Shown here: positions 1 through 64,000 of the stretch, piece after piece | Numbering within the stretch: the first letter of the stretch is position 1 | Layout: the number at the start of each line of letters is the position of its first letter | Assembly: GCF_900106695.1 (NCBI RefSeq) | Contig: NZ_FNMZ01000001.1 | Location: 496,001-560,000, forward strand | Origin: Albimonas donghaensis | GTDB lineage: Bacteria > Pseudomonadota > Alphaproteobacteria > Rhodobacterales > Rhodobacteraceae | Direction of reading: 5' to 3' | Length of the DNA stretch: 64,000 bases | Made by a program: the position numbers and the translations under genes | The notes under the pieces: model-generated | The model's database searches: none | What the model saw: the letters and a program-made list of their open reading frames with translations, nothing else | What the model was told of the DNA's origin: nothing

Positions 1-2
1 AG

Positions 3-146
3 CCGGCGACGACGGCGCGGTATGCCCATCTGTCTGATGACCCGTTGCAGGCCGCAGCGGCGACTATCGGTGGACGGATCTCGGTGGCGATGGGCGACGC
101 GCATGCCTCGGGCGAGATCGTCCTCTTGAAGGATTCGATCAGCTGA
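3..146 (+). CDS. Tyrosine recombinase (phage-type integrase), C-terminal end only
   Basis: The last 47 codons of a protein that begins before the window. The stretch TTARYAHLSDDPLQ is the hallmark C-terminal segment of phage-type tyrosine recombinases; the Tyr in ARYAHL is by family knowledge the nucleophile that forms the 3'-phosphotyrosyl bond during strand exchange. The open frame ends at the TGA at 144–146. The enzyme would integrate and excise the element whose other end lies at the tRNA-Thr gene near 7.9 kb. The rest of the catalytic pocket (R-H-R) is outside the window, so activity cannot be judged. Confidence 0.85.
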   Translation, partial: PATTARYAHLSDDPLQAAAATIGGRISVAMGDAHASGEIVLLKDSIS

Positions 147-322
147 AGCTTTGGGCCTACTCTGGTCGTCCATGCTTCGAGAACAGGCCGCGCTAGAGAT
201 CAGGATTCATTCTCACGGGTTGAAGCTCCTTACGTCGAGGAGATGGACGTGACCTACGTGTAATTAGTGCTGGACAAGCGAAGCTAAACGCGTAATCTTG
301 CAATCTGGAGAGTGGGAAATAG

Positions 323-347
323 CGCCTCGGGGTTCCCGGGGCGTTTT
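323..347 (+). terminator. Rho-independent terminator downstream of integrase
   Basis: A nine-pair stem (323–331 with 335–343, one T·G wobble) closed by a 3-base GTT loop and followed directly by four T residues. It would end integrase transcription. Confidence 0.7.
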
Positions 348-432
348 GCATTTCGCCTTCCCCGTGCGCGTCGGATTTGTCCGGACGCGACCAGCCCCGC
401 CAGCGCCAGAAACCTACGAGCACGAAAACTGA

Positions 433-464
433 GCCTCCGCCGGCGACCGGCGCGGGGCCTTTTT
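433..464 (+). terminator. Second Rho-independent terminator just upstream of alpA
   Basis: An 11-pair GC-rich stem (433–443 with 447–458, one bulged base at 453, loop CGA) followed by five T residues at 460–464. It ends only 34 bases before the alpA start, so it either isolates alpA from read-through or acts as an attenuator in the alpA leader. Confidence 0.65.
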
Positions 465-498
465 GCGTTGGCATCTCCCCATCCCTGAGAGGTCCCTT

Positions 499-693
499 AT
501 GAACCTGCTTGTGCAACGCAAGCGGCTGCTCAGCCGTGACGAAATCGAAGCCGAATACGGCATCACTCGCCGCTGGCTCGAACTGGCCGCCCATCGCGGA
601 GACGGGCCGCCAATGCGAAAAATCTCCCGCCGCATGGTCCGCTATGAGCGGTCCGAATTTGAGGCGTGGCTCGGCGCGTCGCGGGTGGATTGA
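499..693 (+). CDS. AlpA/excisionase-type small HTH DNA-binding protein
   Basis: A 64-residue protein whose layout matches the AlpA / winged-helix excisionase class: an N-terminal helix-turn-helix (RLLSRDEIEAEYGITRRWLE, residues ~9–28) followed by a short basic wing (KISRRMVRYERSEFEAWL) that places the conserved YxxSEFEAWL end typical of this family. Such proteins bend DNA at attachment sites or activate the integrase/primase genes of prophages and satellites. The ATG at 499 has GAGAGG about 9 bases upstream, which is why I prefer it over in-frame codons further upstream. It lies 3 bases before the next small ORF and leads the alpA–primase operon. Confidence 0.75.
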   Translation: MNLLVQRKRLLSRDEIEAEYGITRRWLELAAHRGDGPPMRKISRRMVRYERSEFEAWLGASRVD

Positions 694-696
694 CCG

Positions 697-939
697 ATGG
701 CGGAAAAGAACGAAGCCCGGCGCGCGGACAGGCGCGACCGGGCCTCTGGAAAGCCTTCGCGAACGGCGCGGCTTCCCGAGACCATAACGTTCACAATTTC
801 AAGTGTCATCTGCGACGTTGCCCGCGATACGTGCGAGAGCCGCAGGATGGGCGACGTCACCTGTCGCAGCTGGTTCAGTTCCGTGACGTCGGCGCGATCA
901 ACGCGCATACTCGGGAACATCGGGAGGGCCGAGGGATGA
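697..939 (+). CDS. Small hypothetical protein coupled to alpA and primase
   Basis: An 80-residue basic, Arg/Ser-rich ORF. I do not recognise a family. Support for it being real is positional: its ATG follows the alpA stop after three bases and its TGA overlaps the ATG of the PrimPol gene (ATGA), so all three would be translationally coupled. Composition is low in hydrophobic residues and high in charged ones, with three Cys residues or fewer and no clear fold. It could instead be a chance open frame spanning the leader of the primase gene. Confidence 0.45.
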   Translation: MAEKNEARRADRRDRASGKPSRTARLPETITFTISSVICDVARDTCESRRMGDVTCRSWFSSVTSARSTRILGNIGRAEG

Positions 940-3395
940 CCCACGATGGAACCTTTCACACCGATGCCGCAGCGGCGGCGTTTGCGCTCGCCAAGGCGGG
1001 GCTCCCGGTGTTTCCCTGCGACGGTCGACCGAAGCCGCTCGCCGAGCAACGCTACCCAGACGAGCCGCGCAAAACGCCTCTCACGCCGCATGGCTTCAAG
1101 GACGCGACCGCGGACCTGGATACCGTCGCGAACTGGTGGCGACGTTTCCCCGAAGCGTTGCCGGGCGTCCCGATGGGGGTGGCGTCGGATCTCTTCGTTG
1201 CGGACGCCGACATAGATCGCGAAACGGGCGAAACGGCAGGAGAGGCGACGCTCGCCGCGCTTGGCATTACACCCGCGAACCACATGTATTGCGCGCCGAC
1301 CCGCTCGGGGGGGTGGCATTTCATCTTTCGGTGGCGCAAGGGCCTGCCCGGAAACAGCGTGAAGGGGCTTGTTGGCGTCGATATTCGCAGCGAGGGCGGC
1401 TACGTGGTCGCCTGGGCTCACGAGGCGCTGATCGCCGCCCACGAGGCCGCGGACCTCAAAGGGCCGCCCAGCGCCCTCCTGTCGGCGCTGGAGCGCGCGA
1501 AGGATGCGGGCAGGCGCAGCGACAAAGGTGGGCGTGGGGGCTTCAAGTTCGATCACGTTGGGTGTGATCCGTTCTTCTCCGCCGTTAAGGCTGCGGCGCT
1601 CGCCAATCTGGGTGCATGGGTTCCGCGGATCTTTCCCGCTGCGGACTTTCAGCCTGGGACCGGGGCATGGCGCGTCTCGTCGCGCGTCCTCGGCCGAGGG
1701 CTGCAAGAAGATCTGTCGCTGCATCCAGACGGCATCCGGGATTTCGGCGAGGAAGCGCCGATGACCGCAATCGACGTGGTTATGCGTTGGGGCGGCGCGG
1801 CGACGCCGCTAGAAGCCGCGGACTGGCTTTGCAACGCGTTGGGCATTGATCCTGCGAATAAAGGACAGGGCGCGCGCGCCGGCGCGCTGGTGAGGGCAGG
1901 CGATAACGACTGGCCCGAGCTTGTCCCGCTCGAAGGCGGCGACCTGCCGCGGCTTTCGCCCGATATGCTGGGCGGATGGCTCGGCGACTATGCGTCGGCG
2001 CTCGCGACCTCTACGGAAACGCCGTTCGAGATGGCGGCCTGCCTTACCCTCGGCGCGGCTTCGGTGGCGGCGGCGCGGCGCGTCCGGGTGCGCGTGAAGC
2101 CCGACTACTTCGAGCCCTGCAACCTTTGGCTTCTCCCGGCGCTGGCCCCGGGCAACCGGAAATCGGCGGTGGAAAAGGCGGCGGCCCGCCCGCTTCGTGA
2201 TTGGGAGCGGGAGAAAGCCGAGGCGATGGCGAGCGAGATCGCGGTATCGGCATCCGAGCTGGAGGTGGCGAAAGGGCGTTCCAAGGAGTTGAAGGCGCAA
2301 GCCGCGAAAGCAAAGAGCGACACCGAAGCGCGCGACCTCGCCCGGAAGGCGGCGGAGATCGAAAGCGCCGCGCCTGAGCCCCCGCGGCCGCCTCAGCTCT
2401 GGACCTCAGACGCCACGCCCGAGAACCTGGGCGTGCTTCTCTCCGCGCATGGCGAGCGCATGGCGTGGCTCTCCGCAGAAGGCGGGTTCTTCGAGATCGT
2501 CGGCGGGCGATACTCGAAAGGCGTTCCGAACCTCGATCTCATGTTGAAGGCCCATGCAGGCGACGCGGAGCGGGTGGACCGGATTGGGCGCGCCCCCGTT
2601 TATCTGCGCGAGCCGCTGCTTACGGTCGCCATGTCGCCGCAACCGGACCTGTTGCGGGGGCTTGTGGCGAAGCCGGGTTTCCGGGGCCGGGGTCTTCTGG
2701 GGCGGTTCCTCTACTTCCTGCCGTGGTCGCCGCTCGGCTGGCGCAGTCTGGACGCGGAGCCAACGCCCGAGCCCGCCAAGGCGGCCTATGACAGCGGGCT
2801 TCGCTCCATGCTGGATTGGCCCGAGGGGTATGATCGAAGCGGCGAGCCTTGCCCGCATGTCATCTCGCTTTCGCCCGGAGCCTTCGAGGAATGGCTTTCC
2901 TTCGCCAAGCGGTTCGAAGCCCGAATGCGGCCGGGAGGCGACTTCGAGAACGCCACCGACTGGGCGGGCAAGGCCCCCGGCGCAGCGGTGCGCGTCGCTG
3001 GAGTGCTTCACGCCGCGGACCATTCGGGGGGGGCGCCCTGGATGACCGATGTTCCTCGCGAGACGATGGAACGAGCAATTGCCTTCGTCGAAGTCTCTGC
3101 CGCCCATGCGCTAGCCGCGTTTCGCCTGATGGCGGCGGACGAAGGCTTGGCGGCTGCCGAGCAAGCTTGGGCTTGGATGCGCCGCCGTCACAAGCGCAGC
3201 TTCGTCGCCCGTGATCTTTGGCAAGGTCTGAAGGGTTCAGCGGCCTTCGCGACAATGGCGGACGTGTCGTTGGCGTTGGAACGACTTGTCGAGCGTGGAT
3301 ATATCGCCATCGCGCGAGATGGTCGGGGCAGACCTGGGCGGCCTGCAAGCCCGACGATCACGGTCCGCCCCGACCTTTCGGCGGATTGGGATTGA
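936..3395 (+). CDS. Bifunctional primase–polymerase / DUF3987 replication protein
   Basis: An 819-residue protein. Residues ~10–200 form a PrimPol domain: the DhD catalytic pair is visible in LFVADADID (D90, D92), followed by GGWHFIFRW, which carries the conserved His/Arg strand. Residues ~330–375 look like a PriCT-type linker. Residues ~410–720 match DUF3987, a P-loop-related domain (APGNRKSAVEK in place of a canonical Walker A) found next to PrimPol in mobile elements; a charged coiled coil lies around 440–500. The protein would prime or replicate the element. I chose ATG 936, with GAGGG upstream and ATGA overlap with the preceding ORF, because the frame upstream of it has no domain content. 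The final 25 residues are Gly/Arg/Pro-rich. Confidence 0.85.
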   Translation: MTHDGTFHTDAAAAAFALAKAGLPVFPCDGRPKPLAEQRYPDEPRKTPLTPHGFKDATADLDTVANWWRRFPEALPGVPMGVASDLFVADADIDRETGETAGEATLAALGITPANHMYCAPTRSGGWHFIFRWRKGLPGNSVKGLVGVDIRSEGGYVVAWAHEALIAAHEAADLKGPPSALLSALERAKDAGRRSDKGGRGGFKFDHVGCDPFFSAVKAAALANLGAWVPRIFPAADFQPGTGAWRVSSRVLGRGLQEDLSLHPDGIRDFGEEAPMTAIDVVMRWGGAATPLEAADWLCNALGIDPANKGQGARAGALVRAGDNDWPELVPLEGGDLPRLSPDMLGGWLGDYASALATSTETPFEMAACLTLGAASVAAARRVRVRVKPDYFEPCNLWLLPALAPGNRKSAVEKAAARPLRDWEREKAEAMASEIAVSASELEVAKGRSKELKAQAAKAKSDTEARDLARKAAEIESAAPEPPRPPQLWTSDATPENLGVLLSAHGERMAWLSAEGGFFEIVGGRYSKGVPNLDLMLKAHAGDAERVDRIGRAPVYLREPLLTVAMSPQPDLLRGLVAKPGFRGRGLLGRFLYFLPWSPLGWRSLDAEPTPEPAKAAYDSGLRSMLDWPEGYDRSGEPCPHVISLSPGAFEEWLSFAKRFEARMRPGGDFENATDWAGKAPGAAVRVAGVLHAADHSGGAPWMTDVPRETMERAIAFVEVSAAHALAAFRLMAADEGLAAAEQAWAWMRRRHKRSFVARDLWQGLKGSAAFATMADVSLALERLVERGYIAIARDGRGRPGRPASPTITVRPDLSADWD

Positions 3396-3829
3396 TGGAT
3401 TGCCAACACCGCTGGGCGTCCGCGTGCGACCCGAACGTTCTCCCCGTTTCCCCCATTTCCCCCCAAATGCGCGGTCGCGTGCCATTCCGGGGGAAGCGGG
3501 GGATATGGGGGAAGGGGAACGCGCACCGCTTTTTGTCCCGCACTACGCGCCCGCGCAACCGTCGCTCTGATGCCCGATATTGCGGCGAGGCTTGTCGGAA
3601 ACGGGCGGCGCGGGGGAGGGGCGCGCGAGGTCAAGGCGGAGGGAATGCCGGGCGATTGGGCCGCTCTGGGGAGGCGGCTGACACACGGCCTGCGTGGGAA
3701 AGGTCTCTTGCCTTTGAGCAATGGCAGGCCGGAGGGGGGGGCGTTGATCCTCCGGCTGATTGGATCGGGGACCGGCGAGGAAACGCAATTTCCCGCGTCC
3801 ACAGTTTGAGGCATGACGCGCCCATGTAA
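3395..3829 (+). CDS. Small Cys-containing protein, possible zinc-binding element protein
   Basis: A 144-residue ORF whose ATG overlaps the primase stop (TGATG), so it would be coupled to it. The only recognisable segment is SDARYCGEACRKRAAR (about residues 58–73), which resembles the DARYCSxxCRxRA zinc-binding motif I know from small proteins of alphaproteobacterial integrative elements; two more Cys lie near the N-terminus. The rest is Arg/Gly-rich and crosses the G/C-tract region at 3441–3517. It may be a degraded version of the element protein, or a chance frame around a genuine short motif. Confidence 0.45.
   Translation: MDCQHRWASACDPNVLPVSPISPQMRGRVPFRGKRGIWGKGNAHRFLSRTTRPRNRRSDARYCGEACRKRAARGRGARGQGGGNAGRLGRSGEAADTRPAWERSLAFEQWQAGGGGVDPPADWIGDRRGNAISRVHSLRHDAPM
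3441..3517. repeat. Paired C-tract and G-tract array (potential G-quadruplex / hairpin)
   Basis: On the plus strand there are three C-runs of 4–6 bases (3442–3445, 3450–3454, 3459–3464) spaced by about 9 bases, and 25 bases later four G-runs (3489–3493, 3498–3502, 3507–3511, 3514–3517) with the same 9-base period. The right half fits the G4 motif; the left half is its C-rich counterpart, so the two can also pair as an imperfect hairpin. It lies at the primase / next-ORF junction. Confidence 0.7.
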
Positions 3830-4231
3830 GGGGGAGGGGGGCGGAGAATCTCTAGCCCGTCGAAGCCGGGACCGGCGTGGATAGGCGAACTCCTACGCTA
3901 ACACAGGTTTTGGCCTCGCCACGTGCGCATGGCGGAAGCTTGCGGGCGGAGGCGCGCAAGGCACGGCGATACGGTCGGCCTTCAGCGGCCTCACGGAAGA
4001 CCGATGCACCCACTTCAAGCTCTGCCTCGGCGCTGATGCCGTTAGGCGCCGGTAGGGGTCCTTCCCCAAAGTTCAGCCCAAGGGTGGTTCGGGCCTTGGG
4101 GTCGATCTAGGCGCAGAAAAGCCCCAAGGGGGTTCCGTCCGCAGGCAATTGGAACCACGCCTTTTGAGGCGTGGTTTGATGCGCGACCGTATGGGGGAAT
4201 GCGGGACGGACTTCGAGCATCGTTGCTGCCG
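3830..4231. other. Gene-poor gap between converging primase and methyltransferase operons
   Basis: About 400 bases with no ORF that looks coding on either strand. A hairpin at 4153–4176 sits just beyond the methyltransferase stop codon. Otherwise I see nothing recognisable. Confidence 0.5.
4153..4176 (-). terminator. Hairpin downstream of the restriction–modification gene
   Basis: A perfect nine-pair inverted repeat (AACCACGCC / GGCGTGGTT) with a 6-base loop, 55 bases past the stop of the minus-strand gene. There is no strong T-run on the minus strand, so it may be a weak or Rho-assisted terminator. Confidence 0.4.
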
Positions 4232-7200
4232 TCAGAGCGCGTAGCGGCCTTCTCCCGTCATCTCGGCCATGCCAAGGCCGGCGAGTGTTTCCAGCAATGG
4301 CTCGACGGTCGTTGCGCGCCCTCGGAGGAAGGTGCGGGCCACGGCTTCGGCATCGGCCTCGCCCAACGTCTCCAGCGCCTCGCGAACCGCGGCGATCTGG
4401 GCGGGCAGGGTTTTGGGCCACGCGGCCTTGCCGGTCTGGGCTTTCGCGGTGATGGCGAGCGTTCCGGACTTGGCCCCGGCCGCGCGACCGTCGGGGTTCT
4501 GGTATTCGGGGCGGAGCCAGCGGACCTGGCCCTGCGCCTCCTCTTCGGCGCGCTCGCGATTGAGGGCGACGAGATTTTGAAGGAGGTCGTTTTCGGGCAG
4601 GTCGACCGGCCAGCCATAGGCCTCGGCCACGGCGGCATCGATCCGGTCGTGAATGTCGCGTAGCAGGCCGACGAGGCCGTCGTCGTAAATCTGCTTGTCC
4701 TTGCCATCGATCCGCTCGCCGGCCCGGAGTTTTTCGAGGACGTTATACATCTGGGTCAGGGTCAGTTTGGGATGCCGCGCCTGGCGGTCTTTTCGGTGGG
4801 CGTCAAGTTCTTCGCCAAGGTTGCGAAGGGTGGTGCGCTGAGAGGGCGTGAGAACGGGGAAGGGAAATGGATCAAAGCAGCGGGATTTGACGTAGACCGG
4901 GTCATTGCCGACGCCAAGTCTACTACCTGAGGCGAGAGACCAAGCAACATGTTGCTTACAAGAGAGCGTGGCAAGTATTGATGAATCATCGATGGCAATG
5001 GCTATGAGCTTATTGTCGGGCAGAATGCTGCGATCTAGGAAGTAAAATAGCCGATGTTTTGCTGTTTCGACGGTGGCAATATATCGAGAAATATTGTCTA
5101 GGGCGAGCCTTAAGTCTTTGCGAGGCTCTCCGAAAATCCACCAATCGCGACGGTAGATTTCTCTCGAATTCTGATCGCGCTCGGGTTTCACATGATCAAG
5201 CAAGTGCTGATAGACCGAAGGAAACGCCGATCTCACCGCGCTCTCCGAAAGCCCGTATAGGTCGATGACCATTACTCCGCGGGGAGTCGACGTAAGGTCG
5301 CGACCGTTCCGATATGATCGGACATGCGCTTCGACGTCTTTGGTCGAGCCACGGATAAGTTCCCTTGCCTTCTCCGGCGAAACTATGAACCCGGCACCGT
5401 GAAGCTTCACACCAGGGGATGCGATGCTATGGTTCGCCATCAGCGAAGTTGCGCTTCCAACGTCAGCGCCAATCCGTAGGTTTGAGAAGAGAAGCCCACG
5501 TTCCGCCGACAACTCGACCGCACGCCCCTCGGCCTCGTTCCGCTCGCCACTCTCCTTAGTCACGGTCACTAGCCGCCCAGGCCGCGTTCCCGACGCCCCT
5601 ACCGTCATGCCGATCCGCACTGCCGCGCCGTCCACGGTATCGACCCAGGGGTGATCGGGGATGGCGAACAATAGTGAAAGCGGATGTTTGGCGTCGCCGA
5701 GATGCGGCTCCAGCACACGGCGATTGAAAGTTTGTCGTAAGCTATTCGTCGTGATCAGCCCGAACCGCCGCAAGCCAGCGGAGCCGTCAAAAGCGCGGGC
5801 CTTCACCGCCGCCTTCTCCCACCAGAACATCACCAGATCGGCGCTCTGCGGCATCTTCGGATAGGCTCGCCAAAGCGCTTCCACATAGCCGTCGCCCAGC
5901 GCCTCGCGCATTCGGCTCGCCCCGATGAACGGCGGATTGCCGACGATGAAAGTCGCTTCGGGCCAAGCGGCGGGGCGCGGGTCGGCGTAGTCGAAAATCT
6001 GCACGCGCGCCGAAGGGTCGGGGACCTCCTCCCCGGTCGCGGGATGGCGCATCGTGGTCACGCCGTCCCAGCGGGTGACGGGCGCGCCGGCCTCGTCCAT
6101 TCGCGGCGTGCGGCCAGTCCAGGTCAGCACCGCGTCGCGATGCTCGATATTGCGGAAATCGCGCAGGATCGGCTCGGAGGGCGCGGCCTTGCCGTGGGTG
6201 CGATAGTGCCATTGCAGGTAGCCGATCCACAGCACAAGCTCGGCCACGTTCGCCGCCCAGGGGTTCAGCTCGATCCCGAGAAACTGGTGCGGGTCGACGG
6301 TATGCCCGGCAAGCCCGAGACTCGCCTGCGCTTCGCCCAGCTCCTCCAGCGTGGCGACGACTTCGCCTTCGAGGCGCTTCATCAGTTCCAGCGCAACGTA
6401 GAGGAAGTTACCCGAACCGCAGGCCGGGTCCAGAACCGTGATCTCGCAAAGCTTGCGGTGAAAGTCGCGAACCGCGTCCAGCGCCTCCTTGTTCTTGCCC
6501 TGGCTGCGGAGGAGATCGGCCGCGGCTTGCACGTCGCGCCAGTCGGAGCGGAGCGGCTGGATGATGGTCGGCATCACCAGCCGCTCCACATAGGCGCGGG
6601 GCGTGTAGTGCGCGCCCAGCTTGTGCCGGCTCTTGCGGTCAAGCGCGCGCTCCAGCAGCGTTCCGAAAATCGCGGGCTCGACTTGCTTCCAATCGGCGTC
6701 GGCCGCCTCGATCAGAAGGCCGAGTTGCATGGCCGTGAGGGGCAGGGCTTTCGCGTCGCGGAAAAGGCCGCCGTTGAAGCGCAGGAGGCGCGCCATCAGA
6801 ACGGGGGAGTTGCCGCCCGTGTTCATCGTCTCCCATAGCGATTGCAGGACGGGCTCGGCCATTTCGGGGCGGCCGCGCAGCTCGCGCAGCTTGTCGCGGA
6901 AGGAGTCCTTCGGAAGCAGCTCGACGTCTTCGGCGAACATCGTGAAGAGGCAGCGCATCAGGAAGCGCGCGACCGTTTCCCCGTCATGGCCCTGGCCCTC
7001 GAAGCTTTTGCCAAGTTCGGCGAGATGGGCGGCGATATCGCGGGTGACTTCGGCAGCGCGGCGGGAGGGGTCCAGCGAGAAAGGATCTTCCCAGACGGTG
7101 CGGAGCCGGTCGCGCACGGCCTCGTCGCGCAGGTCTTCGAGCGTGATCCGGTAGCGGTTGCCGTCCGGAAACTGAGTGTAGCCCTGACCCTGACCCGAGA

Positions 7201-7672
7201 AGTCGGCGTGAACCTCGATCATGTTCCCGACGTCCACGATCAGCAGGAAGGGGGGCCAGCCATCTTCCTTCGAGACGGAGCGTGCATAGCCGTCCGCTTG
7301 GTTGCGTGCTCGAAGCAGGGTGTCCTCGAAAGCGCGCGTTCCACGGCGGCCATGTCCGGTCCGGTTGGCCGTGCCGCTGCCAGGGAGAAGGTCCAGTTGC
7401 TCCGCCTCGGCTTTGGGGCCTGCGCCTTGCTTGGCTTCCATGATGAAGCAGCGACGGCGATAGAGGTCTATCCGCCTTTTGCGACGGTCGCCGGTATGCG
7501 TTTCCGTCACCGGGCGTTCGAAGCGATAGTCGTCTGTTTGGCCGTCGCTTTGGGCCGGCTTAGGCGGGGCGACGCCGATCAGGGCGCAAAGTTCATTCGC
7601 GAATGTCTGGAAATTGGCGATCTCGCTGCCGCCCGAGGCGCGCCAGCGGGAAATGAAGTCCTCGATCTGCAA
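4232..7672 (-). CDS. Single-chain restriction–modification enzyme (MmeI-like, type IIL/IIG) with N6-adenine methyltransferase
   Basis: A 1146-residue protein. The N-terminus carries a PD-(D/E)xK-like nuclease signature, RRIDLYRR…FIMEAK (about D69, E79, K81). A helical spacer follows, then the methyltransferase with SAM motif LDPACGSGNF (~414–423) and catalytic NPPF (~579–582), which is the DPPY/NPPY class that methylates adenine N6. The region ~750–940 would be the target-recognition domain and is noticeably AT-richer than the rest; the last ~100 residues look like a winged-helix tail. One-protein architecture with nuclease, methylase and TRD is that of type IIL enzymes, though MmeI itself is shorter (~920 aa). 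Start: an in-frame GTG at 7723 and ATG at 7705 exist, but the TTG at 7672 has AGGGAG about 9 bases upstream and begins directly at the conserved QIEDFISRW helix. It stands alone and converges on the primase operon. It could be modification-only if the nuclease site is dead. Confidence 0.8.
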   Translation of the reverse strand: MQIEDFISRWRASGGSEIANFQTFANELCALIGVAPPKPAQSDGQTDDYRFERPVTETHTGDRRKRRIDLYRRRCFIMEAKQGAGPKAEAEQLDLLPGSGTANRTGHGRRGTRAFEDTLLRARNQADGYARSVSKEDGWPPFLLIVDVGNMIEVHADFSGQGQGYTQFPDGNRYRITLEDLRDEAVRDRLRTVWEDPFSLDPSRRAAEVTRDIAAHLAELGKSFEGQGHDGETVARFLMRCLFTMFAEDVELLPKDSFRDKLRELRGRPEMAEPVLQSLWETMNTGGNSPVLMARLLRFNGGLFRDAKALPLTAMQLGLLIEAADADWKQVEPAIFGTLLERALDRKSRHKLGAHYTPRAYVERLVMPTIIQPLRSDWRDVQAAADLLRSQGKNKEALDAVRDFHRKLCEITVLDPACGSGNFLYVALELMKRLEGEVVATLEELGEAQASLGLAGHTVDPHQFLGIELNPWAANVAELVLWIGYLQWHYRTHGKAAPSEPILRDFRNIEHRDAVLTWTGRTPRMDEAGAPVTRWDGVTTMRHPATGEEVPDPSARVQIFDYADPRPAAWPEATFIVGNPPFIGASRMREALGDGYVEALWRAYPKMPQSADLVMFWWEKAAVKARAFDGSAGLRRFGLITTNSLRQTFNRRVLEPHLGDAKHPLSLLFAIPDHPWVDTVDGAAVRIGMTVGASGTRPGRLVTVTKESGERNEAEGRAVELSAERGLLFSNLRIGADVGSATSLMANHSIASPGVKLHGAGFIVSPEKARELIRGSTKDVEAHVRSYRNGRDLTSTPRGVMVIDLYGLSESAVRSAFPSVYQHLLDHVKPERDQNSREIYRRDWWIFGEPRKDLRLALDNISRYIATVETAKHRLFYFLDRSILPDNKLIAIAIDDSSILATLSCKQHVAWSLASGSRLGVGNDPVYVKSRCFDPFPFPVLTPSQRTTLRNLGEELDAHRKDRQARHPKLTLTQMYNVLEKLRAGERIDGKDKQIYDDGLVGLLRDIHDRIDAAVAEAYGWPVDLPENDLLQNLVALNRERAEEEAQGQVRWLRPEYQNPDGRAAGAKSGTLAITAKAQTGKAAWPKTLPAQIAAVREALETLGEADAEAVARTFLRGRATTVEPLLETLAGLGMAEMTGEGRYAL

Positions 7673-7894
7673 TGTGTTGTTCTCCCTGTTAGGGGGACGT
7701 TGCATGCGACGGCGGCTTGCCACAATGGCTTTTCCGACTTGCTCGATATGCGAGCGGACAGAGCGAAGCTCCTGCGCACCCGATTAGGCGGATGCCGCGA
7801 CCCGCCGGTGAAGGCGAGATCGGTAGTGGTGTTGGACCGGGGTTGGACGGCTAGCCGTCCGGGTTTTCGATAGCCCTATAAGCTATTGAAATTA
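7673..7894. other. Element–chromosome junction next to tRNA-Thr
   Basis: The gap between the methyltransferase start and the tRNA 3' end. It contains a perfect 16-base palindrome (7845–7860, GGACGGCTAGCCGTCC) and a smaller inverted repeat (ATAGC/GCTAT, 7870–7886) next to the tRNA. The right attachment site is expected at or inside the tRNA 3' half. The assignment is an inference: the partner repeat is outside the window. Confidence 0.45.
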
Positions 7895-7970
7895 TGGCGC
7901 CGGTCGAGGGGCTCGAACCCCCGACCCCCTGATTACAAATCAGGTGCTCTACCAGCTGAGCTAGACCGGC
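7895..7970 (-). tRNA. tRNA-Thr (anticodon UGU)
   Basis: A 76-base cloverleaf on the minus strand: acceptor GCCGGTC pairs with GACCGGC, D-arm with AGCTCAGCTGGTAGAGC, anticodon stem CCTGA/TCAGG around loop TTTGTAA giving anticodon TGT, variable loop, T-arm with GGTTCGAGCCC, and an encoded CCA at 7895–7897. The 3' end faces the integrated element, the usual polarity for integration into the 3' half of a tRNA gene. Confidence 0.95.
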
Positions 7971-8199
7971 TCGCCGCAAGCCCCCGGCTAACCCATCGGC
8001 GGGGCTCGGGCAAGACGGAGACGCAGGCGGCGACGGCCGTCGCGCCCCGCCCGGGGCCCCTGCGCGACCCGCCTCCCGCGTTGACCTGCGCGCCGCCCCG
8101 CGATACCGCTCGCGCGCGCGCCGCGGCGCGGCCCCGTGGGGGCCCCGGCGGCCGGCCCGACGCCGCGCCCGCGCGGCGACCCAACGGAGGCGGAAGACC

Positions 8200-9156
8200 A
8201 TGACCCGGACCCCGCAGGCGCAGGACGCCCCCCGCTCGTTCCAGGAGATCATCCTGAGGCTGCAGACCTACTGGGCCGCCCGCGGATGCGCCGTGATGCA
8301 GCCCTATGACATGGAGGTCGGCGCCGGCACGTTCCACCCCGCCACCACCCTGCGCAGCCTCGGCGACCGGCACTGGGCCGCGGCCTATGTCCAGCCCTCG
8401 CGCCGCCCCACCGACGGGCGCTATGGCGACAACCCCAACCGGTTGCAGCATTATTACCAGTTCCAGGTGCTCATCAAACCGAGCCCGCCGGACCTGCAGA
8501 ACCTCTATCTCGGCAGCCTCGAAGCCATCGGCATCGACATGGGCCTGCACGACATCCGCTTCGTCGAGGACGACTGGGAGAGCCCGACGCTGGGCGCCTG
8601 GGGCCTGGGCTGGGAGGTCTGGTGCGACGGCATGGAGGTCTCCCAGTTCACCTATTTCCAGCAGGTCGGCGGGCATGACTGCCGGCCCGTCTCAGGCGAG
8701 CTGACCTACGGGCTGGAGCGGCTGGCGATGTATGTGCTCGGCATTGATCACGTCATGGACATGCCCTATAATGACCCGCAGTCCCCGATCGCGCTGAAAT
8801 ACGGCGACGTCTTCCGCCAGACCGAGCGGGAGTTCTCCCGCTTCAACTTCGACGTGGCCAACACCGAGGTCCTGCTTCGCCATTTCGAGGAGGCCGAGGC
8901 CGAATGCGCCGCGATCCTCGCGCAGGACCGCACCGACCCCAAGACCGGGCGCGACATTCCCATGGCGCATCCGGCCTATGACCAGTGCATCAAGGCGTCC
9001 CACATCTTCAACCTGCTGGATGCGCGGGGCGTGATCTCCCCGACCGAGCGGCAGGCCTATATCGGGCGGGTGCGGACGCTGGCCAAGGCCTGCGCCGACT
9101 GCTTCGTGACCACCGAGGCCGGCGGCGGCGCGCCGGCCGCGACGGCGGAGGCCTGA
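8200..9156 (+). CDS. glyQ: Glycyl-tRNA synthetase alpha subunit
   Basis: A 318-residue protein, the catalytic (class II) subunit of the heterotetrameric bacterial GlyRS that charges tRNA-Gly. The N-terminus shows the family landmark [18 protein letters not shown] followed by [19 protein letters not shown], and the central [17 protein letters not shown] and ERLAMYVLG segments are typical. Length equals the family norm (~300–320). ATG 8200 has a clear GGAGG about 10 bases upstream. It is followed after four bases by the small anchored protein gene and then, after a pseudogene scar, by glyS; in Rhodobacterales these genes normally travel together. Confidence 0.97.
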
Positions 9157-9160
9157 TCCG

Positions 9161-9664
9161 ATGCGCTCCCGTCCCCTTATCCTGGCCTTCGCGGGCTTCT
9201 GCATCGCCTTCGGCGCGGCGCTCTGGTGGTTCCAGACGCGCGCCTTCTACACGCGCGAGGACGGGGTGACGGAGATCGAGATCCAGGGCTCGACCCTGCC
9301 GGTCGTCGAATATGACGGGATCGACGCCGCGACCTCGCCGCTGAAGCTGCGCGCCTGTTTCCGCATCGCCGACGGAGTGGCGCCCGACGCGCTTCAGCAT
9401 GTGGCGGAGGCCGAGGCGCCGACGCCGCTGGTGGCGCCGAGCTGGTTCGAGTGCTTCGACGCGGCCGAGATCGCAGAGGGCATCGAGGCCGGACCGATCC
9501 GCGCCGTGCTCGCCGCGCGCAACACCCCTTACGGCTTCGACCGGATCGTGGCGGCGGGGCCGGACGGGCGCGGCTGGATGTGGCGCCAGATCAACGCCTG
9601 CGGCACGGCGACCTTCGACGGCAAGCCCTTGCCCGACGGCTGCCCGCCCGCCCCGGAGGACTGA
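9161..9664 (+). CDS. Conserved single-pass membrane-anchored protein between glyQ and glyS (DUF6446-like)
   Basis: A 167-residue protein with an uncleaved N-terminal membrane segment (PLILAFAGFCIAFGAALWWF, residues ~5–24) and a periplasmic domain containing several Cys (RACFRIAD, WFECFDA, INACGTATF, GCPPAPED). I recognise it as the small protein that sits between glyQ and glyS in Rhodobacterales (DUF6446 as far as I recall). No function is known to me. The four conserved Cys could form disulfides outside the membrane. It starts four bases after the glyQ stop, so co-transcription is likely. Confidence 0.75.
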   Translation: MRSRPLILAFAGFCIAFGAALWWFQTRAFYTREDGVTEIEIQGSTLPVVEYDGIDAATSPLKLRACFRIADGVAPDALQHVAEAEAPTPLVAPSWFECFDAAEIAEGIEAGPIRAVLAARNTPYGFDRIVAAGPDGRGWMWRQINACGTATFDGKPLPDGCPPAPED

Positions 9665-9775
9665 GCGCCATGCACGCCCGGCCCGAGCGGGAGCGGCGGC
9701 GATGACCGGCGCGCTGACGCGATCCCACCTGCGCGACCGCCTGGCGCCGAGGCCGGGGCGGGGCCGCGCTGCGCT

Positions 9776-9991
9776 GTGTCCGGCGATGGGGGCGGGTATC
9801 GCGCCGCGGTGCTCTCCTCCGGTTTCGTCGGGTTCGGCATGGGGGCCACGCCCACCGCCATCGCCAACATGACCGCGGTCGCCAAACGCTTCGGGCCCTC
9901 GCCCATGGCCTTCGTGGTGCTGCCGCTGGTCTCCGCCTTCTTCGTGGATCCGGCGAACGCCTTCGCCATCCGCTTCTTCCTGACGCTCTAG
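9776..9991 (+). pseudogene. gltS: Remnant of a sodium/glutamate symporter (GltS), C-terminal fragment
   Basis: Only about 65 codons survive. The reading frame gives GYRAAVLSSGFVGFGMGATP, then TAIANM and FGPSPMAFVVLPLVSAFFVD with NAFAIRFF, which aligns with the C-terminal end of GltS (CGFGLGATPTAxANMxAL…YGPSxxAFxVVPLVxAFFID). The hallmark GATPTA(I/M)ANM is intact and the frame ends at a TAG at 9989–9991. A full GltS is about 400 residues with ~10 membrane helices; everything upstream of the last two or so helices is missing. It fills the gap between the anchored protein gene and glyS and ends 11 bases before glyS. Confidence 0.75.
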
Positions 9992-10002
9992 GATTCCTCG
10001 CC

Positions 10003-12237
10003 ATGCCCGACCTCTTGATCGAACTGTTTTCCGAAGAGATCCCGGCGCGCATGCAGGGTCGCGCGGCGGAGGACCTGAAGAAGCTGGTCACCGACCACAT
10101 GGTGGAGGCGGGGCTGACCTATGCCGCCGCCGCCGCCTTCGCCACGCCGCGCCGCCTGTGCCTGGCGGTGGAGGGGCTGCCCAAGGCCACCCGCGCCACG
10201 CGGGAGGAACGCAAGGGCCCCCGCGCCGACGCGCCGGAAAAGGCCGTGGCGGGGTTCCTGCGCTCCACCGGCCTGACCATGGACCAGCTGGAGCGCCGCG
10301 CCGACAAGAAGGGCGAAGTGCTCTTCGCGGTCATCGAGAAGCCGGGCCGCGAGGCCGCCGAGGTGGTGGCGGAGGCGCTGGAGCAGGCGATCCGCAACTT
10401 CCCCTGGCCCAAGTCGATGCGCTGGGGGTCGGGGAGCCTGCGCTGGGTGCGGCCGCTGCATTCGATCATCTGCCTGCTGTCGGATGACGCGGGGCCGGAG
10501 ATCGTGCCGCTCGACATCGACGGGATCCGGGCGGGCGACATGACCTGGGGCCATCGCTTCATGGCGCCGGGGGCGGTCCAGGTCTCGGGCTTCGAGGACT
10601 ACCGGGACAAGCTGGCCGCCCGTCACGTGGTGCTGGATCCGGCCGAGCGGGCCGAGCGCATTCGGCATGACGCCGACCAGGCCGCCTTCGGGCTGGGCAT
10701 GGAGATCGTCGAGGACAAGGGCCTGCTGGCCGAGGTCGCCGGGCTGGTGGAATGGCCGGTGGTCCTGATGGGGCCGATCGGGGAGAAGTTCCTCGGGCTG
10801 CCGCCGGAGGTGCTCCAGACCTCGATGAAGGAACATCAGAAGTTCTTCTCGGTCCGCAATCCGGCCACCGGGCGCATCGAGAAATTCGTGACCGTCGCGA
10901 ACCGGGAGACGGCGGACGCCGGCGCCACGATCCTGGAGGGCAACGGCCGCGTGCTGGCCGCGCGCCTGTCGGACGCGCTGTTCTTCTGGGAGAACGACCT
11001 GCGCAAGATCGAGCGAGAGGGTAAAGGAATGGCGGGGCTGGAGGCGATGGCCGCCCCGCTCGCCAACGTCACCTTCCACAACAAGCTGGGCAGCCAGGCC
11101 GACCGCATCGCGCGCATCGCGGCGCTGGCGCGCGAGATCGCGCCCGCCGTCGGCGCCGACCCCGCGCTGGCCGAACAGGCGGCGAAGGTGGCGAAGGCCG
11201 ATCTCGCCTCCGAGATGGTCTACGAATTCCCCGAGCTTCAGGGCGTGATGGGCGGCTACTACGCCCGCGCCGCCGGTCTGTCGGAGGAGGTCGCGGAGGC
11301 CTGCGCCGCCCATTACGCGCCGCTGGGGCCGGGGGACGCGGCGCCGACCGCGCCGGTTTCGGTCGCCGTGGCGCTGGCCGACAAGATCGACATGCTGGCT
11401 TGTTTCTGGTGCATCGATGAAAAGCCAACCGGCAGCAAAGATCCCTTCGCCCTAAGGCGAGCTGCGATCGGTATAATTCGCATAATCACTACGGGTGGTG
11501 TGCGAGTAAGTTTGGAGAAAGTCCTTATGAGCTGGGCCGAGGCGTCAATTTTGATGCCGGTGTCTTATGGCGATCCTCGAGGCACGGGTGTGCCCAAGCA
11601 GCGTCCGAAAACGTTTGATAGATTCCTTTCGACGGTTGCAGAGGGTGAAACCAGCTCGGGAGATTTTTATGAGGATCAAGAATTCGATCTTGAGGCTATC
11701 TCCACTGAGTTTAGTGACCTGCTCGCCTTCCTCGCCGACCGTCTCAAGGTGCATCTGCGCGGCGAGGGCGTGCGCCATGACGTGATCGAGGCCTGCTTCC
11801 AGCTGGGCGGCCAGGACGACCTCGTGCTGCTCGTCGCCCGGGTGAAGGCGCTTCAGGCCTTCGTGGAGACCGAGGACGGCGCCAACCTGCTGCAGGGCCA
11901 CCGCCGCGCGGTGAACATCCTGACGGCGGAGGAGAAGAAGGACGGCATCGAATACTCGCTCGACCCGGATGTGAAATTCGCCGAAGGGGCGGAGGAGACG
12001 GCGCTGTTCGCCGCCCTCGACGCCGCGGAGCCGAAGATCGCCGCCGCCCTGGCCGAAGAGGATTTCGCCGCCGCCATGACCGCCATGGCCGGTCTGCGCG
12101 CGCCCATCGACGCCTTTTTCGAGGCGGTGCAGGTGAATTCAGACAACGGCATCATCCGGCGCAACCGGCTGTGCCTGCTCAACCGCATCCGCGTGGTGAT
12201 GCAGCGGGTCGCCGTCTTCGGCGCGCTGGAGGGCTGA
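10003..12237 (+). CDS. glyS: Glycyl-tRNA synthetase beta subunit (with an AT-rich mosaic patch)
   Basis: A 744-residue protein, the tRNA-recognition subunit of GlyRS. The start LLIELFSEEIPARMQ, central RWGSGSLRWVRPLHS and EHQKFFSV, and the HD-like/DALR-type C-terminus (LLNRIRVVMQRVAVF) are all family landmarks. Around residues 466–572 (11400–11720) the codon usage changes abruptly to A/T-ending codons, first while encoding the conserved EKPTGSKDPFALRRAA core and then through ~65 residues (SWAEASILMPVSYG to LEAISTEFSD) that I do not recognise from other GlyS proteins, making this subunit about 50 residues longer than usual. The frame stays open throughout. ATG 10003 lies 11 bases after the gltS scar. 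Confidence 0.95.
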   Translation: MPDLLIELFSEEIPARMQGRAAEDLKKLVTDHMVEAGLTYAAAAAFATPRRLCLAVEGLPKATRATREERKGPRADAPEKAVAGFLRSTGLTMDQLERRADKKGEVLFAVIEKPGREAAEVVAEALEQAIRNFPWPKSMRWGSGSLRWVRPLHSIICLLSDDAGPEIVPLDIDGIRAGDMTWGHRFMAPGAVQVSGFEDYRDKLAARHVVLDPAERAERIRHDADQAAFGLGMEIVEDKGLLAEVAGLVEWPVVLMGPIGEKFLGLPPEVLQTSMKEHQKFFSVRNPATGRIEKFVTVANRETADAGATILEGNGRVLAARLSDALFFWENDLRKIEREGKGMAGLEAMAAPLANVTFHNKLGSQADRIARIAALAREIAPAVGADPALAEQAAKVAKADLASEMVYEFPELQGVMGGYYARAAGLSEEVAEACAAHYAPLGPGDAAPTAPVSVAVALADKIDMLACFWCIDEKPTGSKDPFALRRAAIGIIRIITTGGVRVSLEKVLMSWAEASILMPVSYGDPRGTGVPKQRPKTFDRFLSTVAEGETSSGDFYEDQEFDLEAISTEFSDLLAFLADRLKVHLRGEGVRHDVIEACFQLGGQDDLVLLVARVKALQAFVETEDGANLLQGHRRAVNILTAEEKKDGIEYSLDPDVKFAEGAEETALFAALDAAEPKIAAALAEEDFAAAMTAMAGLRAPIDAFFEAVQVNSDNGIIRRNRLCLLNRIRVVMQRVAVFGALEG

Positions 12238-12339
12238 GCGGCCCAAGGCGCGCCCGTCTTCCGGCGGGGTGGACGCAAGCGGCGGGATGCGGGGCGGGGC
12301 AGGGTGGCTCCGCCCCTCTCCCCCGTCGCCCGAGGCCCC

Positions 12340-13476
12340 ATGACCGTCACCCTCTCGCCCTTCGCCATCGACATCCCCGAAGCCGCGCTCGACGACCTGC
12401 GCGCGCGCCTCGACATGACCCGCTGGCCGGAGCCCGAGCCGGTGGACGACTGGTCCCAGGGCGCGCCCATCGACCGGATGCGGGGGCTCTGCGACTACTG
12501 GCGGCGCGACTACGACTGGCGGCGCTGCGAGGCGCGGCTGAACGGCATGGGCTCGCAGCGGGCCGAGGTCGACGGGCTCGGCATCCATGTCCTGCACATC
12601 CGCAGCCCGGAGCCGGATGCCCTGCCGATGATCATGACCCATGGCTGGCCGGGCTCGGTCATCGAGTTCATGGACGTGATCGGCCCCCTCACCGACCCCG
12701 CCGCCCATGGCGGGGACGCGGCCGACGCCTTCCACCTCGTGCTGCCGTCGCTGCCGGGCTACGGCTTTTCCGACAAGCCCGCGCGCTCGGGCTGCGGGGT
12801 GGAGCGGATCGCGGAGATCTGGGCGCAGCTGATGCCGGCGCTGGGCTATGACCGCTATGTGGCGCAGGGGGGCGACTGGGGCTCGGCGGTCACGACCGCG
12901 ATGGGGACGCTGGCGCCCAGGGGGCTGGAGGCGATCCACCTCAACATGCCGTCCTTCCCGCTGGATCGCCGCGACCCGTCCGAGGACCCCGCCATTCGCC
13001 GCGCGATCGAGGCCAACACCCGCCATCGCCGCTGGGGCACCGGCTATTCGCGCGTCCAGTCCACCCGTCCCCAGACGCTGGGCTACGGGCTGACCGACAG
13101 CCCGGTGGGGCAGGCCGCGTGGATCTACGAGAAATACCAGGAATACACCGACCATGACGGCGACGCCGAGGCGCTGCTGGGCCGGGACGCGATGCTCGAC
13201 AACATCATGCTCTACTGGCTGCCGGCGGCGGGCGCGTCCTCGGCCCGTTTGTATTGGGAAAGCTTCGGGGGGCGCGCGATCCCGCAGGTGCATATCCCCA
13301 CCGCCGCCACCGTTTTCCCGCGGGAGATCGTGCCCGCCCCCCGCGCCTGGTCGGAGAAGATCTACACCAACATGCACCGCTGGACCGAGGCCGAGCGGGG
13401 CGGCCATTTCGCCGCCTTCGAGCAGCCGGAGATCTTCACCCGCGAGGTCCGCGACGCCTTCCGCGCCTTCCGCTGA
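12340..13476 (+). CDS. Epoxide hydrolase (EHN domain + alpha/beta hydrolase)
   Basis: A 378-residue protein. The N-terminal ~105 residues (FAIDIPEAALDDLRARL…RWP, DYWRRDYDWRRCEARLN) match the epoxide hydrolase N-terminal domain. The hydrolase core shows the oxyanion motif HGWPGS (101–106), the nucleophile in GGDWGS (D179), and a late His in RGGHFAAFEQPE. The family opens epoxides to diols via an alkyl-enzyme ester. Substrate is unknown. I took ATG 12340 rather than the in-frame ATG 12304, because the conserved domain starts four residues after it. It stands alone between glyS and the PPDK-like gene. Confidence 0.85.
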   Translation: MTVTLSPFAIDIPEAALDDLRARLDMTRWPEPEPVDDWSQGAPIDRMRGLCDYWRRDYDWRRCEARLNGMGSQRAEVDGLGIHVLHIRSPEPDALPMIMTHGWPGSVIEFMDVIGPLTDPAAHGGDAADAFHLVLPSLPGYGFSDKPARSGCGVERIAEIWAQLMPALGYDRYVAQGGDWGSAVTTAMGTLAPRGLEAIHLNMPSFPLDRRDPSEDPAIRRAIEANTRHRRWGTGYSRVQSTRPQTLGYGLTDSPVGQAAWIYEKYQEYTDHDGDAEALLGRDAMLDNIMLYWLPAAGASSARLYWESFGGRAIPQVHIPTAATVFPREIVPAPRAWSEKIYTNMHRWTEAERGGHFAAFEQPEIFTREVRDAFRAFR

Positions 13477-13687
13477 ACGCGGCCGCAGGGCGTGTGATTC
13501 GAGCCGCCGGGTTGCGCAGACCGCCGTCGGGCGCCTGCGAACGCGCCCCGCGGCCCCGGATTCGCCCCCTTCGGCGCCTAGCGTCAATTCAACCTTAACG
13601 CCGGCCGGGCGAGGCTCGGCCGCGCTTTCCATTTCCTGCGGCGCCCGCTAGGCTTGCTGCATAGCACAATGGGCAGGGAGGCGCGGC

Positions 13688-16459
13688 ATGCGCCCCGAAA
13701 CGGACCTCTCGCACGACCTGATCGCCCCGCTGGGCCCCGGCGGGGCCGAGGACGCGTCGCGTTTCGGCCGCAAGGCGGTGACCCTGTCGCGGCTGGTGAG
13801 CATGGGCGTGCCGGTGAAGCCGGGCTTCGCGGTTTCGGCCGAGGCGGTCACGCGGCTCGCGGAGAACGGGGGGGAGGCGCTGGGCCCGGGTTTCGCCGCC
13901 GCGCTGGCCGGCCTCTCCCCCGGGGCGCTGCTGGCCCTGCGCGCCTCGCCGGGCGCGAAGGAATGGGGCGGGCCCGCGACGCTGCTCAATCTCGGCGCGT
14001 CGGTGGAGGCGCTGGAGCCGCGCATCGGCGCGCTCGCCGCCCGCGACGCCACCCGCCGCCTGATCCACGCCTATGCGGTCCATGTCGGGGGCGCCGATCC
14101 GGAGGCGTTCGAATACGCGCTGCACGACACGCTCAAGGATCATGGCGCGGAGACCGAAGGCGATCTCGACGCCGAGGCGCTGGACGAACTGATCGAGACC
14201 TTTCTCGAACTGCATGAGGACGAGACCGGCGATCCCTTCCCCCATGCCGCCGCCGACCAGCTCGCCGGCGCGATGCGGGCGATGGCGCGGATGTGGGGCT
14301 CGGTCTCGGCCCGGCTGCTGCGCACGTCGCGCGGGGGGCCGGAGGCCGGGGGCCTCGCGCTGATCGTGCAGGAGATGGCCATGGGTCTCGCGCCCGGCCT
14401 GTCGGGGGCGGGACGTGTCGCCTTCCGCTCCGAACAGTCGGGGGAGCCGGGGCTGCGCGGGCGGATGCTTTACCAGGCGCAGGGCAACGACGCCTCCGCC
14501 GGGTTGCGCACCCCGCGCCTGATCGGGGCGACGGAGCGGCGCGCGGCCGGCGTCCGCGACCCGTCGCTGGAGGAAGCCGCGCCCGAGATCGCCGACCGCC
14601 TGCGCGCGCTGGGCGCGATGGCCGAACGCGAGTTCGCCGAGGCGATGGCCCTGGAATTCACCCTGGAGGGCGGCGAGCTTGCGGTGCTGGGGGCCGAGCC
14701 CATCCGCCGGTCGCCCCGCGCCGCGGTGCGCATCGCCGTGGATCTCGCCAAATCCGGCGCCATCCAGATGGAGGACGCGGTGCTGCGGGTCGAGCCGCGG
14801 CTGCTGTCGGAACTGCTGCACCCGACCATCGACCCCTACGCGCCGCGCGACCTGCTGGCCGGCGGCCTGCCGGCGAGCCCCGGCGCCGCCTCCGGCCCCA
14901 TCGTCTTCGCCGCCGAGGCCGCCGACGCCTCCGCCGCCCGCGGCGTCCCCGCCATCCTGGTGCGGGTGGAGACCAGCCCCGAGGACATCCGCGGCATGCA
15001 CTCGGCCGCCGGGGTTCTGACCGTGCGGGGCGGCATGACCTCCCACGCCGCGGTGGTGGCGCGGGGGCTGGGCACGCCCTGCGTGGTCGGCGCCTCGGGC
15101 CTGTCGCTGGACCTGCAATCGCGGGAGCTGACCGCGCCGGACGGGCGGGTGTTCCGCGAAGGCGACCTGATCACGGTGGACGGCTCGGCCGGAGAGGCGC
15201 TGGCCGGCGCCGCGCCCACCGTGCAGCCCGAATTCTCCGGCGCGCTGGCCGAGCTGATGGACTGGGCCGACGGCATGCGCCGCATGAAGGTGCGCGCCAA
15301 CGCCGACACCGCGCAGGACGCGCGGGTGGCGCTGGGCTTCGCCGCCGACGGCATCGGCCTGGCGCGGACCGAGCACATGTTCTTCGAAAAGGGTCGGATC
15401 ACCGCCATGCGCCGGATGATCCTGGCCGAGAAGGAAAGCGACCGCCGCGCCGCGCTCGAACAGCTTCTGCCGATGCAGCGCGCGGATTTCATGGCGCTTT
15501 ACCGGGTGATGCAGGGCTCTCCGGTCACCATCCGCCTGCTGGACCCGCCGCTGCACGAATTCCTGCCCCATGCCGACGACGAACTGGGCGAACTGGCCGA
15601 GGCGACCGGCCTGACCATGCGCGCCCTGCGCCGGCGCATCGACGACATGCAGGAATTCAACCCGATGCTGGGCAAGCGTGGCTGCCGGCTGGGCGTGACC
15701 ATCCCCGAGATCTACGAGATGCAGGTCCGCGCCATTTTCGAGGCGCTGGCCCAGTCCTGGGCCGACGGTCCGCTGGTCGTGCCCGAGATCATGATCCCGC
15801 TGGTCTCCGCCCGGCGCGAAGCGACCATGATCCGCCGCACCATCGACGGCGTGGCCATGGCCGTGGCCGCCGAGACCGGGCGCGACTTCGCCTACAAGGT
15901 GGGCGTGATGGTCGAGACCCCGCGCGCCGCCCTGCGCGCCGGGGACCTGGCGGAGGATCTCGATTTCCTCAGCTTCGGCACCAACGACCTGACCCAGATG
16001 ACCTACGGCCTCAGCCGCGACGACGCCGGGCGCTTCATGCGCGACTACGTGAACCTGGAGGTCTTCGCCGAGGACCCGTTCCATTCCCTCGATCTGGAGG
16101 GGGTGGGGGAGCTGATGGTGATCGCCACCGACCGCGCCCGCGACCGCAAGCCGGGGATCCCGCTGGGCCTGTGCGGAGAGCATGGGGGCGACCCGGCCTC
16201 GATCCGCTTCTGCGAGGCGGCGGGCTTCGACTATGTCTCCTGCTCGCCCTTCCGGGTGCCCATCGCGCGGCTGGCCTGCGCGCAGGCCACGATCCTCCAG
16301 CGTCGGGTGCGCGAGGCGGCGGACGAAGCCGCGCGCGCGGGCGCTGCGCTGGAGCGGTCCGGGGCGGCTGGCGCGGCCGGGGCGGCTGGGGCGCGCGGCG
16401 ATACGCAGGCGAGGACGGGGACCGGAACGGGGACGAGAACGGGGACGGCGGCGGAATGA
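13688..16459 (+). CDS. PPDK-like PEP-utilising protein with degenerate ATP-grasp half
   Basis: A 923-residue homologue of pyruvate phosphate dikinase. The phosphohistidine domain is intact (GGMTSHAAVVARG, H453), as is the C-terminal PEP/pyruvate TIM barrel: GIGLARTEHMFF, MLGKRGCRLGVT, GVMVETPRAA, FGTNDLTQMTYGLSRDD and LCGEHGGDPASI with the catalytic Cys (C829). The N-terminal nucleotide half is not: the usual KG(G/A)N..EM is RKAVTLSRL, VRSGAxxSMPGMMDT reads LRASPGAKEWGGPATLLN, and the LQTR-type ATP-binding end reads VLGAEPIRR. So PEP binding and His phosphorylation look possible but ATP/Pi dikinase activity doubtful. The last ~35 residues are an Ala/Gly/Thr/Arg repeat. Its TGA overlaps the ATG of meaB. 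Gluconeogenic PPDK remains the conservative alternative. Confidence 0.8.
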   Translation: MRPETDLSHDLIAPLGPGGAEDASRFGRKAVTLSRLVSMGVPVKPGFAVSAEAVTRLAENGGEALGPGFAAALAGLSPGALLALRASPGAKEWGGPATLLNLGASVEALEPRIGALAARDATRRLIHAYAVHVGGADPEAFEYALHDTLKDHGAETEGDLDAEALDELIETFLELHEDETGDPFPHAAADQLAGAMRAMARMWGSVSARLLRTSRGGPEAGGLALIVQEMAMGLAPGLSGAGRVAFRSEQSGEPGLRGRMLYQAQGNDASAGLRTPRLIGATERRAAGVRDPSLEEAAPEIADRLRALGAMAEREFAEAMALEFTLEGGELAVLGAEPIRRSPRAAVRIAVDLAKSGAIQMEDAVLRVEPRLLSELLHPTIDPYAPRDLLAGGLPASPGAASGPIVFAAEAADASAARGVPAILVRVETSPEDIRGMHSAAGVLTVRGGMTSHAAVVARGLGTPCVVGASGLSLDLQSRELTAPDGRVFREGDLITVDGSAGEALAGAAPTVQPEFSGALAELMDWADGMRRMKVRANADTAQDARVALGFAADGIGLARTEHMFFEKGRITAMRRMILAEKESDRRAALEQLLPMQRADFMALYRVMQGSPVTIRLLDPPLHEFLPHADDELGELAEATGLTMRALRRRIDDMQEFNPMLGKRGCRLGVTIPEIYEMQVRAIFEALAQSWADGPLVVPEIMIPLVSARREATMIRRTIDGVAMAVAAETGRDFAYKVGVMVETPRAALRAGDLAEDLDFLSFGTNDLTQMTYGLSRDDAGRFMRDYVNLEVFAEDPFHSLDLEGVGELMVIATDRARDRKPGIPLGLCGEHGGDPASIRFCEAAGFDYVSCSPFRVPIARLACAQATILQRRVREAADEAARAGAALERSGAAGAAGAAGARGDTQARTGTGTGTRTGTAAE
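16411..16446 (+). repeat. 12-bp G-rich tandem repeat in the 3' end of the PPDK-like gene
   Basis: Three units of a 12-base motif ending in GGGGAC, encoding a Thr-Gly/Arg-Thr-Gly tail. It lies right before the coupled start of meaB. Confidence 0.7.
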
Positions 16460-17496
16460 CCGGAACGATCGAACGCGAGGCGACGGCCGAGGGGCCGGGC
16501 GCGGTCCAGGGCGCGATCCAGGGCGGGGGGCGGAGCGATCCGGCCGCGGGCGCCGCCGCCCTGGCCGCGCTGGGCGAGGGCGGCAAGGCGAAGCTCGCCC
16601 GCGCGCTGGCCCGCATGGAAAGCCACGCCCAGGCGCCCGAGACCGCCGCGCTGCTCGACGCCGCCCATCAGGCGCCCGTCGGCCATGTCATCGGGCTCAC
16701 CGGCCCGCCGGGGGTGGGGAAGTCCTCGCTCGCCAACCGGCTGGTCGCGTCCTGGCGGGGGCGGGGGTTGCGGGTGGCGGTGATCGCGGTGGACCCGTCC
16801 TCGCGCCGCTCGCGCGGGGCGCTGCTGGGCGACCGCACCCGGATCGCCACCGACCCCGAGGATGACGGGATCTTCGTGCGCTCCATGGCCGCCCGCGACC
16901 GGCTGGGCGGGCTGGCGGAGCTGACCTTTCCCGCGATGATCCTGATGCGCGCGCTTTATGATCGGGTGCTGGTGGAAACGGTGGGCGTCGGCCAGTCCGA
17001 GGTCGAGATCGCCGACATGGCCGACACCGTGGCGCTTTGCGTGCAGCCCGCGTCGGGGGACGCGCTGCAATTCATGAAATCCGGGGTGATGGAGGCGCCG
17101 CATCTGCTGGTGGTCACCAAGGCCGACCTCGGCGGCCCGGCGCGCCGGGCGCTCGCGGACCTCAAGGGGGCGCTGAGCCTTGCGCCGCCGCGGCCCGACG
17201 GCAGCATCCCGAAGGCGCTGATCTGCTCCTCGACATCGCCCGACGGCGCCGACGATTTCGTGGCGGCGCTGGAGGCCCGGGCCGAGGGGCTCGCCCCCGC
17301 GGCGCTGGCGTCGCAGCGGCTGGAGCACACCCGCGCCTGGGCGCGGACCACGGTCCAGGCGGAATACGGGAGAATGGGATCGCGGCTTGCGGCCGATTCG
17401 TTCGAGTCGCCGCATTTTCGCCAGACTCCTTTCTCGACTACGTTAACAGCCATGACAAGCCTCCGTGACGCGCTGCGGGATCGTTTTTCCTGGTAA
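16456..17496 (+). CDS. meaB: MeaB/ArgK-family P-loop GTPase (methylmalonyl-CoA mutase chaperone type)
   Basis: A 346-residue G3E-type GTPase. Visible motifs are the P-loop GPPGVGKSS (83–91), VDPSSRRSRGALLGDRTR, RSMAARDRLGGLA, the switch region VETVGVGQSEVEIADMADT and the base-recognition VTKADL. By family, MeaB protects and reloads the adenosylcobalamin-dependent methylmalonyl-CoA mutase in the propionyl-CoA pathway. No mutase gene is next to it here; instead it is translationally coupled (ATGA at 16456–16459) to the PPDK-like gene. I start at this ATG although the frame is open for another 2 kb upstream, because that part is only the antiphase of the PPDK-like gene. The final ~35 residues, after EYGRMGSRLA, are unusually AT-rich in codons. 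Confidence 0.9.
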   Translation: MTGTIEREATAEGPGAVQGAIQGGGRSDPAAGAAALAALGEGGKAKLARALARMESHAQAPETAALLDAAHQAPVGHVIGLTGPPGVGKSSLANRLVASWRGRGLRVAVIAVDPSSRRSRGALLGDRTRIATDPEDDGIFVRSMAARDRLGGLAELTFPAMILMRALYDRVLVETVGVGQSEVEIADMADTVALCVQPASGDALQFMKSGVMEAPHLLVVTKADLGGPARRALADLKGALSLAPPRPDGSIPKALICSSTSPDGADDFVAALEARAEGLAPAALASQRLEHTRAWARTTVQAEYGRMGSRLAADSFESPHFRQTPFSTTLTAMTSLRDALRDRFSW

Positions 17497-17638
17497 TGGT
17501 TAAAGTCTTCTAAAACAGTATCTTAACGTTTGGTTGCGGCAGAACGCGCAGGACGGCGCGCGCATTATCGCTGGATTTCCCGGTTTTCGCCGTGGTCTTA
17601 GGCGGGTCAGACAGAGCATCAGATCCAGGAGAGGCCCG

Positions 17639-18520
17639 ATGACGCGATCTTCCGATCGCCGGGCCGCGCGCCGCCCGGCGGCCGCGACCCCGCGCAAAGT
17701 CGTCCGTTCCACGGTCGCAGCTTTGGTTTCGGCGCCCGGCGCCGCGTATCGGACGGCCGCCGCCGTCGCCCTCGCCGCGCTGATCGGCGGGGCCCCCGTT
17801 CATGCCGAGACCCCCCGCCTGGGCCCCGACGTCTTCGAGCCGGATTTCATCGCGTCCGCGCTGGCGGGAGAGCGGGAGACCCTGGCCCTGGTCGCGTCGC
17901 GCCGCGGCGCGGTGGACCTCGACGCGGTCGAGGGGCGGGTCACGCCCCGGTCCGGCATGCGCGAGCTCGAGCATCTGAGCATCCAGGACCGCGCCATGCT
18001 CGCCTCGTTGCAGCGGGGCGGCTCCCGCGCCGCCGCCGGGCTGACCGGGGTGGCGGGGCAGGGCCGGCTGGCCTGGGCCGACTTCGACAAGCTGGCCGCC
18101 AAGGGCGACGCCCAGTGGGCCTGCCTGACCGAGGCGCTCTATTTCGAGGCCCGCGGCGAGACCCTGGCCGGCCAGGTCGCGGTGGCCGAGGTCATCCTCA
18201 ATCGCGTCGACCGGGCCGACTATCCCAACACGGTGTGCAAGGTGGTCCGCCAGGGCGCCTCGACCGCGCGCCGCTACGCCTGCCAGTTCTCCTACAAGTG
18301 CGACGGCAAGTCGGACGCGATGAACGAGCGCGGCGCCTACAAGCGCGTGGGCAAGGTCGCGCGGGCGATGATGGACGGTCGCGCGCGCACGATCACCGAC
18401 GGCGCGACCCACTACCATGCCGACCATGTGCGGCCGCGCTGGGCGAAGAAATTCCCCAAGACCGCTTCGATCGGCGATCACATCTTCTACCGGGCGCCCG
18501 GCGCCTATGCGAGCCGCTGA
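17639..18520 (+). CDS. Secreted cell wall hydrolase (SleB/CwlJ family)
   Basis: A 293-residue protein with an Arg-rich N-terminus, a hydrophobic segment (~38–55) and an AxA-type cleavage site (PVHAET). The C-terminal ~130 residues are the Hydrolase_2 (SleB) domain: LTEALYFEARGE with the catalytic Glu, GQVAVAEVILNRV, YPNTVCKVV, CQFSYKCDG and HYHADHVRPRWA. These enzymes cut peptidoglycan (lytic transglycosylase/amidase-like) and in Rhodobacterales occur as secreted housekeeping wall hydrolases rather than spore enzymes. ATG 17639 follows an AGGAGAGG; an in-frame ATG at 17534 has none. It is followed by a strong terminator, so it is a single-gene unit. Confidence 0.88.
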   Translation: MTRSSDRRAARRPAAATPRKVVRSTVAALVSAPGAAYRTAAAVALAALIGGAPVHAETPRLGPDVFEPDFIASALAGERETLALVASRRGAVDLDAVEGRVTPRSGMRELEHLSIQDRAMLASLQRGGSRAAAGLTGVAGQGRLAWADFDKLAAKGDAQWACLTEALYFEARGETLAGQVAVAEVILNRVDRADYPNTVCKVVRQGASTARRYACQFSYKCDGKSDAMNERGAYKRVGKVARAMMDGRARTITDGATHYHADHVRPRWAKKFPKTASIGDHIFYRAPGAYASR

Positions 18521-18559
18521 GCCCGCTGTTCGGGGCGTCGTCGCGCCGAGCCTTTCCTG

Positions 18560-18593
18560 AACGCCGCGCGCCGGGTTCGGCGCGCGGCGTTTT
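18560..18593 (+). terminator. Strong Rho-independent terminator after the SleB-type hydrolase
   Basis: A perfect 13-pair stem (18560–18572 with 18579–18591) around a 6-base GGGTTC loop, followed by T residues, about 40 bases after the stop codon. Confidence 0.85.
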
Positions 18594-18938
18594 CGCAGGG
18601 CGGGGCGGGCGCCGCGACGTCTGACGGCGGTCGAAGGGCGCGGCCCCGGACCTCTCGGCATTCGCCCGCGCCGCCTTCTCCCGCGCCTCCGGCCCCGTCG
18701 GCTGCCTGGTCCATCGCCGCGCCTTCATTCCCCAGGGGCGCCGATCCGCGCCGCGTCGCGGAGTCCCGAGATGATTCGCCTCCCAGTCATCAATGCGACC
18801 CGGGTCTCGGATGTCCTGAGCCGGCGGGACGGGGCGGATTCCGGCGCGCCGATTCCGCAAAGTCATAAGTTACAAACAGAAACTTCGACTTTTCCGCAAA
18901 GGCTGAGCATTCATGGCGCTTCCGGCAACAACCTCAGG
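18594..18938. other. Intergenic leader before the sulfotransferase-like gene
   Basis: No gene seen. The first half is GC-rich like the chromosome; from about 18860 the sequence becomes AT-richer, as expected for a promoter region. A candidate promoter follows at 18939. Confidence 0.5.
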
Positions 18939-18967
18939 TTGACTTTGCAGGCATGTCGGAAAGAATT
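18939..18967 (+). promoter_or_regulatory. Candidate sigma-70 promoter
   Basis: TTGACT (18939–18944), a 17-base spacer and AGAATT (18962–18967), placed about 35 bases upstream of the GTG start at 19003. Confidence 0.45.
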
Positions 18968-19002
18968 CATTCATAAGGTGCACATCTCTTTTGGGGGACG
19001 AC

Positions 19003-19749
19003 GTGAGTTCCAACCTGCTGATACTCCACACATGGCCTCCCGGTTGCGCCGGTCGCGCGCTGGATCGGGCCGTCTTCGCGGCGAATGTGCCGGAGGCGCG
19101 TCGGCTGGTTCTGAACGATCCGATGCACGGTCTTCGCTCCCGCTTTCCCGCCGCGCTCGACCCGTTGTCGGAGGAGCTGCGCGTGGTGACCGGCCGGCTG
19201 CCCTTCGGCTATCTGGACGGGCAGCGCGACCGTATTCTGCATGTCTGCGTGATCTCCGATCCTGAGCTGGCCTTCCTGCGCTTCGCCGCCTGTCTGTCTT
19301 CCGTCTCGGACGCGCATGTGATCAACGCCACCGGGCGGGCTGGGGTGGATCTGCCTCTGACCGATCCCGAATTGCTGGTGGCCCGCCTGCTGGAGCTTCA
19401 GCCGGTGCGTGCGCGGCGCATCGGCGTCGCCACCCGGCTATGCGCCGGGTTGCCGTGCCTTTCGGACAGGCCCGTGGACCAGGCGCAGCTCGCCGCCGCG
19501 CTGGCCAATCTGGGGCGGGTCAACGCGCTTTGCGGGCGCGAAGAGCATCTCGACGCATTCGCCCGCTACCTTGCGGACGTGATGGGGTGGCCCGCCCCCG
19601 AAAGGGGGCTGGCCGAGAAGCTGACCGCGCCGATCCTCGCGCCGTCCGAGCTGTCGCCGAAGCTGCGCGACCGGCTGCGCCAGGCGCTGGATATGGATAT
19701 CCGGCTCCATGCGGCGGTGTCGGGAGAGCTCGGCGCCTGCGTGGCCTGA
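19003..19749 (+). CDS. Degenerate sulfotransferase-like protein
   Basis: A 248-residue protein. Its frame recalls the Sulfotransfer_2 family: a first strand LLILHTWPPGCAGRAL where HxPKTAGTSL is expected, GRLPFGYLDG where the SGHxPFG turn is expected, LHVCVISDPELAFLRFAACL where the RDPxxRFxSxY helix is expected, and REEHLDAFARYLADVMGW where EHLDxxLxxLxxxxGW is expected. The Lys that binds the PAPS 5'-phosphate and the 3'-phosphate RDP Arg are replaced (Pro and Ser), so sulfuryl transfer is unlikely. I chose GTG 19003 with GGGGGA four bases upstream; a TTG at 18991 is possible. The next gene is a GT4 glycosyltransferase, which fits a surface-polysaccharide role. The family call is moderate. Confidence 0.55.
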   Translation: MSSNLLILHTWPPGCAGRALDRAVFAANVPEARRLVLNDPMHGLRSRFPAALDPLSEELRVVTGRLPFGYLDGQRDRILHVCVISDPELAFLRFAACLSSVSDAHVINATGRAGVDLPLTDPELLVARLLELQPVRARRIGVATRLCAGLPCLSDRPVDQAQLAAALANLGRVNALCGREEHLDAFARYLADVMGWPAPERGLAEKLTAPILAPSELSPKLRDRLRQALDMDIRLHAAVSGELGACVA

Positions 19750-19845
19750 TCCTGCGCGGCCTCGGTTAACAAGCCGTCAACCCTCTTCGCGCCATGCTTC
19801 GTCCAGGGGCCGCCGTCAGCGGTCTCGCGCAGCAGGGAGGCCGCG

Positions 19846-20952
19846 ATGAACAAGGGCGTTTGTCTGATCGGACCGGGAGGCGGCAGCGGCCTGCAGGCCT
19901 ATGCCAGGCAGGTGGCGGAGGAGCTGGAGGCGCGCGGCGCCAGTGCGTGGACGCTCTCCGCGCGCGGGCCGTTCCTTGTGACCGCGCCGCTGGTCTTCCT
20001 CACCTGCGCGTTTCGGCTGGTGTTGCTGGCCGCGAATGGCCGTGTCGACTGCGTGCATCTCGTGGTGGCCGAAATCGGAAGCGTCTGGCGCAAGGGACTG
20101 CTGGCCGCCTTGGGCCGCGCGCTGGGGCTGAGGGTGGTGATTCACCTGCACGGGCCGGACCTCGCCGCCGCGGCGCGGGACGCCGGCTGGGCGACCCGCG
20201 CGGCGATGCGCATGGGCGCGCGGCTGGCGGATGTGAACCTGGCCCTGAGCCGCGACCTCGCGCGGTTCCTGACCGAGGATCTCGGCGCGCCGGCGGAGCG
20301 GGTGGCGATCCTGCGCAACGCCTTGCCCGACGCGCCGCCCGTCCCGCGGCTGGCGCCGGCGCGGCCGGGGCGCGATCGTCCGCTGCGGGTCCTGTTCGTG
20401 GCCCCGATGACCCGCAGCAAGGGCGCGCGGGCCGTGGTCCAGGCGCTGGCCATGTTGCGCGCGCACGGGATCGAGGCGGAGGCGGTGCTCGCCGGTTCCG
20501 GACCCGAGCGCGCCCATGCCAGGGGCGAAGCGCGGCGACTGGGCGTCGCCGCGGATTTCCCGGGCCGGATCTCGGCGATGGAGGCCGACGATCTCATGGA
20601 ATGGGCGGATGTGCTGGCGCATCCCTCCTCGCGCGAGGGGTTGCCGCTGACGCTGCTTCAGGCGCTGCGGGCGGGGCTGCCGGTGGTCGCCGCGCCCGCC
20701 GGCGCCATCGGCGAGGCGCTGCCGCAGGGCGACGGCCTGGTGCATATCCCGGCCCGCGACGCTGCCGGGCTCGCAAGGGCGCTGGAACGCTTGGCCAACG
20801 ATCCGCAATGGATGATGTCTCTGGGGGAGGCCGCCCGGCTGGTCTTCGAGAACCGGTTCCGCATGGACCGCCATGTCGACCGGCTGGAGGCGCATTACGG
20901 ATGGACCGCGCCGCAGCCGCGAGGTCTGGAGTTGCCGGTCCAGCCCGCCTGA
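19846..20952 (+). CDS. Family 4 glycosyltransferase
   Basis: A 368-residue GT-B glycosyltransferase. The N-terminal half begins with a Gly-rich loop (LIGPGGGSGLQAYARQ) and contains the HLHGPDL segment before the interdomain hinge; the C-terminal half (from ~180) shows VLFVAPMTRSKGARAVVQAL, LAGSGPER, the donor-binding HPSSREGLPLTLLQALRAG with the EGLPxxxLQA version of the GT4 EX7E motif, and PVVAAPAGAIGE. It transfers a sugar from a nucleotide donor, probably to a surface glycan. Between residues 44 and 64 there is a hydrophobic helix that may touch the membrane. ATG 19846 has GGGAGG nine bases upstream. A nearby partner is the sulfotransferase-like gene 96 bases upstream. Confidence 0.85.
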   Translation: MNKGVCLIGPGGGSGLQAYARQVAEELEARGASAWTLSARGPFLVTAPLVFLTCAFRLVLLAANGRVDCVHLVVAEIGSVWRKGLLAALGRALGLRVVIHLHGPDLAAAARDAGWATRAAMRMGARLADVNLALSRDLARFLTEDLGAPAERVAILRNALPDAPPVPRLAPARPGRDRPLRVLFVAPMTRSKGARAVVQALAMLRAHGIEAEAVLAGSGPERAHARGEARRLGVAADFPGRISAMEADDLMEWADVLAHPSSREGLPLTLLQALRAGLPVVAAPAGAIGEALPQGDGLVHIPARDAAGLARALERLANDPQWMMSLGEAARLVFENRFRMDRHVDRLEAHYGWTAPQPRGLELPVQPA

Positions 20953-21012
20953 GGCGGCAAGCGGGGTCAGGCCCGCGTGAGGGGGCCGCGTGCGGGGGCG
21001 GCGTGAGGGGGT

Positions 21013-21030
21013 GGCGGGGCACGCCCCGCC
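21013..21030. terminator. Hairpin between converging glycosyltransferase and mutT genes
   Basis: An eight-base GC-only inverted repeat (GGCGGGGC / GCCCCGCC) with a two-base centre, located between two convergent genes. No T-run on either side, so it is a weak candidate. Confidence 0.35.
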
Positions 21031-21049
21031 TCCGCCCTTCCTTGGGGCG

Positions 21050-21484
21050 TCAGAGCCAATCCTGCAGGATCGGGATCAGCGGCAGATCCGCCGGCGGCAT
21101 CGGGTAATCGCGCAGGGCGTTGGGCTTCGCCCAGACCAGCTTCTGCCCCTCGCGCCCTCGCGCCACCCCCTGCCAGCGCCGGCAGACGAATAGCGGCATC
21201 ATCAGGTGAAACGTCTCGTAGCCATGGGAGGCGAAGGTCAGGGGCGCGAGGCAGCTCTCCCAGGTCTCGACCCCCAGCTCCTCGTGCAGTTCGCGGATCA
21301 GGCAGGCCTCAGGCGTCTCGCCGGGTTCCAGCTTGCCGCCCGGAAACTCCCAGAGGCCGGCCATGGATTTGCCGTCGGGCCGCTGGGCCAGGAGGACGCG
21401 GCCGTCCGGATCCACAAGCGCGCAGGCCGCGACCAGCACCAGCGGTTTCGAAGTGGGTTCGGCAGGGGGCGTCGCGTCGGTCAT
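21050..21484 (-). CDS. mutT: 8-oxo-dGTP diphosphatase (MutT/Nudix)
   Basis: A 144-residue Nudix hydrolase. The Nudix box is complete: GGKLEPGETPEACLIRELHEELGV (the Gx5Ex7REUxEExGU pattern), binding the metal ions that hydrolyse 8-oxo-dGTP to the monophosphate. The N-terminal VLVAACALVDPDGRVLLAQRP and the C-terminal LPLIPILQDWL end are those of alphaproteobacterial MutT. ATG at 21484; the frame is open for 650 bases upstream but without domain content. The gene is convergent with the glycosyltransferase and stands alone. Confidence 0.92.
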   Translation of the reverse strand: MTDATPPAEPTSKPLVLVAACALVDPDGRVLLAQRPDGKSMAGLWEFPGGKLEPGETPEACLIRELHEELGVETWESCLAPLTFASHGYETFHLMMPLFVCRRWQGVARGREGQKLVWAKPNALRDYPMPPADLPLIPILQDWL

Positions 21485-22517
21485 GGGGCGCTCGGGGTCC
21501 GGGAATTGATGGGCTCGGGGCTTCGCCTCAATGCCCTGTGCGAGTCGGCGGGGCAAGGCGCGCGCGCAGCTGGGGTGTAAGGGGCGCCCGATGGAAGCCG
21601 ACGGCAAGGGGCGGGGCCGCGAGGTTGGGGGCGCTCGCCCCAGGCCGCGGCGCCTCTCGTGGAACGCGCCTGTGATCGTCATCCGGCAAGTTCGGACCCG
21701 CGGGTCCTCGCCCATCGTGTCGAAGAACATCAGCAGGCCATGGCCTTGCCCGGCGTGCCCGCGCGACGCGTCCAAACCGGGCGAGGACATCGAAAAGCGG
21801 GGCGGAGAATGCCCGCCCCCCTCAGACCGGCGGCTGGCCCCATGTCTGACCCGATGCGACTTGGCCGAAACCTGGGGGCCGAACCCGTGAGAAGCGCCGC
21901 GATCATCGTGATGGCGCTCAAGGCCCCTCGGGTCAGGGAACGTTGGCCGAAACCGGCGGCGCCTATGGTCGAGAGCGAACATGACGCGCCAACCTGCGAG
22001 ACCTTGCCGACCCGGATCCACAGCGCGAATTCGATCCTGCTCTTGAGCGAAGTGATTAGTCGCAGATGCGACGTCGGGGGGCTGCCCTGACGCGGCCGCG
22101 TCGCGCGGCTGGCAGGGGCGGGTGTTCGAAAGCAACGATGAGACGCGGACTCAGCGCCGCCGCATGGCAGCCAAGACCTCCGCCCGTCTCGACGCCTCGT
22201 GTCGCCCCCTTTTCTCGGTATCACGCGATCGCCGCGATCCCGAGTGGGGCGCAATGGGGGGCGAGAACTCGCCGACGTTGCGCCTGTTCCCTGCGCCACC
22301 AGCGGGGGCGCCGCGCTCATCCCGCCTGCGCCCGCGCCTTGCGACCGGCGCATCTCCGTCTGCTGGGTCGATTTTGGATCGGCATCCGGGAAGCCGGCGG
22401 GGCCTGCCCTGGCGGGGTTGTTTCCCCGCGTGGGCCCTCAGGCGGCAGGCAACAACGATAGGCCAGCCTCTCAGCGCGAGCTTCGCCGCGATCTTGCGGG
22501 GGCGGCGCCCCAGGCGA
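21485..22517. other. 1-kb region without a recognisable gene
   Basis: I find no coding signal I trust on either strand. Long open frames exist only as expected from GC content and none has a recognisable motif. Base composition is a little lower in GC than its neighbours (notably 21880–22080, which contains AT-richer words unlike either flanking gene). It may be a decayed gene or an old insertion between mutT and the sensor operon. Confidence 0.5.
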
Positions 22518-22925
22518 TCACGGCTCGGGTGCGGCGGGGCCGCCGAGCGCGAGTTGGGCGGAGAGGCCGTCCCGTGCGGCCTCGAGCTGCGAAAGATCGG
22601 CGCGCTTCGCCGCCGCTTCCATGGCGTTGAGCAGGCGGCCGATCTCGACGAAGCCCAGCAGCTGCGCGTGACCCGCGGCGGCATGCGCCTGGCGGCCCAG
22701 CCCCACCCAGTCGACGGAGCCGGGGCCGATCATCGGCGGCGTCCGCGAACCCGCCGCGTCGCCGCTCAGGGCGGCGATCTCGTTGCGCAGCGCCTCGACA
22801 TGTTCGCGCAGCCTGTCCGGGGGCAGAACGGTCAAAAGCTCGGCCCGTCGCGCCTCGCTCATCTCGTCGCGCAGGGCGGGCGGGCGCGCAGGGGGGGGGC
22901 CGGGGGCGGGATCGTGCAGGGTCAT
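22518..22925 (-). CDS. Hpt (histidine phosphotransfer) domain protein
   Basis: A 135-residue protein. After a Pro-rich N-terminus there is a helical region with RQAHAAAGHAQLLGFVEIGR followed by LLNAMEAAAKRADLSQL, matching the Hpt four-helix bundle pattern (xAHxxxGxAxxxGxxxLxxLxxxxExAAxxGD); H81 is the expected phospho-accepting His. It would pass a phosphoryl group from the REC domain of the hybrid kinase encoded just upstream to a distant response regulator. Its ATG overlaps the kinase TGA (ATGA at 22922–22925), so the two are translationally coupled. It lacks other domains. Confidence 0.7.
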   Translation of the reverse strand: MTLHDPAPGPPPARPPALRDEMSEARRAELLTVLPPDRLREHVEALRNEIAALSGDAAGSRTPPMIGPGSVDWVGLGRQAHAAAGHAQLLGFVEIGRLLNAMEAAAKRADLSQLEAARDGLSAQLALGGPAAPEP

Positions 22926-25468
22926 TCGGCGATCTCCCTGAGGTCCGGCGGCGTGGTTCCGGCGCCGGCCGCGCCGGGAGCGGAGCGGCGCGCGGAGGCG
23001 GCGGCGTCCTGATCGAGCCACTCGCGCAGGATGACGGCGACCTGGTCGGCCTCCAGCGGTTTCTTGAGGATATGGGCGATGCCCTGGCCGCGGACATCGG
23101 CCTTCACCCCGTCGTCGGCATAGGCGGTCAGCGCGACGATCAGGCTGTCGCGCGAGCCGCCGGAGCCGGCGCGCAGGGCCCGGGCCACGTCGGCGCCGGT
23201 GCCGTCGGGCAGTTGCAGGTCGAGCAGCACCAGGTCGAAGCGGCGCGCGCCGCCCAGCATCCTCGCCCGGGCCACGTCGGGGGCGTGCTCGACCTCGAAG
23301 CCGGAGCGCCGGAGCTGGGCCAGCGTGACCTCGGCCAGCAGCGGATCATCCTCCACCAGCAGGACCGACAGCCCCTCCCCCCCGGCGGCGGGGTCGATGC
23401 CGGCGGCGCGGGGGCGGCCGACCGGAGGTTCGGCCAGGCGCAGCGGGGTGGCGAACCAGAACACCGACCCGCCCCCCGGCCGCGGCCGCACGCCGATATC
23501 GCCGCCCTGGGCGATCATGATGCGCTTGCAGATGGCGAGGCCCAGACCCAACCCGCGCACGCCGGCGGGTTCGGGCCGCATGCCCTCGGCCAGCCCGCGC
23601 CCGGCGGCCCCGCGGAGCTGGCGGAACGGCTCGAAGATCAGCTTGCGCGCGGCGGCGGGCACGCCGATGCCGGTATCCTCGACCTCCACCCGCAGGCGCC
23701 GGGTCTCGCCGGGGCCGCCGCGGGGGCCGTCCAGCGCCGCGCGCAGCACGACGGAGCCGGTCCGGGTGAATTTTATGGCGTTGGCCAGCAGGTTCTCGGT
23801 CACCTGGCGCAGGCGCACCCGGTCGGCGGAGACATGGGCGCCGACCAGTTCCCCGATCTCCGCGCGGAACTCCAGCCCCGCGTCCTGCGCCCGGGCGCCC
23901 GCGGCCAGGGACGCGGCCTCGAACAGCTCATGCAGGTCGAAATCGGCCACGCGCCCGGCGCCGGCGTCGCCGGAAAGGGCGGCGAACTCGAACACGTCCT
24001 CGGACATCGAGGCGATGACCTCCGCGGCCTGGCGCGCGTTCTCCACGTAGCGGCCGAGCGGGTCGGCGCTGCGCGAGGCCACGCCGTCGGCGCCCGTGGG
24101 CCGGTCCGGATCGTCGGCGCGCTCGCGGCGCGGCGCGCCGGTCAGGTCGGCGGCGAGGTCCAGCGCCCCGACCAGCGCCGAGATCGGCGTGCGCAGCTCG
24201 TGCCCGATCACCGCCAGCATCTCCGAGCGCTCCGCCGACAGCGCCTCGGCCCGGTCGCGGGCGGCGACCAGATCGGTGACGTCGGCCACGGTGACCAGAT
24301 GCCCGCCCTCGGTCCGCCGGCCGCATTCGATCAGCAGGTGGCGGCCGTCGGGCAGGACCTTCAGGCGCCGATCGCTGGGCGGGAGGTAGGGGGCGGTCTC
24401 ATGCGCGATCCAGGCCTCCTCCCGGCGATAGGCGTCGGGCGCGAGGCCCGAGGCGGCGAGCCGGCTGAAATGGTCATGGGCGGTGTCGCCCACCCGCCAG
24501 CTCTCCCCCCGCACGCGGTGGAAATCGGAGAACTCGGCGTTGCACTGGCTGAGCCGGCCGTCGGCGTCGAAGAAGGCGATGGCATGGGCCGCGGCGCCCA
24601 GCGTCTCGTCCGCCCGGGCGCGGGCCTGCATCATGCCGCTGGCAAGGCGCAGGCACCAGCGCAGGCCCAGCGCCGAGCCCAGGCCCGTGAACAGCGCGGC
24701 GGCCGCGAAGATCAGCCGCTGGCGCAGCTGGGCGTCGCGGAGCCGGCGGAGGGCTAGGGTCATCTCGGGGCGCAGCTTCAGCTCATACGCGTAGAGGTCG
24801 CGGCCCATGCTGCGTATCGGCTCGGCCCAGGTGGCGGCGAAGGCGCCCAGCGCCTCCAGCGCGCCGTCGCGGCTGTCGATGGCGTGGATGGGGCCGGCGT
24901 GGGACGGGCCTGTGGGGAGACCGGGACCGCCCAGCCGGCGGTCGAGCCGGTCGAGATGGCGGCGCAGGTCAACCAGCGCCTGATGGTGGCGCGCGGGGTC
25001 GGCGGATTCGTCGAGGCGGGACAGGAAGCTTGGGATGTTGAGCAGGTCCAGCCGGCTCCAGGTGATCTCATATTGCAGGCGCACGCCGGAGGGCAGGAGC
25101 CCGTCGCGAGCCGGAGGGGGGGGCGGCGACGATGCGGCGGGCCCGCTCGCATCGGGCCCGCTCGCATCGGGTCCGGTCGCATCAGGTCCGCTCGCATCCG
25201 GCACGGGCCCGCCGGGGCCCTCGCGCAGCTCCTGCAAGGCGATGTCGGCCTTGAGCGCCAGGCGCAGCAGTTCCGTCTCCGCCTGGTGGGCGAACCAGGA
25301 AACGGCGTTCTCCGCCACTTGAGAGCGGCTCTGCTCAAGCGCCGTGGTGGCGCGATGAGAGGTCACGGCCTGCCAGGCCATGATCGCGGAGATCGTGACG
25401 GCCAACGCCGCGACGCCCATCGGCGCCCGGTCGAGCCGGCGCTTACTGGGCCAGGAAACGGATCTCAT
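22922..25468 (-). CDS. Hybrid sensor histidine kinase with C-terminal receiver
   Basis: An 848-residue membrane kinase. Two membrane helices (~17–33 and ~253–272) frame a periplasmic sensor of ~215 residues; a PAS-like domain (~285–400) follows, then HisKA with H423 in AVIGHELRTPIS, the ATP-binding HATPase_c (N box LLANAIKFT, G1 EDTGIG, F box FEPFRQ, G2 GLGLGLAICK) and a REC domain (VLLVEDDP, phospho-acceptor D750 in LVLLDLQLPDG, Lys in KKPLE). It has no DNA-binding output, consistent with relay through the coupled Hpt protein. The periplasmic part carries a DASGP pentapeptide repeat (91–111). The start overlaps the end of the upstream SUOX-like gene by 26 bases, so it is probably coupled to it; an ATG 16 codons further in is an alternative. 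Confidence 0.9.
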   Translation of the reverse strand: MRSVSWPSKRRLDRAPMGVAALAVTISAIMAWQAVTSHRATTALEQSRSQVAENAVSWFAHQAETELLRLALKADIALQELREGPGGPVPDASGPDATGPDASGPDASGPAASSPPPPPARDGLLPSGVRLQYEITWSRLDLLNIPSFLSRLDESADPARHHQALVDLRRHLDRLDRRLGGPGLPTGPSHAGPIHAIDSRDGALEALGAFAATWAEPIRSMGRDLYAYELKLRPEMTLALRRLRDAQLRQRLIFAAAALFTGLGSALGLRWCLRLASGMMQARARADETLGAAAHAIAFFDADGRLSQCNAEFSDFHRVRGESWRVGDTAHDHFSRLAASGLAPDAYRREEAWIAHETAPYLPPSDRRLKVLPDGRHLLIECGRRTEGGHLVTVADVTDLVAARDRAEALSAERSEMLAVIGHELRTPISALVGALDLAADLTGAPRRERADDPDRPTGADGVASRSADPLGRYVENARQAAEVIASMSEDVFEFAALSGDAGAGRVADFDLHELFEAASLAAGARAQDAGLEFRAEIGELVGAHVSADRVRLRQVTENLLANAIKFTRTGSVVLRAALDGPRGGPGETRRLRVEVEDTGIGVPAAARKLIFEPFRQLRGAAGRGLAEGMRPEPAGVRGLGLGLAICKRIMIAQGGDIGVRPRPGGGSVFWFATPLRLAEPPVGRPRAAGIDPAAGGEGLSVLLVEDDPLLAEVTLAQLRRSGFEVEHAPDVARARMLGGARRFDLVLLDLQLPDGTGADVARALRAGSGGSRDSLIVALTAYADDGVKADVRGQGIAHILKKPLEADQVAVILREWLDQDAAASARRSAPGAAGAGTTPPDLREIAE
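25136..25201 (-). repeat. 15-bp in-frame tandem repeat in the sensor kinase
   Basis: Four to five imperfect 15-base units encode consecutive (D)ASGP/(D)ATGP pentapeptides in the periplasmic domain. The unit length is a multiple of three, so copy-number changes keep the frame. Confidence 0.8.
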
Positions 25469-26000
25469 CGACCTGCCAGATCCACATGTGAGCTTTGTCG
25501 GCGCTGGCGAGATCGGGGCGCTCGGCGGAGGGGAAGACCAGCCAGACCGGGCCCTTGTCGCGGATCGGGATCGGCTTGCCGTTCATCCGGGTCGCGAGAA
25601 CGCCGCCGTCCTCGATCACCTGAGCGGTGTTGAGCGTGATCTCGTAGGCGTTGAGCGCGCGCAGCACCACCTTCCCCCCGGCGACGCCGAGGCTGTGGGC
25701 GAGGGTCTGGAAGGCGACGCCGGCGAAGGTCACCTCGCCCTCCGTCCAGGGGGTCACGGCGCGGACTTCGGCCTGGGGCATGGCGGCGAGCTGGTCGAGC
25801 GCGATGCGCTGCGACATCGGGTGCGCCACGCCCTCCGCGGTCACCCCCAGGGAGAGCCCGTCGGCCCGCGCCGGGCCGGTCGCCGGGGCGAGGCCCAGGA
25901 CGAGGGCGAGCGCCAGGGCGACGCGCAGGTCGCCGACCGCCGGCGGGGCGTCGAGGCGGGGCAGGGAGCGAGCGATGCGCGCAGGCAGGTTTCGAAACAT
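25443..26000 (-). CDS. Secreted molybdopterin-oxidoreductase-fold (SUOX-like) small protein
   Basis: A 185-residue protein with an N-terminal signal peptide (VALALALVLGLAPATGPARA) and a small domain typical of the short 'oxidoreductase molybdopterin binding' family: TFAGVAFQTLAHSLG, RALNAYEITL, ATRMNGKPIPIRDKGPVWLVFP and a terminal WIWQVDEIRFL. No Mo-coordinating Cys is visible in that fold, so it is likely a ligand-binding or structural version rather than a redox enzyme. It is the first gene of a three-gene operon with the hybrid kinase (26-base overlap) and Hpt protein, so I infer that it works in the periplasm as a partner of the sensor domain. Confidence 0.75.
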   Translation of the reverse strand: MFRNLPARIARSLPRLDAPPAVGDLRVALALALVLGLAPATGPARADGLSLGVTAEGVAHPMSQRIALDQLAAMPQAEVRAVTPWTEGEVTFAGVAFQTLAHSLGVAGGKVVLRALNAYEITLNTAQVIEDGGVLATRMNGKPIPIRDKGPVWLVFPSAERPDLASADKAHMWIWQVDEIRFLAQ

Positions 26001-26197
26001 GGTCGGTTCCCCCTTCGGGCGCGGAGCGGGTCATGGTCCAACCCGTCGCCGGAGCTGATTGCGTCGCCCCGCAGCGCGGGGCTTCGGAGGGTTCTGGACC
26101 ACAAACCTCAAGTCTTCCTTTACCGGGGGGCTATGCGGGGCTGCGCAGGCATTCCGACTTTTTTGGTAGGTTTTTCGCCTCACCCCCTTTTTCAGAG

Positions 26198-26214
26198 TAT
26201 AATGATCAACTATC
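26198..26214 (+). promoter_or_regulatory. Candidate -10 box and overlapping iron-regulator-like operator
   Basis: TATAAT at 26198–26203 runs into TGATCA and then ACTATC; the 17-base stretch is AT-rich inside a GC-rich region and resembles Fur-type boxes loosely. It lies 53 bases upstream of the first imelysin gene. The operator part is tentative. Confidence 0.35.
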
Positions 26215-26266
26215 ACCGGCCGCACAGGTCGCGCCGCCGGGGCGCGTCCGGCAGAGGGAGACTTCC

Positions 26267-27574
26267 ATGATCCGCCGAGCCGCTTCGCCCTTCCGCGTCT
26301 CCGCCCTGGCCATGGCCGCCGCGCTGGGCGCGGGCCTCGCCGGCGTCCCCGCCTTCGCGCCCGCCCACGCCGCCGACGCGCCCGCCAAGGACGCGGTTCT
26401 GGCCGCCTATGCCGACATCGCGCGGGCGAGCTACGGGGATTCGCTGACCTCCGCCCGCAGCCTGCGCGACGCGCTGGCCGCCCTGGTGGCCGAGCCCTCC
26501 GCCGCGACCATGCAGGCCGCCCGCGACGCCTGGCTGGCCGCACGCGTGCCCTATCAGCAGACCGAGGCCTTCCGCTTCGGCAACGCCATCGTCGACGACT
26601 GGGAAGGCAAGGTGAACGCCTGGCCGCTGGACGAGGGGCTGATCGACTACGTGGACGGCGGCGGCGCCACGGACGAGAACCCCTACGCGGCGGTCAACGT
26701 CATCGCCAACGCCAGCTTCGAGCTGTCGGGCGAAACCGTCGACGCCTCCGCCATCACGCCCGAGCTGCTGTCCGAGACCCTGCAGGAGGCCGACGGCATC
26801 GAGGCGAACGTGGCCACCGGCTACCATGCCATCGAATTCCTGCTCTGGGGCCAGGACCTGAACGGCGTCGAGGCCGGCGCCGGCGACCGGCCCTGGACCG
26901 ACTACGCCAAGGGCGACGACTGCACGGGCGGGAACTGCGACCGTCGCGGCGAATACCTGCTGGCGGCGGCGGACCTGCTGGTCTCCGACCTCGAATACAT
27001 CGTCGCCCAGTGGGAGGAGACCGGCGAGGCCCGGACCACGCTGCTCGACGCCCCCGACGCCGGCATCACCGCGATCCTCACCGGCATCGGCAGCCTGTCC
27101 TACGGCGAGCAGGCGGGCGAGCGGATGAAGCTGGGCATGATGCTCAACGATCCCGAGGAAGAGCACGACTGCTTCTCCGACAACACCCATAACAGCCACT
27201 ACTACGACGGCATGGGGATGCGGAACGTCTATACCGGCCGCTATGTGGGCATCGACGGGACCATCACCGAGGGGCCGTCCGTCTCCGAGCTGGTGGCGGC
27301 GAGCGACCCGGAAGCGGATGCGGCGATGCGCGAGGCGCTGGACCGGTCCATGCAGGCGCTGGGCGACATCAAGACCGCGGCCGAGGGCGGGTTCAGCTAC
27401 GACATGATGCTGGCCCGCGGATCGGCCGAGGGCGAGGCGCTGATCGGCGGGGCGGTCGAGGCGCTGGTCGCCCAGACCCGCGCGGTGGAGCGGGCCGTGG
27501 CGGCCCTGGAGCTGGAGCCCATCGCCATCGAGGGGTCCGACAGCCTCGACAACCCCAACGCCGTCTTCCAGTGA
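26267..27574 (+). CDS. Imelysin family periplasmic protein (iron-regulated IrpA-like)
   Basis: A 435-residue protein with a signal peptide (SALAMAAALGAGLAG…AHAAD). The imelysin signature GYHAIEFLLWGQD (GxHxxE motif) is intact around residues 184–196. Other landmarks are WLAARVPYQQTEAFRFG and the paired repeat that makes the imelysin helical-bundle fold. Imelysins are periplasmic or outer-membrane-linked proteins that bind metal, related to EfeO, and are induced by iron limitation in several bacteria. ATG 26267 has AGGGAG at the right distance. It heads a set with a di-heme oxidoreductase, a second imelysin and DUF1513, a recurrent proteobacterial group; a 506-base gap separates it from the rest. 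Confidence 0.9.
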   Translation: MIRRAASPFRVSALAMAAALGAGLAGVPAFAPAHAADAPAKDAVLAAYADIARASYGDSLTSARSLRDALAALVAEPSAATMQAARDAWLAARVPYQQTEAFRFGNAIVDDWEGKVNAWPLDEGLIDYVDGGGATDENPYAAVNVIANASFELSGETVDASAITPELLSETLQEADGIEANVATGYHAIEFLLWGQDLNGVEAGAGDRPWTDYAKGDDCTGGNCDRRGEYLLAAADLLVSDLEYIVAQWEETGEARTTLLDAPDAGITAILTGIGSLSYGEQAGERMKLGMMLNDPEEEHDCFSDNTHNSHYYDGMGMRNVYTGRYVGIDGTITEGPSVSELVAASDPEADAAMREALDRSMQALGDIKTAAEGGFSYDMMLARGSAEGEALIGGAVEALVAQTRAVERAVAALELEPIAIEGSDSLDNPNAVFQ

Positions 27575-28080
27575 CGGCCTGCGCCGGAGCCGGAGCCGGG
27601 GCCGGGATGGGGGCGAGGGCGACGGCATCCGGGCGTCGCCCGGTCCCGCCCCGCCCCGGCGCGGCTCCTGCGCCTCGACGGGGACGGCGCGTCCGGGCGG
27701 GGGGCGCCGTCGGCTGATCCGCGCGCCCCGCGTCCAGCCCGGCGTCGGGGAGCGCGCGGGCCCGCGGCTCCGATGCGCGCGATACGCAAAACACGCCTTG
27801 CGCGGCGCGGGTTCCTCCCTGGCCGCGAGGGCGCATCGACGCCCGGCCCCGGACGCATCCGCCGGGGCGGGGCGCGGACGGGGGTCCGGCAGGCCCCCGG
27901 CCCGCGCCAGCCAGCGCCGCATGTCCCCCTCATGGGCGGCGCAAGCCAGTCAAGCGCGGTTCCGGCCGGCGCCTGACGGCCCCGGCCCCGCATCGGCGCC
28001 GAAATCCCCGTGACATCCCGTCCGCTTGGCTTCCCTGCGATGGCATAGCAAAACGCTCGGGAATTAGCCGTGGATCGACC
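27575..28080. other. Long gap inside the iron-linked gene set
   Basis: 506 bases with no credible ORF. The first 400 bases are extremely GC-rich. Near the end, before the di-heme oxidoreductase start, the sequence is AT-richer (around 28025–28060), so the downstream genes may have their own promoter. I see no terminator with a T-run. Confidence 0.45.
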
Positions 28081-29667
28081 ATGCTGCGCTCCGGACATCG
28101 CAAATCGTTTCGCCCCGCGGCGCTGATCGCGGGCGCCTGCGGCGTCGCGCTGCTCGCGGTCTGCCCGCCGCCCGGCGCGGTGGCCGGCGCGCCCCCCGCA
28201 TTGCAGGACCCGAACCTCCCCGCCCTCCCGCGCAGCGCGGAGGAGATCGCCCGTATCCGCGGCGTGCTCGCCCCGCCAACCGATTTCTCCGCGCCCGAGC
28301 CGTTCGAGGCCATGCCCGGCGGCGCCGCCACCTCCCGCAAGCGGCCCAACGGCGACGCGTTCTCGCAATCCTCGGCCAACATGCCGTTCGAGCGGGAACT
28401 GGACTTCAAGCTGGGCAACGGGCTGTTCCGCAAGCTGTGGGTGTCCTCGCCGTCCTCGACCCGCGCGTCGGACGGGCTGGGGCCGCTCTACAACGCCCGC
28501 TCCTGCCAGCGCTGCCACCTGAAGGACGGGCGCGGCCATCCGCCGACGGGGGAGGCGAAGGACCGTTCGGTCTCGACCTTCCTGCGGGTGTCGATCCCCG
28601 CCCCGCAGGACAGTCTTCCCGCGGCGCTGGCCGCGGTGGAGGGCTATATCGCCACCGCCCCCGACCCGGTCTATGGCGGCCAGCTCCAGGATTTCGGCAC
28701 GCCGGGGATGGTGGCGGAATACCGGCTGGGCGTGGACTGGACCGAGGTCCCCGTGGCGCTGTCGGGGGGCGAGACCGCCTCGCTGCGCCGCCCCGAGTGG
28801 CGGGCCGAGGCGCTGGGCTACGGGCCGCTGGCCGAGGGGGCCATGCTCTCCCCCCGCGTGGCCCCGCAGATGATCGGGCTGGGACTGCTGGAGGCGATCC
28901 CGGCCGCGGACATTCTGGCCGCCGCCGACCCGGAGGACGCGGATGGCGACGGCATCTCCGGCCGCGCCAACATCGTGTGGTCGGAGGAGGCGCGGCGCCC
29001 GCTGCTCGGCCGGTTCGGGCTGAAGGCGGGGATGGCCACGGTCTCGGAACAGTCGGCGGCGGCCTTCGCGGGGGATATCGGCATCTCGACGCCGCTGTTC
29101 CCGGCGGGCGCGGGGGACTGCACCCCGGCCCAGACCGCCTGCATCGAGGCGCCCGACGGCGGCGACGCCATCCATGGCGGGCTGGAGGCGGATGCCGAGG
29201 CGATGCGGCTGGTGACCTTCTACGCCCGCAATCTCGCCGTCCCGGCCCGGCGCGACTGGGACGCGCCGGAGGTGCTGCGCGGCAAGCAGGTGTTCCACGA
29301 GACCGGCTGCGCCGCCTGTCACAGGCCGAAATTCGTCACCGCCCGCCTGACCGACCGCCCCGAGCAGAGCTTTCAGCTGATCTGGCCCTATACGGACCTG
29401 CTGCTGCACGACATGGGCGAGGGGCTGGCCGATCACCGCCCCGAGGCCCGCGCCACGGGGCGCGAATGGCGCACGCCGCCGCTCTGGGGCGTGGGGCTGA
29501 CCGCCACCGTCTCGGGGCACACCCATTTCCTGCATGACGGGCGCGCGCGCTCGCTGCTCGAGGCCGTGCTGTGGCATGGGGGCGAGGCCGAGGCGGCCCG
29601 CGACCGGGTGGTGGAGATGCCCGGGGACGACCGCGCCGCCCTGATCCGGTTCCTGGAGTCGCTCTGA
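28081..29667 (+). CDS. Di-heme cytochrome c-type oxidoreductase (DHOR / thiol oxidoreductase family)
   Basis: A 528-residue periplasmic protein with a signal peptide and two c-type heme sites: SCQRCH (C142–H146) and GCAACH (C410–H414). The stretch NGLFRKLWVSSPSST…GLGPLYNARSC and the later LYPxTDLLLHDMGEGLADHRPE, WRTPPLWGVG and FLHDGRARSLLEAVLWHGGEA are the landmarks of the DHOR family that always accompanies imelysins in such operons. The exact electron partner is not established; a role in periplasmic iron redox is a reasonable inference. The stop overlaps the ATG of the second imelysin (TGATG). Confidence 0.92.
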   Translation: MLRSGHRKSFRPAALIAGACGVALLAVCPPPGAVAGAPPALQDPNLPALPRSAEEIARIRGVLAPPTDFSAPEPFEAMPGGAATSRKRPNGDAFSQSSANMPFERELDFKLGNGLFRKLWVSSPSSTRASDGLGPLYNARSCQRCHLKDGRGHPPTGEAKDRSVSTFLRVSIPAPQDSLPAALAAVEGYIATAPDPVYGGQLQDFGTPGMVAEYRLGVDWTEVPVALSGGETASLRRPEWRAEALGYGPLAEGAMLSPRVAPQMIGLGLLEAIPAADILAAADPEDADGDGISGRANIVWSEEARRPLLGRFGLKAGMATVSEQSAAAFAGDIGISTPLFPAGAGDCTPAQTACIEAPDGGDAIHGGLEADAEAMRLVTFYARNLAVPARRDWDAPEVLRGKQVFHETGCAACHRPKFVTARLTDRPEQSFQLIWPYTDLLLHDMGEGLADHRPEARATGREWRTPPLWGVGLTATVSGHTHFLHDGRARSLLEAVLWHGGEAEAARDRVVEMPGDDRAALIRFLESL

Positions 29668-30773
29668 TGCCCCGCATACCCGCCGCCGCCGCCCGCCCGT
29701 TTCGCCTGAACCGCCGGGGGGCGCTGGGGGCGTTCGCGGGCGGGGCCGCGGCGCTGGCGCTGGGGCTGGCGCTGGGGCCCCGCTCCGCCGCCGCCAGGCT
29801 TCCCGAGGATGTGCTGCGCGAGATCACCGCGCGGGCGCTGGACCGCGAAATCCTGCCCGCCCATGCCGCGCTGAGCGCCGCTGCGCGCCGGTTGGCCGCC
29901 GCCGCCGCGACCTGTCCGGTTGAGGATCGCGCCGGGCTGGACGCCGCCTATCACGCGACGTTCGACGCCTGGATGGGCGTGTCCCACCTGCGTTTCGGGC
30001 CGGCGGAGGCGGAGGGCCGGGCGCTCGCCATCGCCTTCTGGCCGGACCGCAAGGGGTTCGCGCGGCGGGCGCTGGACGGGCTGATCGCGGATCGGGACCC
30101 GGCGGTGGACGACCCGGCCCGCTTCCACGAGGTCTCGGTCGCCGCGCGCGGGCTGATGGCGCTGGACCGGCTGCTGTTCGACGCGCAGGCGCCGGATGCG
30201 GGGCGGGGCTATCCCTGCCGGCTGGTCGCGGCGATCGGGCGGGATCTCGCCGCGACCACCGCGGCGCTGGAGGCCGACTGGGCCGAGACCCACGCCCCCG
30301 ACATGCGCGTCGCCGGGACGGAGGCGGCGCGCCTCTACCTGCATGCCGAGGAACCCGTCCGCGATCTTTTCGCCGCGCTGCTGACCGGCGCGCGCCTGAC
30401 CATCGACGACCGGTTCGGCGGTCCGTTGGGGGACTTCGACCGCCCCCGCCCGCGCCTGGCCGAGGCCTGGCGGTCGGGGCGCAGCCTGCGCAACGCCCGC
30501 CTTTCGGTGGGCGCGCTGCGCCGGCTCGCGGCCTGTTTCGCACCGGCGTTGCCGGAGGCCGACGCGGCCGATCTCGACGCCGCATGGGCCCGCGCGCAGG
30601 CGGTCGCCGACCGCGCCCCCGGGCCGCTGGTCGAGACCGTGCGCGACCCCGGAACCCGCTTCGCGGTCGAGGCCGCGCAACAGGCCCTGATCGACGCGCG
30701 CGAGCGGACCGAGCGGCTGCTCGCCCCTGCGCTCGACCTCTCGGTGTCGTTCAACGCCCTGGATGGAGACTGA
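29667..30773 (+). CDS. Second imelysin family protein, motif-degenerate
   Basis: A 368-residue protein with a Tat-like signal (LNRRGALGAFAGGAAALALG). It belongs to the imelysin family: DAAYHATFDAWMGVSHLRFGP corresponds to the WxxARxPYxQxxxFRFG strand, and SVAARGLMALDRLLFD stands where the metal-binding GxHxxExLLW motif lies in the first imelysin; the His and Glu are therefore not conserved, a usual feature of the second copy. It probably forms a complex with the first copy or binds the di-heme protein. It is coupled to the upstream gene by a TGATG overlap and to DUF1513 downstream. Confidence 0.85.
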   Translation: MPRIPAAAARPFRLNRRGALGAFAGGAAALALGLALGPRSAAARLPEDVLREITARALDREILPAHAALSAAARRLAAAAATCPVEDRAGLDAAYHATFDAWMGVSHLRFGPAEAEGRALAIAFWPDRKGFARRALDGLIADRDPAVDDPARFHEVSVAARGLMALDRLLFDAQAPDAGRGYPCRLVAAIGRDLAATTAALEADWAETHAPDMRVAGTEAARLYLHAEEPVRDLFAALLTGARLTIDDRFGGPLGDFDRPRPRLAEAWRSGRSLRNARLSVGALRRLAACFAPALPEADAADLDAAWARAQAVADRAPGPLVETVRDPGTRFAVEAAQQALIDARERTERLLAPALDLSVSFNALDGD

Positions 30774-30777
30774 CCCC

Positions 30778-31893
30778 ATGGCCGCCTCGCTCGACCGTCG
30801 CCGTTTCCTCGCCTCCGCCTCGCTGGCGCTGGCCGCGTCGGCGGCGGCGGGGCCGGGATGGGCCGCGGCGGGGGGGCCGAGCCATATCGGCGCGGCGCGC
30901 CTGCCCTCGGGCGATTACGCGCTGATCGGGCTCACGGAGGATGGGGAGGCGGCGTTCCGCATTCCCCTCCCCGGCCGGGGTCACGCCGCCGCCGCCCATC
31001 CGCGCCGGCCGCTGGCGGTGGCGTTCGCCCGGCGGCCCGGCGTGTTCGGGCTGGTGATCGACTGCGCCTCGGGCCAGGTCGCGGCCCGGCTGGAGAGCCC
31101 CGAGGGCCGGCATTTCTACGGGCACGGGGCGTTCTCGGCCGATGGGCGCTGGCTCTTCACCTGCGAGAACGCCTTCGATGAGGACGACGCCGGCCGCATC
31201 GGGGTCTGGGACGCCGACAGCTGGAGCCGTGTGGACGAGATGCGCTCCGGCGGGATCGGCCCGCATGAGGCGCTGCTGGCCGGGCCGGACCTGCTGGCCA
31301 TCGCCAATGGCGGGATCCGCACGCATCCCGATGCGGGGCGGGCCAAGCTGAATCTCGCGACCATGCGGCCGAACCTCGCCTATCTGTCGCTGACGTCGGG
31401 AGAGGTGGTGGAGGCGGCGGAGCCGCCGGAGCATCTCGCCTCCCTGCGCCATATCGCGCGGCGGCCGGACGGCTTGATCGCGGCGGCGATGCAGTGGGAG
31501 GGCGAGGCGTCGGAGGCGCCGGCGCTGCTGGCCCTGCACCGGCCGGGGCAGGGGGCCTTGAGGTTGCTGCGGGCGCCGGGGGCGGAACATGCGCGGCTGG
31601 GCGGCTATGGCGGCTCGGCGGCGTTCTCGGGGGATGGGACGCGGGCCGTGGTGACCTCTCCGCGGGGCGGGGCGAGCCAGGTGTTCGACGCGGAGAGCGG
31701 GGCGTTCCTGGAGACGCTCGCCCAGGCGGATGTGTGCGGGGCGGCGCCGGCGGGGGCGGGACTGCTGCTTTCGGACGGAACCGGGGGGCTGCGCTGGCTG
31801 GGAGCGGCGGGAGAGACCCTCGCGACCGCTTTGATGCGCGTGAACTGGGACAACCACCTGACCGCCGTGGGCCGCGCGGCGCGCCATGCCTGA
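30778..31893 (+). CDS. DUF1513 periplasmic beta-propeller-like protein
   Basis: A 371-residue protein with a Tat signal (DRRRFLASASLALAASAAAG). The body matches DUF1513, the last gene in imelysin/DHOR operons: HPRRPLAVAFARRPG, EGRHFYGHGAFSADGRWLFTCENAFDE…GRIGVWDA, GIGPHEALL and MRVNWDNHLTAV. Repeated GHGxFSxDGRxLxxTEN/WDAxxW blades suggest a propeller fold. ATG 30778 has GGAG nine bases upstream and follows the previous stop by four bases; an ATG at 30763 would overlap. No enzymatic residues can be named. Its role in metal uptake is inferred from context only. Confidence 0.85.
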   Translation: MAASLDRRRFLASASLALAASAAAGPGWAAAGGPSHIGAARLPSGDYALIGLTEDGEAAFRIPLPGRGHAAAAHPRRPLAVAFARRPGVFGLVIDCASGQVAARLESPEGRHFYGHGAFSADGRWLFTCENAFDEDDAGRIGVWDADSWSRVDEMRSGGIGPHEALLAGPDLLAIANGGIRTHPDAGRAKLNLATMRPNLAYLSLTSGEVVEAAEPPEHLASLRHIARRPDGLIAAAMQWEGEASEAPALLALHRPGQGALRLLRAPGAEHARLGGYGGSAAFSGDGTRAVVTSPRGGASQVFDAESGAFLETLAQADVCGAAPAGAGLLLSDGTGGLRWLGAAGETLATALMRVNWDNHLTAVGRAARHA

Positions 31894-32220
31894 GGCCTCC
31901 CGGTCCGGCCCTGTCCGGCCCGGCCTGACGGCCGGGCGCCGCGCCCGAGGTCGTCCCTACGGCGCCGTCGCGCCGCGCGGCGGTTGCAACCTGGGCGCCG
32001 TCGTCCCGGTTTCGCAACATCGCCGTTCGCGCCCGTCGCCATCGGGCGCCCGGGCCCCGCGCCGCGCGGGCGCGACGGCGCCGTGGGCGCGGCCTCGACG
32101 CGCGGCTTCCTCCGCCGGGGCGAGGCGCGGCCCTCGCCCGCATGGACCTTCGCGACCTCCAGGCGCAGGACTGAGCGTCCCCGGCGCCGCGCGTCGCCCG
32201 CCTCCCCGCAGGAGAACCCC
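31894..32220. other. Gap before the TauE/SafE gene
   Basis: 327 GC-rich bases without a convincing gene or a clear terminator. The last 20 bases contain the AGGAG ribosome-binding site of the next gene. Confidence 0.45.
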
Positions 32221-32973
32221 ATGCCCGTCGCCTACGCGCCCGAGGAGCTGGCGGTCATCGCCTTCGCCATGCTGTTCGCCGGCTTCGTGAAAGGCGCCAC
32301 CGGGCTGGGCTATTCCACCACCTGCCTGCCGATCATGGCGCTGGCGCTGGGGCTCAAGGCCTCGCTGCCGCTGGCGCTGGCGCCCTCGCTCGCCTCCAAC
32401 GCCGCGGTGATGCTGGGGGCGGGGCCGATCTGGCCGGCGATGCGGCGCTTCTGGCCGATGCTCGCGCTCGCCCCGGTGGGGGTGCTCTGCGGCGCGGCCC
32501 TGCTGGGGCGCGTGGCGGGCGACACAGCCGGCGCCGCGCTGGGCTGCGCGCTGATCGCCTGGATCGCCTTCGCCGCGGCCAAGCCGCATTGGCGCCTGCC
32601 CCCGGCGATGGAGCGCCCCGCCGCCCCCGCCGTGGGGCTGCTGACCGGGACCATCAACGGTCTCACCGGATCGCAGGTGCTGCCCATCACGCCCTTCCTG
32701 ATGTCGCTGGACATGCCGCGCGGGACCTTCCTGCACACGCTCAATCTCAGCTTCACCCTGTCCAGCTTCACCATGGCCGCGGCCCTGGCCGGGCTGGGGC
32801 TGATGACCCGCGACGCGGCGCTGGTCTCGCTCTGCGGCGTGGCCCTGTCGATCGCCGGGGTGCGGGCGGGGGGCGCGATGCGCAAGCGGCTGCCCGAGCA
32901 GGCGTTCCGCAACCTGGTGCTGGGGGTGCTCGGCCTCGCCGGCGCGGCGCTCGTGGCGCGCGGACTGGGCTGA
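32221..32973 (+). CDS. TauE/SafE family membrane exporter
   Basis: A 250-residue integral membrane protein with about eight hydrophobic helices. The first helix pair contains the family motif AGFVKGATGLGYS and the second repeat has LLTGTINGLTGSQVLPITPF, the internal duplication (GxxxGxxGxGG-like) that defines TauE/SafE. Members export small sulfur-containing or organic anions (sulfite, sulfoacetate, taurine-derived) or support their uptake. ATG 32221 follows CAGGAGAA. No neighbour hints at the substrate. It lies at the end of region 3 and 264 bases before the carboxylase cluster. Confidence 0.88.
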   Translation: MPVAYAPEELAVIAFAMLFAGFVKGATGLGYSTTCLPIMALALGLKASLPLALAPSLASNAAVMLGAGPIWPAMRRFWPMLALAPVGVLCGAALLGRVAGDTAGAALGCALIAWIAFAAAKPHWRLPPAMERPAAPAVGLLTGTINGLTGSQVLPITPFLMSLDMPRGTFLHTLNLSFTLSSFTMAAALAGLGLMTRDAALVSLCGVALSIAGVRAGGAMRKRLPEQAFRNLVLGVLGLAGAALVARGLG

Positions 32974-33130
32974 GCCCGGCGCCTCCCGGCCGGCGGCGCC
33001 TTTTCCGCCAGTTCCCGTCTCACGGTTGAACATCGACGCCGAGTCGCCGGTCGGGCGAGCGCCTGACCTTGCGTTTACAGGCGCTTGCCTGAAGTTCCAT
33101 ATCTCTGAAAAGGGCTGATCGCACAGAAAG

Positions 33131-33142
33131 ATTGTTGACAAT
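33131..33142 (+). promoter_or_regulatory. Inverted repeat upstream of the carboxylase cluster
   Basis: ATTGT-TG-ACAAT, a perfect 5-base dyad that overlaps a TTGACA -35-like hexamer (33135–33140), 96 bases upstream of the carboxyltransferase gene. Confidence 0.45.
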
Positions 33143-33144
33143 CC

Positions 33145-33160
33145 ATCCTGACACTTGTCA
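33145..33160 (+). promoter_or_regulatory. Candidate operator, shared motif copy 1
   Basis: ATCCTGACACTTGTC followed by A; its core TGACA-CT-TGTCA is a perfect dyad. The same 15-mer with one change occurs at 48249–48263 upstream of the enoyl-CoA hydratase gene. It is the best candidate binding site of the GntR/FCD regulator encoded inside the cluster. Confidence 0.55.
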
Positions 33161-33237
33161 CCCTCTCCTCCAACGAACGCGCCGAGCGCCCCCGAAAACG
33201 GGGATCAGCGACCCGGCCGTCAGGGAGGAAGACGACC

Positions 33238-34779
33238 ATGACCGACCCTTCGGGCGTCGCCGAGCTGCGCGTGCGGCGCGGCCTGGCCGAGGCGATGGGC
33301 GGCGAGGAGAAACTCGCCCGCCACATCGCCGCCGGCAAACTTCCGGTGCGCGAGCGCATCGCCCGCCTCTGCGATCCGGACAGCTTCCGAGAGATCGGCT
33401 CGGTCTCCGGCAAGGCGGGTTACGACGCCGACGGCGTGCTGACCGATTTCTCGCCCGCCAACTTCATCTTCGGCCGCGCCCGGATCGACGGCCGCGCCGT
33501 GGTCATCGCCGCCGATGACTTCACCGTGCGCGGCGGGGCCGCCGACGCCTCGATCACCGGCAAGGTCGAGCAGGCGGAGGCCATGGCCCACACCCTGCGC
33601 CTGCCGCTGATCCGGCTGATCGACGCCACCGGAGGCTCGGTGAAGACCATCGAGTCGCTGGGCCGCACCTATGTCCCCGCCAACCCGTCCTGGGGCGACC
33701 TGATCCGCAACCTGGAATCGGTGCCGGTGGTGGCGCTGGTGCTGGGCTCGGTCGCGGGGATCGCCTCGGCCCGCGCGGTCTCGGCGCATCTGACGGTGAT
33801 GGTGGAGAGCATCTCGCACATGTTCATCGCCGGCCCCCCGGTGGTGAAGCGCACCGGCATCGACATGGGCAAGGAGGAGCTGGGCGGCGCCAGGGTGCAC
33901 GAAAAGGCCGGCGCCGCCGACCTGGTGGTGAAGTCCGAGGACGAGGCCTTCGCCACCGCCCGCGCTTTCCTGTCCTTCCTGCCGTCCTCGGTCGGCGAGC
34001 CGCTGCCCGCCCGCGCTGCGAGCGACCCCGAGGACCGCGCCGACGCCGATCTCGGCGCCATCGTCCCGGCGGACCGGCGCAAGGTCTATCCGATGCGCGA
34101 CATCCTGCGCCGGGTGTTCGACGACGGCGACGTCTTCGAGATGGCCCCGAAATTCGGCCGCGCCTCGATCACCGCGCTGGCGCGTCTGGGGGGGCGGCCG
34201 GTCGCGGTCATGGCCTCGGACCCGCGGGTCTATGGCGGGGCCTGGGGGGCGGATACCTGCGACAAGGCCATCCGGTTCCTCGATTTCGCCGAGACCTTCC
34301 GCCTGCCGCTGGTGCATTTCGTCGACATCCCCGGCTTCATGATCGGGCCGGAGGCGGAGCGCACCGGCACCATCCGACACGGCGCCCGGGCGCTGGCGGC
34401 GGTCTACCGGGCCTCGGTCCCGGTCTGCTCGATCCTCGTGCGCAAATGCTTCGGGGTGGCCGGGGCCGCGCACATGAACCCGGAGGGGTTCCGGCACCGC
34501 TACGCCTGGCCCTCGGGCGACTGGGGCTCGATCCCGCTGGAAGGGGGGATCGAGGCGGCGTGGAAGCGCGACCTGGAAGCCGCCCCGGATCGGGAGGCGA
34601 TGCTGGCCGAAATCACCGAGCGGCTCGACGCCCTGCGCTCCCCCTTCCGCACCGCGGAGGCCTTCGGGGTGGAGGAGATCATCGACCCGGCCGAAACCCG
34701 GACCCTGCTGTGCGAGTTCGCCGAGCTGGCCTATCGCCGCAACCTTCGGGACGCGCCCCAGGCGCGGTATCGGCCATGA
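33238..34779 (+). CDS. Acyl-CoA carboxylase carboxyltransferase subunit (PccB/AccD5-like)
   Basis: A 513-residue protein, full length for the beta (carboxyltransferase) subunit of acyl-CoA carboxylases, which moves CO2 from carboxybiotin to an acyl-CoA. It has the two crotonase-like halves: the N-half with KLPVRERIARLCDPDSFREIG and IRLIDATGGSV, the C-half with VHFVDIPGFMIGPEAERTGTIRHGA, VRKCFGVAGAAHMNPEG and YAWPSGDWGSIPLEGG. Substrate cannot be told. Usually the partner biotin carboxylase (PccA-type) is adjacent; here the next genes are an ABC importer. It is the first gene of a ~14-kb operon and its TGA overlaps the next ATG (34776–34779). Two dyads sit 80–110 bases upstream. Confidence 0.9.
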   Translation: MTDPSGVAELRVRRGLAEAMGGEEKLARHIAAGKLPVRERIARLCDPDSFREIGSVSGKAGYDADGVLTDFSPANFIFGRARIDGRAVVIAADDFTVRGGAADASITGKVEQAEAMAHTLRLPLIRLIDATGGSVKTIESLGRTYVPANPSWGDLIRNLESVPVVALVLGSVAGIASARAVSAHLTVMVESISHMFIAGPPVVKRTGIDMGKEELGGARVHEKAGAADLVVKSEDEAFATARAFLSFLPSSVGEPLPARAASDPEDRADADLGAIVPADRRKVYPMRDILRRVFDDGDVFEMAPKFGRASITALARLGGRPVAVMASDPRVYGGAWGADTCDKAIRFLDFAETFRLPLVHFVDIPGFMIGPEAERTGTIRHGARALAAVYRASVPVCSILVRKCFGVAGAAHMNPEGFRHRYAWPSGDWGSIPLEGGIEAAWKRDLEAAPDREAMLAEITERLDALRSPFRTAEAFGVEEIIDPAETRTLLCEFAELAYRRNLRDAPQARYRP

Positions 34780-35783
34780 AGGACATGGCGCCGGACTCGC
34801 CGCTGCTGCGGGTGGAGGGGCTGGGCATCGGTTTCGGCGCCCGCCGCGGCCGCATCGCCCTGCGCATCACCGAGGGCGTGTCCTTCGACATCGCGCGGGG
34901 CGAGCGGGTGGGGCTGGTCGGCGAAAGCGGCTGCGGCAAGACCATCACCGGCCTGTCGCTGATGCGGCTGCTGCCCGGAAACGCGCGCATCGAGGGGCGG
35001 ATCCTGCTGGACGGCGAGGACCTGGCGAAAGCCTCGCCGCCCCGGATGCGGAAGATCCGCGGCAAGCGCATCGCCATGATCTTCCAGGAGCCGATGTCGG
35101 CGCTCGATCCGGTGTTCACCATCGGCGCCCAGATCGGCGAGGCGCTGACCCTGCACGAGACCGTCACCCGCGCCGAATGCCGCGAACGCGTTGTCGAGAT
35201 GCTCGCCGCCGTCGGCATTCCCGCGCCCGAGAAGCGGCATGACGAATATCCGCACCAGCTTTCGGGGGGCATGCGCCAGCGGGCGATGATCGCCATGGCG
35301 CTGATCTGCAAGCCCGAGCTGATCGTGGCGGATGAGCCGACCACCGCGCTCGACGTCACCATCCAGGCCCAGATCATGGACCTGCTGCGCGACCTGTCCG
35401 AACGCACCGGCACGGCGCTTTTGTTCATCACCCACGACCTCGGCGTGGTGGCGGAGACCTGCACGCGCATGATCACCATGTATGCGGGGCAGGTGGTCGA
35501 GGACGCGCCGGTGGACGCGGCCCTGACGCGCCCCCGGCATCCCTACACGTCGGGGCTTCTGCGCTCGCTCCCGCAGCTCAACCGGGCGCGGGGGGAATTC
35601 GCCTTCATCGCGGGCCGCGTGCCCTCGCCCGCCGCGATGCCGGCGGGATGCCGGTTCCGCTCCCGCTGCGAGCTGGCGGGGCCGGGCTGCGAAGCGCCCC
35701 AGACGCTGGAGCGGGTGGAGGAGGGCCGGCTCGCCCGCTGTCACCGGGCGCCCGATCTGGACCTGCCGGGAGCGGTGGCATGA
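34776..35783 (+). CDS. ABC transporter ATP-binding protein (DppD/OppD-like)
   Basis: A 335-residue ATPase: Walker A GESGCGKT, Q-loop FQEPMSALDP, signature LSGGMRQR, Walker B LIVADEPTTALD and the H-loop ITHDLG. The C-terminal extension ends in the oligopeptide-transporter motif CRFRSRC…C that in OppD/DppD holds an iron–sulfur-like Cys group. It powers one half of the import cycle with the second ATPase. ATG 34776 overlaps the previous stop; its own TGA overlaps the next ATG (35780–35783). Peptide-class transporters of this type take up peptides, glycosides, opines or other organic acids, so the substrate is open. Confidence 0.93.
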   Translation: MKDMAPDSPLLRVEGLGIGFGARRGRIALRITEGVSFDIARGERVGLVGESGCGKTITGLSLMRLLPGNARIEGRILLDGEDLAKASPPRMRKIRGKRIAMIFQEPMSALDPVFTIGAQIGEALTLHETVTRAECRERVVEMLAAVGIPAPEKRHDEYPHQLSGGMRQRAMIAMALICKPELIVADEPTTALDVTIQAQIMDLLRDLSERTGTALLFITHDLGVVAETCTRMITMYAGQVVEDAPVDAALTRPRHPYTSGLLRSLPQLNRARGEFAFIAGRVPSPAAMPAGCRFRSRCELAGPGCEAPQTLERVEEGRLARCHRAPDLDLPGAVA

Positions 35784-36895
35784 ACCCGCGCGAGACCCTG
35801 ACCTCCCCCCGCTCCGAAGCCTCCGCCGGAAACGTCGCCGGAACCGCCGCGCGGCCGGAGGCGGAGACGGCCGCTCCGGTGATCTCGGTCGAGGATCTGG
35901 CCATCGCCTTCCCCTCGCTCGACGGGCGGGAGACGGTGAAGGCGGTGGACGGCGTGTCCTTCGCCATCGCGCCGGGGGAGACCTTCGGGATCATCGGCGA
36001 AAGCGGCTCGGGCAAGACCACCATCGGGCGGGCGCTGGCGGGGCTGTTGCCGCCGACCGGCGGAACCATCCGCTATGACGGCGAGGACCTGCGCGGCATG
36101 TCGCGGCGGGACTGGCGCGACCGGCGGCGGCGCTACCAGATCGTCTTCCAGGACCCCAACGCCGCGCTCGACCCGCGCATGACCATCCTGCAGAGCCTGA
36201 TCGAGCCGATGAAGATCGCCGGCGGCCGCAGCCCCGAGGAGATGAAGGCCGAGGCGATGCGCAACCTCGACCGCGCGGGCCTGCGGGCGGAGCTGGCGGA
36301 CCGCCATCCGCACGAGCTTTCGGGCGGCCAGAAGCAGCGGGTGAACATCGCGCGCGTGCTGCCGCTCAACCCCCGCCTGATCGTCTGCGACGAGGTGGTG
36401 GCGGCGCTCGACGTGTCGATCCGGGGCGAGATCCTCAACCTTTTCGCCGAGCTTCAGCGCGAATTCGGCATCGCCTACGCCTTCATCGCCCATGACCTCG
36501 CCATCGTGGCCCAGGTCTCGGATCGCATCGCGGTGACCTATCTGGGCCGGTTCATGGAACTGGGCCCGGCCGAGGCCGTCACCGAACGCCCGCTTCATCC
36601 CTATACCGCGGCGCTGCTCTCGGCCGAGCCCCGCCCGCTGCCGGCGCATCTGCGCGCGCCGCGGCGGATCGAGCTGAAGGGAGAGATCCCCAGCCCGGTG
36701 AACCCTCCCAGCGGCTGCCGGTTCCGCACCCGCTGTCCCCACGCGCAGGGGCTCTGCGCGCAACAGGCGCCTGAATGGCGCGAGGTCCGGCCAGGCCACC
36801 ACGTGGCCTGCCATTTCGCCGGCCCCGACGGGCTCGTCGAGCACGCATCGCAGCAATCGTCGGCAAAGACCGACACGGGAGGAGACCACCGATGA
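35780..36895 (+). CDS. ABC transporter ATP-binding protein (DppF/OppF-like)
   Basis: A 371-residue partner ATPase: Walker A GESGSGKTT, Q-loop FQDPNAALDP, signature LSGGQKQR, Walker B LIVCDEVVAALDVSI (DEVV in place of DEPT, common in this branch), and IAHDLAIV. It also has the C-terminal CRFRTRCPHAQGLC motif. The first ~35 residues are a non-conserved linker rich in Ala/Glu. It overlaps both flanking genes by four bases, so translation is chained from the carboxyltransferase to the binding protein. Confidence 0.93.
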   Translation: MNPRETLTSPRSEASAGNVAGTAARPEAETAAPVISVEDLAIAFPSLDGRETVKAVDGVSFAIAPGETFGIIGESGSGKTTIGRALAGLLPPTGGTIRYDGEDLRGMSRRDWRDRRRRYQIVFQDPNAALDPRMTILQSLIEPMKIAGGRSPEEMKAEAMRNLDRAGLRAELADRHPHELSGGQKQRVNIARVLPLNPRLIVCDEVVAALDVSIRGEILNLFAELQREFGIAYAFIAHDLAIVAQVSDRIAVTYLGRFMELGPAEAVTERPLHPYTAALLSAEPRPLPAHLRAPRRIELKGEIPSPVNPPSGCRFRTRCPHAQGLCAQQAPEWREVRPGHHVACHFAGPDGLVEHASQQSSAKTDTGGDHR

Positions 36896-38466
36896 CCGAA
36901 TCTCAGAACCGGCGCCCGACGCTGGCCGAACTGCCCCAGTTGCGCCGCCGCCAGGTGCTGGCAGGCTTCGCGGGGGTCGGCGCGCTCGCCGTCGCGGGCA
37001 TGCCCTTCGCCGCGTCCGCCGCCGGCGGCGCCCTGCGCATCGCGGCCAACGCCAACCCGTCCAGCCTCGACCCCGCCACCGGCGGCGCGGGCTCGGACCA
37101 CGTGTTCCTCTACAACTTCTACGACACGCTGGTGGACTGGGACTACGCCACGCTGGCCCCGCTGCCCGGGCTCGCCACGTCGTGGGAGTTCACCGACCCC
37201 CAGACGCTGGTGTTCCAGCTTCGCGAGGGCGTGACCTTCCATGACGGCTCGCCCTTCGATGCGGAGGCGGTGAAGTTCAACCTCGACCGCAACCGCACCG
37301 CGAACCTGTCCAACATCAAGAAGGACGTGGCCAACATCGCCGAGGTCATCGTCGACGGCCCCCACCAGGTGACGCTGAAGCTGTCGGCCCCCGACACCGC
37401 GCTGCCGCTGATCCTGTCGGACCGCGCCGGCATGATGATCGCCCCCTCCTCGGTCGGCAACGATCCCGAGACGCGGGCCGACCGCGCGCCGATCGGCACC
37501 GGCCCGTTCTCCTTCGTGTCCTGGACCGACGGGGAGAAGGTGGCGGGCAAGGCCAATCCCGACCATTGGCGCGAGGGCATTCCCCGGGTCGACACGCTGG
37601 ACATGCACATCATCCCCGACGGGGCCACGGCGCTGCGCGCGGTGCAGTCGGGGCAGGCCGAGATCGCCTACCAGATCTCCGAGCGTCAGAAGACGCTGAT
37701 CGAGAAGATGCCGAACCTCCAGCTTGCCTTCGGTCCGACCCTCTACGTCTATCAGATGTACCTGAACTCCGCCCGCGGGCCGCTTCAGGACGAGCGGGTG
37801 CGCAAGGCGATGATGCTGGCCATCGACCGGGACGCCTGGGTGCTGGCGACGCAGGCCGGCGTGGGCGAGCCCGCCTACATGAACCTGCCCAAGGCGCATT
37901 GGGCCTGGTCCGAAAAGGCCGCCAAGCAGGTGACCTACGACCTCGACCGGGCCAAGGCCTACATGAAGGAGGCCGGGCTCGAAGGCGGCATCGACCTGGA
38001 TTTCCGCGGCTATCCCGACCAGGCCAGCGTGCAGCGGGCCGAGGTGGTGCTGGAGCAGCTGGGCAAGATCGGGGTGCGCGGCAAGTTCACCAACGGACCC
38101 ATCGCGGAGACCTCCGGCCTGTATTTCGGGACCGAGAAACAGGGCGACGTGCTGCTGTCGGCCTGGACCGGGCGCCCGGATCCGTCGCTGACCTACGCGC
38201 TGCTCTACTCGGAAAGCTCCTACTACAACGCCGGCCGGGTGAAGCCGCCGGCGGGCTACGACCAGGCCATCCAGGACAGCCGCTCCACCAACGATCAGGC
38301 CGAGCGGGCCGAGGCCCTGGGCCGCGCGCAGGAGCTGGCCATGGGGGCCGCGATGAACATCCCCCTGTCCATCCGCTACGAGGTCGACGCCCTGTCGTCC
38401 AAGGTCGAGGGCTACAAGCCCAACCTGCTTGGCAAGCCCAAGTTCCGCGACGCCGGCCTGACGTAA
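36892..38466 (+). CDS. ABC transporter substrate-binding protein (SBP_bac_5, DppA-like)
   Basis: A 524-residue cluster-C binding protein. It has a Tat-type signal (RRRQVLAGFAGVGALAVAG), then the SBP_bac_5 fold: ANANPSSLDPATG, YNFYDTLVDWD, GLATSWEFTDPQTLVFQLREGVTFHDG, PIGTGPF and VRKAMMLAIDRDA. It would capture the substrate in the periplasm. The Tat rather than Sec signal is a small peculiarity. ATGA overlap with dppF-like gene upstream; GGGAGGA leads the permease gene 25 bases downstream. Confidence 0.92.
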   Translation: MTESQNRRPTLAELPQLRRRQVLAGFAGVGALAVAGMPFAASAAGGALRIAANANPSSLDPATGGAGSDHVFLYNFYDTLVDWDYATLAPLPGLATSWEFTDPQTLVFQLREGVTFHDGSPFDAEAVKFNLDRNRTANLSNIKKDVANIAEVIVDGPHQVTLKLSAPDTALPLILSDRAGMMIAPSSVGNDPETRADRAPIGTGPFSFVSWTDGEKVAGKANPDHWREGIPRVDTLDMHIIPDGATALRAVQSGQAEIAYQISERQKTLIEKMPNLQLAFGPTLYVYQMYLNSARGPLQDERVRKAMMLAIDRDAWVLATQAGVGEPAYMNLPKAHWAWSEKAAKQVTYDLDRAKAYMKEAGLEGGIDLDFRGYPDQASVQRAEVVLEQLGKIGVRGKFTNGPIAETSGLYFGTEKQGDVLLSAWTGRPDPSLTYALLYSESSYYNAGRVKPPAGYDQAIQDSRSTNDQAERAEALGRAQELAMGAAMNIPLSIRYEVDALSSKVEGYKPNLLGKPKFRDAGLT

Positions 38467-38491
38467 ACGGCGGAAAAGGGAGGACCCCGAG

Positions 38492-39451
38492 ATGCTCAAC
38501 CAGGTTCAACGCCGGATGCTGATGCGCCGCGTGCTCCAGGCGATACCGGTGCTGATCCTGGCCACCTTCTCGGTGTTCATGCTGCTCAAGATGCTTCCCG
38601 GCGACGTGGCGATCACGCTCGCCGGGGAGAACGCGACGCAGGAGCGGATCGAGGAGATCCGCACGCTCTACGGCCTCGACCGCCCGCTGCTGGTGCAATA
38701 CGGCGACTGGGTCTGGGGGGCGGTGCAGGGGGACCTGTCCAAATCGCTCCTGTCGGGGGAGGCGGTGTCGGACACGCTCGCCCGCGTCTTCCCCAACACG
38801 CTGTTCATCGTGGCCTACGCCATCCTGCTGGCGGTGCTGGCCGGCGTGCCGCTGGGCGTGCTGGCCGCGAGCCGGGCGGGGGGCTGGGCCGACAAGCTGG
38901 TGATGGTGTTCAGCTCGGTCGGCGTGGCGCTGCCTAATTTCTGGCTGGCGATGATCTTCGTCGGGGCCTTCGCGCTGAACCGGCAATGGTTCCCGGCCAC
39001 GGGCTTCACGCCCGCCTCCGAGGACTTCGGCGCCGCCGTGTGGCAGGCGACGCTGCCGGCGGTGGCGCTGGCCGCCTCGGGCATGGCGGAGGTGGCGCGG
39101 CAGCTGAGATCCTCCCTGGTCGAGGTGCTGGAGAGCCAGCATTTCCGCACCCTGCACGCCAAGGGGCTGAGCCCGCGCGCGATCCTGTGGAAGCACGGGC
39201 TGCGCAACGTCTCGGTCAACCTGCTCACGGTGATCTCGCTGCTGGTCAACCGGACGTTGGCCGCGACGGTGGTGGTGGAGGTGGTCTTCGCCATTCCCGG
39301 CATCGGCGCGACCATCGTCGACGCCACCCTGCGCCGGGATTTCCCGGTGGTGCAGGGGGTGGTGCTGGCGATGGTGGTCACCGTCATCGTCGTCAACCTG
39401 ATCGCCGACATGCTCTACAGCGTTCTTGACCCGAGGATCGCGCAACGATGA
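38492..39451 (+). CDS. ABC transporter permease (DppB-like)
   Basis: A 319-residue inner-membrane permease with six predicted helices. It shows the DppB landmarks: first helix IPVLILATFSVFMLLKMLPGD, TQERIEEIRTLYGLDRPLLVQY, GVPLGVLAAS, and the EAA-loop ATPase contact LRSSLVEVLESQHFRTLHAKGLS. The ATG at 38492 has GGAGGA seven bases upstream. It overlaps the next permease by four bases. Confidence 0.93.
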   Translation: MLNQVQRRMLMRRVLQAIPVLILATFSVFMLLKMLPGDVAITLAGENATQERIEEIRTLYGLDRPLLVQYGDWVWGAVQGDLSKSLLSGEAVSDTLARVFPNTLFIVAYAILLAVLAGVPLGVLAASRAGGWADKLVMVFSSVGVALPNFWLAMIFVGAFALNRQWFPATGFTPASEDFGAAVWQATLPAVALAASGMAEVARQLRSSLVEVLESQHFRTLHAKGLSPRAILWKHGLRNVSVNLLTVISLLVNRTLAATVVVEVVFAIPGIGATIVDATLRRDFPVVQGVVLAMVVTVIVVNLIADMLYSVLDPRIAQR

Positions 39452-40371
39452 CCGCCATTCCCGATCCCCATGCCGTCGCCCCCGCTCCGTCCGTCCGGGC
39501 GCCCGCGGACGCCGATCCGCCGCCGCCCCCGCCGCGCCCGTTCCTGACCCGGCTGGGCGACTGGGCGAGCGACGACATCCCCGCCGCCATCGCGCTGGTG
39601 GTGCTGTCGGTGATCGTCGCCTGCTCGATCTTCGCGCCCTGGATCGCGCCTCATGATCCGACGCTGCAGAATTACGACATCATCCTGGAGGCCCCGAGCC
39701 CGGACTATCTGCTGGGCACCGACGACCTGGGCCGCGACGTGTTCTCCCGCCTGATCCACGGGGCCTCGGCCTCGGTCTACGCGGCCTTCCTGTCGGTCGG
39801 GGTCGCGGCGCTGCTGGGCATCCCGGTGGGGCTGATCGCGGGCTATGCCGGCGGCTATGTCGACGAGGCGGTGAGCCGGATCATCGACACCTTCCTCAGC
39901 TTTCCCGCCATCGTGCTGGCCATCGCCGTGACCGGCGTGCTGGGCATCGGGCTGACCAACGCCATGATCGCGGTGGGCATCGTCTTCGCCCCCCAGCTCG
40001 CCCGGCTGGCCCGCGCCCGGGCGCTGGTGCTGAAGCAGGAGCTTTACGTGGACGCCGCCCGCTGCTTCGGCGCCTCCACCGGGCATATCCTGATCCGTCA
40101 CGTCCTGCCCAACGCCATCCAGCCGGTGCTGGTGCAGATGACCCTGCTCATGGCCGTGGCCCTGCTGGCGGAGGCGTCGCTGTCCTTCCTGGGCCTCGGC
40201 ATGCAGCCGCCCGAGCCCTCCTGGGGCTCGATGATCGCGCGCGCCTATCTCTACATCCAGCTCGCGCCCGAGCAGATGTGGGCGCCCGGCATCGCCATCC
40301 TCGTCACCGCGCTCAGCTTCAACACTCTGGGCGAGAGCCTGCGCGAAGCGCTCGACCCCACCTCCCGCTAG
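39448..40371 (+). CDS. ABC transporter permease (DppC-like)
   Basis: A 307-residue permease with an N-terminal Pro-rich cytoplasmic tail (~40 residues) and six helices. DppC landmarks are LLGTDDLGRDVFSRLIHGA, the EAA loop ARARALVLKQELYVDAARCFGAS, and the C-terminal SFLGLGMQPPEPSWGSM. It completes the five-gene importer. The small biotin carrier gene starts 12 bases after its stop, in line with one operon. Confidence 0.93.
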   Translation: MTAIPDPHAVAPAPSVRAPADADPPPPPPRPFLTRLGDWASDDIPAAIALVVLSVIVACSIFAPWIAPHDPTLQNYDIILEAPSPDYLLGTDDLGRDVFSRLIHGASASVYAAFLSVGVAALLGIPVGLIAGYAGGYVDEAVSRIIDTFLSFPAIVLAIAVTGVLGIGLTNAMIAVGIVFAPQLARLARARALVLKQELYVDAARCFGASTGHILIRHVLPNAIQPVLVQMTLLMAVALLAEASLSFLGLGMQPPEPSWGSMIARAYLYIQLAPEQMWAPGIAILVTALSFNTLGESLREALDPTSR

Positions 40372-40382
40372 GAGCCCCCCGC

Positions 40383-40601
40383 ATGGACATTCTCACCGAC
40401 ACCGCCGGCCGCGTCATGGAACTGCTCAAGGCGCCCGGAGACCGGGTCGAGGCCGGCGAGACGGTGATGACCGTCGAGGCCATGAAGATGGAGATCCCCA
40501 TCGCCGCCGACGCCGCCGGAGTGATCACCGCCATCGCCGTCGCCGTCGACCAGATGGTGGAGGAGGACCAGGCGGTCGCCACGCTGGAGCCCTCCAGATG
40601 A
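40383..40601 (+). CDS. Stand-alone biotin carboxyl carrier (biotinyl/lipoyl-attachment) protein
   Basis: A 72-residue protein that is nothing but a biotinyl domain: VMELLKAPGDRVEAGETVMTVEAMKMEIPI with the biotinylated Lys35 in the EAMKME motif. Typical AccB is ~150 residues; this minimal form occurs in some acyl-CoA carboxylase clusters. It would carry carboxybiotin between a biotin carboxylase and the carboxyltransferase of the same operon. Its TGA overlaps the ATG of the first CoA ligase (ATGA). Confidence 0.9.
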   Translation: MDILTDTAGRVMELLKAPGDRVEAGETVMTVEAMKMEIPIAADAAGVITAIAVAVDQMVEEDQAVATLEPSR

Positions 40602-42343
40602 GCGCGACCTCGGCCGAGGCGATCTTCGCCCGGATGACGGCGCAGGGGGACCTGATGCTCGCCCAGCTTGACCGCTGGGCGGCGGAAACCCCGGACAAGG
40701 TGTTCCTGCACTATGGCGAGGATGGCGTCCGCCTGACCTTCGCCGAGGTCGCGGCCCATGCCGACCGGCTCGCCGCCGGCCTGGCGGGGCAGGGGATCGG
40801 CAAGGGCGACCGGGTGGCGGTGCTGACCCGCAATTCGCTGGTGGCCGCTCTGTCGCTGTTCGGGATCTTCCGGGCGGGGGCGGTCTACGCGCCGATCAAC
40901 TTCAACCTGACGGGGGGGCTGCTGGCCTACCAGCTTTCCGACGCCGCGCCCGCGCTGCTGATCACCGACCCGAGCTTCCTGCCGGCCCTCGCGCCGATCC
41001 AGGACGAGATCCGCATTCCCGCGCTCGCCCTCCACCATCCCGCGCCGGGCGACCATGATTTCGAGCCCGCGCCGGAGATCCCCGCCGGCCTTCCCGCGCC
41101 GCTGGACCTCGCCGAGCTCGCCGCCCCCGGCCGTCCGGTTCCCCGGGTCGAGGTCGGGCCCTTCGATCCGGCGGCGATCATCTACACATCCGGCACCACC
41201 GGCCCGGCCAAGGGCGTGCTGCTGGGGCATCGCTGGATCAACCAGTACAGCTTTTTCGGCCGGCCGCTCGCGAACGCCGACGACGCCATCTACTGCGATC
41301 TGCCCATGTATCACGTCGCCGGCGCCTTCTGGCTGCTGGGCGTGGCGACCTGGAGCGGGCAGACCATCGGCATCTGGGACAAGTTCTCCCCGGCGAAGTT
41401 CTGGGACCGGGTCGCGGAATGCGGGGCGACCTCGGCGACGCTGCTCGACGTGATGATCCCGCGGCTGATGTCGGCGCCCGAGCGGCCCGACGACCGCGAC
41501 AACACCCTGATGCGCGTCCACATGCAGCCGTTCAACGCCAACCACCACGCCTTCGCCCGCCGCTTCGGGATCGACATCGTGACCGTGGGTTTCGGCCAGA
41601 CCGAAAGCGGCGCCGTCTTCGCCGGCGTGATCGACGAATTCCCCGAAGGCCAGGGCACGCCCCCCGCCTTCTGGCGCGGGATGCCAAAGGCGGAGATCCT
41701 CGCCGCCGCGCGCGATCTCGGCCGGGTGATCTTCGACGGGCGCGAGGATCTGCCCAAGGGCCTGATGGGCGCGATCAACCCGCTCTATGAACTGGGCGTG
41801 CTGGATGAGACCGACGCCCCCGCGGCGCCGGGCGAGGTCGGCCAGCTCTGCCTGCGCCCGCGCGTGCCGGGGATGATCCTGCAGGGCTATATCAACAAGC
41901 CCGATGCGACGCTGAAGGTCCTGTCCAACTGCTGGTTCCATACCGGCGACGCGGTGCGCTGCGTGGACGAGGCCCGCGGCCTGCATGTCTTCGTCGACCG
42001 CATGGGCGGCTTCTTCCGGGTGCGGGGCGAGAACGTGTCCTCCTTCGAGGTGGAGACCGCGCTCGCGCGACATCCCGCCGTGCGCGCCGCCGCCGCCATC
42101 CCCCTGCCGGCGGCGGAGGGGGACGAGGACGACATCGCCGCCTTCGTGGAGCTGGAGGACGGCGCGACCCTGACGGCGGAGGAACTCGCCGCCCATGCCG
42201 CCGCCGAAATGCCGAAATACATGCGCCCCCGGCACCTGCGCATTCTCGACGCGCTGCCGGTGACGCCGACGTCGAAGATCGAGAAATACAAGCTCCGCGC
42301 CGCGCTGCTGGCCGAGCTGGACGCCGAGAAAGCCCCCGCATGA
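40598..42343 (+). CDS. AMP-forming acyl-CoA ligase 1
   Basis: A 581-residue ANL-family ligase. The P-loop-like motif reads IIYTSGTTGPAKG (~193–205); the acyl-adenylate motifs YHVAGAFWLLG, GFGQTESG, CWFHTGD and the hinge/Lys end SKIEKYKLR are present. It converts a carboxylic acid plus ATP and CoA to acyl-CoA. The domain DRMGGFFRVRGENVSSFEVE is typical of carnitine/crotonobetaine-CoA-ligase-like members. It is followed by a second, different ligase with an ATGA overlap, suggesting two acids or two steps. Confidence 0.9.
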   Translation: MSATSAEAIFARMTAQGDLMLAQLDRWAAETPDKVFLHYGEDGVRLTFAEVAAHADRLAAGLAGQGIGKGDRVAVLTRNSLVAALSLFGIFRAGAVYAPINFNLTGGLLAYQLSDAAPALLITDPSFLPALAPIQDEIRIPALALHHPAPGDHDFEPAPEIPAGLPAPLDLAELAAPGRPVPRVEVGPFDPAAIIYTSGTTGPAKGVLLGHRWINQYSFFGRPLANADDAIYCDLPMYHVAGAFWLLGVATWSGQTIGIWDKFSPAKFWDRVAECGATSATLLDVMIPRLMSAPERPDDRDNTLMRVHMQPFNANHHAFARRFGIDIVTVGFGQTESGAVFAGVIDEFPEGQGTPPAFWRGMPKAEILAAARDLGRVIFDGREDLPKGLMGAINPLYELGVLDETDAPAAPGEVGQLCLRPRVPGMILQGYINKPDATLKVLSNCWFHTGDAVRCVDEARGLHVFVDRMGGFFRVRGENVSSFEVETALARHPAVRAAAAIPLPAAEGDEDDIAAFVELEDGATLTAEELAAHAAAEMPKYMRPRHLRILDALPVTPTSKIEKYKLRAALLAELDAEKAPA

Positions 42344-44052
42344 CCGAGCCGCAAGACCCGCCCGCCACCGCCGATTTCCTCGCCCGCCACCGCGACGCCA
42401 TCGCCGCCGCCTGGCCCGAGGGGATCGCCCGCGAGACCACGTTTCCGCTGGGCCGCATTCCGCTCTCGGACCATCTGCGCCACTGGGCGCGGGAGACGCC
42501 GGACGCGACCTCGATCATCTTCTACGGCCGCGAGATCTCCTGGGCGGAACTGGACGCCCTGTCGGACCGCTTCGCCGGGCTGCTGGCGGCGCGCGGCATC
42601 GGCAAGGGCGACCGGGTGGCGGTGTTCCTGCCCAACTGCCCGCAATTCCACATCGCCTTCTTCGGCATCCTCAAGCTGGGGGCGGTGCATTGCCCGGTCT
42701 CGCCGCTCTCCACCGGGCATGAGCTGGATTACATGCTGACCGACACCGGGGCGCGCGCGCTGGTGACGCTCGATGCGCTCTGGCCGGTGGTGGAGGCCGC
42801 GCCCGCGGCCAGGGGGCTGACCGTCTGGACCTCGGCGCTGTCGGAGATGGCGCCCGAGACCCCGACGATGGAGCTTCCCGCCGCCGTCGCCGCCCCGCTC
42901 GCGCCCAACGGGGGCGAGCCGCTGCTGCCCGCCATCACCGCCGCCGCGCCGGACTACGCCCCCGGCGCCTCCTGGGACGGGCTGGCGGCGCTGAACTATA
43001 CCGGCGGCACCACCGGGATGCCCAAGGGCTGCGAGCATACGCAGGGCGACATGGTGTTCACCGCCGCCGCCAATCTCAGCCTCGGGGGCGCGGCGGATGC
43101 TGGCGTCTCGGCTTCTTTCTTCCCCGAATTCTGGATCGCGGGCCAGAACGCGGCGCTGCTCTACCCGGTCGTCGCCGGCGCTCCGCTGGTGCTGATGACC
43201 CGCTGGGATCCGCTGGCCCTGATGCAGGCCGTGGAACGCTACCGCGTGACCGCCTTCGCCATGGTGGTGGACGGGGCGCTGGAGATCCTCGCCCATCCGC
43301 GTTTCGCCGAGTTCGACCTGTCGTCGCTGCAACGCGTCCGTGTGGTGAGCTTCGTCAAGAAGCTGGACCGGGACATCCGCGCCCGCTGGAAAGCCGCCGT
43401 CGGCACGGTGCTGGCCGAAGCCGCCTGGGGGATGACCGAGACGCATACCTCCAACACCTTCACGCTGGGCATGCAGGACGACGATTTCGACCTGAAGCAG
43501 CAGCCGGTCTTCGTCGGCCTGCCGGTGCCCGGCAACGCGTTCACGATCCGCGATTTCGACACGTTCGAGGTGCTGGATTTCGGCCGGGAGGGGGAGATCT
43601 GCACCCGCTCTCCCGCCATGCTGAAAGCCTATTGGGGCAAGCCCGAAGCGACGGCGGAGGCGATCCGCGACGGCTGGCTGCGCTCCGGCGACATCGGGGT
43701 GATCGATGCGGGCGGCCACCTGCACTATCTCGGCCGCCGCAAGGAGATGCTGAAGGTCCGCGGCATGTCCGTCTTCCCCGCGGAACTGGAGGCGGAACTG
43801 GGCAAACACCCGCAGATCGCCGGCTCCGGCGTCATCGGCCGCCCCGATCCCCATGCCGGCCAGATCCCCGTGGCCTTCATCCAGCCGGCGCCGGGCGCGC
43901 AGGTCACGCCCGAGGCCCTGCATGAATGGCTGGCCGAGCGTGTCGCGAAATACAAGATCCCCGAGATCCGGCTGGTCGAGGCCCTGCCGATGACCGCCAC
44001 CGGCAAGGTGAAGAAAACCGGCCTCGCCGACCTGCTCGAACCCGCCGGCTGA
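42340..44052 (+). CDS. AMP-forming acyl-CoA ligase 2
   Basis: A 570-residue ANL-family ligase clearly different from its neighbour. The core motif is LNYTGGTTGMPKG, with Gly in place of the usual Ser after YT, a variant seen in long-chain/cyclic-acid ligases. Other motifs are WGMTETHT, GWLRSGDIG, LGRRKEMLKVRGMSVFPAELE and the C-terminal TATGKVKK Lys. It would activate a second acid or the product of the first reaction. The gene ends 76 bases before the large carboxylase. Confidence 0.9.
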   Translation: MTEPQDPPATADFLARHRDAIAAAWPEGIARETTFPLGRIPLSDHLRHWARETPDATSIIFYGREISWAELDALSDRFAGLLAARGIGKGDRVAVFLPNCPQFHIAFFGILKLGAVHCPVSPLSTGHELDYMLTDTGARALVTLDALWPVVEAAPAARGLTVWTSALSEMAPETPTMELPAAVAAPLAPNGGEPLLPAITAAAPDYAPGASWDGLAALNYTGGTTGMPKGCEHTQGDMVFTAAANLSLGGAADAGVSASFFPEFWIAGQNAALLYPVVAGAPLVLMTRWDPLALMQAVERYRVTAFAMVVDGALEILAHPRFAEFDLSSLQRVRVVSFVKKLDRDIRARWKAAVGTVLAEAAWGMTETHTSNTFTLGMQDDDFDLKQQPVFVGLPVPGNAFTIRDFDTFEVLDFGREGEICTRSPAMLKAYWGKPEATAEAIRDGWLRSGDIGVIDAGGHLHYLGRRKEMLKVRGMSVFPAELEAELGKHPQIAGSGVIGRPDPHAGQIPVAFIQPAPGAQVTPEALHEWLAERVAKYKIPEIRLVEALPMTATGKVKKTGLADLLEPAG

Positions 44053-44128
44053 GGCCGCCCCGCCCCCCTGTTCCCGCCGCGCCGGACTTTCCCGGCGCGC
44101 GTCCTCCCATTCCATCGTCGAGACCCGA

Positions 44129-47100
44129 ATGACCGTGACCCGCCTGCTGATCGCCAACCGGGGCGAGATCGCCGCCCGCATCGCCCGCACCGCCGCCGAG
44201 ATGGGGGTGGAGACGGTGGCGATCCATTCCGCCGACGACGCGGCCAGTCTGCATGTCCGCCGCGCCGACCGGGCGGTGGAGATCCCGGGGCAGGGCGCGC
44301 GCGCCTACCTGGACGCGGAGGCCGTGGTGGCCGCCGCCGTCGCCGCCGGGGCCGACGCCGTGCATCCGGGCTACGGGTTCCTGTCGGAGAACGTCGATTT
44401 CGCGCGAAGGGTCGAGGCCGCCGGCCTCGCCTTCGTCGGGCCGACGCCCGAGTCCCTGGCGCTGTTCGGGGACAAGGTCGCCGCCAAGCGCCGGGCGGGA
44501 GAGCTGGGCGTGCCCACCATCCCCGGCACGGCGGAGGATACCGACCTTCCCGCCGCGCTCGCCTTCTTCGACGCGCTGCCCGAGGGCGCGGCGATGATGA
44601 TCAAGGCCGTCGCCGGGGGCGGGGGCCGGGGCATGCGCGCCGTTTTCGCCCGCGAGGAGGTCGAACAGGCCTGGACCCGCTGCAAGTCCGAGGCGCAGGC
44701 CGCCTTCGGGGACGGCGCCGTCTATGTCGAGCGTTTCCTCCCCGCGGCGCGGCACCTGGAGGTCCAGATCCTCGGCGACGGGCGGGGCGGCGTGACCCAG
44801 CTGGCCGAGCGCGAATGCACCCTCCAGCGCCGCAACCAGAAACTCATCGAGATCGCGCCCTCGCCCGCGCTGTCGGACGCCGACCGCGCCCGCATCGCCG
44901 GTTGGGCGGTGGAGATGGCGCGCTCGGGCGACTATCGCAGCCTCGGCACCTTCGAATTCCTGATGGACGCCGCCACGGGCGACATCTTCTTCATCGAGGC
45001 CAACCCGCGCATCCAGGTCGAACACACCGTCACCGAGGAGATCTTCGGATTGGACCTGGTGCGGCTCCAGCTTGGCGTCGCCGAGGGGCGGAGCCTGAAC
45101 GAGCTCGGCGCCGGGCAGGAGCAGCTTCCCGCCCCCCGCGGCTTCGCCCTGCAGGCCCGCGTGAACATGGAGCGGATGGACGCAAAGGGGAACGCCCGCC
45201 CCTCCGGCGGCGTGCTGACCGCCTATGAGCAGCCCGCCGGCGCCGGCATCCGGGTGGACGGGTTCGCCTATGCGGGCTACCGGACCTCGGCCGCCTTCGA
45301 CAGCCTGCTCGCCAAGGTGGTGGTGCATTCGCCCCTGCCGGACTTCGCCGCGACGCTGGCCAAGGCCGACCGGGCGCTGAAGGAATTCCGGATCGAGGGG
45401 CTGGCCACCAACCTCCCCTGGCTGCGCGCCCTGCTGGCGCATCCGGCGGTGCGCGCCGGCGACGTCACCACCCGATTCATCGAGGCCGAGGCGCAGGCGC
45501 TGTTCGACGCCGCCGCGGCCCAGGCCCCGGCGCTGTTCTTCGAGCCCGCCGAGGCCGGTCCCGAAACCCGGGCCCCCGAGGCCGCCGTTCCCGCCGGCGC
45601 GGTCCCGGTCACGGCGCCCATGCAGGCGACGCTGTTCGCGCTGGACGTGGCGGAGGGCGACCGGGTGCGCGCGGGCCAGCAGCTCGGCATCCTCGAAGCG
45701 ATGAAGATGGAGCACACCATCGCCGCCCCCTCCGCGGGGGTGGTGACGCGGGTCTTCGCCGCGCTGGGCGACACGCTGATGGAGGGCGCGCCGCTCTTCG
45801 CCATCGACCCCGCCGAGGACGAGGCGGCCGAGACCGCCGCCGAGGAGGCCATCGACCTCGACTATATCCGCCCCGAACTGGAGGAACTCCGCGCCCGGCT
45901 CGCCGCCGGCCTCGACGAGACCCGGCCGAAAGCGGTGGAGAAGCGCCGCGCCAGGGGCCACCAGACCGCGCGCGAGAACCTCGGCCAGCTTTGCGACGCG
46001 GACAGCTTCAACGAATACGGCGCCCTGGCCGTGGCCGCCCAGAAGTCCCGCCGCAGCCTCGCCGACCTGATCGAGAACACCACCGGCGACGGCATCGTCA
46101 CCGGCACCGGCACGATCAACGGCGACCTGTTCGGCCCGGACAAGGCCCGCTGCGCCTTCGCGGTCTACGACTACATGGTGCTCGCCGCCACGCAGGGGCA
46201 GCGCAACCACAAGAAGCAGGACCGGCTGTTCGGCCTGGCCGGAAAATGGTCCCTGCCGGTGGTGCTGCTGGCCGAGGGCGGCGGCGGACGGCCGGGGGAC
46301 GACCGGCACTCGGTCGCGGGGCTCGACAACAAGACCTTCTCCAAGTTCGCCGCGCTCTCGGGGCAGGTGCCGCTGGTCGGCGTGGTCTCGGGCCGCTGCT
46401 TCGCGGGGAACGCGGCGCTGCTGGGCTGCTGCGACGTGATCATCGCCGATGAAAGCGCCAATATCGGCATGGCCGGGCCGGCGATGATCGAGGGCGGGGG
46501 CCTCGGCGTCTACGCCTCCGAGGAGATCGGGCCGATCGCCTCCCAGTCGGTCAACGGCGTGGTGGACATCCGGGTGAAGGACGAGGCCGAGGCCTGCGCC
46601 GCGGCGAAGAAATACCTCTCCTACTTCCAGGGCCCCACGACCGGCTGGACCGCCGCCGACCAGCGCCTGCTGCGCCGCGCCATCCCCGAGAACCGCCTGC
46701 GCGTCCACGAGGTCCGCGACGCCATCGACATTCTGGCCGACGAGGGCTCGGTGCTGGAGCTGCGCCGAGAATTCGGCGTGGGGATCGTGACCGCCTTCAT
46801 CCGGATCGAGGGCAAGCCCTTCGGTCTGATCGCCAACAACACCAAGCATCTGGGCGGCGCCATCGACGGGCCCGCGGCGGACAAGGCGAGCCGCTTCATG
46901 CAGCTTTGCGACGCCTTCGACATCCCCATCGTGTCGCTGGTCGACACGCCCGGCTTCATGGTGGGGCCGGAGGCGGAGAAGACCGGGCTCGTGCGCCATG
47001 TCTGCCGGATGTTCGTCACCGCCGCGTCGCTGTCGGTGCCGGTCTTCGCGGTGGTGCTGCGCAAGGGCTACGGGCTGGGCGCCATGGCGATGACCGGCGG

Positions 47101-47419
47101 CGGGTTCCATGACGGCTTCTTCACCGTGTCCTGGCCCACGGGCGAATTCGGCGGCATGGGGCTGGAGGGCGCCGTGCGGCTGGGCTTCCGCAAGGAGCTG
47201 GACGCCGAGACCGACCCCGCCGCCAAGCAGGCGCTGTATGAAAAGCTGGTGGCGGGCTTCTACGAGATCGGCAAGGCGGTCTCGGTCGCCTCGGCGCTGG
47301 AGATCGACGCGGTGATCGACCCGGTGGAGACCCGCGGCTGGATCCTGCGCGGGCTCGCCGCCGCGCCGCCGCGCCAGGTGATGGCGGGCGGCCGGCGGCC
47401 CTTCGTGGACAGCTGGTGA
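44129..47419 (+). CDS. Single-chain acyl-CoA carboxylase (BC–BCCP–CT fusion, LCC type)
   Basis: A 1096-residue protein that holds a complete biotin carboxylase: BC domain 1–~445 (LIANRGEIAARIARTA, ATP-grasp GGGGRGM, RECTLQRRNQKLIEIAPSP, EANPRIQVEHTVTEE), biotin domain with EAMKMEH (K526), and carboxyltransferase ~575–1096 (AEGGGGRPGDDRHSVAG, GLGAMAMTGGGFHDGFFTVSWPTGEFGGMGLEGA). Order and size are those of the single-chain long-chain acyl-CoA carboxylases described structurally from Mycobacterium and found in Rhodopseudomonas, which accept acyl-CoAs of various lengths. It therefore does not need the separate carboxyltransferase or carrier of the same operon; its BC domain may also serve them. 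The stop overlaps the ATG of the GntR gene (TGATG). Confidence 0.92.
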   Translation: MTVTRLLIANRGEIAARIARTAAEMGVETVAIHSADDAASLHVRRADRAVEIPGQGARAYLDAEAVVAAAVAAGADAVHPGYGFLSENVDFARRVEAAGLAFVGPTPESLALFGDKVAAKRRAGELGVPTIPGTAEDTDLPAALAFFDALPEGAAMMIKAVAGGGGRGMRAVFAREEVEQAWTRCKSEAQAAFGDGAVYVERFLPAARHLEVQILGDGRGGVTQLAERECTLQRRNQKLIEIAPSPALSDADRARIAGWAVEMARSGDYRSLGTFEFLMDAATGDIFFIEANPRIQVEHTVTEEIFGLDLVRLQLGVAEGRSLNELGAGQEQLPAPRGFALQARVNMERMDAKGNARPSGGVLTAYEQPAGAGIRVDGFAYAGYRTSAAFDSLLAKVVVHSPLPDFAATLAKADRALKEFRIEGLATNLPWLRALLAHPAVRAGDVTTRFIEAEAQALFDAAAAQAPALFFEPAEAGPETRAPEAAVPAGAVPVTAPMQATLFALDVAEGDRVRAGQQLGILEAMKMEHTIAAPSAGVVTRVFAALGDTLMEGAPLFAIDPAEDEAAETAAEEAIDLDYIRPELEELRARLAAGLDETRPKAVEKRRARGHQTARENLGQLCDADSFNEYGALAVAAQKSRRSLADLIENTTGDGIVTGTGTINGDLFGPDKARCAFAVYDYMVLAATQGQRNHKKQDRLFGLAGKWSLPVVLLAEGGGGRPGDDRHSVAGLDNKTFSKFAALSGQVPLVGVVSGRCFAGNAALLGCCDVIIADESANIGMAGPAMIEGGGLGVYASEEIGPIASQSVNGVVDIRVKDEAEACAAAKKYLSYFQGPTTGWTAADQRLLRRAIPENRLRVHEVRDAIDILADEGSVLELRREFGVGIVTAFIRIEGKPFGLIANNTKHLGGAIDGPAADKASRFMQLCDAFDIPIVSLVDTPGFMVGPEAEKTGLVRHVCRMFVTAASLSVPVFAVVLRKGYGLGAMAMTGGGFHDGFFTVSWPTGEFGGMGLEGAVRLGFRKELDAETDPAAKQALYEKLVAGFYEIGKAVSVASALEIDAVIDPVETRGWILRGLAAAPPRQVMAGGRRPFVDSW

Positions 47420-48210
47420 TGAGCGGGGCGGAGGTCTCCGGAGGCGCGGGGGGCGGCGATCCCGCTCCGCCCGCGGCCGGGCTCGCCGCCCCGACCGGCC
47501 CGCATCCGCTGGGGCTGGCCGAGCAGATCGCCGACCTGTGCGGAGAGATGATCCTCGACGGCCGCATCGCCGCGGGCGAGCGCCTGCCCGAGGCCCTGAT
47601 CGTGGAGCGGTTCCGCCTGTCCCGCGCTTCCTTCCGCGAGGCGTTGCGGCTGCTGGAGCGCCGCGGGCTGGTGGAGTTCGAGCCCCGCCGCGGCGCCCGC
47701 GCCCGGCCCGTGGCCCTGCGCGACATCGCCGATTTGTTCGACGTGCGCATCGCGCTGGCCTGTCTCGCCGCGCGCGGGATGGCCGCCGATCCCGACCCCG
47801 GCTGGCGCGCCACGCTGGAACGCCGCGTGGCGGAGATGGAGGCCGGCGCCCGCGACCCCGACGCGGCCCCGCTCGCCTTCTCGCGCAGCTTCACCCGGGC
47901 GGTGCGGGCGGTGATCCAGGGGGCGGGCAACGCGCTGCTGCCGCGCCTGATCGCCGATCTCGACACCCGCAGCCTGTGGCTGACGCTGTGGCGCACGCCG
48001 CTGGATGCGCTGGACCTTCCCACCCGCCGCGCGCGGGCCGAAGGGATGCGGGCGGTGGCCCGGGCGCTCGACGCCCGCGACCCCGCACGCGCCGAGGCCG
48101 CCATGCGCGCGGTCTTCGAGGCCTCCCGCGATGCGGCGCTGGCGGAACTGCCCCGCGCCGCCCCCGCGCTGTTCGCGCCGGCCCCGCGACGCGGAAGCGC
48201 CGGGCGATGA
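47419..48210 (+). CDS. GntR family regulator (FCD subfamily)
   Basis: A 263-residue regulator. After an Ala/Pro-rich N-terminus there is the GntR winged helix (EMILDGRIAAGERLPEA…RLSRASFREALRLLERRGLVE, ~45–95) and an all-helical FCD effector domain (LFDVRIALACLAARG… DPARAEAAMRAVF). FCD regulators bind dyads in the promoters of catabolic genes and are released by acyl-CoA or organic-acid ligands. Being inside the cluster, its likely sites are the two copies of a shared 15-mer upstream of the first gene and of the enoyl-CoA hydratase gene. ATG 47419 overlaps the carboxylase TGA. Local autoregulation via the first promoter is expected. Confidence 0.88.
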   Translation: MSGAEVSGGAGGGDPAPPAAGLAAPTGPHPLGLAEQIADLCGEMILDGRIAAGERLPEALIVERFRLSRASFREALRLLERRGLVEFEPRRGARARPVALRDIADLFDVRIALACLAARGMAADPDPGWRATLERRVAEMEAGARDPDAAPLAFSRSFTRAVRAVIQGAGNALLPRLIADLDTRSLWLTLWRTPLDALDLPTRRARAEGMRAVARALDARDPARAEAAMRAVFEASRDAALAELPRAAPALFAPAPRRGSAGR

Positions 48211-48248
48211 CGCCCCGCGGGGAGAACTTCGCGCGGCCCCCTATGCGC

Positions 48249-48263
48249 ATCCTGACATTTGTC
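48249..48263 (+). promoter_or_regulatory. Candidate operator, shared motif copy 2
   Basis: ATCCTGACATTTGTC, identical at 14 of 15 positions to the sequence at 33145–33159. It lies 97 bases upstream of the enoyl-CoA hydratase start, as the first copy lies 79 bases upstream of its gene. Confidence 0.55.
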
Positions 48264-48359
48264 CGATAGTCGCCCGCATCCCTCGTCCCAACGGGCGGGG
48301 CCCCGACCAGACACCCTGTCGCCGGCGCCAAGACCGGCCCGAGAGGAGAGGAAACCAAG

Positions 48360-49154
48360 ATGACCGAGACCCTGCTGCGCGAGATGCGCGACGGCCTGCT
48401 GATCCTGACCATGAACCGTCCGGAGCGGCGCAACGCCATGAACCCGGACCTCACCGCCGCCCTGCGCGACGCCACCGCCGAGGCCGCCGAGGACCCCGCC
48501 GTGCGCGCCGTGCTGCTGACCGGCGCCGGCGACGCCTTCTGCGTGGGCGGCGACGTGAAGGCGATGAACGAGGGCTCGGGCCGCGCGCCCTCGCTGGGCG
48601 AGCGCATTCATTCGCTGCGCGACCGCATGAACAGCTCGCGCTACCTGCACGAAATGGCCAAGCCCACCATCGCCGCCATCAACGGCCCCGCCGCCGGCGC
48701 CGGCCTGTCGCTGGCGCTGGCCTGCGATTTCCGGGTCTGCGCCTCGACCGCCAAGCTGACGACGGCCTTCGCCAAGGTCGGGCTCTCGGGCGATTACGGC
48801 GGGACCTATTTCCTGTCGCAGATCCTCAGCCCGGCCAAGGCGCGGGAGCTTTACCTGCTGTCGCCCGTGCTGACCGGCGAGGAAGCCGCCGCCATCGGCA
48901 TGGTCACGAAATCCGTCGCCCCCGAGGCGGTGATGGACGAGGCGCTGGCCATGGGCGCCTCGCTGGCCGCCGGGCCCACCGTGACGCTGGGCAAGATCAA
49001 GCGGAACCTGGCGCTGGCCGCGGCGGGGGCGGGGCTGAACGCCTGTTTCGACTCGGAGGCCCGCAACCATTCCGAATGCGGCTACACCGAGGACCACAAG
49101 GAGGCCGCCGCCGCCTTCGTCGAAAAGCGCCGCCCCGTCTTCGTGGGCCGCTGA
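48360..49154 (+). CDS. Enoyl-CoA hydratase/isomerase family protein
   Basis: A 264-residue crotonase-fold protein. It has the MNRPERRNAMNPDLTAAL start, the oxyanion-forming VGGDVKAMN and INGPAAGAGLSLALACDFRVCA, and FAKVGLSGDYGGTYFL. Of the two classic hydratase Glu residues, the position of the first (after GLSGDYGG) is Asp/Gly here, so isomerase or other crotonase chemistry is possible. It follows its own promoter region with the shared dyad and precedes a VOC gene by 13 bases, AGGAGGA between. Probable role: hydration or isomerisation of the carboxylated enoyl-CoA. Confidence 0.88.
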   Translation: MTETLLREMRDGLLILTMNRPERRNAMNPDLTAALRDATAEAAEDPAVRAVLLTGAGDAFCVGGDVKAMNEGSGRAPSLGERIHSLRDRMNSSRYLHEMAKPTIAAINGPAAGAGLSLALACDFRVCASTAKLTTAFAKVGLSGDYGGTYFLSQILSPAKARELYLLSPVLTGEEAAAIGMVTKSVAPEAVMDEALAMGASLAAGPTVTLGKIKRNLALAAAGAGLNACFDSEARNHSECGYTEDHKEAAAAFVEKRRPVFVGR

Positions 49155-49167
49155 GGAGGACGCCGAC

Positions 49168-49947
49168 ATGGGTTCCTATCTGCGCCTGCGCCAGATCTGC
49201 CTGGCCGCCCCGCATCTCGAGGCCTCGACCCAGCTTCTCCAGTCCCTGCTGGGGCTGGAGGAGTGCCACCGCGACCCGGCCGTGGCCAATTACGGGCTGG
49301 AGAACGCCCTGCTGACCATCGGCCCGGACCGCTTCCTGGAAGTGGTCTGCCCGACCGAACCCGGCACCGCCGCGGGACGGTTCATGGAGGGGACCGGCGG
49401 GCTCGGCGGCTACATGCTGATCTTCGACAGCGACGACGCCGCCGCGCGGCGCGAGCGGATCACCGCCATGGGCGTCCGGCTTGCGCATCACATCGACCGG
49501 CCGGGCTTCCAGGGGTTCCAGTATCACCCCAAGGATTGCCGGGCGACGTTCCTGGAGATCGACAACACCCCCGGCGGCGAGGACGTGATGGGCGCTTACT
49601 GGCCCGCCGGCCCGCACTGGCAGGACCATGTGAAGACCGACGTCACCCAGGCCCTGCTGGGGGTGGAGGTGCTGACGCCTGACCCGGCCGGGCTCGCCGC
49701 CCACTGGGCTGCGATCCTCGAGGTTCCGGCCAAGGGCGGGAACGGGCGCCACGTGATCCGGGTGGATCAGCAGGACATCGCGATCCTCGCGGCCCCGGGC
49801 GCCGCGCGGGAGCGGCTGGACGCGCTGGTCTTCCAGGTGACCGGCGCCGCCGACATCCTGCACCGCGCCCGCTGCATGGGGCTGGAGACCCGCGCCGACG
49901 GCTTCCTGCTGGGCGGCTGCTGGATGAAGCTGGTCGAGGCGGGCTGA
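49168..49947 (+). CDS. VOC superfamily (glyoxalase-like) protein
   Basis: A 259-residue protein with two repeats of the vicinal-oxygen-chelate fold (LRLRQICLAAPHLEASTQLL… LGGYMLIF; TQALLGVEVLTPDPAGLAAHW… HVIRVDQQDIAIL). Conserved His/Glu that would hold a metal are seen in HHIDRPGFQGFQYHPKDCRATFLEID. VOC proteins include CoA-thioester epimerases, dioxygenases and glyoxalases; a methylmalonyl-CoA-epimerase-like task on the carboxylated CoA product is attractive but only inferred. It has an excellent AGGAGGA and ends at a large hairpin. Confidence 0.75.
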   Translation: MGSYLRLRQICLAAPHLEASTQLLQSLLGLEECHRDPAVANYGLENALLTIGPDRFLEVVCPTEPGTAAGRFMEGTGGLGGYMLIFDSDDAAARRERITAMGVRLAHHIDRPGFQGFQYHPKDCRATFLEIDNTPGGEDVMGAYWPAGPHWQDHVKTDVTQALLGVEVLTPDPAGLAAHWAAILEVPAKGGNGRHVIRVDQQDIAILAAPGAARERLDALVFQVTGAADILHRARCMGLETRADGFLLGGCWMKLVEAG

Positions 49948-49959
49948 GGCCCCTTCGCC

Positions 49960-50017
49960 TTCGCCCCCTCTCCCCCTTCTCCCCGGGTCCCCGCTTCGCG
50001 GGGCCGGGGGGAGGGGG
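49960..50017. terminator. Large C/G-rich hairpin between converging genes (bidirectional terminator or REP-like)
   Basis: A perfect CCCCGC–TTC–GCGGGG core (49989–50003) flanked by a C-rich run on the left and a G-rich run on the right that extend the stem with mismatches. It ends at the stop codon of the minus-strand rpiR-like gene. Confidence 0.6.
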
Positions 50018-50947
50018 TCACTCCAGGTCGTCGAGCCGATCGTGCGTCCGCTCGATCCGCTCCAGGTGGCGGCGGCCTTCGGGGCCGAGGCGGTGCATCG
50101 TCTCCGCCGCGACCAGGCGGGACAGGGCCATGGCGCCGGCGAGCGTGTCGAAGGTCTGCGGCGTCTCCACCGCGCAGGTCAGCGTCCAGCGCACGGTGGC
50201 GGCGGGGGCGCCGCGCAACGTCGGATCGGAGATCAGCGCCACGTCTGCTCCGGTCTCCCCCAACGCCGCGATCAGCGCCGCGAAGATCCGCGGCCGCCGG
50301 CGCAATCCGAACACCACCGCCACGTCGCCCGGCCCGATGTCGCCCATGCTCTCGGCCGCGGTCTGGCCGCTCCAGCCGATCATCTGCACGTCGGGCCTGA
50401 AATTCGACAGCGCGGTGCGGAAATACTCGGCCACGAAATGGCTGTTGCGATAGCCCTGCACCCGCACCCGCCGCGCGGTCGCCAGCCGGTCGGCGAGCTC
50501 GTCCAGCGCATGCGGGTTGACCATGGCGAGCGTCATCTCGATCGCCGCCTGCTCCGACGCCAGGTGCTCGGTGATGCGCCCGCCGGGGCGCCCGCCGGGA
50601 CTGCGCGCGTCGGGGGCGGCCTCGGCCAGGAACAGGGGCGAGCCCGCCGCGCGCATCGCCCGGCTGTCGCGCCGGGCGGCGTCGTAGCCCGAATAGCCCA
50701 GCCGTCGGAAGAATCGCGAGACCGTGGCGCCGGAGACACCCGCCCGCGCCGCCAGTTCGTTGGCCGGCCACAGCGCCAGTTCCCCCGGCGAATCGAGCAC
50801 ATGCTCGGCCACGCGCCGCTCGCCGTCCGGCAGAGCCTCCCAGGCTCGGTGAATGCGTTGCATCAAGGACACGGGTTTAGCCGCTGTTTCCGAAGGTTTT
50901 TCGACAGGCGAGGACGCCGCGAACGGCGGGCGGGACGCGTTTTCCAC
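50018..50947 (-). CDS. RpiR/MurR family transcriptional regulator (HTH_6 + SIS)
   Basis: A 309-residue regulator. The HTH_6 domain (~50–110) contains AWEALPDGERRVAEHVLDSPGE and the recognition part LAARAGVSGATVSRFFRRLGYSGY; the SIS domain (~150–280) contains RVRVQGYRNSHFVAEYFRTALSNF and GDVAVVFGLRRRP, where sugar-phosphates or related anions bind. GTG 50947 is chosen because GAGGGAG lies seven bases upstream. It is divergent from the diaminopropionate ammonia-lyase gene across ~390 bases with a TGAAA…TTTCA dyad typical of RpiR-type sites, so it probably controls that operon. Confidence 0.87.
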   Translation of the reverse strand: MENASRPPFAASSPVEKPSETAAKPVSLMQRIHRAWEALPDGERRVAEHVLDSPGELALWPANELAARAGVSGATVSRFFRRLGYSGYDAARRDSRAMRAAGSPLFLAEAAPDARSPGGRPGGRITEHLASEQAAIEMTLAMVNPHALDELADRLATARRVRVQGYRNSHFVAEYFRTALSNFRPDVQMIGWSGQTAAESMGDIGPGDVAVVFGLRRRPRIFAALIAALGETGADVALISDPTLRGAPAATVRWTLTCAVETPQTFDTLAGAMALSRLVAAETMHRLGPEGRRHLERIERTHDRLDDLE

Positions 50948-51339
50948 GGGAAAACTCCCTCTCAATAAACACTTGCACGATAATGGAAGCACATTCGACG
51001 GCCTCTCGCGTCACTTGCAACCGAAACCTTTCATTCATCCTTATTGACGGCATGAAATTTGAGTTTCATCATCCTCGTCAAGGTCCGCAAACCCCAGCAT
51101 CCCCAGCTGCGGACCCTTCGGCCCCAAGTTGCGCCGGCCCCGGTTCGCCCGACCGTTGTCCGGCACGTTCGAGTCTGTTCGCGTTTGCAGTCGGGTCGAG
51201 TGCGCCAGCGTAGCTTTTACGGCGCACCGGGTGCTGGGACGTGGCCGCCGGGGCCCCGGCCGGTCGCGATGGCGTGACGCCGCGTCCCCGCAAGGGGCTG
51301 CGGCGGTCTCGCGCCGGCAGTCCGGTTCAGGAGGCGTCG
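50948..51339. other. Divergent control region rpiR-like / ammonia-lyase
   Basis: 392 bases without a gene. Its left half (50950–51080) is AT-rich and holds a repeated CACTTGCA (about 50970 and 51012), a GAAA-CC-TTTC repeat (51023–51032) and a six-base dyad at 51052–51069. The right half is GC-rich like coding DNA but I recognise nothing there; AGGAGG at its end serves the ammonia-lyase gene. Confidence 0.55.
51052..51069 (+). promoter_or_regulatory. Candidate RpiR operator
   Basis: ATGAAA-TTTGAG-TTTCAT, perfect six-base arms around a six-base spacer, in the divergent control region. RpiR-type regulators are known to use T/A-rich TGAAA…TTTCA dyads. Confidence 0.5.
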
Positions 51340-52599
51340 ATGACCGAGAAGGGCCCATCCGCCCATGGCCAGGGGACCGGCGCCGAGGTCGCGGTCGATT
51401 TCGCGCTGACCGTCAACGCCGTCGCCTCGCGCCAGGCGCCGTGGACCCGCAGCCAGGACTCCATCCTCTCCGACGCCGGCTTCGACACCGCGCGCGACGC
51501 CATCGCCGGCTGGCCCGGCTACGCGCCGACGCCGCTGATCGCGCTGCCCTCGCTCGCCGCGCAGGCGGGCGTGAGGGAGATTCATCTCAAGGACGAGGGC
51601 GGGCGCTTCGGCCTGGGGTCCTTCAAGGCGCTGGGCGGGGCCTATGCGGTCGCCCGGCTGTTGCAGCGCCGGGTGGAGACCGAGCTCGGGCACCCGGTCC
51701 CGATGGCCGAAATCGCCTCGGGCGCCCATGCCGACATCGCCGCCGGGCTGACCGTGTGCTGCGCCACCGACGGCAATCACGGACGCTCCGTCGCCTGGGG
51801 CGCGCGGACCTTCGGGGCGCGTTGCGTGATCTTCGTGCACGCCACCGTGTCCGAGGCCCGGGCCGACGCCATCGCCGCCTACGGGGCCGAGGTCCGCCGC
51901 TGCGCCGGCAATTACGACGACAGCGTGCGCGAGGCGCAGGCGACCGCCGACGCCGAGGGCTGGTGCGTCGTCTCCGACACCTCCTATCCCGGCTACATGG
52001 ACGTGCCCCGCGACGTGATGCAGGGCTACGAGTTGATGGCCGCCGAGGCGTTCGAGGCGCTGAAGCGCCCCCCCACCCATATTTTCGTGCAGACCGGCGT
52101 CGGCGGGCTCGCCGCCGCGGTGGCGGCCCAGGCCAAGCGGCGCTGGGGCGTGGCGCGGCCGCTGGTGATCCTCGCCGATCCCGACCGCGCCGCCTGCTGG
52201 CTGGAGAGCTTTCGCGTCGGGCGGCCGACCGCCGTGGGGGGCGCGCTGGACACGCTGATGGCGGGGCTCGCCTGCGGCGAGGTCTCGGCGCTCGCCTGGG
52301 AGATCCTGCGCGACCATGCCGACGCCTGCCTGGCGCTGCCGGACGACGCCGCGGTGGCGATGATGCGCCGGCTGGCCCGGCCCGAGGGCGGGGACCCGCC
52401 GGTCGCCGCGGGCGAAAGCGCCGTGGCGGGGCTCGCCGCAGTGTTCGCCGCCATGGGCTCGGCCTCGACCCGGGCCGCGCTTGGGCTGGGTCCGAATTCC
52501 CGCGTGCTGGCCTTCGCGACGGAGGGCGACACCGACCCTGAGCTCTACCGCGCCCTGGTCGGCGCCGACGCCGCCGCCGTGCGCCTGGGGATGGCATGA
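51340..52599 (+). CDS. dpaL: Diaminopropionate ammonia-lyase
   Basis: A 419-residue fold-type II PLP enzyme. PLP-binding Lys is K96 in FGLGSFKALGGAYA, the phosphate loop reads TGVGGLAAAVAAQ, and the substrate loop CCATDGNHGRSVAWGA is characteristic of the YgeX/DpaL family, which converts both D- and L-2,3-diaminopropionate to pyruvate and two ammonia and can also use D-serine. Length agrees with the ~400 norm. ATG 51340 follows AGGAGG; an upstream ATG at 51241 is not supported. It is coupled by ATGA to an N-carbamoyl amino acid hydrolase, which is a meaningful pairing. Confidence 0.88.
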   Translation: MTEKGPSAHGQGTGAEVAVDFALTVNAVASRQAPWTRSQDSILSDAGFDTARDAIAGWPGYAPTPLIALPSLAAQAGVREIHLKDEGGRFGLGSFKALGGAYAVARLLQRRVETELGHPVPMAEIASGAHADIAAGLTVCCATDGNHGRSVAWGARTFGARCVIFVHATVSEARADAIAAYGAEVRRCAGNYDDSVREAQATADAEGWCVVSDTSYPGYMDVPRDVMQGYELMAAEAFEALKRPPTHIFVQTGVGGLAAAVAAQAKRRWGVARPLVILADPDRAACWLESFRVGRPTAVGGALDTLMAGLACGEVSALAWEILRDHADACLALPDDAAVAMMRRLARPEGGDPPVAAGESAVAGLAAVFAAMGSASTRAALGLGPNSRVLAFATEGDTDPELYRALVGADAAAVRLGMA

Positions 52600-53567
52600 G
52601 CGCCGCCGATTCCGTCCGGTCGCGCGCGCCCGCAGGCGGGCCGGCGCGGCGCTTCGTCGTGGCGGGCGCCCAGCTCGGCCCCATCGCCCGCGAGGAGGAC
52701 CGCGCCTCCGCCGTCGCCCGCATGGTGGCGATGATGACCGAGGCCGCGGGGCAGGGCGCGAAGCTGGTGGTCTTCCCCGAACTCGCGCTCACCAGCTTCT
52801 TCCCGCGGTGGTGGATCGAGGACCCGGCCGCCCTCGACGCCTGGTTCGAGACCGAGATGCCCTCGCCCGTCACGCGCCCCCTGTTCGAGGCCGCCGTCCG
52901 GCTCGGCGTCGGCTTCCACCTGGGCTACGCGGAACTGACGCGGGAGGGCCGGCGCTTCAACACCGCCATCCTGGTCGGTCCGGACGGCGCGATCCTGGGC
53001 AAATACCGCAAGGTGCATCTGCCCGGCCATCGCGGGCATGAGCCCTGGCGCCCCTTCCAGCATCTGGAGAAGCGCTATTTCGAGAAGGGCGATCTCGGTT
53101 TCCCGGTGTTCGACACCGGCTGGTCCGGGGTGTCGGGGCGGCTGGGCATGTGCGTGTGCAACGACCGCCGCTGGCCCGAGACCTGGCGCGTGCTCGGGCT
53201 CGGCGGGGCGGAACTGGTCATGCTTGGCTACAACACCCCGCAGCACTACCCGCTCGCGCCCGAGCACGACCACTTGCAGTATTTCCACAACGAGCTGTCG
53301 GTGACCGCCGGCTGCTACCAGAACGGGCTCTGGGCCGTGGCGGTGGCCAAGGCGGGGGTGGAGGAAGGCTGCGAGCTGATCGGGGGCTCGATGATCGCCG
53401 CGCCGACCGGCGAGGTCGTGGCCCGGGCCGCGAGCTCCGCCGACGAGGTGATCTGCGCCGAGATCGACCTCGACCGCTGCGCCGAGATCCGCGCCAACAT
53501 CTTCGATTTCGCCCGGCATCGCCAGCCGCAGGATTACGGCCCGATCACCGCGGCCGCCGGCGGCTGA
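52596..53567 (+). CDS. N-carbamoyl-D-amino-acid hydrolase-like amidohydrolase (nitrilase superfamily)
   Basis: A 323-residue nitrilase-fold enzyme with the Glu–Lys–Cys triad: E62 in VVFPELALTSFFPRW, K139 in GKYRKVHLPG, and C188 in MCVCNDRRWPETWR. FPELALTxFFPRW and CNDRRWPE are specific for N-carbamoyl-D-amino acid amidohydrolases, which release CO2 and NH3 from ureido-acids. Coupled to dpaL (ATGA), it may remove the carbamoyl group from a ureido derivative of diaminopropionate. Other ureido substrates, such as beta-ureidopropionate-like compounds, are possible. Confidence 0.88.
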   Translation: MSAADSVRSRAPAGGPARRFVVAGAQLGPIAREEDRASAVARMVAMMTEAAGQGAKLVVFPELALTSFFPRWWIEDPAALDAWFETEMPSPVTRPLFEAAVRLGVGFHLGYAELTREGRRFNTAILVGPDGAILGKYRKVHLPGHRGHEPWRPFQHLEKRYFEKGDLGFPVFDTGWSGVSGRLGMCVCNDRRWPETWRVLGLGGAELVMLGYNTPQHYPLAPEHDHLQYFHNELSVTAGCYQNGLWAVAVAKAGVEEGCELIGGSMIAAPTGEVVARAASSADEVICAEIDLDRCAEIRANIFDFARHRQPQDYGPITAAAGG

Positions 53568-53651
53568 GGCGCCGCCGTCCCGCGCCTTCGGGCGGGGAAA
53601 AAGCGCAGGCGGCGCGCCCCGGCGAGCGTGGACGCGGACCCGCGCGACCGG

Positions 53652-53679
53652 GCGTCAGGCGGCCGGCGTCAGGCGGCCG
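53652..53679. repeat. 14-bp tandem duplication across the DUF411 stop codon
   Basis: GCGTCAGGCGGCCG occurs twice head to tail (53652–53665, 53666–53679). The second copy contains the TGA stop (minus strand) and the last codons. Confidence 0.85.
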
Positions 53680-54163
53680 GGTAGCGGGACCAGAGGCTCA
53701 GCCCCCCGTCGCGACCGATCAGCACCACGTCATAGGCCTCGCGCTCGGCCTCCGGGCCCATGCCGGGGGAGCCCCAGGGCATGCCGGGCACGGCGATGCC
53801 CACGGCGTCCGGGCGCTCGGCCAGCAGGCGGCGGATGTCCGCGGCGGGCACGTGGCCCTCGACGACATAGCCCTCGATCAGGCCGGTATGGCAGGAGGCG
53901 GCCTGCGACGGGATCCCGAGCGCGATCTTGCGGCGGACCAGGGGGCCGTTGGGGACCTCCTCGACCGACACGTCGAAGCCCTCGGCCCGCATGATTTCGG
54001 TCCAGGCGCCGCAGCAGCCGCAGGACGGGTCCTTGAGCACGTGCAGCCCGGGCGCGGCGGCCGATGCGGCGCGGGCCAGGCCGGCGCCGGCCAGAGGCGC
54101 GGCGGCGAAGGCGAGGGCGCCGGCGCGCAGGAGCGCGCGGCGGGAGAGGGCGGAAGAGGGCAT
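53669..54163 (-). CDS. DUF411 metal-binding-like secreted protein
   Basis: A 164-residue protein with a Tat-like signal (SRRALLRAGALAFAAAPLAG). The DUF411 signature is HVLKDPSCGCCGAWTEIMRA with the CxCC cluster, followed by the CHTGLIEGYVVEGHVP and VGIAVPGMPWGSPGM segments. The family is linked to copper or other metal handling in the periplasm. ATG 54163 is chosen because the signal peptide starts there. It is a single gene between the carbamoylase operon and the era operon, convergent with the former. Confidence 0.88.
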   Translation of the reverse strand: MPSSALSRRALLRAGALAFAAAPLAGAGLARAASAAAPGLHVLKDPSCGCCGAWTEIMRAEGFDVSVEEVPNGPLVRRKIALGIPSQAASCHTGLIEGYVVEGHVPAADIRRLLAERPDAVGIAVPGMPWGSPGMGPEAEREAYDVVLIGRDGGLSLWSRYPAA

Positions 54164-54264
54164 GGCGGGCTCCGGTGCGGCGTCCCCGAACGACCGGGGC
54201 CCGAGGGAGATAGGGCTTCCCCCCGCTGGAAGGTCAAGCCTTGCGCGGCGCGACGCGCGGGCGC

Positions 54265-54591
54265 CTATTCCAACCCGGGTTCGTCGAGCAGGGTGCGGCC
54301 GGCCGCGTCCTCCAGCTCGATCACCCAGAGGTCCCTGTCGAACCCGCGCTGGCGGGAGATCGCGGCGTCGACCTCGCCCTCCGGCCCCTCGGCCAGTTTC
54401 ATCCATTCGCGGCCCTCAAGGGTCATGCGCCGCTCGAAGGCCCTGGCCTGGCCGTCGAGCGTGTAGACCTTGACCAGCACGGCGCCGGCGGTGGCGTCGC
54501 CCTTGGCCGTGACATAGGCGGGGATGTTCGCCAGCCGCAGCCGGGTCAGATAGGCCTGCACCCAGAACTCGGCGGTCAGGCGCGGCGCCAC
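54265..54591 (-). CDS. DUF1491 family protein
   Basis: A 108-residue protein: RLTAEFWVQAYLTRLRLANIPAYV, KGDATAGAVLVKV, and RDLWVIELEDAAGRTLLDEP are the hallmarks of DUF1491, a small alphaproteobacterial family next to era. No function is known. It starts at GTG 54591, which touches the era stop without a spacer (TGAGTG), so it is translated by re-initiation after era. In other genomes recO often lies here; it is not visible in this window. Confidence 0.85.
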   Translation of the reverse strand: MAPRLTAEFWVQAYLTRLRLANIPAYVTAKGDATAGAVLVKVYTLDGQARAFERRMTLEGREWMKLAEGPEGEVDAAISRQRGFDRDLWVIELEDAAGRTLLDEPGLE

Positions 54592-55662
54592 TCAGCGCCC
54601 CTTCCGGCCGTCGAAATCGAGCCCCATGTTGTCGTAGCGCTCCCGCTCTTCCAGCCAGTTCTCGCGCACGCGGACCTCGATGAAGAGATGCACCTCGCGG
54701 CCCAGGAAGTTCTTCAGCTCGGCGCGCGCGGCGGTGCCGACCGACTTCATGGTCTCGCCCTTGTTGCCCAGCACGATGCCGCGATGGCCCTCGCGCGCCA
54801 CGTAGACCACCTGCTGGATGCGGACGGAGCCGTTCTTGCGCTCCTCCCATTCCTCGGTCTCGACGGTGAGCTGGTAGGGCAGCTCCTGGTGGAGGCGCAG
54901 GGTCAGCTTCTCCCGCGTGATCTCGGCGGCGATGACGCGGGTGGGGGCGTCGGCGATCTGGTCCTCGGGGTAGTGCCAGGGGCCCTCGGGCATGCGGGTG
55001 GCGAGCCACTTGATGAGGTCCGCGCAGCCATAGCCCTTTTCGGCCGAGATCATGAAGGTGGCGACGAAATCGCGGCGGGCGTTGAGCTTTTCGGTCAGGC
55101 CCAGAAGCTCGGGCGCGCGAACGCGGTCGACCTTGTTGATGATCAGCGCCACCGGGCGGTCGCCGCCGCGGTCGTCGAGCGCCTTGAGGATCTCCTCCAC
55201 CCCGTCGGTGAGCCCGCGATGCGCCTCGACCAGAAGGCAGACCACGTCGGCGTCATCGGCCCCGGTCCAGGCGGCGGCGACCATGGCGCGGTCGAGCCGG
55301 CGGCGGGGGCGGAACAGGCCCGGCGTGTCGATGAAGACGATCTGCGAGGCGCCTTCGATGGCCACGCCGCGGATGCGCGAGCGGGTGGTCTGCACCTTGT
55401 GGGTGACGATGGAGACCTTGGCCCCCACCATGCGGTTGAGCAGGGTGGACTTGCCGGCGTTGGGCTCCCCGATCAGGGCGACGAAGCCGCAGCGCGCGCC
55501 CTCGGGCATGGCGCCGGCGGCCTCCGACAGGCGGGCCTCCTCGGCGGAGCCGGATTTCGGAGCCGGGGCGGGTTTCGGGGCCGGTTCCAGGTCGGGTTTC
55601 TGGGCCGCCTCGGGCGCGGGAGCGTCCTTGCGGTCGTCGTCATGTTCGTCGGCGGGGGTCAT
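54592..55662 (-). CDS. era: GTPase Era (with N-terminal extension)
   Basis: A 356-residue protein. The GTPase part shows P-loop GEPNAGKST, switch [16 protein letters not shown] and NKVD; the C-terminal KH domain has [20 protein letters not shown]. Era assists 16S rRNA processing and 30S assembly. Typical Era is about 300 residues; here a ~55-residue Ala/Pro/Glu/Lys linker ([20 protein letters not shown]…) precedes the GTPase. I keep ATG 55662 because it overlaps the rnc stop (ATGA). Operon: lepB–rnc–era–DUF1491. Confidence 0.95.
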
Positions 55663-56354
55663 CCGCGGGACTCCAGGAGATTGAGAAGCGATTGCGCGGC
55701 CGCCTGCTGGGCGGCGCGCTTGGACGGGGCCTCGGCGGTGGCCTCGGTCCCGTCCTCCATGCGCGCGGCGATGGTGAAGACCGGGGCGTGGTCGGGGCCG
55801 GAGCGGGCGAGCTCCACATAGGTCGGCGGGGCGAGGCCCCGCGCCTGCGCCCATTCCTGCGCGGCGGTCTTGGCGTCGGCGCGGGTGCGGGCGGCGGCGT
55901 CGATGCGCCCGCCCCAGGCGGCGAGGATGGCGGCGCGGGCCGCGTCCATGCCGGAGTCGAGATAGATGGCGGCGATCAGCGCCTCCATCGCGTCGCCCAG
56001 CACGGCGGGGCGCTTGCGCCCGCCGCCCAGCGCCTCGGATCGGCCGAGGCGCAGCATGGGGCCGAGGCCGAGGCTCTCGGCCACCTCGGCGCAGGTCTCC
56101 TTGCGCACGAGGGCGTTGAAACGCGGGGCGAGCCGGCCTTCGGGCGCGTCGGGGAAGCGGTCGAACACGGCCTCCGAGATCACCAGGCCAAGCACCCGGT
56201 CCCCGAGGAATTCCAGCCGCTGGTTGTCGGGCCGCGCGCGCGAGGAGGCGGAGGGATGGGTCAGCGCCTCGTCCAGCCGGTCGGAGGCGAGCACCTCGAC
56301 CCCGAGACTGGCGGAAAGCGCGGCGGCATGAGCGGTGAGTTCGCGGGAGGTCAT
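55659..56354 (-). CDS. rnc: Ribonuclease III
   Basis: A 231-residue endonuclease for double-stranded RNA. RIIID motif [14 protein letters not shown] with the metal-binding Glu/Asp, [15 protein letters not shown] with the second acid pair, and a C-terminal dsRBD ([17 protein letters not shown]…[16 protein letters not shown]). It matures rRNA. It overlaps era by four bases; upstream is a 334-base gap with tandem repeats before lepB. Confidence 0.96.
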
Positions 56355-56688
56355 GGGAAGGCTCCCGGGCAGAGTGCGGGCGGGCGGAGTGCGGACGGGC
56401 GGAGTGCGGTCGGGCGGAAAACGGGTGGGCGGGGGAAGCGGGCGGCCGCGGGAACCCGGGCGCCAGGCCGGACCGGGGCGCCCGCGGCCGCGGGAGACCG
56501 GGGCGCGGGCGTCGGCGTCGCCGGCAACGGGGTCGCGAAGGACTCGGCGGCGCGCGGCGCGGCGGCGTGGCGCGCGCCTGCGCGGAGGCGCCGCGCGGGT
56601 GTCGGGCGCGGGGCGTCCCGGCGCCGCTCCGGGCGCGGCCGCTCGGGCCGCGCGGGGGGCGGGGCCGGCGCCCGCGGGGCGCCCCCGA
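56355..56688. other. Gap lepB–rnc with G-rich tandem repeats
   Basis: 334 bases with no gene. It starts with three and a half 15-base units (56372–56431) and continues extremely GC-rich. No promoter or terminator is clear. Confidence 0.6.
56372..56431. repeat. 15-bp tandem repeat, three copies plus a diverged fourth
   Basis: Unit GAGTGCGGNCGGGCG at 56372–56386, 56387–56401, 56402–56416, and a degenerate copy at 56417–56431. Directly upstream of rnc. Confidence 0.85.
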
Positions 56689-57453
56689 TCAATGGATCGA
56701 GACGAAGAAGCGATCGGCGCGCCAGTTCCACACCTCCCAGAATTCGCCGCCGAAGCTGAGCGCGATCAGGTCGGCGCGGCCCACGAGGTTCTCGAAGGGC
56801 ACCATGCCGACGCTCTGGCGGCTGTCGTTGGAATTGTCCCGGTTGTCGCCCATGAAGAAGAAATGCCCCTCGGGGACGCGGAACTCGCGGGTGTTGTCGG
56901 ACAGGGTCGACAGGTTGTCGTCGGCGTTCAGCACCAGATGCTCGACCCCGTTGGGCAGCGTCTCGGTGAACCGCTCCTTGAGGCACATGACCTTGCCGTC
57001 CTCGCGCGGGTAATCCTTGCACTGGAGGGAATGCCCGGGGATCACCGGCTCGATGAACACGCCGTCGGGGCGCTGGGGCGCGACCTCGCCGTTGATGTAG
57101 AGCAGCCCGCCCTTCATCTGGATGGTGTCGCCCGGCAGGCCGACGAGGCGCTTGACGTAGTCCTCGTTATTGGCCGGGTGCTTGAAGACGATGACGTCTC
57201 CGCGCTCGGGGTCCGACGCGAAGATGCGGCCGGAGAAGGGCAGGGCCGAGAACGGGAACGAGTGCCGCGAATAGCCGTAGGCGTATTTGGACACGAACAG
57301 GAAGTCGCCGATCAGCAGCGTCGACTTCATCGAGCCCGACGGGATCCAGAACGGCTGGAACAGGAACGAGCGGAAAATTCCCGCGATCAGAAGGGCGTAG
57401 ACGACGGTCTTGAAAAGCTCGCCGAAGCCTTCCTTCTTCTGCGCCTTGGCCAT
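56689..57453 (-). CDS. lepB: Signal peptidase I
   Basis: A 254-residue inner-membrane protease that cleaves Sec signal peptides. One N-terminal helix ([19 protein letters not shown]) precedes the catalytic Ser in [10 protein letters not shown]; the Lys base is in [14 protein letters not shown], and the box E segment [17 protein letters not shown] is complete. Length is typical for alphaproteobacteria. Its neighbours acpS (upstream) and rnc (downstream) form the usual order. Confidence 0.96.
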
Positions 57454-57633
57454 TGCGTTCCTGTCCTGGTGCGTTCCGCGATCCGCTCGCGGCGGGGCGG
57501 AGGCGGGACGCGCTCCGTGCCTGCGACGGGCGCGCGTTTGTCGCCCTCGCCCTCGTCCAAGTCAAGGCGCGCGGGCGCGGGCGGGCCGGGGGCGTGACCG
57601 GGGCGGAAATGGGTTGCCGAAATGCGGCGCCGA

Positions 57634-57684
57634 GGCGTGCCGACGGGGACGCGCGGACGGGGGCGTGCCGACGGGGACGCGCGG
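57634..57684. repeat. 23-bp direct repeat with 28-bp period between acpS and lepB
   Basis: Two identical 23-base copies (57634–57656 and 57662–57684) beginning GGCGTGCCGACGGGGAC, in the ~280-base acpS–lepB gap, which otherwise holds nothing I recognise. Confidence 0.8.
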
Positions 57685-57731
57685 GCGGGGGGAGGACGCG
57701 GGCCGTGCGGCCCGGCTCCGGAAGAGCCGGT

Positions 57732-58172
57732 TCAGTTCGTCCGTCCGGAGGTCGGGTAGGGGGCGGGGGGCGTGCCGGGGGGCAGGGCCTCGATGATCAC
57801 GAAAGCCTGGGCGTAGGGGTGATCGTCGGTGATGGTCACGTGGATCCTTCCTTCCCAGCCGGGGGGGATCAGCCCCTCCATCCGGGTCCGGGCGCCGCCG
57901 GTCAGCACCATGGTCGGCTGGCCGGAGGGCAGGTTCGCCACCCCCATCTCCTTCCACGCCACGCCCATGCGCAGCCCGGTGCCCAGCGCCTTGGAGCACG
58001 CCTCCTTCGCCGCCCAGCGCTTGGCGTAGGAGGCGGCGCGTTCCTTTCGGCGCTCGGACTTGAGCTGCTCGGTCTCGGTGAACACGCGGTTGACGAAGCG
58101 GGTTCCGAACCGCTCCAGCGTGCGTTCGATCCGACGGATGTCGGCGATATCGGAGCCCATGCCGACGATCAT
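57732..58172 (-). CDS. acpS: Holo-ACP synthase (4'-phosphopantetheinyl transferase)
   Basis: A 146-residue protein that attaches phosphopantetheine to acyl carrier protein. The motifs are [20 protein letters not shown] and [16 protein letters not shown] with the metal-binding Asp and Glu, and the C-terminal [18 protein letters not shown] 58172 overlaps the stop of the LysE-like gene upstream (58169), so it is coupled to it. The tail after VIIEALPPG is short and Pro-rich. Confidence 0.95.
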
Positions 58173-58795
58173 CGCGAAAGTCCCCCCACGATCAGGGCGA
58201 GGCCGGCGGCGCCGAACACCGCGCCGAAGCCCGCCTCCAGCCAGCGCCGGGCGCGCGCGTAGACGTCCGCGGCCCGGCGGGTCGAGAACACCACCCCGTA
58301 GCCTGGAAAGATCACCGCGCCCAGCGCGCCGCACATGACCACCACCTCGGCCAGTTCCCACGGCGTCGCCTCCGGCCCGACGGCGAGCGAGAACAGCGCG
58401 CCCCAGAACAGCACCGACTTCACGTTGGTCAGGTGCAGGGCGATGCCGCGCAGGAAGGCCATGCGCAGGTCGCGGGCGGTGATGGCGCGGGGGGCGGGGG
58501 CCTCGGCCGCCATGGCGCGGCGCAGGGCGCGATAGCCCAGCCAGATCAGGTAGGCGCCGCCGGCATAGCGCAGGCCGGCCATGAGCGCGGGGCTGCCCGT
58601 CATCATCGCCGAGACCCCGGCCGCCGCCATCGCCGACCAGAAGATCGAGCCGCACCAGACCCCGCCCGCCAGCGCCAGCGCCATGGCGCGCCCGCGGGCG
58701 AGCGCGGTGGCCGAGATCGCCATGGTCGACGGCCCGGGAGAGAAGATGGTGGCGAGGTAGATCGCCGCCACGGAGGCCAGGTCCCCGCCCGTCAC
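58169..58795 (-). CDS. LysE family amino acid exporter (RhtB-like) A
   Basis: A 208-residue protein with six hydrophobic helices: first helix [21 protein letters not shown] with the conserved P-G-P, then GVWCGSIFW and [22 protein letters not shown]. It exports amino acids or small neutral compounds. GTG 58795 is the likely start, because upstream codons are not hydrophobic; it lies in a 14-bp duplication. It is inserted with a homologue between pdxJ and acpS, genes that are normally adjacent. Confidence 0.82.
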
Positions 58796-58818
58796 GTCGC
58801 GGCCGTCACGTCGCGGCC
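58791..58818. repeat. 14-bp tandem duplication at the junction of the two LysE genes
   Basis: GTCACGTCGCGGCC occurs twice in a row (58791–58804, 58805–58818). One copy carries the GTG start of exporter A and the other the TGA stop of exporter B (minus strand). Confidence 0.85.
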
Positions 58819-59471
58819 GCCGCGGGGGCGCGAAGCTGGCGCAGCAGGTCGCCGGCGGCGCGGAAGGCCAGCGCGGATGCCGCGGCGGCGAAGAGCGCGG
58901 CGAAGGCGGCCTCGATCCGCCGGCGGGCGGCGGCATGGGCGCGGATCAGCGGCGCGGTGGAAAAGACAAGCGCGTAGCCGAAGTTGATCGTCGCCGCCAT
59001 CGCCGCGCAGCCGGCGAGCAGCGCGATGGCGTCGGCGGGCGCGGCCTCGGCCGGCAGGCCCACGGTGATGATCGCGGCCCAGCCGAAGATCGCCTTGGGA
59101 TTGACGAGATGCATGGCGAGCCCGCGTCGGAACCAGCGCCCCAGCGGGGCCGGGCCGGAGGCCGGCGTCGCGCCGGGCGCCGGATCGGGCCGGGCGGCGG
59201 ACCGCCCCATCTTCCAGGCCAGCCGCGCGAGATAGAGCGCGCCGGCGCATTTCATCGCGATCAGCGCCCAGCCGGCCGAGGCCAGCACGGCGGCGAGCCC
59301 GCCCGCCGCCAGCGCGCCCAGCGTGCAGGACCCGACCACCACGCCCGCGGCCAGCCCCATAGCCGCCCGCCGGCCGGAGCCGAGCCCCGTCGCCATGATC
59401 GCCAGCGTCGTCGGCCCCGGACTGGCCGAGGCGGCGGCGAACGCCGCGAAGCCCAGCCAGAGCGCGCTCAC
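58806..59471 (-). CDS. LysE family amino acid exporter (RhtB-like) B
   Basis: A 221-residue homologue of the downstream gene: [40 protein letters not shown], and [23 protein letters not shown] with the LysE N-P/K pattern. About six helices. The GTG start at 59471 overlaps the pdxJ stop (GTGA), so the pair is translationally coupled to pdxJ. Substrate unknown. The two exporters share the fold but are clearly diverged. Confidence 0.85.
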
Positions 59472-60247
59472 GCCGCGCCCTCGCCGAAGGCGTCCTGCCG
59501 GGCCTGGTCCATGGCCCCGCGCATCCGGCGGATGGCGCTGTCGAGCCCGGAGAAGATCGCCTCGCCCACCAGGAAATGGCCGATGTTCAACTCGGCCACC
59601 TCGGGGAAGGCGGCGACCGGGGCGACGGTGTCGAAGGTCAGGCCGTGGCCGGCATGGACCTCGAGCCCGAGCGAGGCGCCGAAGGCCGACATCTCGCGCA
59701 GCTTCTCCAGTTCCGCGTCGCGGTCCGCGAAACGGCCCTCGTGATGGGCGTCGCAATAGGCGCCGGTATGCAGCTCGATGACCGGCGCGCCGATGCGGGC
59801 GGCGGCCTCGATCTGGCGGGCGTCGGCGGCGATGAAGATGGAGACCCGGCAGCCGGCCTCGCTCAGGGGGGCGATGAAATGGGCGAGCCGGTTCTCCTCG
59901 CGCGCCACTTCCAGCCCGCCCTCGGTGGTCCGCTCCTCGCGCCGCTCGGGCACGATGCAGACCGCGTGGGGGCGATGGCGAAGCGCGATGGCCTGCATCT
60001 CCGGCGTGGCGGCCATCTCGAAGTTCAGCGGAACGGTCAGCTCGCGGGCCAGCGCCTCGATGTCGGGGTCGGTGATATGGCGGCGGTCTTCGCGCAGATG
60101 CGCGGTGATGCCGTCGGCGCCCGCGGCCTCGGCGATCTTGGCGGCGCGGATCGGGTCGGGATGGGCGCCGCCGCGGGCGTTCCGGATGGTGGCCACGTGG
60201 TCGATGTTGACGCCGAGGCGCAGGCGGCCGTGCAGAGGGCTGGTCAT
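59468..60247 (-). CDS. pdxJ: Pyridoxine 5'-phosphate synthase
   Basis: A 259-residue TIM-barrel enzyme that condenses 1-deoxyxylulose-5-phosphate with 3-amino-2-oxopropyl phosphate to PNP in vitamin B6 synthesis. Landmarks are [48 protein letters not shown] and [15 protein letters not shown] 60247 is taken because the conserved [10 protein letters not shown] follows directly; longer frames upstream run through the G-rich repeats. It is coupled by GTGA to the exporter gene. Confidence 0.96.
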
Positions 60248-60644
60248 GGGGTCGGCTCCGGGCGGGAACGGTTCGGGTTTCACCGACCATAAGGCGTCCG
60301 GAGCGTTCTGTCTCGGGGGGCCGCGCGTCAACGGGGACGCGGGTTGCGCGCGCCCGCCCGCGCGGCCCGGCATCCGGGTTCCCGGCGGAACCGGGGCGGG
60401 CGGCACATGGCGGGGCGGACGCGGGGGGCGGGGCGGACGCGGGGGGCGGGGCGGAAGCGGGGGGCGGGGAGACGGTTCCGACGGCGCCCCCGTTTCAGCG
60501 CGCCGCGGGCGAGCGGGCGCAGGCGGCGGGCCGGCGGACGCGGCGCTCCCTTCCCGGGCCCCATGCGGGGACGGCCGGGGGGCGGGCGCGAAACTCGGTC
60601 CTGCGTTGGGCCCCGCCGGGCGGGGGGCAGGCCGGGCGGGCGGC
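60248..60644. other. Gap DUF2062–pdxJ with G-quadruplex-prone repeats
   Basis: 397 bases without a credible gene, very GC-rich. Contains 18-base G-rich repeats (60411–60470). No clear terminator. Confidence 0.6.
60411..60470. repeat. 18-bp G-rich tandem repeat (three copies and a part)
   Basis: Unit CGGGGCGGACGCGGGGGG at 60411–60428 and 60429–60446, a third with one change at 60447–60464, then a partial copy. Runs of four and six G in every unit satisfy the G-quadruplex pattern on the plus strand; the genes here are read from the minus strand. Confidence 0.85.
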
Positions 60645-61271
60645 TCAGCCGGGCAGGTCGCGGGCCCCGGCGCGGCGGGACAGCTTCAGGGCCTTCTTGG
60701 CCTCCTTCGCCGCCTTGCGCCGCTCGGCCGCCTCATGGACGCGCTGCTTGGCGCGCTCCATCAGCTGCAGGCGGCGGCGGTTCTGGTAGGTGGAGATCAC
60801 CGGGCGCACCGCGAAATAGACCGCGCAGGAGGCGACGACACCCGGCAACAGGCCGCCGACCAGGTAGGGGATGAAGATCGCGTCGAGATTGTCCCACAGC
60901 CAGCGGAAGCTCCACCCGTGAAGGGGCGGCTGGACATGCAGGCCGGTGATGCGCGCCCCCATCCACATGGAGGCGCCGGCGATGAAGGGGAAGGTCAGCG
61001 GATTGCCGGTGAAGGTCCCGGTGGCCGAGGCCAGGATATTGCCCCGCGCCACGAAGGCGAAGGCGGCGGCGATGACGAAATGGAACCCGAAGAACGGCGT
61101 GAAGGAGGCCATCACCCCGCAGGCGAAGCCCAGCGCGATGCGATGCGGGGTGTCCGGAAGCCGCTGCACCCGCTTGCCGAGATAGCGATAGCCCCGCTGC
61201 CAGCCCTTGCGGGGCGACAGGAACTCGCGAACGCGGTCGCGCACGGGCTGCGGATCGCGGCGGCGGAACAC
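60645..61271 (-). CDS. DUF2062 membrane protein
   Basis: A 208-residue protein: [56 protein letters not shown], three to four membrane helices, then a long basic coiled tail ([30 protein letters not shown]). DUF2062 is widespread and of unknown function. It follows relA/spoT by four bases, so the same transcript is likely. Confidence 0.9.
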
Positions 61272-61275
61272 GGGA

Positions 61276-63771
61276 TCAGCTCCCGGGGCCCGGAACGACC
61301 GGGTCCGGGCGCTCGGTCGCGGCGTCTTTCCTGCGGGTTTCGTCCTGCTTTCGGGGCTCGCCCGGCCTGCGGGTTTCGGCCGAGGCGGCGCCGGCGGGAG
61401 CGGCCGGGGACGAGGCCGGTGAGGAGGCCGGTGCGGTTGCGGGTGCGGGGGCGGTTTGGGGGCCGCGGGCGGGCAGGGCGCCCGCGGCCGCGGTCATCGC
61501 GCCGGTCGCCGCCGCCCTGGCGCCGGCCTCGGCCGCGCCCCCGGTCACGGCCGAGGCGCCGCCCATGCCAGACGCGCTCCAGTCCCGGGGCGTGCGGGAG
61601 CCGCCGTCGCGCCCCGCGCCGTCGCGCCCCCCGCCATCCCGCGCCGGCATGATCCGGCGCGCGGCATGAATGATCGGCTCCGCCGCCAGCTGCCCGACGA
61701 TCTGGCTGACATGCTTCACGTCGCGCACCTCGAGGTCGAAGCGCGCGCGATAGAAGTCCGGCTTGCGCTCGGTGAACTCCAGATGCGTGATATCGGCCTT
61801 CAGATCCGCGATCACCGTGCACACCCTGGCGAGGGCTCCCTGCTCGTTGGCGAAAGTCACCGACACCGAGGTCTGGTGCGGCTGCGACCAGGCGGTCTCG
61901 GGGTCCCACTTGAGGTCGACCCAGGCCTCCATCTCGTCTTCGTAGGCCGCGAGCTCGGGACAGTCGATGGCGTGAACCGTCACGCCCCGCCCGGGCGCGA
62001 CGATGCCGACGATGCGATCCCCCGGCACCGGCTCGCAGCATTCGCCGAAGCGGACCTTGCGGGCGCGGGAGACGCCGGTGACCATCGGACGCTCCGGCGC
62101 CTCGGCGGACAGGGGCACGTCCCAGGCGCCGTCGCGGGGAAACAGGGTCGTGAGCACCTGCACCGCCGAGATCTCCGCCGCCCCCACCGCGCGCAGCAGG
62201 TCGTCGGCCGAGGCTTCGCCCAGCCGGCTCGCCGCCATGCCAAGCGCCTTGGCGCTCAGCGGCTTGCCCGCCCGCTCGAAGGACTGGGAGACGATCTCGC
62301 GGCCGATGCGGATGTCGGATTCGCGACGCTCGGCCCGGATCGCGCGGCGGATCGCCTGCTTGGCGCGGCCGGTGACGGCGATCTCCTCCCAGACCGGCTG
62401 GGGCCGCTGGGCGTCGGCGCGGATGATCTCCACCGTCTGACCGTTGCGCAGGCGGGTGGAAAGCGGCGCCCGGCGGCCGTCGATCTTGGCGCCGACGCAA
62501 GAGTCGCCGATGCGGGTGTGGATCGAATAGGCGAAATCGATCGGCGTCGCGCCCCGGGGCAGGTTGATCACCCGGCCCTTGGGGGTGAAGCAGAACACCT
62601 GGTCCTGGAACATGTCGAGCTTCACATGTTCGAGGAACTCGTCCGGCTTCTCGGCGTTGCGGAACTCGTCGGTGAGCTGGCGCAGCCAGGTGAACGGGTC
62701 CACCACGAACGGGTTGGGAGAGCGCACGCCCTCCTTGTAGGCCCAGTGGGCGGCGACCCCGGTTTCGGCCACGTCATGCATGGCGCGGGTGCGGATCTGC
62801 ACCTCCACCCGCTTGGCGTTGCGCCCCGACACCGTGGTGTGGATCGAGCGGTAGCCGTTGGATTTCGGGGTGGAGATATAATCCTTGAACCGCCCCGGCA
62901 CCGCGGTCCAGCGGCGATGCACGGCGCCCAGCGCCCGGTAGCAGTCGCCCTCGTCCGCGCAGATGATGCGGAAGCCGTAGATGTCGGAGAGGCGGCCGAA
63001 CTCCTGCCCCTTCTCCTCCATCTTGCGCCAGATGGCGAAGGGGCGCTTTTCGCGGCCGGTGACCTCGGCCTCGATGCCTTCGGCCTCTAGCAGAACGCGG
63101 ATGTCCTCCTGGATCTGGGGGATGACCTCGCCGGTGGCCTCGCGCAGCTGGGCGAAGCGGCGCAGGATCGACACCCGGCCCTGGGGGTTGAGCACCTCGA
63201 AGGACAGGTCCTCCAGCTCGTCGCGCATCGACTGCATGCCCATGCGGCCGGCGAGCGGCGCGTAGATCTCCATGGTCTCGCGCGCCTTGCGCTCCTGCTT
63301 CTCGGGCCGCAGGAAGCCGATGGTGCGCATGTTGTGCAGGCGGTCGGCGAGCTTGACCAGCAGCACCCGCACGTCGCGCGACATGGCGATGAGCAGCTTG
63401 CGGAGGTTCTCCGCCTGCTCGGTCTCCTTCGAGCCGAGGTCGAGCTTGGAGATCTTGGTGACGCCGTCGACCAGTTCCGCCACTTCCTCGCCGAACTGGT
63501 CGGCGATCACCTGATAGGTGACGCCCTCGCAATCCTCGATCGTGTCGTGGAGCAGGGCGGTGGCGATGGTGGCGTCGTCGAGCCGAAGCTCGGTCAGGAT
63601 TCCGGCCACCGCGACGGGGTGGCCGAAATAGGGGTCGCCATTGGCGCGACGCTGCTGGGAGTGAGCCTTGGCCCCGAACACGTAAGCGGCGTTGAGAAGC
63701 CCCTCGTCCGTGTTCGGGTTATAGGCGAGCACCCGCTCGATCAGTTCGAACTGGCGGATGAACTCGCCCAA
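61276..63771 (-). CDS. relA/spoT: Bifunctional (p)ppGpp synthetase/hydrolase (RelA/SpoT)
   Basis: An 831-residue stringent-response enzyme: HD hydrolase (GHPVAVAGILTELRL, ALLHDTIED), synthetase (RFKDYISTPKSNGYRSIHT), TGS (FCFTPKGRVINLPRGATPIDFAYSIH), a CC-type region and ACT (SVSVTFANEQGALARVCTVIADL). Both active sites look intact, as for the single Rsh of alphaproteobacteria. The last ~120 residues after the ACT domain are an Ala/Gly/Pro/Arg low-complexity tail not seen in the family. The start is TTG at 63771: AAGGAGG stands five bases before it and the first residues (GEFIRQFELIERVLAYNPN) match the family start; no ATG fits better. It follows rpoZ by 31 bases. Confidence 0.95.
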   Translation of the reverse strand: MGEFIRQFELIERVLAYNPNTDEGLLNAAYVFGAKAHSQQRRANGDPYFGHPVAVAGILTELRLDDATIATALLHDTIEDCEGVTYQVIADQFGEEVAELVDGVTKISKLDLGSKETEQAENLRKLLIAMSRDVRVLLVKLADRLHNMRTIGFLRPEKQERKARETMEIYAPLAGRMGMQSMRDELEDLSFEVLNPQGRVSILRRFAQLREATGEVIPQIQEDIRVLLEAEGIEAEVTGREKRPFAIWRKMEEKGQEFGRLSDIYGFRIICADEGDCYRALGAVHRRWTAVPGRFKDYISTPKSNGYRSIHTTVSGRNAKRVEVQIRTRAMHDVAETGVAAHWAYKEGVRSPNPFVVDPFTWLRQLTDEFRNAEKPDEFLEHVKLDMFQDQVFCFTPKGRVINLPRGATPIDFAYSIHTRIGDSCVGAKIDGRRAPLSTRLRNGQTVEIIRADAQRPQPVWEEIAVTGRAKQAIRRAIRAERRESDIRIGREIVSQSFERAGKPLSAKALGMAASRLGEASADDLLRAVGAAEISAVQVLTTLFPRDGAWDVPLSAEAPERPMVTGVSRARKVRFGECCEPVPGDRIVGIVAPGRGVTVHAIDCPELAAYEDEMEAWVDLKWDPETAWSQPHQTSVSVTFANEQGALARVCTVIADLKADITHLEFTERKPDFYRARFDLEVRDVKHVSQIVGQLAAEPIIHAARRIMPARDGGGRDGAGRDGGSRTPRDWSASGMGGASAVTGGAAEAGARAAATGAMTAAAGALPARGPQTAPAPATAPASSPASSPAAPAGAASAETRRPGEPRKQDETRRKDAATERPDPVVPGPGS

Positions 63772-63802
63772 CTCGCCCTCCTTGCGGGGTCGCGGCCCCG
63801 GC

Positions 63803-64000
63803 TCAGCCGGCGTTCTGGTCCTGCTCCGACATCAGGGCGCGGAGCAGCTGCTCCTCCGAGATGTCGTCGACCGGCGCGTCGGAATCGGCGCCGGACATGA
63901 GCATGGCCATCGAGTCCTCTTCGGGCTCGTCGACCTCGATGTGCCGCTGGTGGGACTGGATCAGCCCCTCCATCAGGTCATCGGGAGTGAGGGTCTCGTC
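63803..64000 (-). CDS. rpoZ: RNA polymerase omega subunit, C-terminal part
   Basis: The minus-strand frame to the window edge encodes 65 residues ending in EEQLLRALMSEQDQNAG, with LTPDDLMEGLIQSH and IEVDEPEED upstream. Acidic C-terminal tail, order rpoZ–relA/spoT and the position 31 bases upstream of the latter identify the omega subunit. The N-terminal half with the conserved MARVTVEDC start is outside the window. Confidence 0.85.
   Translation of the reverse strand, partial: DETLTPDDLMEGLIQSHQRHIEVDEPEEDSMAMLMSGADSDAPVDDISEEQLLRALMSEQDQNAG

What the first reader, a model, noticed from the sequence alone, without database searches (positions are those of the whole stretch)
1..7894. Satellite-like integrative element at tRNA-Thr with a restriction–modification gene at its attachment end
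Seen: recombinase end, AlpA-like HTH, PrimPol/DUF3987 protein, small Cys protein, then an opposite-facing RM gene that stops at the 3' end of tRNA-Thr(UGU). Known: int–alpA–primase is the core of gram-negative phage satellites (PICI), and tRNA 3' ends are common att sites. Inference: the island is a phage satellite or small integrative element that carries its own anti-phage enzyme next to attR.
Basis: partly seen in the sequence, partly recalled or inferred. Interest (0 to 1): 0.65.

Follow-up and report, generated by a model that had tools for sequence, protein, structure and literature searches.

The report
Phage-satellite-like island with swappable restriction gene
A small mobile DNA island sits in a transfer-RNA gene of this bacterium, carries integration and copying genes like those of known phage parasites, and has a slot beside the tRNA in which related islands swap restriction enzymes.

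Summary
Observation confirmed; interpretation right in outline, refined in kind. A 46-bp copy of the tRNA-Thr(UGU) 3' half (one mismatch) lies 1.3 kb left of the window, outside a complete tyrosine-integrase gene, so the island is 9.23 kb: att, int, alpA, orf80, Prim-Pol/DUF3987 primase, orf144, MmeI-type restriction-modification gene, tRNA-Thr. A same-genus species has a relative at the same tRNA (int 78%, AlpA 88% identical) whose MmeI gene is only about 31% identical and inverted. Of 39 further family loci fetched by their primase, 29 have int-alpA-DUF3987 in this order; 20 of the 29 abut a tRNA and all 20 repeat its 3' end beyond int. MmeI and primase trees conflict, so the restriction gene is swapped between islands. 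PICMIs sit at fis, so this is PICMI-like, not a PICMI. Excision, packaging by phage and restriction are inferred, not shown. The 'small Cys protein' looks like a remnant. New variant of a known kind; interest 0.5.

The parts
1..146 (+). 3' end of the tyrosine integrase gene; the rest (from G000:C16:494812) and the far att repeat (C16:494663-494708) lie left of the window
499..693 (+). alpA-like gene, 64 aa, HTH_17
   Evidence: 88% identical to the G001 copy over 57 aa
697..939 (+). orf80; first 50 residues 48% identical to a 136-aa gene at the same place in the G001 island; overlaps the primase start by ATGA
936..3395 (+). primase gene, Prim-Pol plus DUF3987
   Evidence: 15-residue match to the G001 zinc-ribbon protein, E 0.001; PHROG match 6e-4, unknown function
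4232..7723 (-). MmeI-type (type IIL/IIG) restriction-modification gene, 1163 aa, the cargo
   Evidence: Pfam MmeI domains; PADLOC type IIG, 1626 bits; solved MmeI 5hr4, E 5e-36
7829..7848 (.). two GTGTTGGAC-like repeats at 11-bp spacing, second with one mismatch; three exact copies at the integrase end (L009 10827, 10838, 10849); probable integrase arm sites
   Evidence: exact pairs at both ends of the G001 island at the same distances, about 47 and 119 bp from the att repeats
7895..7970 (-). tRNA-Thr(TGT), intact; attachment gene
7896..7941 (-). att repeat, tRNA-end copy (46 bp)

Best explanation
A 9.23-kb PICMI-like integrative element in tRNA-Thr(UGU), most probably a phage satellite. Shown: two att copies, int-alpA-primase order, a related island at the same tRNA in a sister species, many related islands in the family, and exchange of the MmeI cargo between islands with different cores. 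Inferred: the integrase binds the GTGTTGGAC arms, inserts the circle at the tRNA 3' half and leaves the tRNA whole; a helper phage raises AlpA, which drives excision; the Prim-Pol/DUF3987 protein starts replication; the helper packages the DNA without any packaging gene of the element. The MmeI-type enzyme marks host DNA and cuts unmarked DNA of incoming phages. The space between primase and tRNA is a cargo slot whose restriction genes are replaced independently of the replication core.
For: att copies. G001 island, same tRNA, 48-bp repeat, int 78%, AlpA 88%, cargo MmeI about 31% and inverted relative to the core. 29 of 39 family loci with int-alpA-DUF3987 on one strand; 20 of 29 with a facing tRNA, 20 of 20 with a repeat of its end beyond int. 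Cargo G+C below core G+C in 20 of 22 islands. MmeI tree against primase tree: G000+G001 rejected on MmeI, p-AU 1e-45; G001+L103 rejected on the primase, 1e-6. Same plan as PICMI, with RM systems among the defence genes reported between prim and fis (PMC10803314, passages). A type II-G RM gene of an int/alpA island was shown by deletion to protect against a phage (PMC12595487 section 8). No structural gene among the five proteins of the island searched in PHROGs.
Against: No mobility, helper or activity observed. The att copies differ at one base in the anticodon loop, which may hinder excision. G000 lacks the gene that follows int in G001; in PICMI115 such a gene (iolg) is needed for excision, though three PICMI subfamilies lack one. 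orf144 looks decayed. Integration at fis, a PICMI hallmark, is not met. Viral contigs gave no circular copy (29 loci checked, only 7 of them whole contigs) and no relative of the integrase. 4 of 39 loci have room but no integrase, and 9 of 29 have no facing tRNA in view. MmeI is also common outside such islands (408 plasmid records; 5 of 24 chromosomal loci without a tRNA in view).
Confidence: 0.7

Rival explanations
1. A small integrative element that spreads by other means: mobilised in trans by a conjugative element through an oriT-like site, carried by general transduction, or taken up by transformation; not a phage satellite.
For: No packaging or interference gene was recognised; only one phage portal gene was found in the genome, so no resident helper is evident. 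Similar int/alpA islands of Pseudomonas are moved by jumbo phages without known transfer genes (PMC12595487, abstract).
Against: The int-alpA-DUF3987 set is the one shown necessary in PICMI, whose helper is a virulent phage, so a resident prophage is not needed. No relaxase came up in the Pfam, PHROG, NCBIfam or PADLOC searches of the island proteins; an oriT was not searched for.
Confidence: 0.2
2. A decayed, now immobile copy: the tRNA repeat has mutated, accessory genes are lost, and only the restriction gene is under selection.
For: One att mismatch in the anticodon loop; remnant-like orf144, shortened orf80 and missing HGG and post-int genes compared with G001. Broken integrase in a relative (L113).
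Against: Integrase, AlpA, primase and MmeI frames are open and full-length; end repeats are kept.
Confidence: 0.25
3. The MmeI gene serves mainly to keep the island in the cell (loss is punished) rather than to stop phages.
For: Restriction genes are recurrent cargo here: MmeI in 4 and type III RM in 2 of 22 complete islands.
Against: Nuclease and methylase lie in one polypeptide, so both should fade together after loss (inference); the tested island RM gene of this broad type gave phage protection.
Confidence: 0.12

Closest known systems
PICMI, phage-inducible chromosomal minimalist islands of Vibrionaceae (Barcia-Cruz et al. 2024, PMC10803314; passages and section 10 read)
   Same: int, AlpA (PF12728 is in their model) and DUF3987 primase in this order; int at the far end; small size; defence systems including RM between primase and att
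   Different: tRNA-Thr instead of fis; Prim-Pol fused to DUF3987; larger than their Vibrionaceae mean of 6.7 kb; helper and packaging unknown; alphaproteobacterial host (inferred)
I55-type islands of Pseudomonas (Zhao et al. 2025, PMC12595487; abstract, sections 6 and 8 read)
   Same: intY and alpA island at the end of an RNA gene, flanked by direct repeats, with a type II-G RM gene
   Different: tmRNA site, roughly under 20 to over 70 kb, RadC/YqaJ core instead of a DUF3987 primase as far as read
Gram-negative PICI (Fillol-Salom et al. 2018, PMC6092414; passages read)
   Same: integrase, AlpA, primase
   Different: no packaging or interference gene recognised here, no divergent int/regulator pair, another primase type
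MmeI, type IIL restriction-modification enzyme (solved chain 5hr4)
   Same: order of nuclease, spacer and methylase domains; aligns at 231-504 and 589-994
   Different: 1163 against 919 aa; target-recognition domain matched only weakly (E 0.028), recognition site unknown

Membership tests
PICMI | colocalised int, alpA and DUF3987-type primase | tested here: met
   AlpA model just under its Pfam cut-off
PICMI | integration at fis (called a hallmark by the authors) | tested here: not met
   att repeat is tRNA-Thr; hence PICMI-like only
PICMI | accessory defence genes between primase and att | tested here: met
   MmeI at 4232-7723
PICMI | induction and packaging by a helper phage | not testable with these tools
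   no helper known; viral contigs uninformative
Gram-negative PICI | packaging function (terS or helper cos) and phage interference genes | tested here: inconclusive
   no such gene among five island proteins; cos not searchable without a helper
MmeI / type IIL enzymes | MmeI_N, helical spacer and methylase domains in one chain | tested here: met
   all three above cut-off
MmeI / type IIL enzymes | nuclease D...ExK and methylase motifs I and IV (roles recalled) | tested here: met
   D86, E96, K98, DPACGSGNF 432-440 and NPPF 596-599 shared with the 31% identical G001 enzyme
MmeI / type IIL enzymes | restriction and methylation activity | not testable with these tools
   needs expression and methylome
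tRNA-integrated genomic island | intact tRNA at one end, copy of its 3' part at the other, tyrosine integrase inside | tested here: met

The most novel reading that the evidence does not exclude
The tRNA-side end of these islands is a docking slot for restriction genes that move between unrelated islands on their own account: islands aiming at the same tRNA land in tandem, and recombination between shared att copies replaces the cargo but leaves the replication core, so that tRNA 3' ends act as exchange hubs for type IIL restriction specificities across a bacterial family.
Probability: 0.3. Interest if true: 0.7.

Novelty: new variant of a known kind. Interest (0 to 1): 0.5.

Why it matters
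The PICMI authors report complete PICMIs only in Vibrio and only at fis. Here the same gene plan, aimed at tRNA genes, recurs in a large family that looks alphaproteobacterial, so the plan may be much wider than described; but their looser search also gave 68 elements outside Vibrionaceae (135 minus 67), whose list I did not see and which may include such islands. The MmeI swap between islands with unrelated cores is a clean, testable case of defence genes travelling apart from the satellites that carry them.

Tried and rejected
Gram-negative PICI as the label: replaced by PICMI-like after reading passages on both. Conserved ancestral locus: not supported; G001 has a related but different island and G002 another recombinase ORF at this tRNA. 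Cargo inherited with the core: rejected by the trees. Packaged copies: the single-protein primase query found two weak viral-contig hits, the integrase alignment none, the DUF3987 alignment 26 loci, the Prim-Pol/DUF3987 alignment 80 kept of 275, mostly Prim-Pol alone. Of 29 loci checked none has terminal repeats, but only 7 are whole contigs, so this is a weak test; 6 of 29 show int-alpA-prim in order. Resident helper: one Phage_portal match, not identified further. Empty site: none found; only two same-genus genomes came up among 60 relatives, both occupied, and the left flank has no match in the two stretches fetched. Promoter and terminator scan near shuffle levels. Recognition sequence of the enzyme, oriT and cos sites: not attempted. 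Papers: no description of int-alpA-DUF3987 satellites in this family came up in the listings; this covers only the held open-access library, and for two of these over 1,200 papers matched and 12 or 15 were listed.

Selections: I fetched 39 DUF3987 loci; 17 further DUF3987-region hits (mostly partial) and the Prim-Pol-only hits were not fetched. In one search the stretch searched for the far repeat was set by hand for L104 (integrase start over-called) and L113 (integrase broken), using repeats seen. Of the MmeI hits I examined 24; fragments in G140 and G368 and the hits of about 40-43% identity over a part of the protein were left out. The AU tests use groups suggested by the other gene, chosen after I had seen the identity table.
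Full report
What is there. The window is G000:C16:496001-560000. A 46-bp near-copy of the 3' half of tRNA-Thr(TGT), one mismatch in the anticodon loop, lies at C16:494663-494708; the other copy is window 7896-7941. Start to start they are 9,233 bp apart. Between them: a 444-aa tyrosine integrase (C16:494812-496146; only its last 146 bases in the window), a 64-aa AlpA-like HTH protein, an 80-aa ORF, a Prim-Pol/DUF3987 primase, a 144-aa ORF, and on the other strand a 1163-aa MmeI-type restriction-modification gene that starts 172 bp from the tRNA. orf80 and the primase overlap by ATGA, the primase and orf144 by TGATG. GTGTTGGAC repeats at 11-bp spacing stand at both ends: three exact copies at the integrase end, one exact and one with a mismatch at the tRNA end. 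The sister island has exact pairs at both ends, at the same 47-48 and 119 bp from the att repeats. This fits arm-type integrase sites (inference).

The sister species. G001 has, at the same tRNA-Thr and next to the same glyQ flank, an island whose 48-bp repeats are 10,080 bp apart. Integrase 78%, AlpA 88%, primase 61% over its length with an unalignable central linker. Its MmeI gene holds the same slot but runs with the core instead of against it, and is 31-32% identical in local alignments, 37% in the global one. G001 also has a 221-aa gene straight after int, a 136-aa gene after alpA, an HGG-motif protein and a complete zinc-ribbon protein; G000 has only parts of the second and fourth. G002 has another recombinase ORF ending at this tRNA, recognised by eye; my integrase profile did not match it.

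The family. The primase matched 70 of 394 family genomes, the rest of them far weaker than the own copy. I fetched 39 DUF3987 loci from 37 genomes and searched them with profiles grown from the G000 proteins. 29 of 39 have an integrase upstream on the primase strand; six of the ten misses meet a contig end within 3.4 kb, four (L115, L123, L127, L135) do not. 37 of 39 have alpA. Of the 29, 20 have a tRNA (Ser 9, Arg 3, Leu 3, Thr 2, Phe, Ala, Asn) whose 3' end faces the island; nine have none in view. All 20, and G000 and G001, share at least 13 nt between the tRNA end and the stretch beyond int, against 3 of 366 control pairs. Sizes run from 5.6 to 13.0 kb. Most of the seven relatives listed in full have a protein of about 295 aa before DUF3987, Toprim_3/DUF7146 in the one I scanned (L112), where G000 and G001 have a fused Prim-Pol. 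The priming domain itself is thus exchangeable.

The cargo slot. Between primase and tRNA, G+C is lower than in the core in 20 of 22 complete islands, in some by very little; L129 and L134 go the other way. Contents: MmeI in G000, G001, L103 and L112 (also in the cut loci L100 and L108), type III Mod/Res pairs in L104 and L133, a KAP NTPase in L126, and in L110 only 308 bp. Of 81 other cargo and accessory proteins scanned, PADLOC families were hit 14 times, each by one protein. PHROGs gave 50 families, of which the 25 shown include no head, tail or packaging name; the other 25 were not shown.

Cargo against core. G000's MmeI is 66, 63 and 51% identical to those of L100, L112 and L108, but 32% to G001's; G001's is 63% identical to L103's; L103 and L112 have 86% identical integrases but 30% identical MmeI. 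On the MmeI tree, holding G000+G001 or L103+L112 together is rejected (p-AU 1e-45, 2e-57); on the primase tree, which joins G000 and G001 with full support, G001+L103 is rejected (1e-6).

MmeI beyond these islands. 36 of 394 genomes match at 1e-60. Of 24 loci examined, 11 have a tRNA within 600 bp of the MmeI gene; at the window's density of one tRNA in 64 kb about 0.5 would be expected, a rough yardstick. A tRNA is in view in 19 of 24, and in 18 of these 19 the nearest turns its 3' end to the MmeI gene. Of 20 newly fetched loci, 7 have a far repeat of the tRNA end (14-53 bp) and 11 an integrase or alpA match. So MmeI is a frequent passenger of tRNA islands of several kinds. It is also on plasmids (408 records) and only weakly in phage records (9).

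How it most likely works. In PICMI115, int, alpA, iolg and prim are needed, AlpA expression alone starts excision, and the helper's full-size particles hold concatemers without packaging genes of the satellite (PMC10803314, passages). The same gene set and order make the same cycle the best reading here. The restriction step rests on conserved domains and motifs and on the I55 island, where deleting a type II-G gene removed phage protection (PMC12595487 section 8).

Limits. No mobility, helper or activity was observed. The att mismatch and missing accessory genes leave open that this copy is decaying. It is not filed as a PICMI because the fis hallmark is not met. The PICMI authors' looser search also gave 68 elements outside Vibrionaceae that I could not inspect, so islands of this kind may already be on their list.

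Noticed in passing
window 936-3395; L040 6757-9168; L112 8180-10551: The priming part differs between related islands: Prim-Pol fused to DUF3987 in G000 and G001, a separate Toprim_3/DUF7146 protein before DUF3987 in relatives; the linker differs even between G000 and G001.
   Followed up: partly
L074, L075, L079, L082, L083: Gammaproteobacterial loci (e.g. Thiohalobacter, Arhodomonas) hold a DUF3987 protein 50-54% identical to the window's, with an alpA match and a ~300-aa protein before it; some end near a tRNA.
   Followed up: partly
L171 3730-12012; L180 7961-11762: Two other genomes have MmeI in islands at tRNA-Thr(TGT), the tRNA used here, with other cores.
   Followed up: partly
L113 5003-6210; L177 7890-11453; L184 2007-5455: Apparently broken genes: an integrase (L113) and MmeI genes (L177, L184) split over frames.
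   Followed up: no
L120 6718-7520; L040 5724-6477: A zinc-ribbon protein with an ending like RRADARYC..ACRKR beside a protein with an HGG..TG.RTPEG motif recurs after the primase; function unknown.
   Followed up: partly
L041 15078-16577 (G002): A different recombinase-like ORF ends beside the same tRNA-Thr in a third species of the genus; its island was not bounded.
   Followed up: no
G000:C16:918013-918999 (L291): The only phage portal match in the genome; perhaps part of a gene transfer agent, not identified.
   Followed up: no
L110 5236-10936 and L112 5183-14629: Two related islands at tRNA-Thr(CGT): one with 308 bp after the primase, the other with MmeI in that slot.
   Followed up: yes
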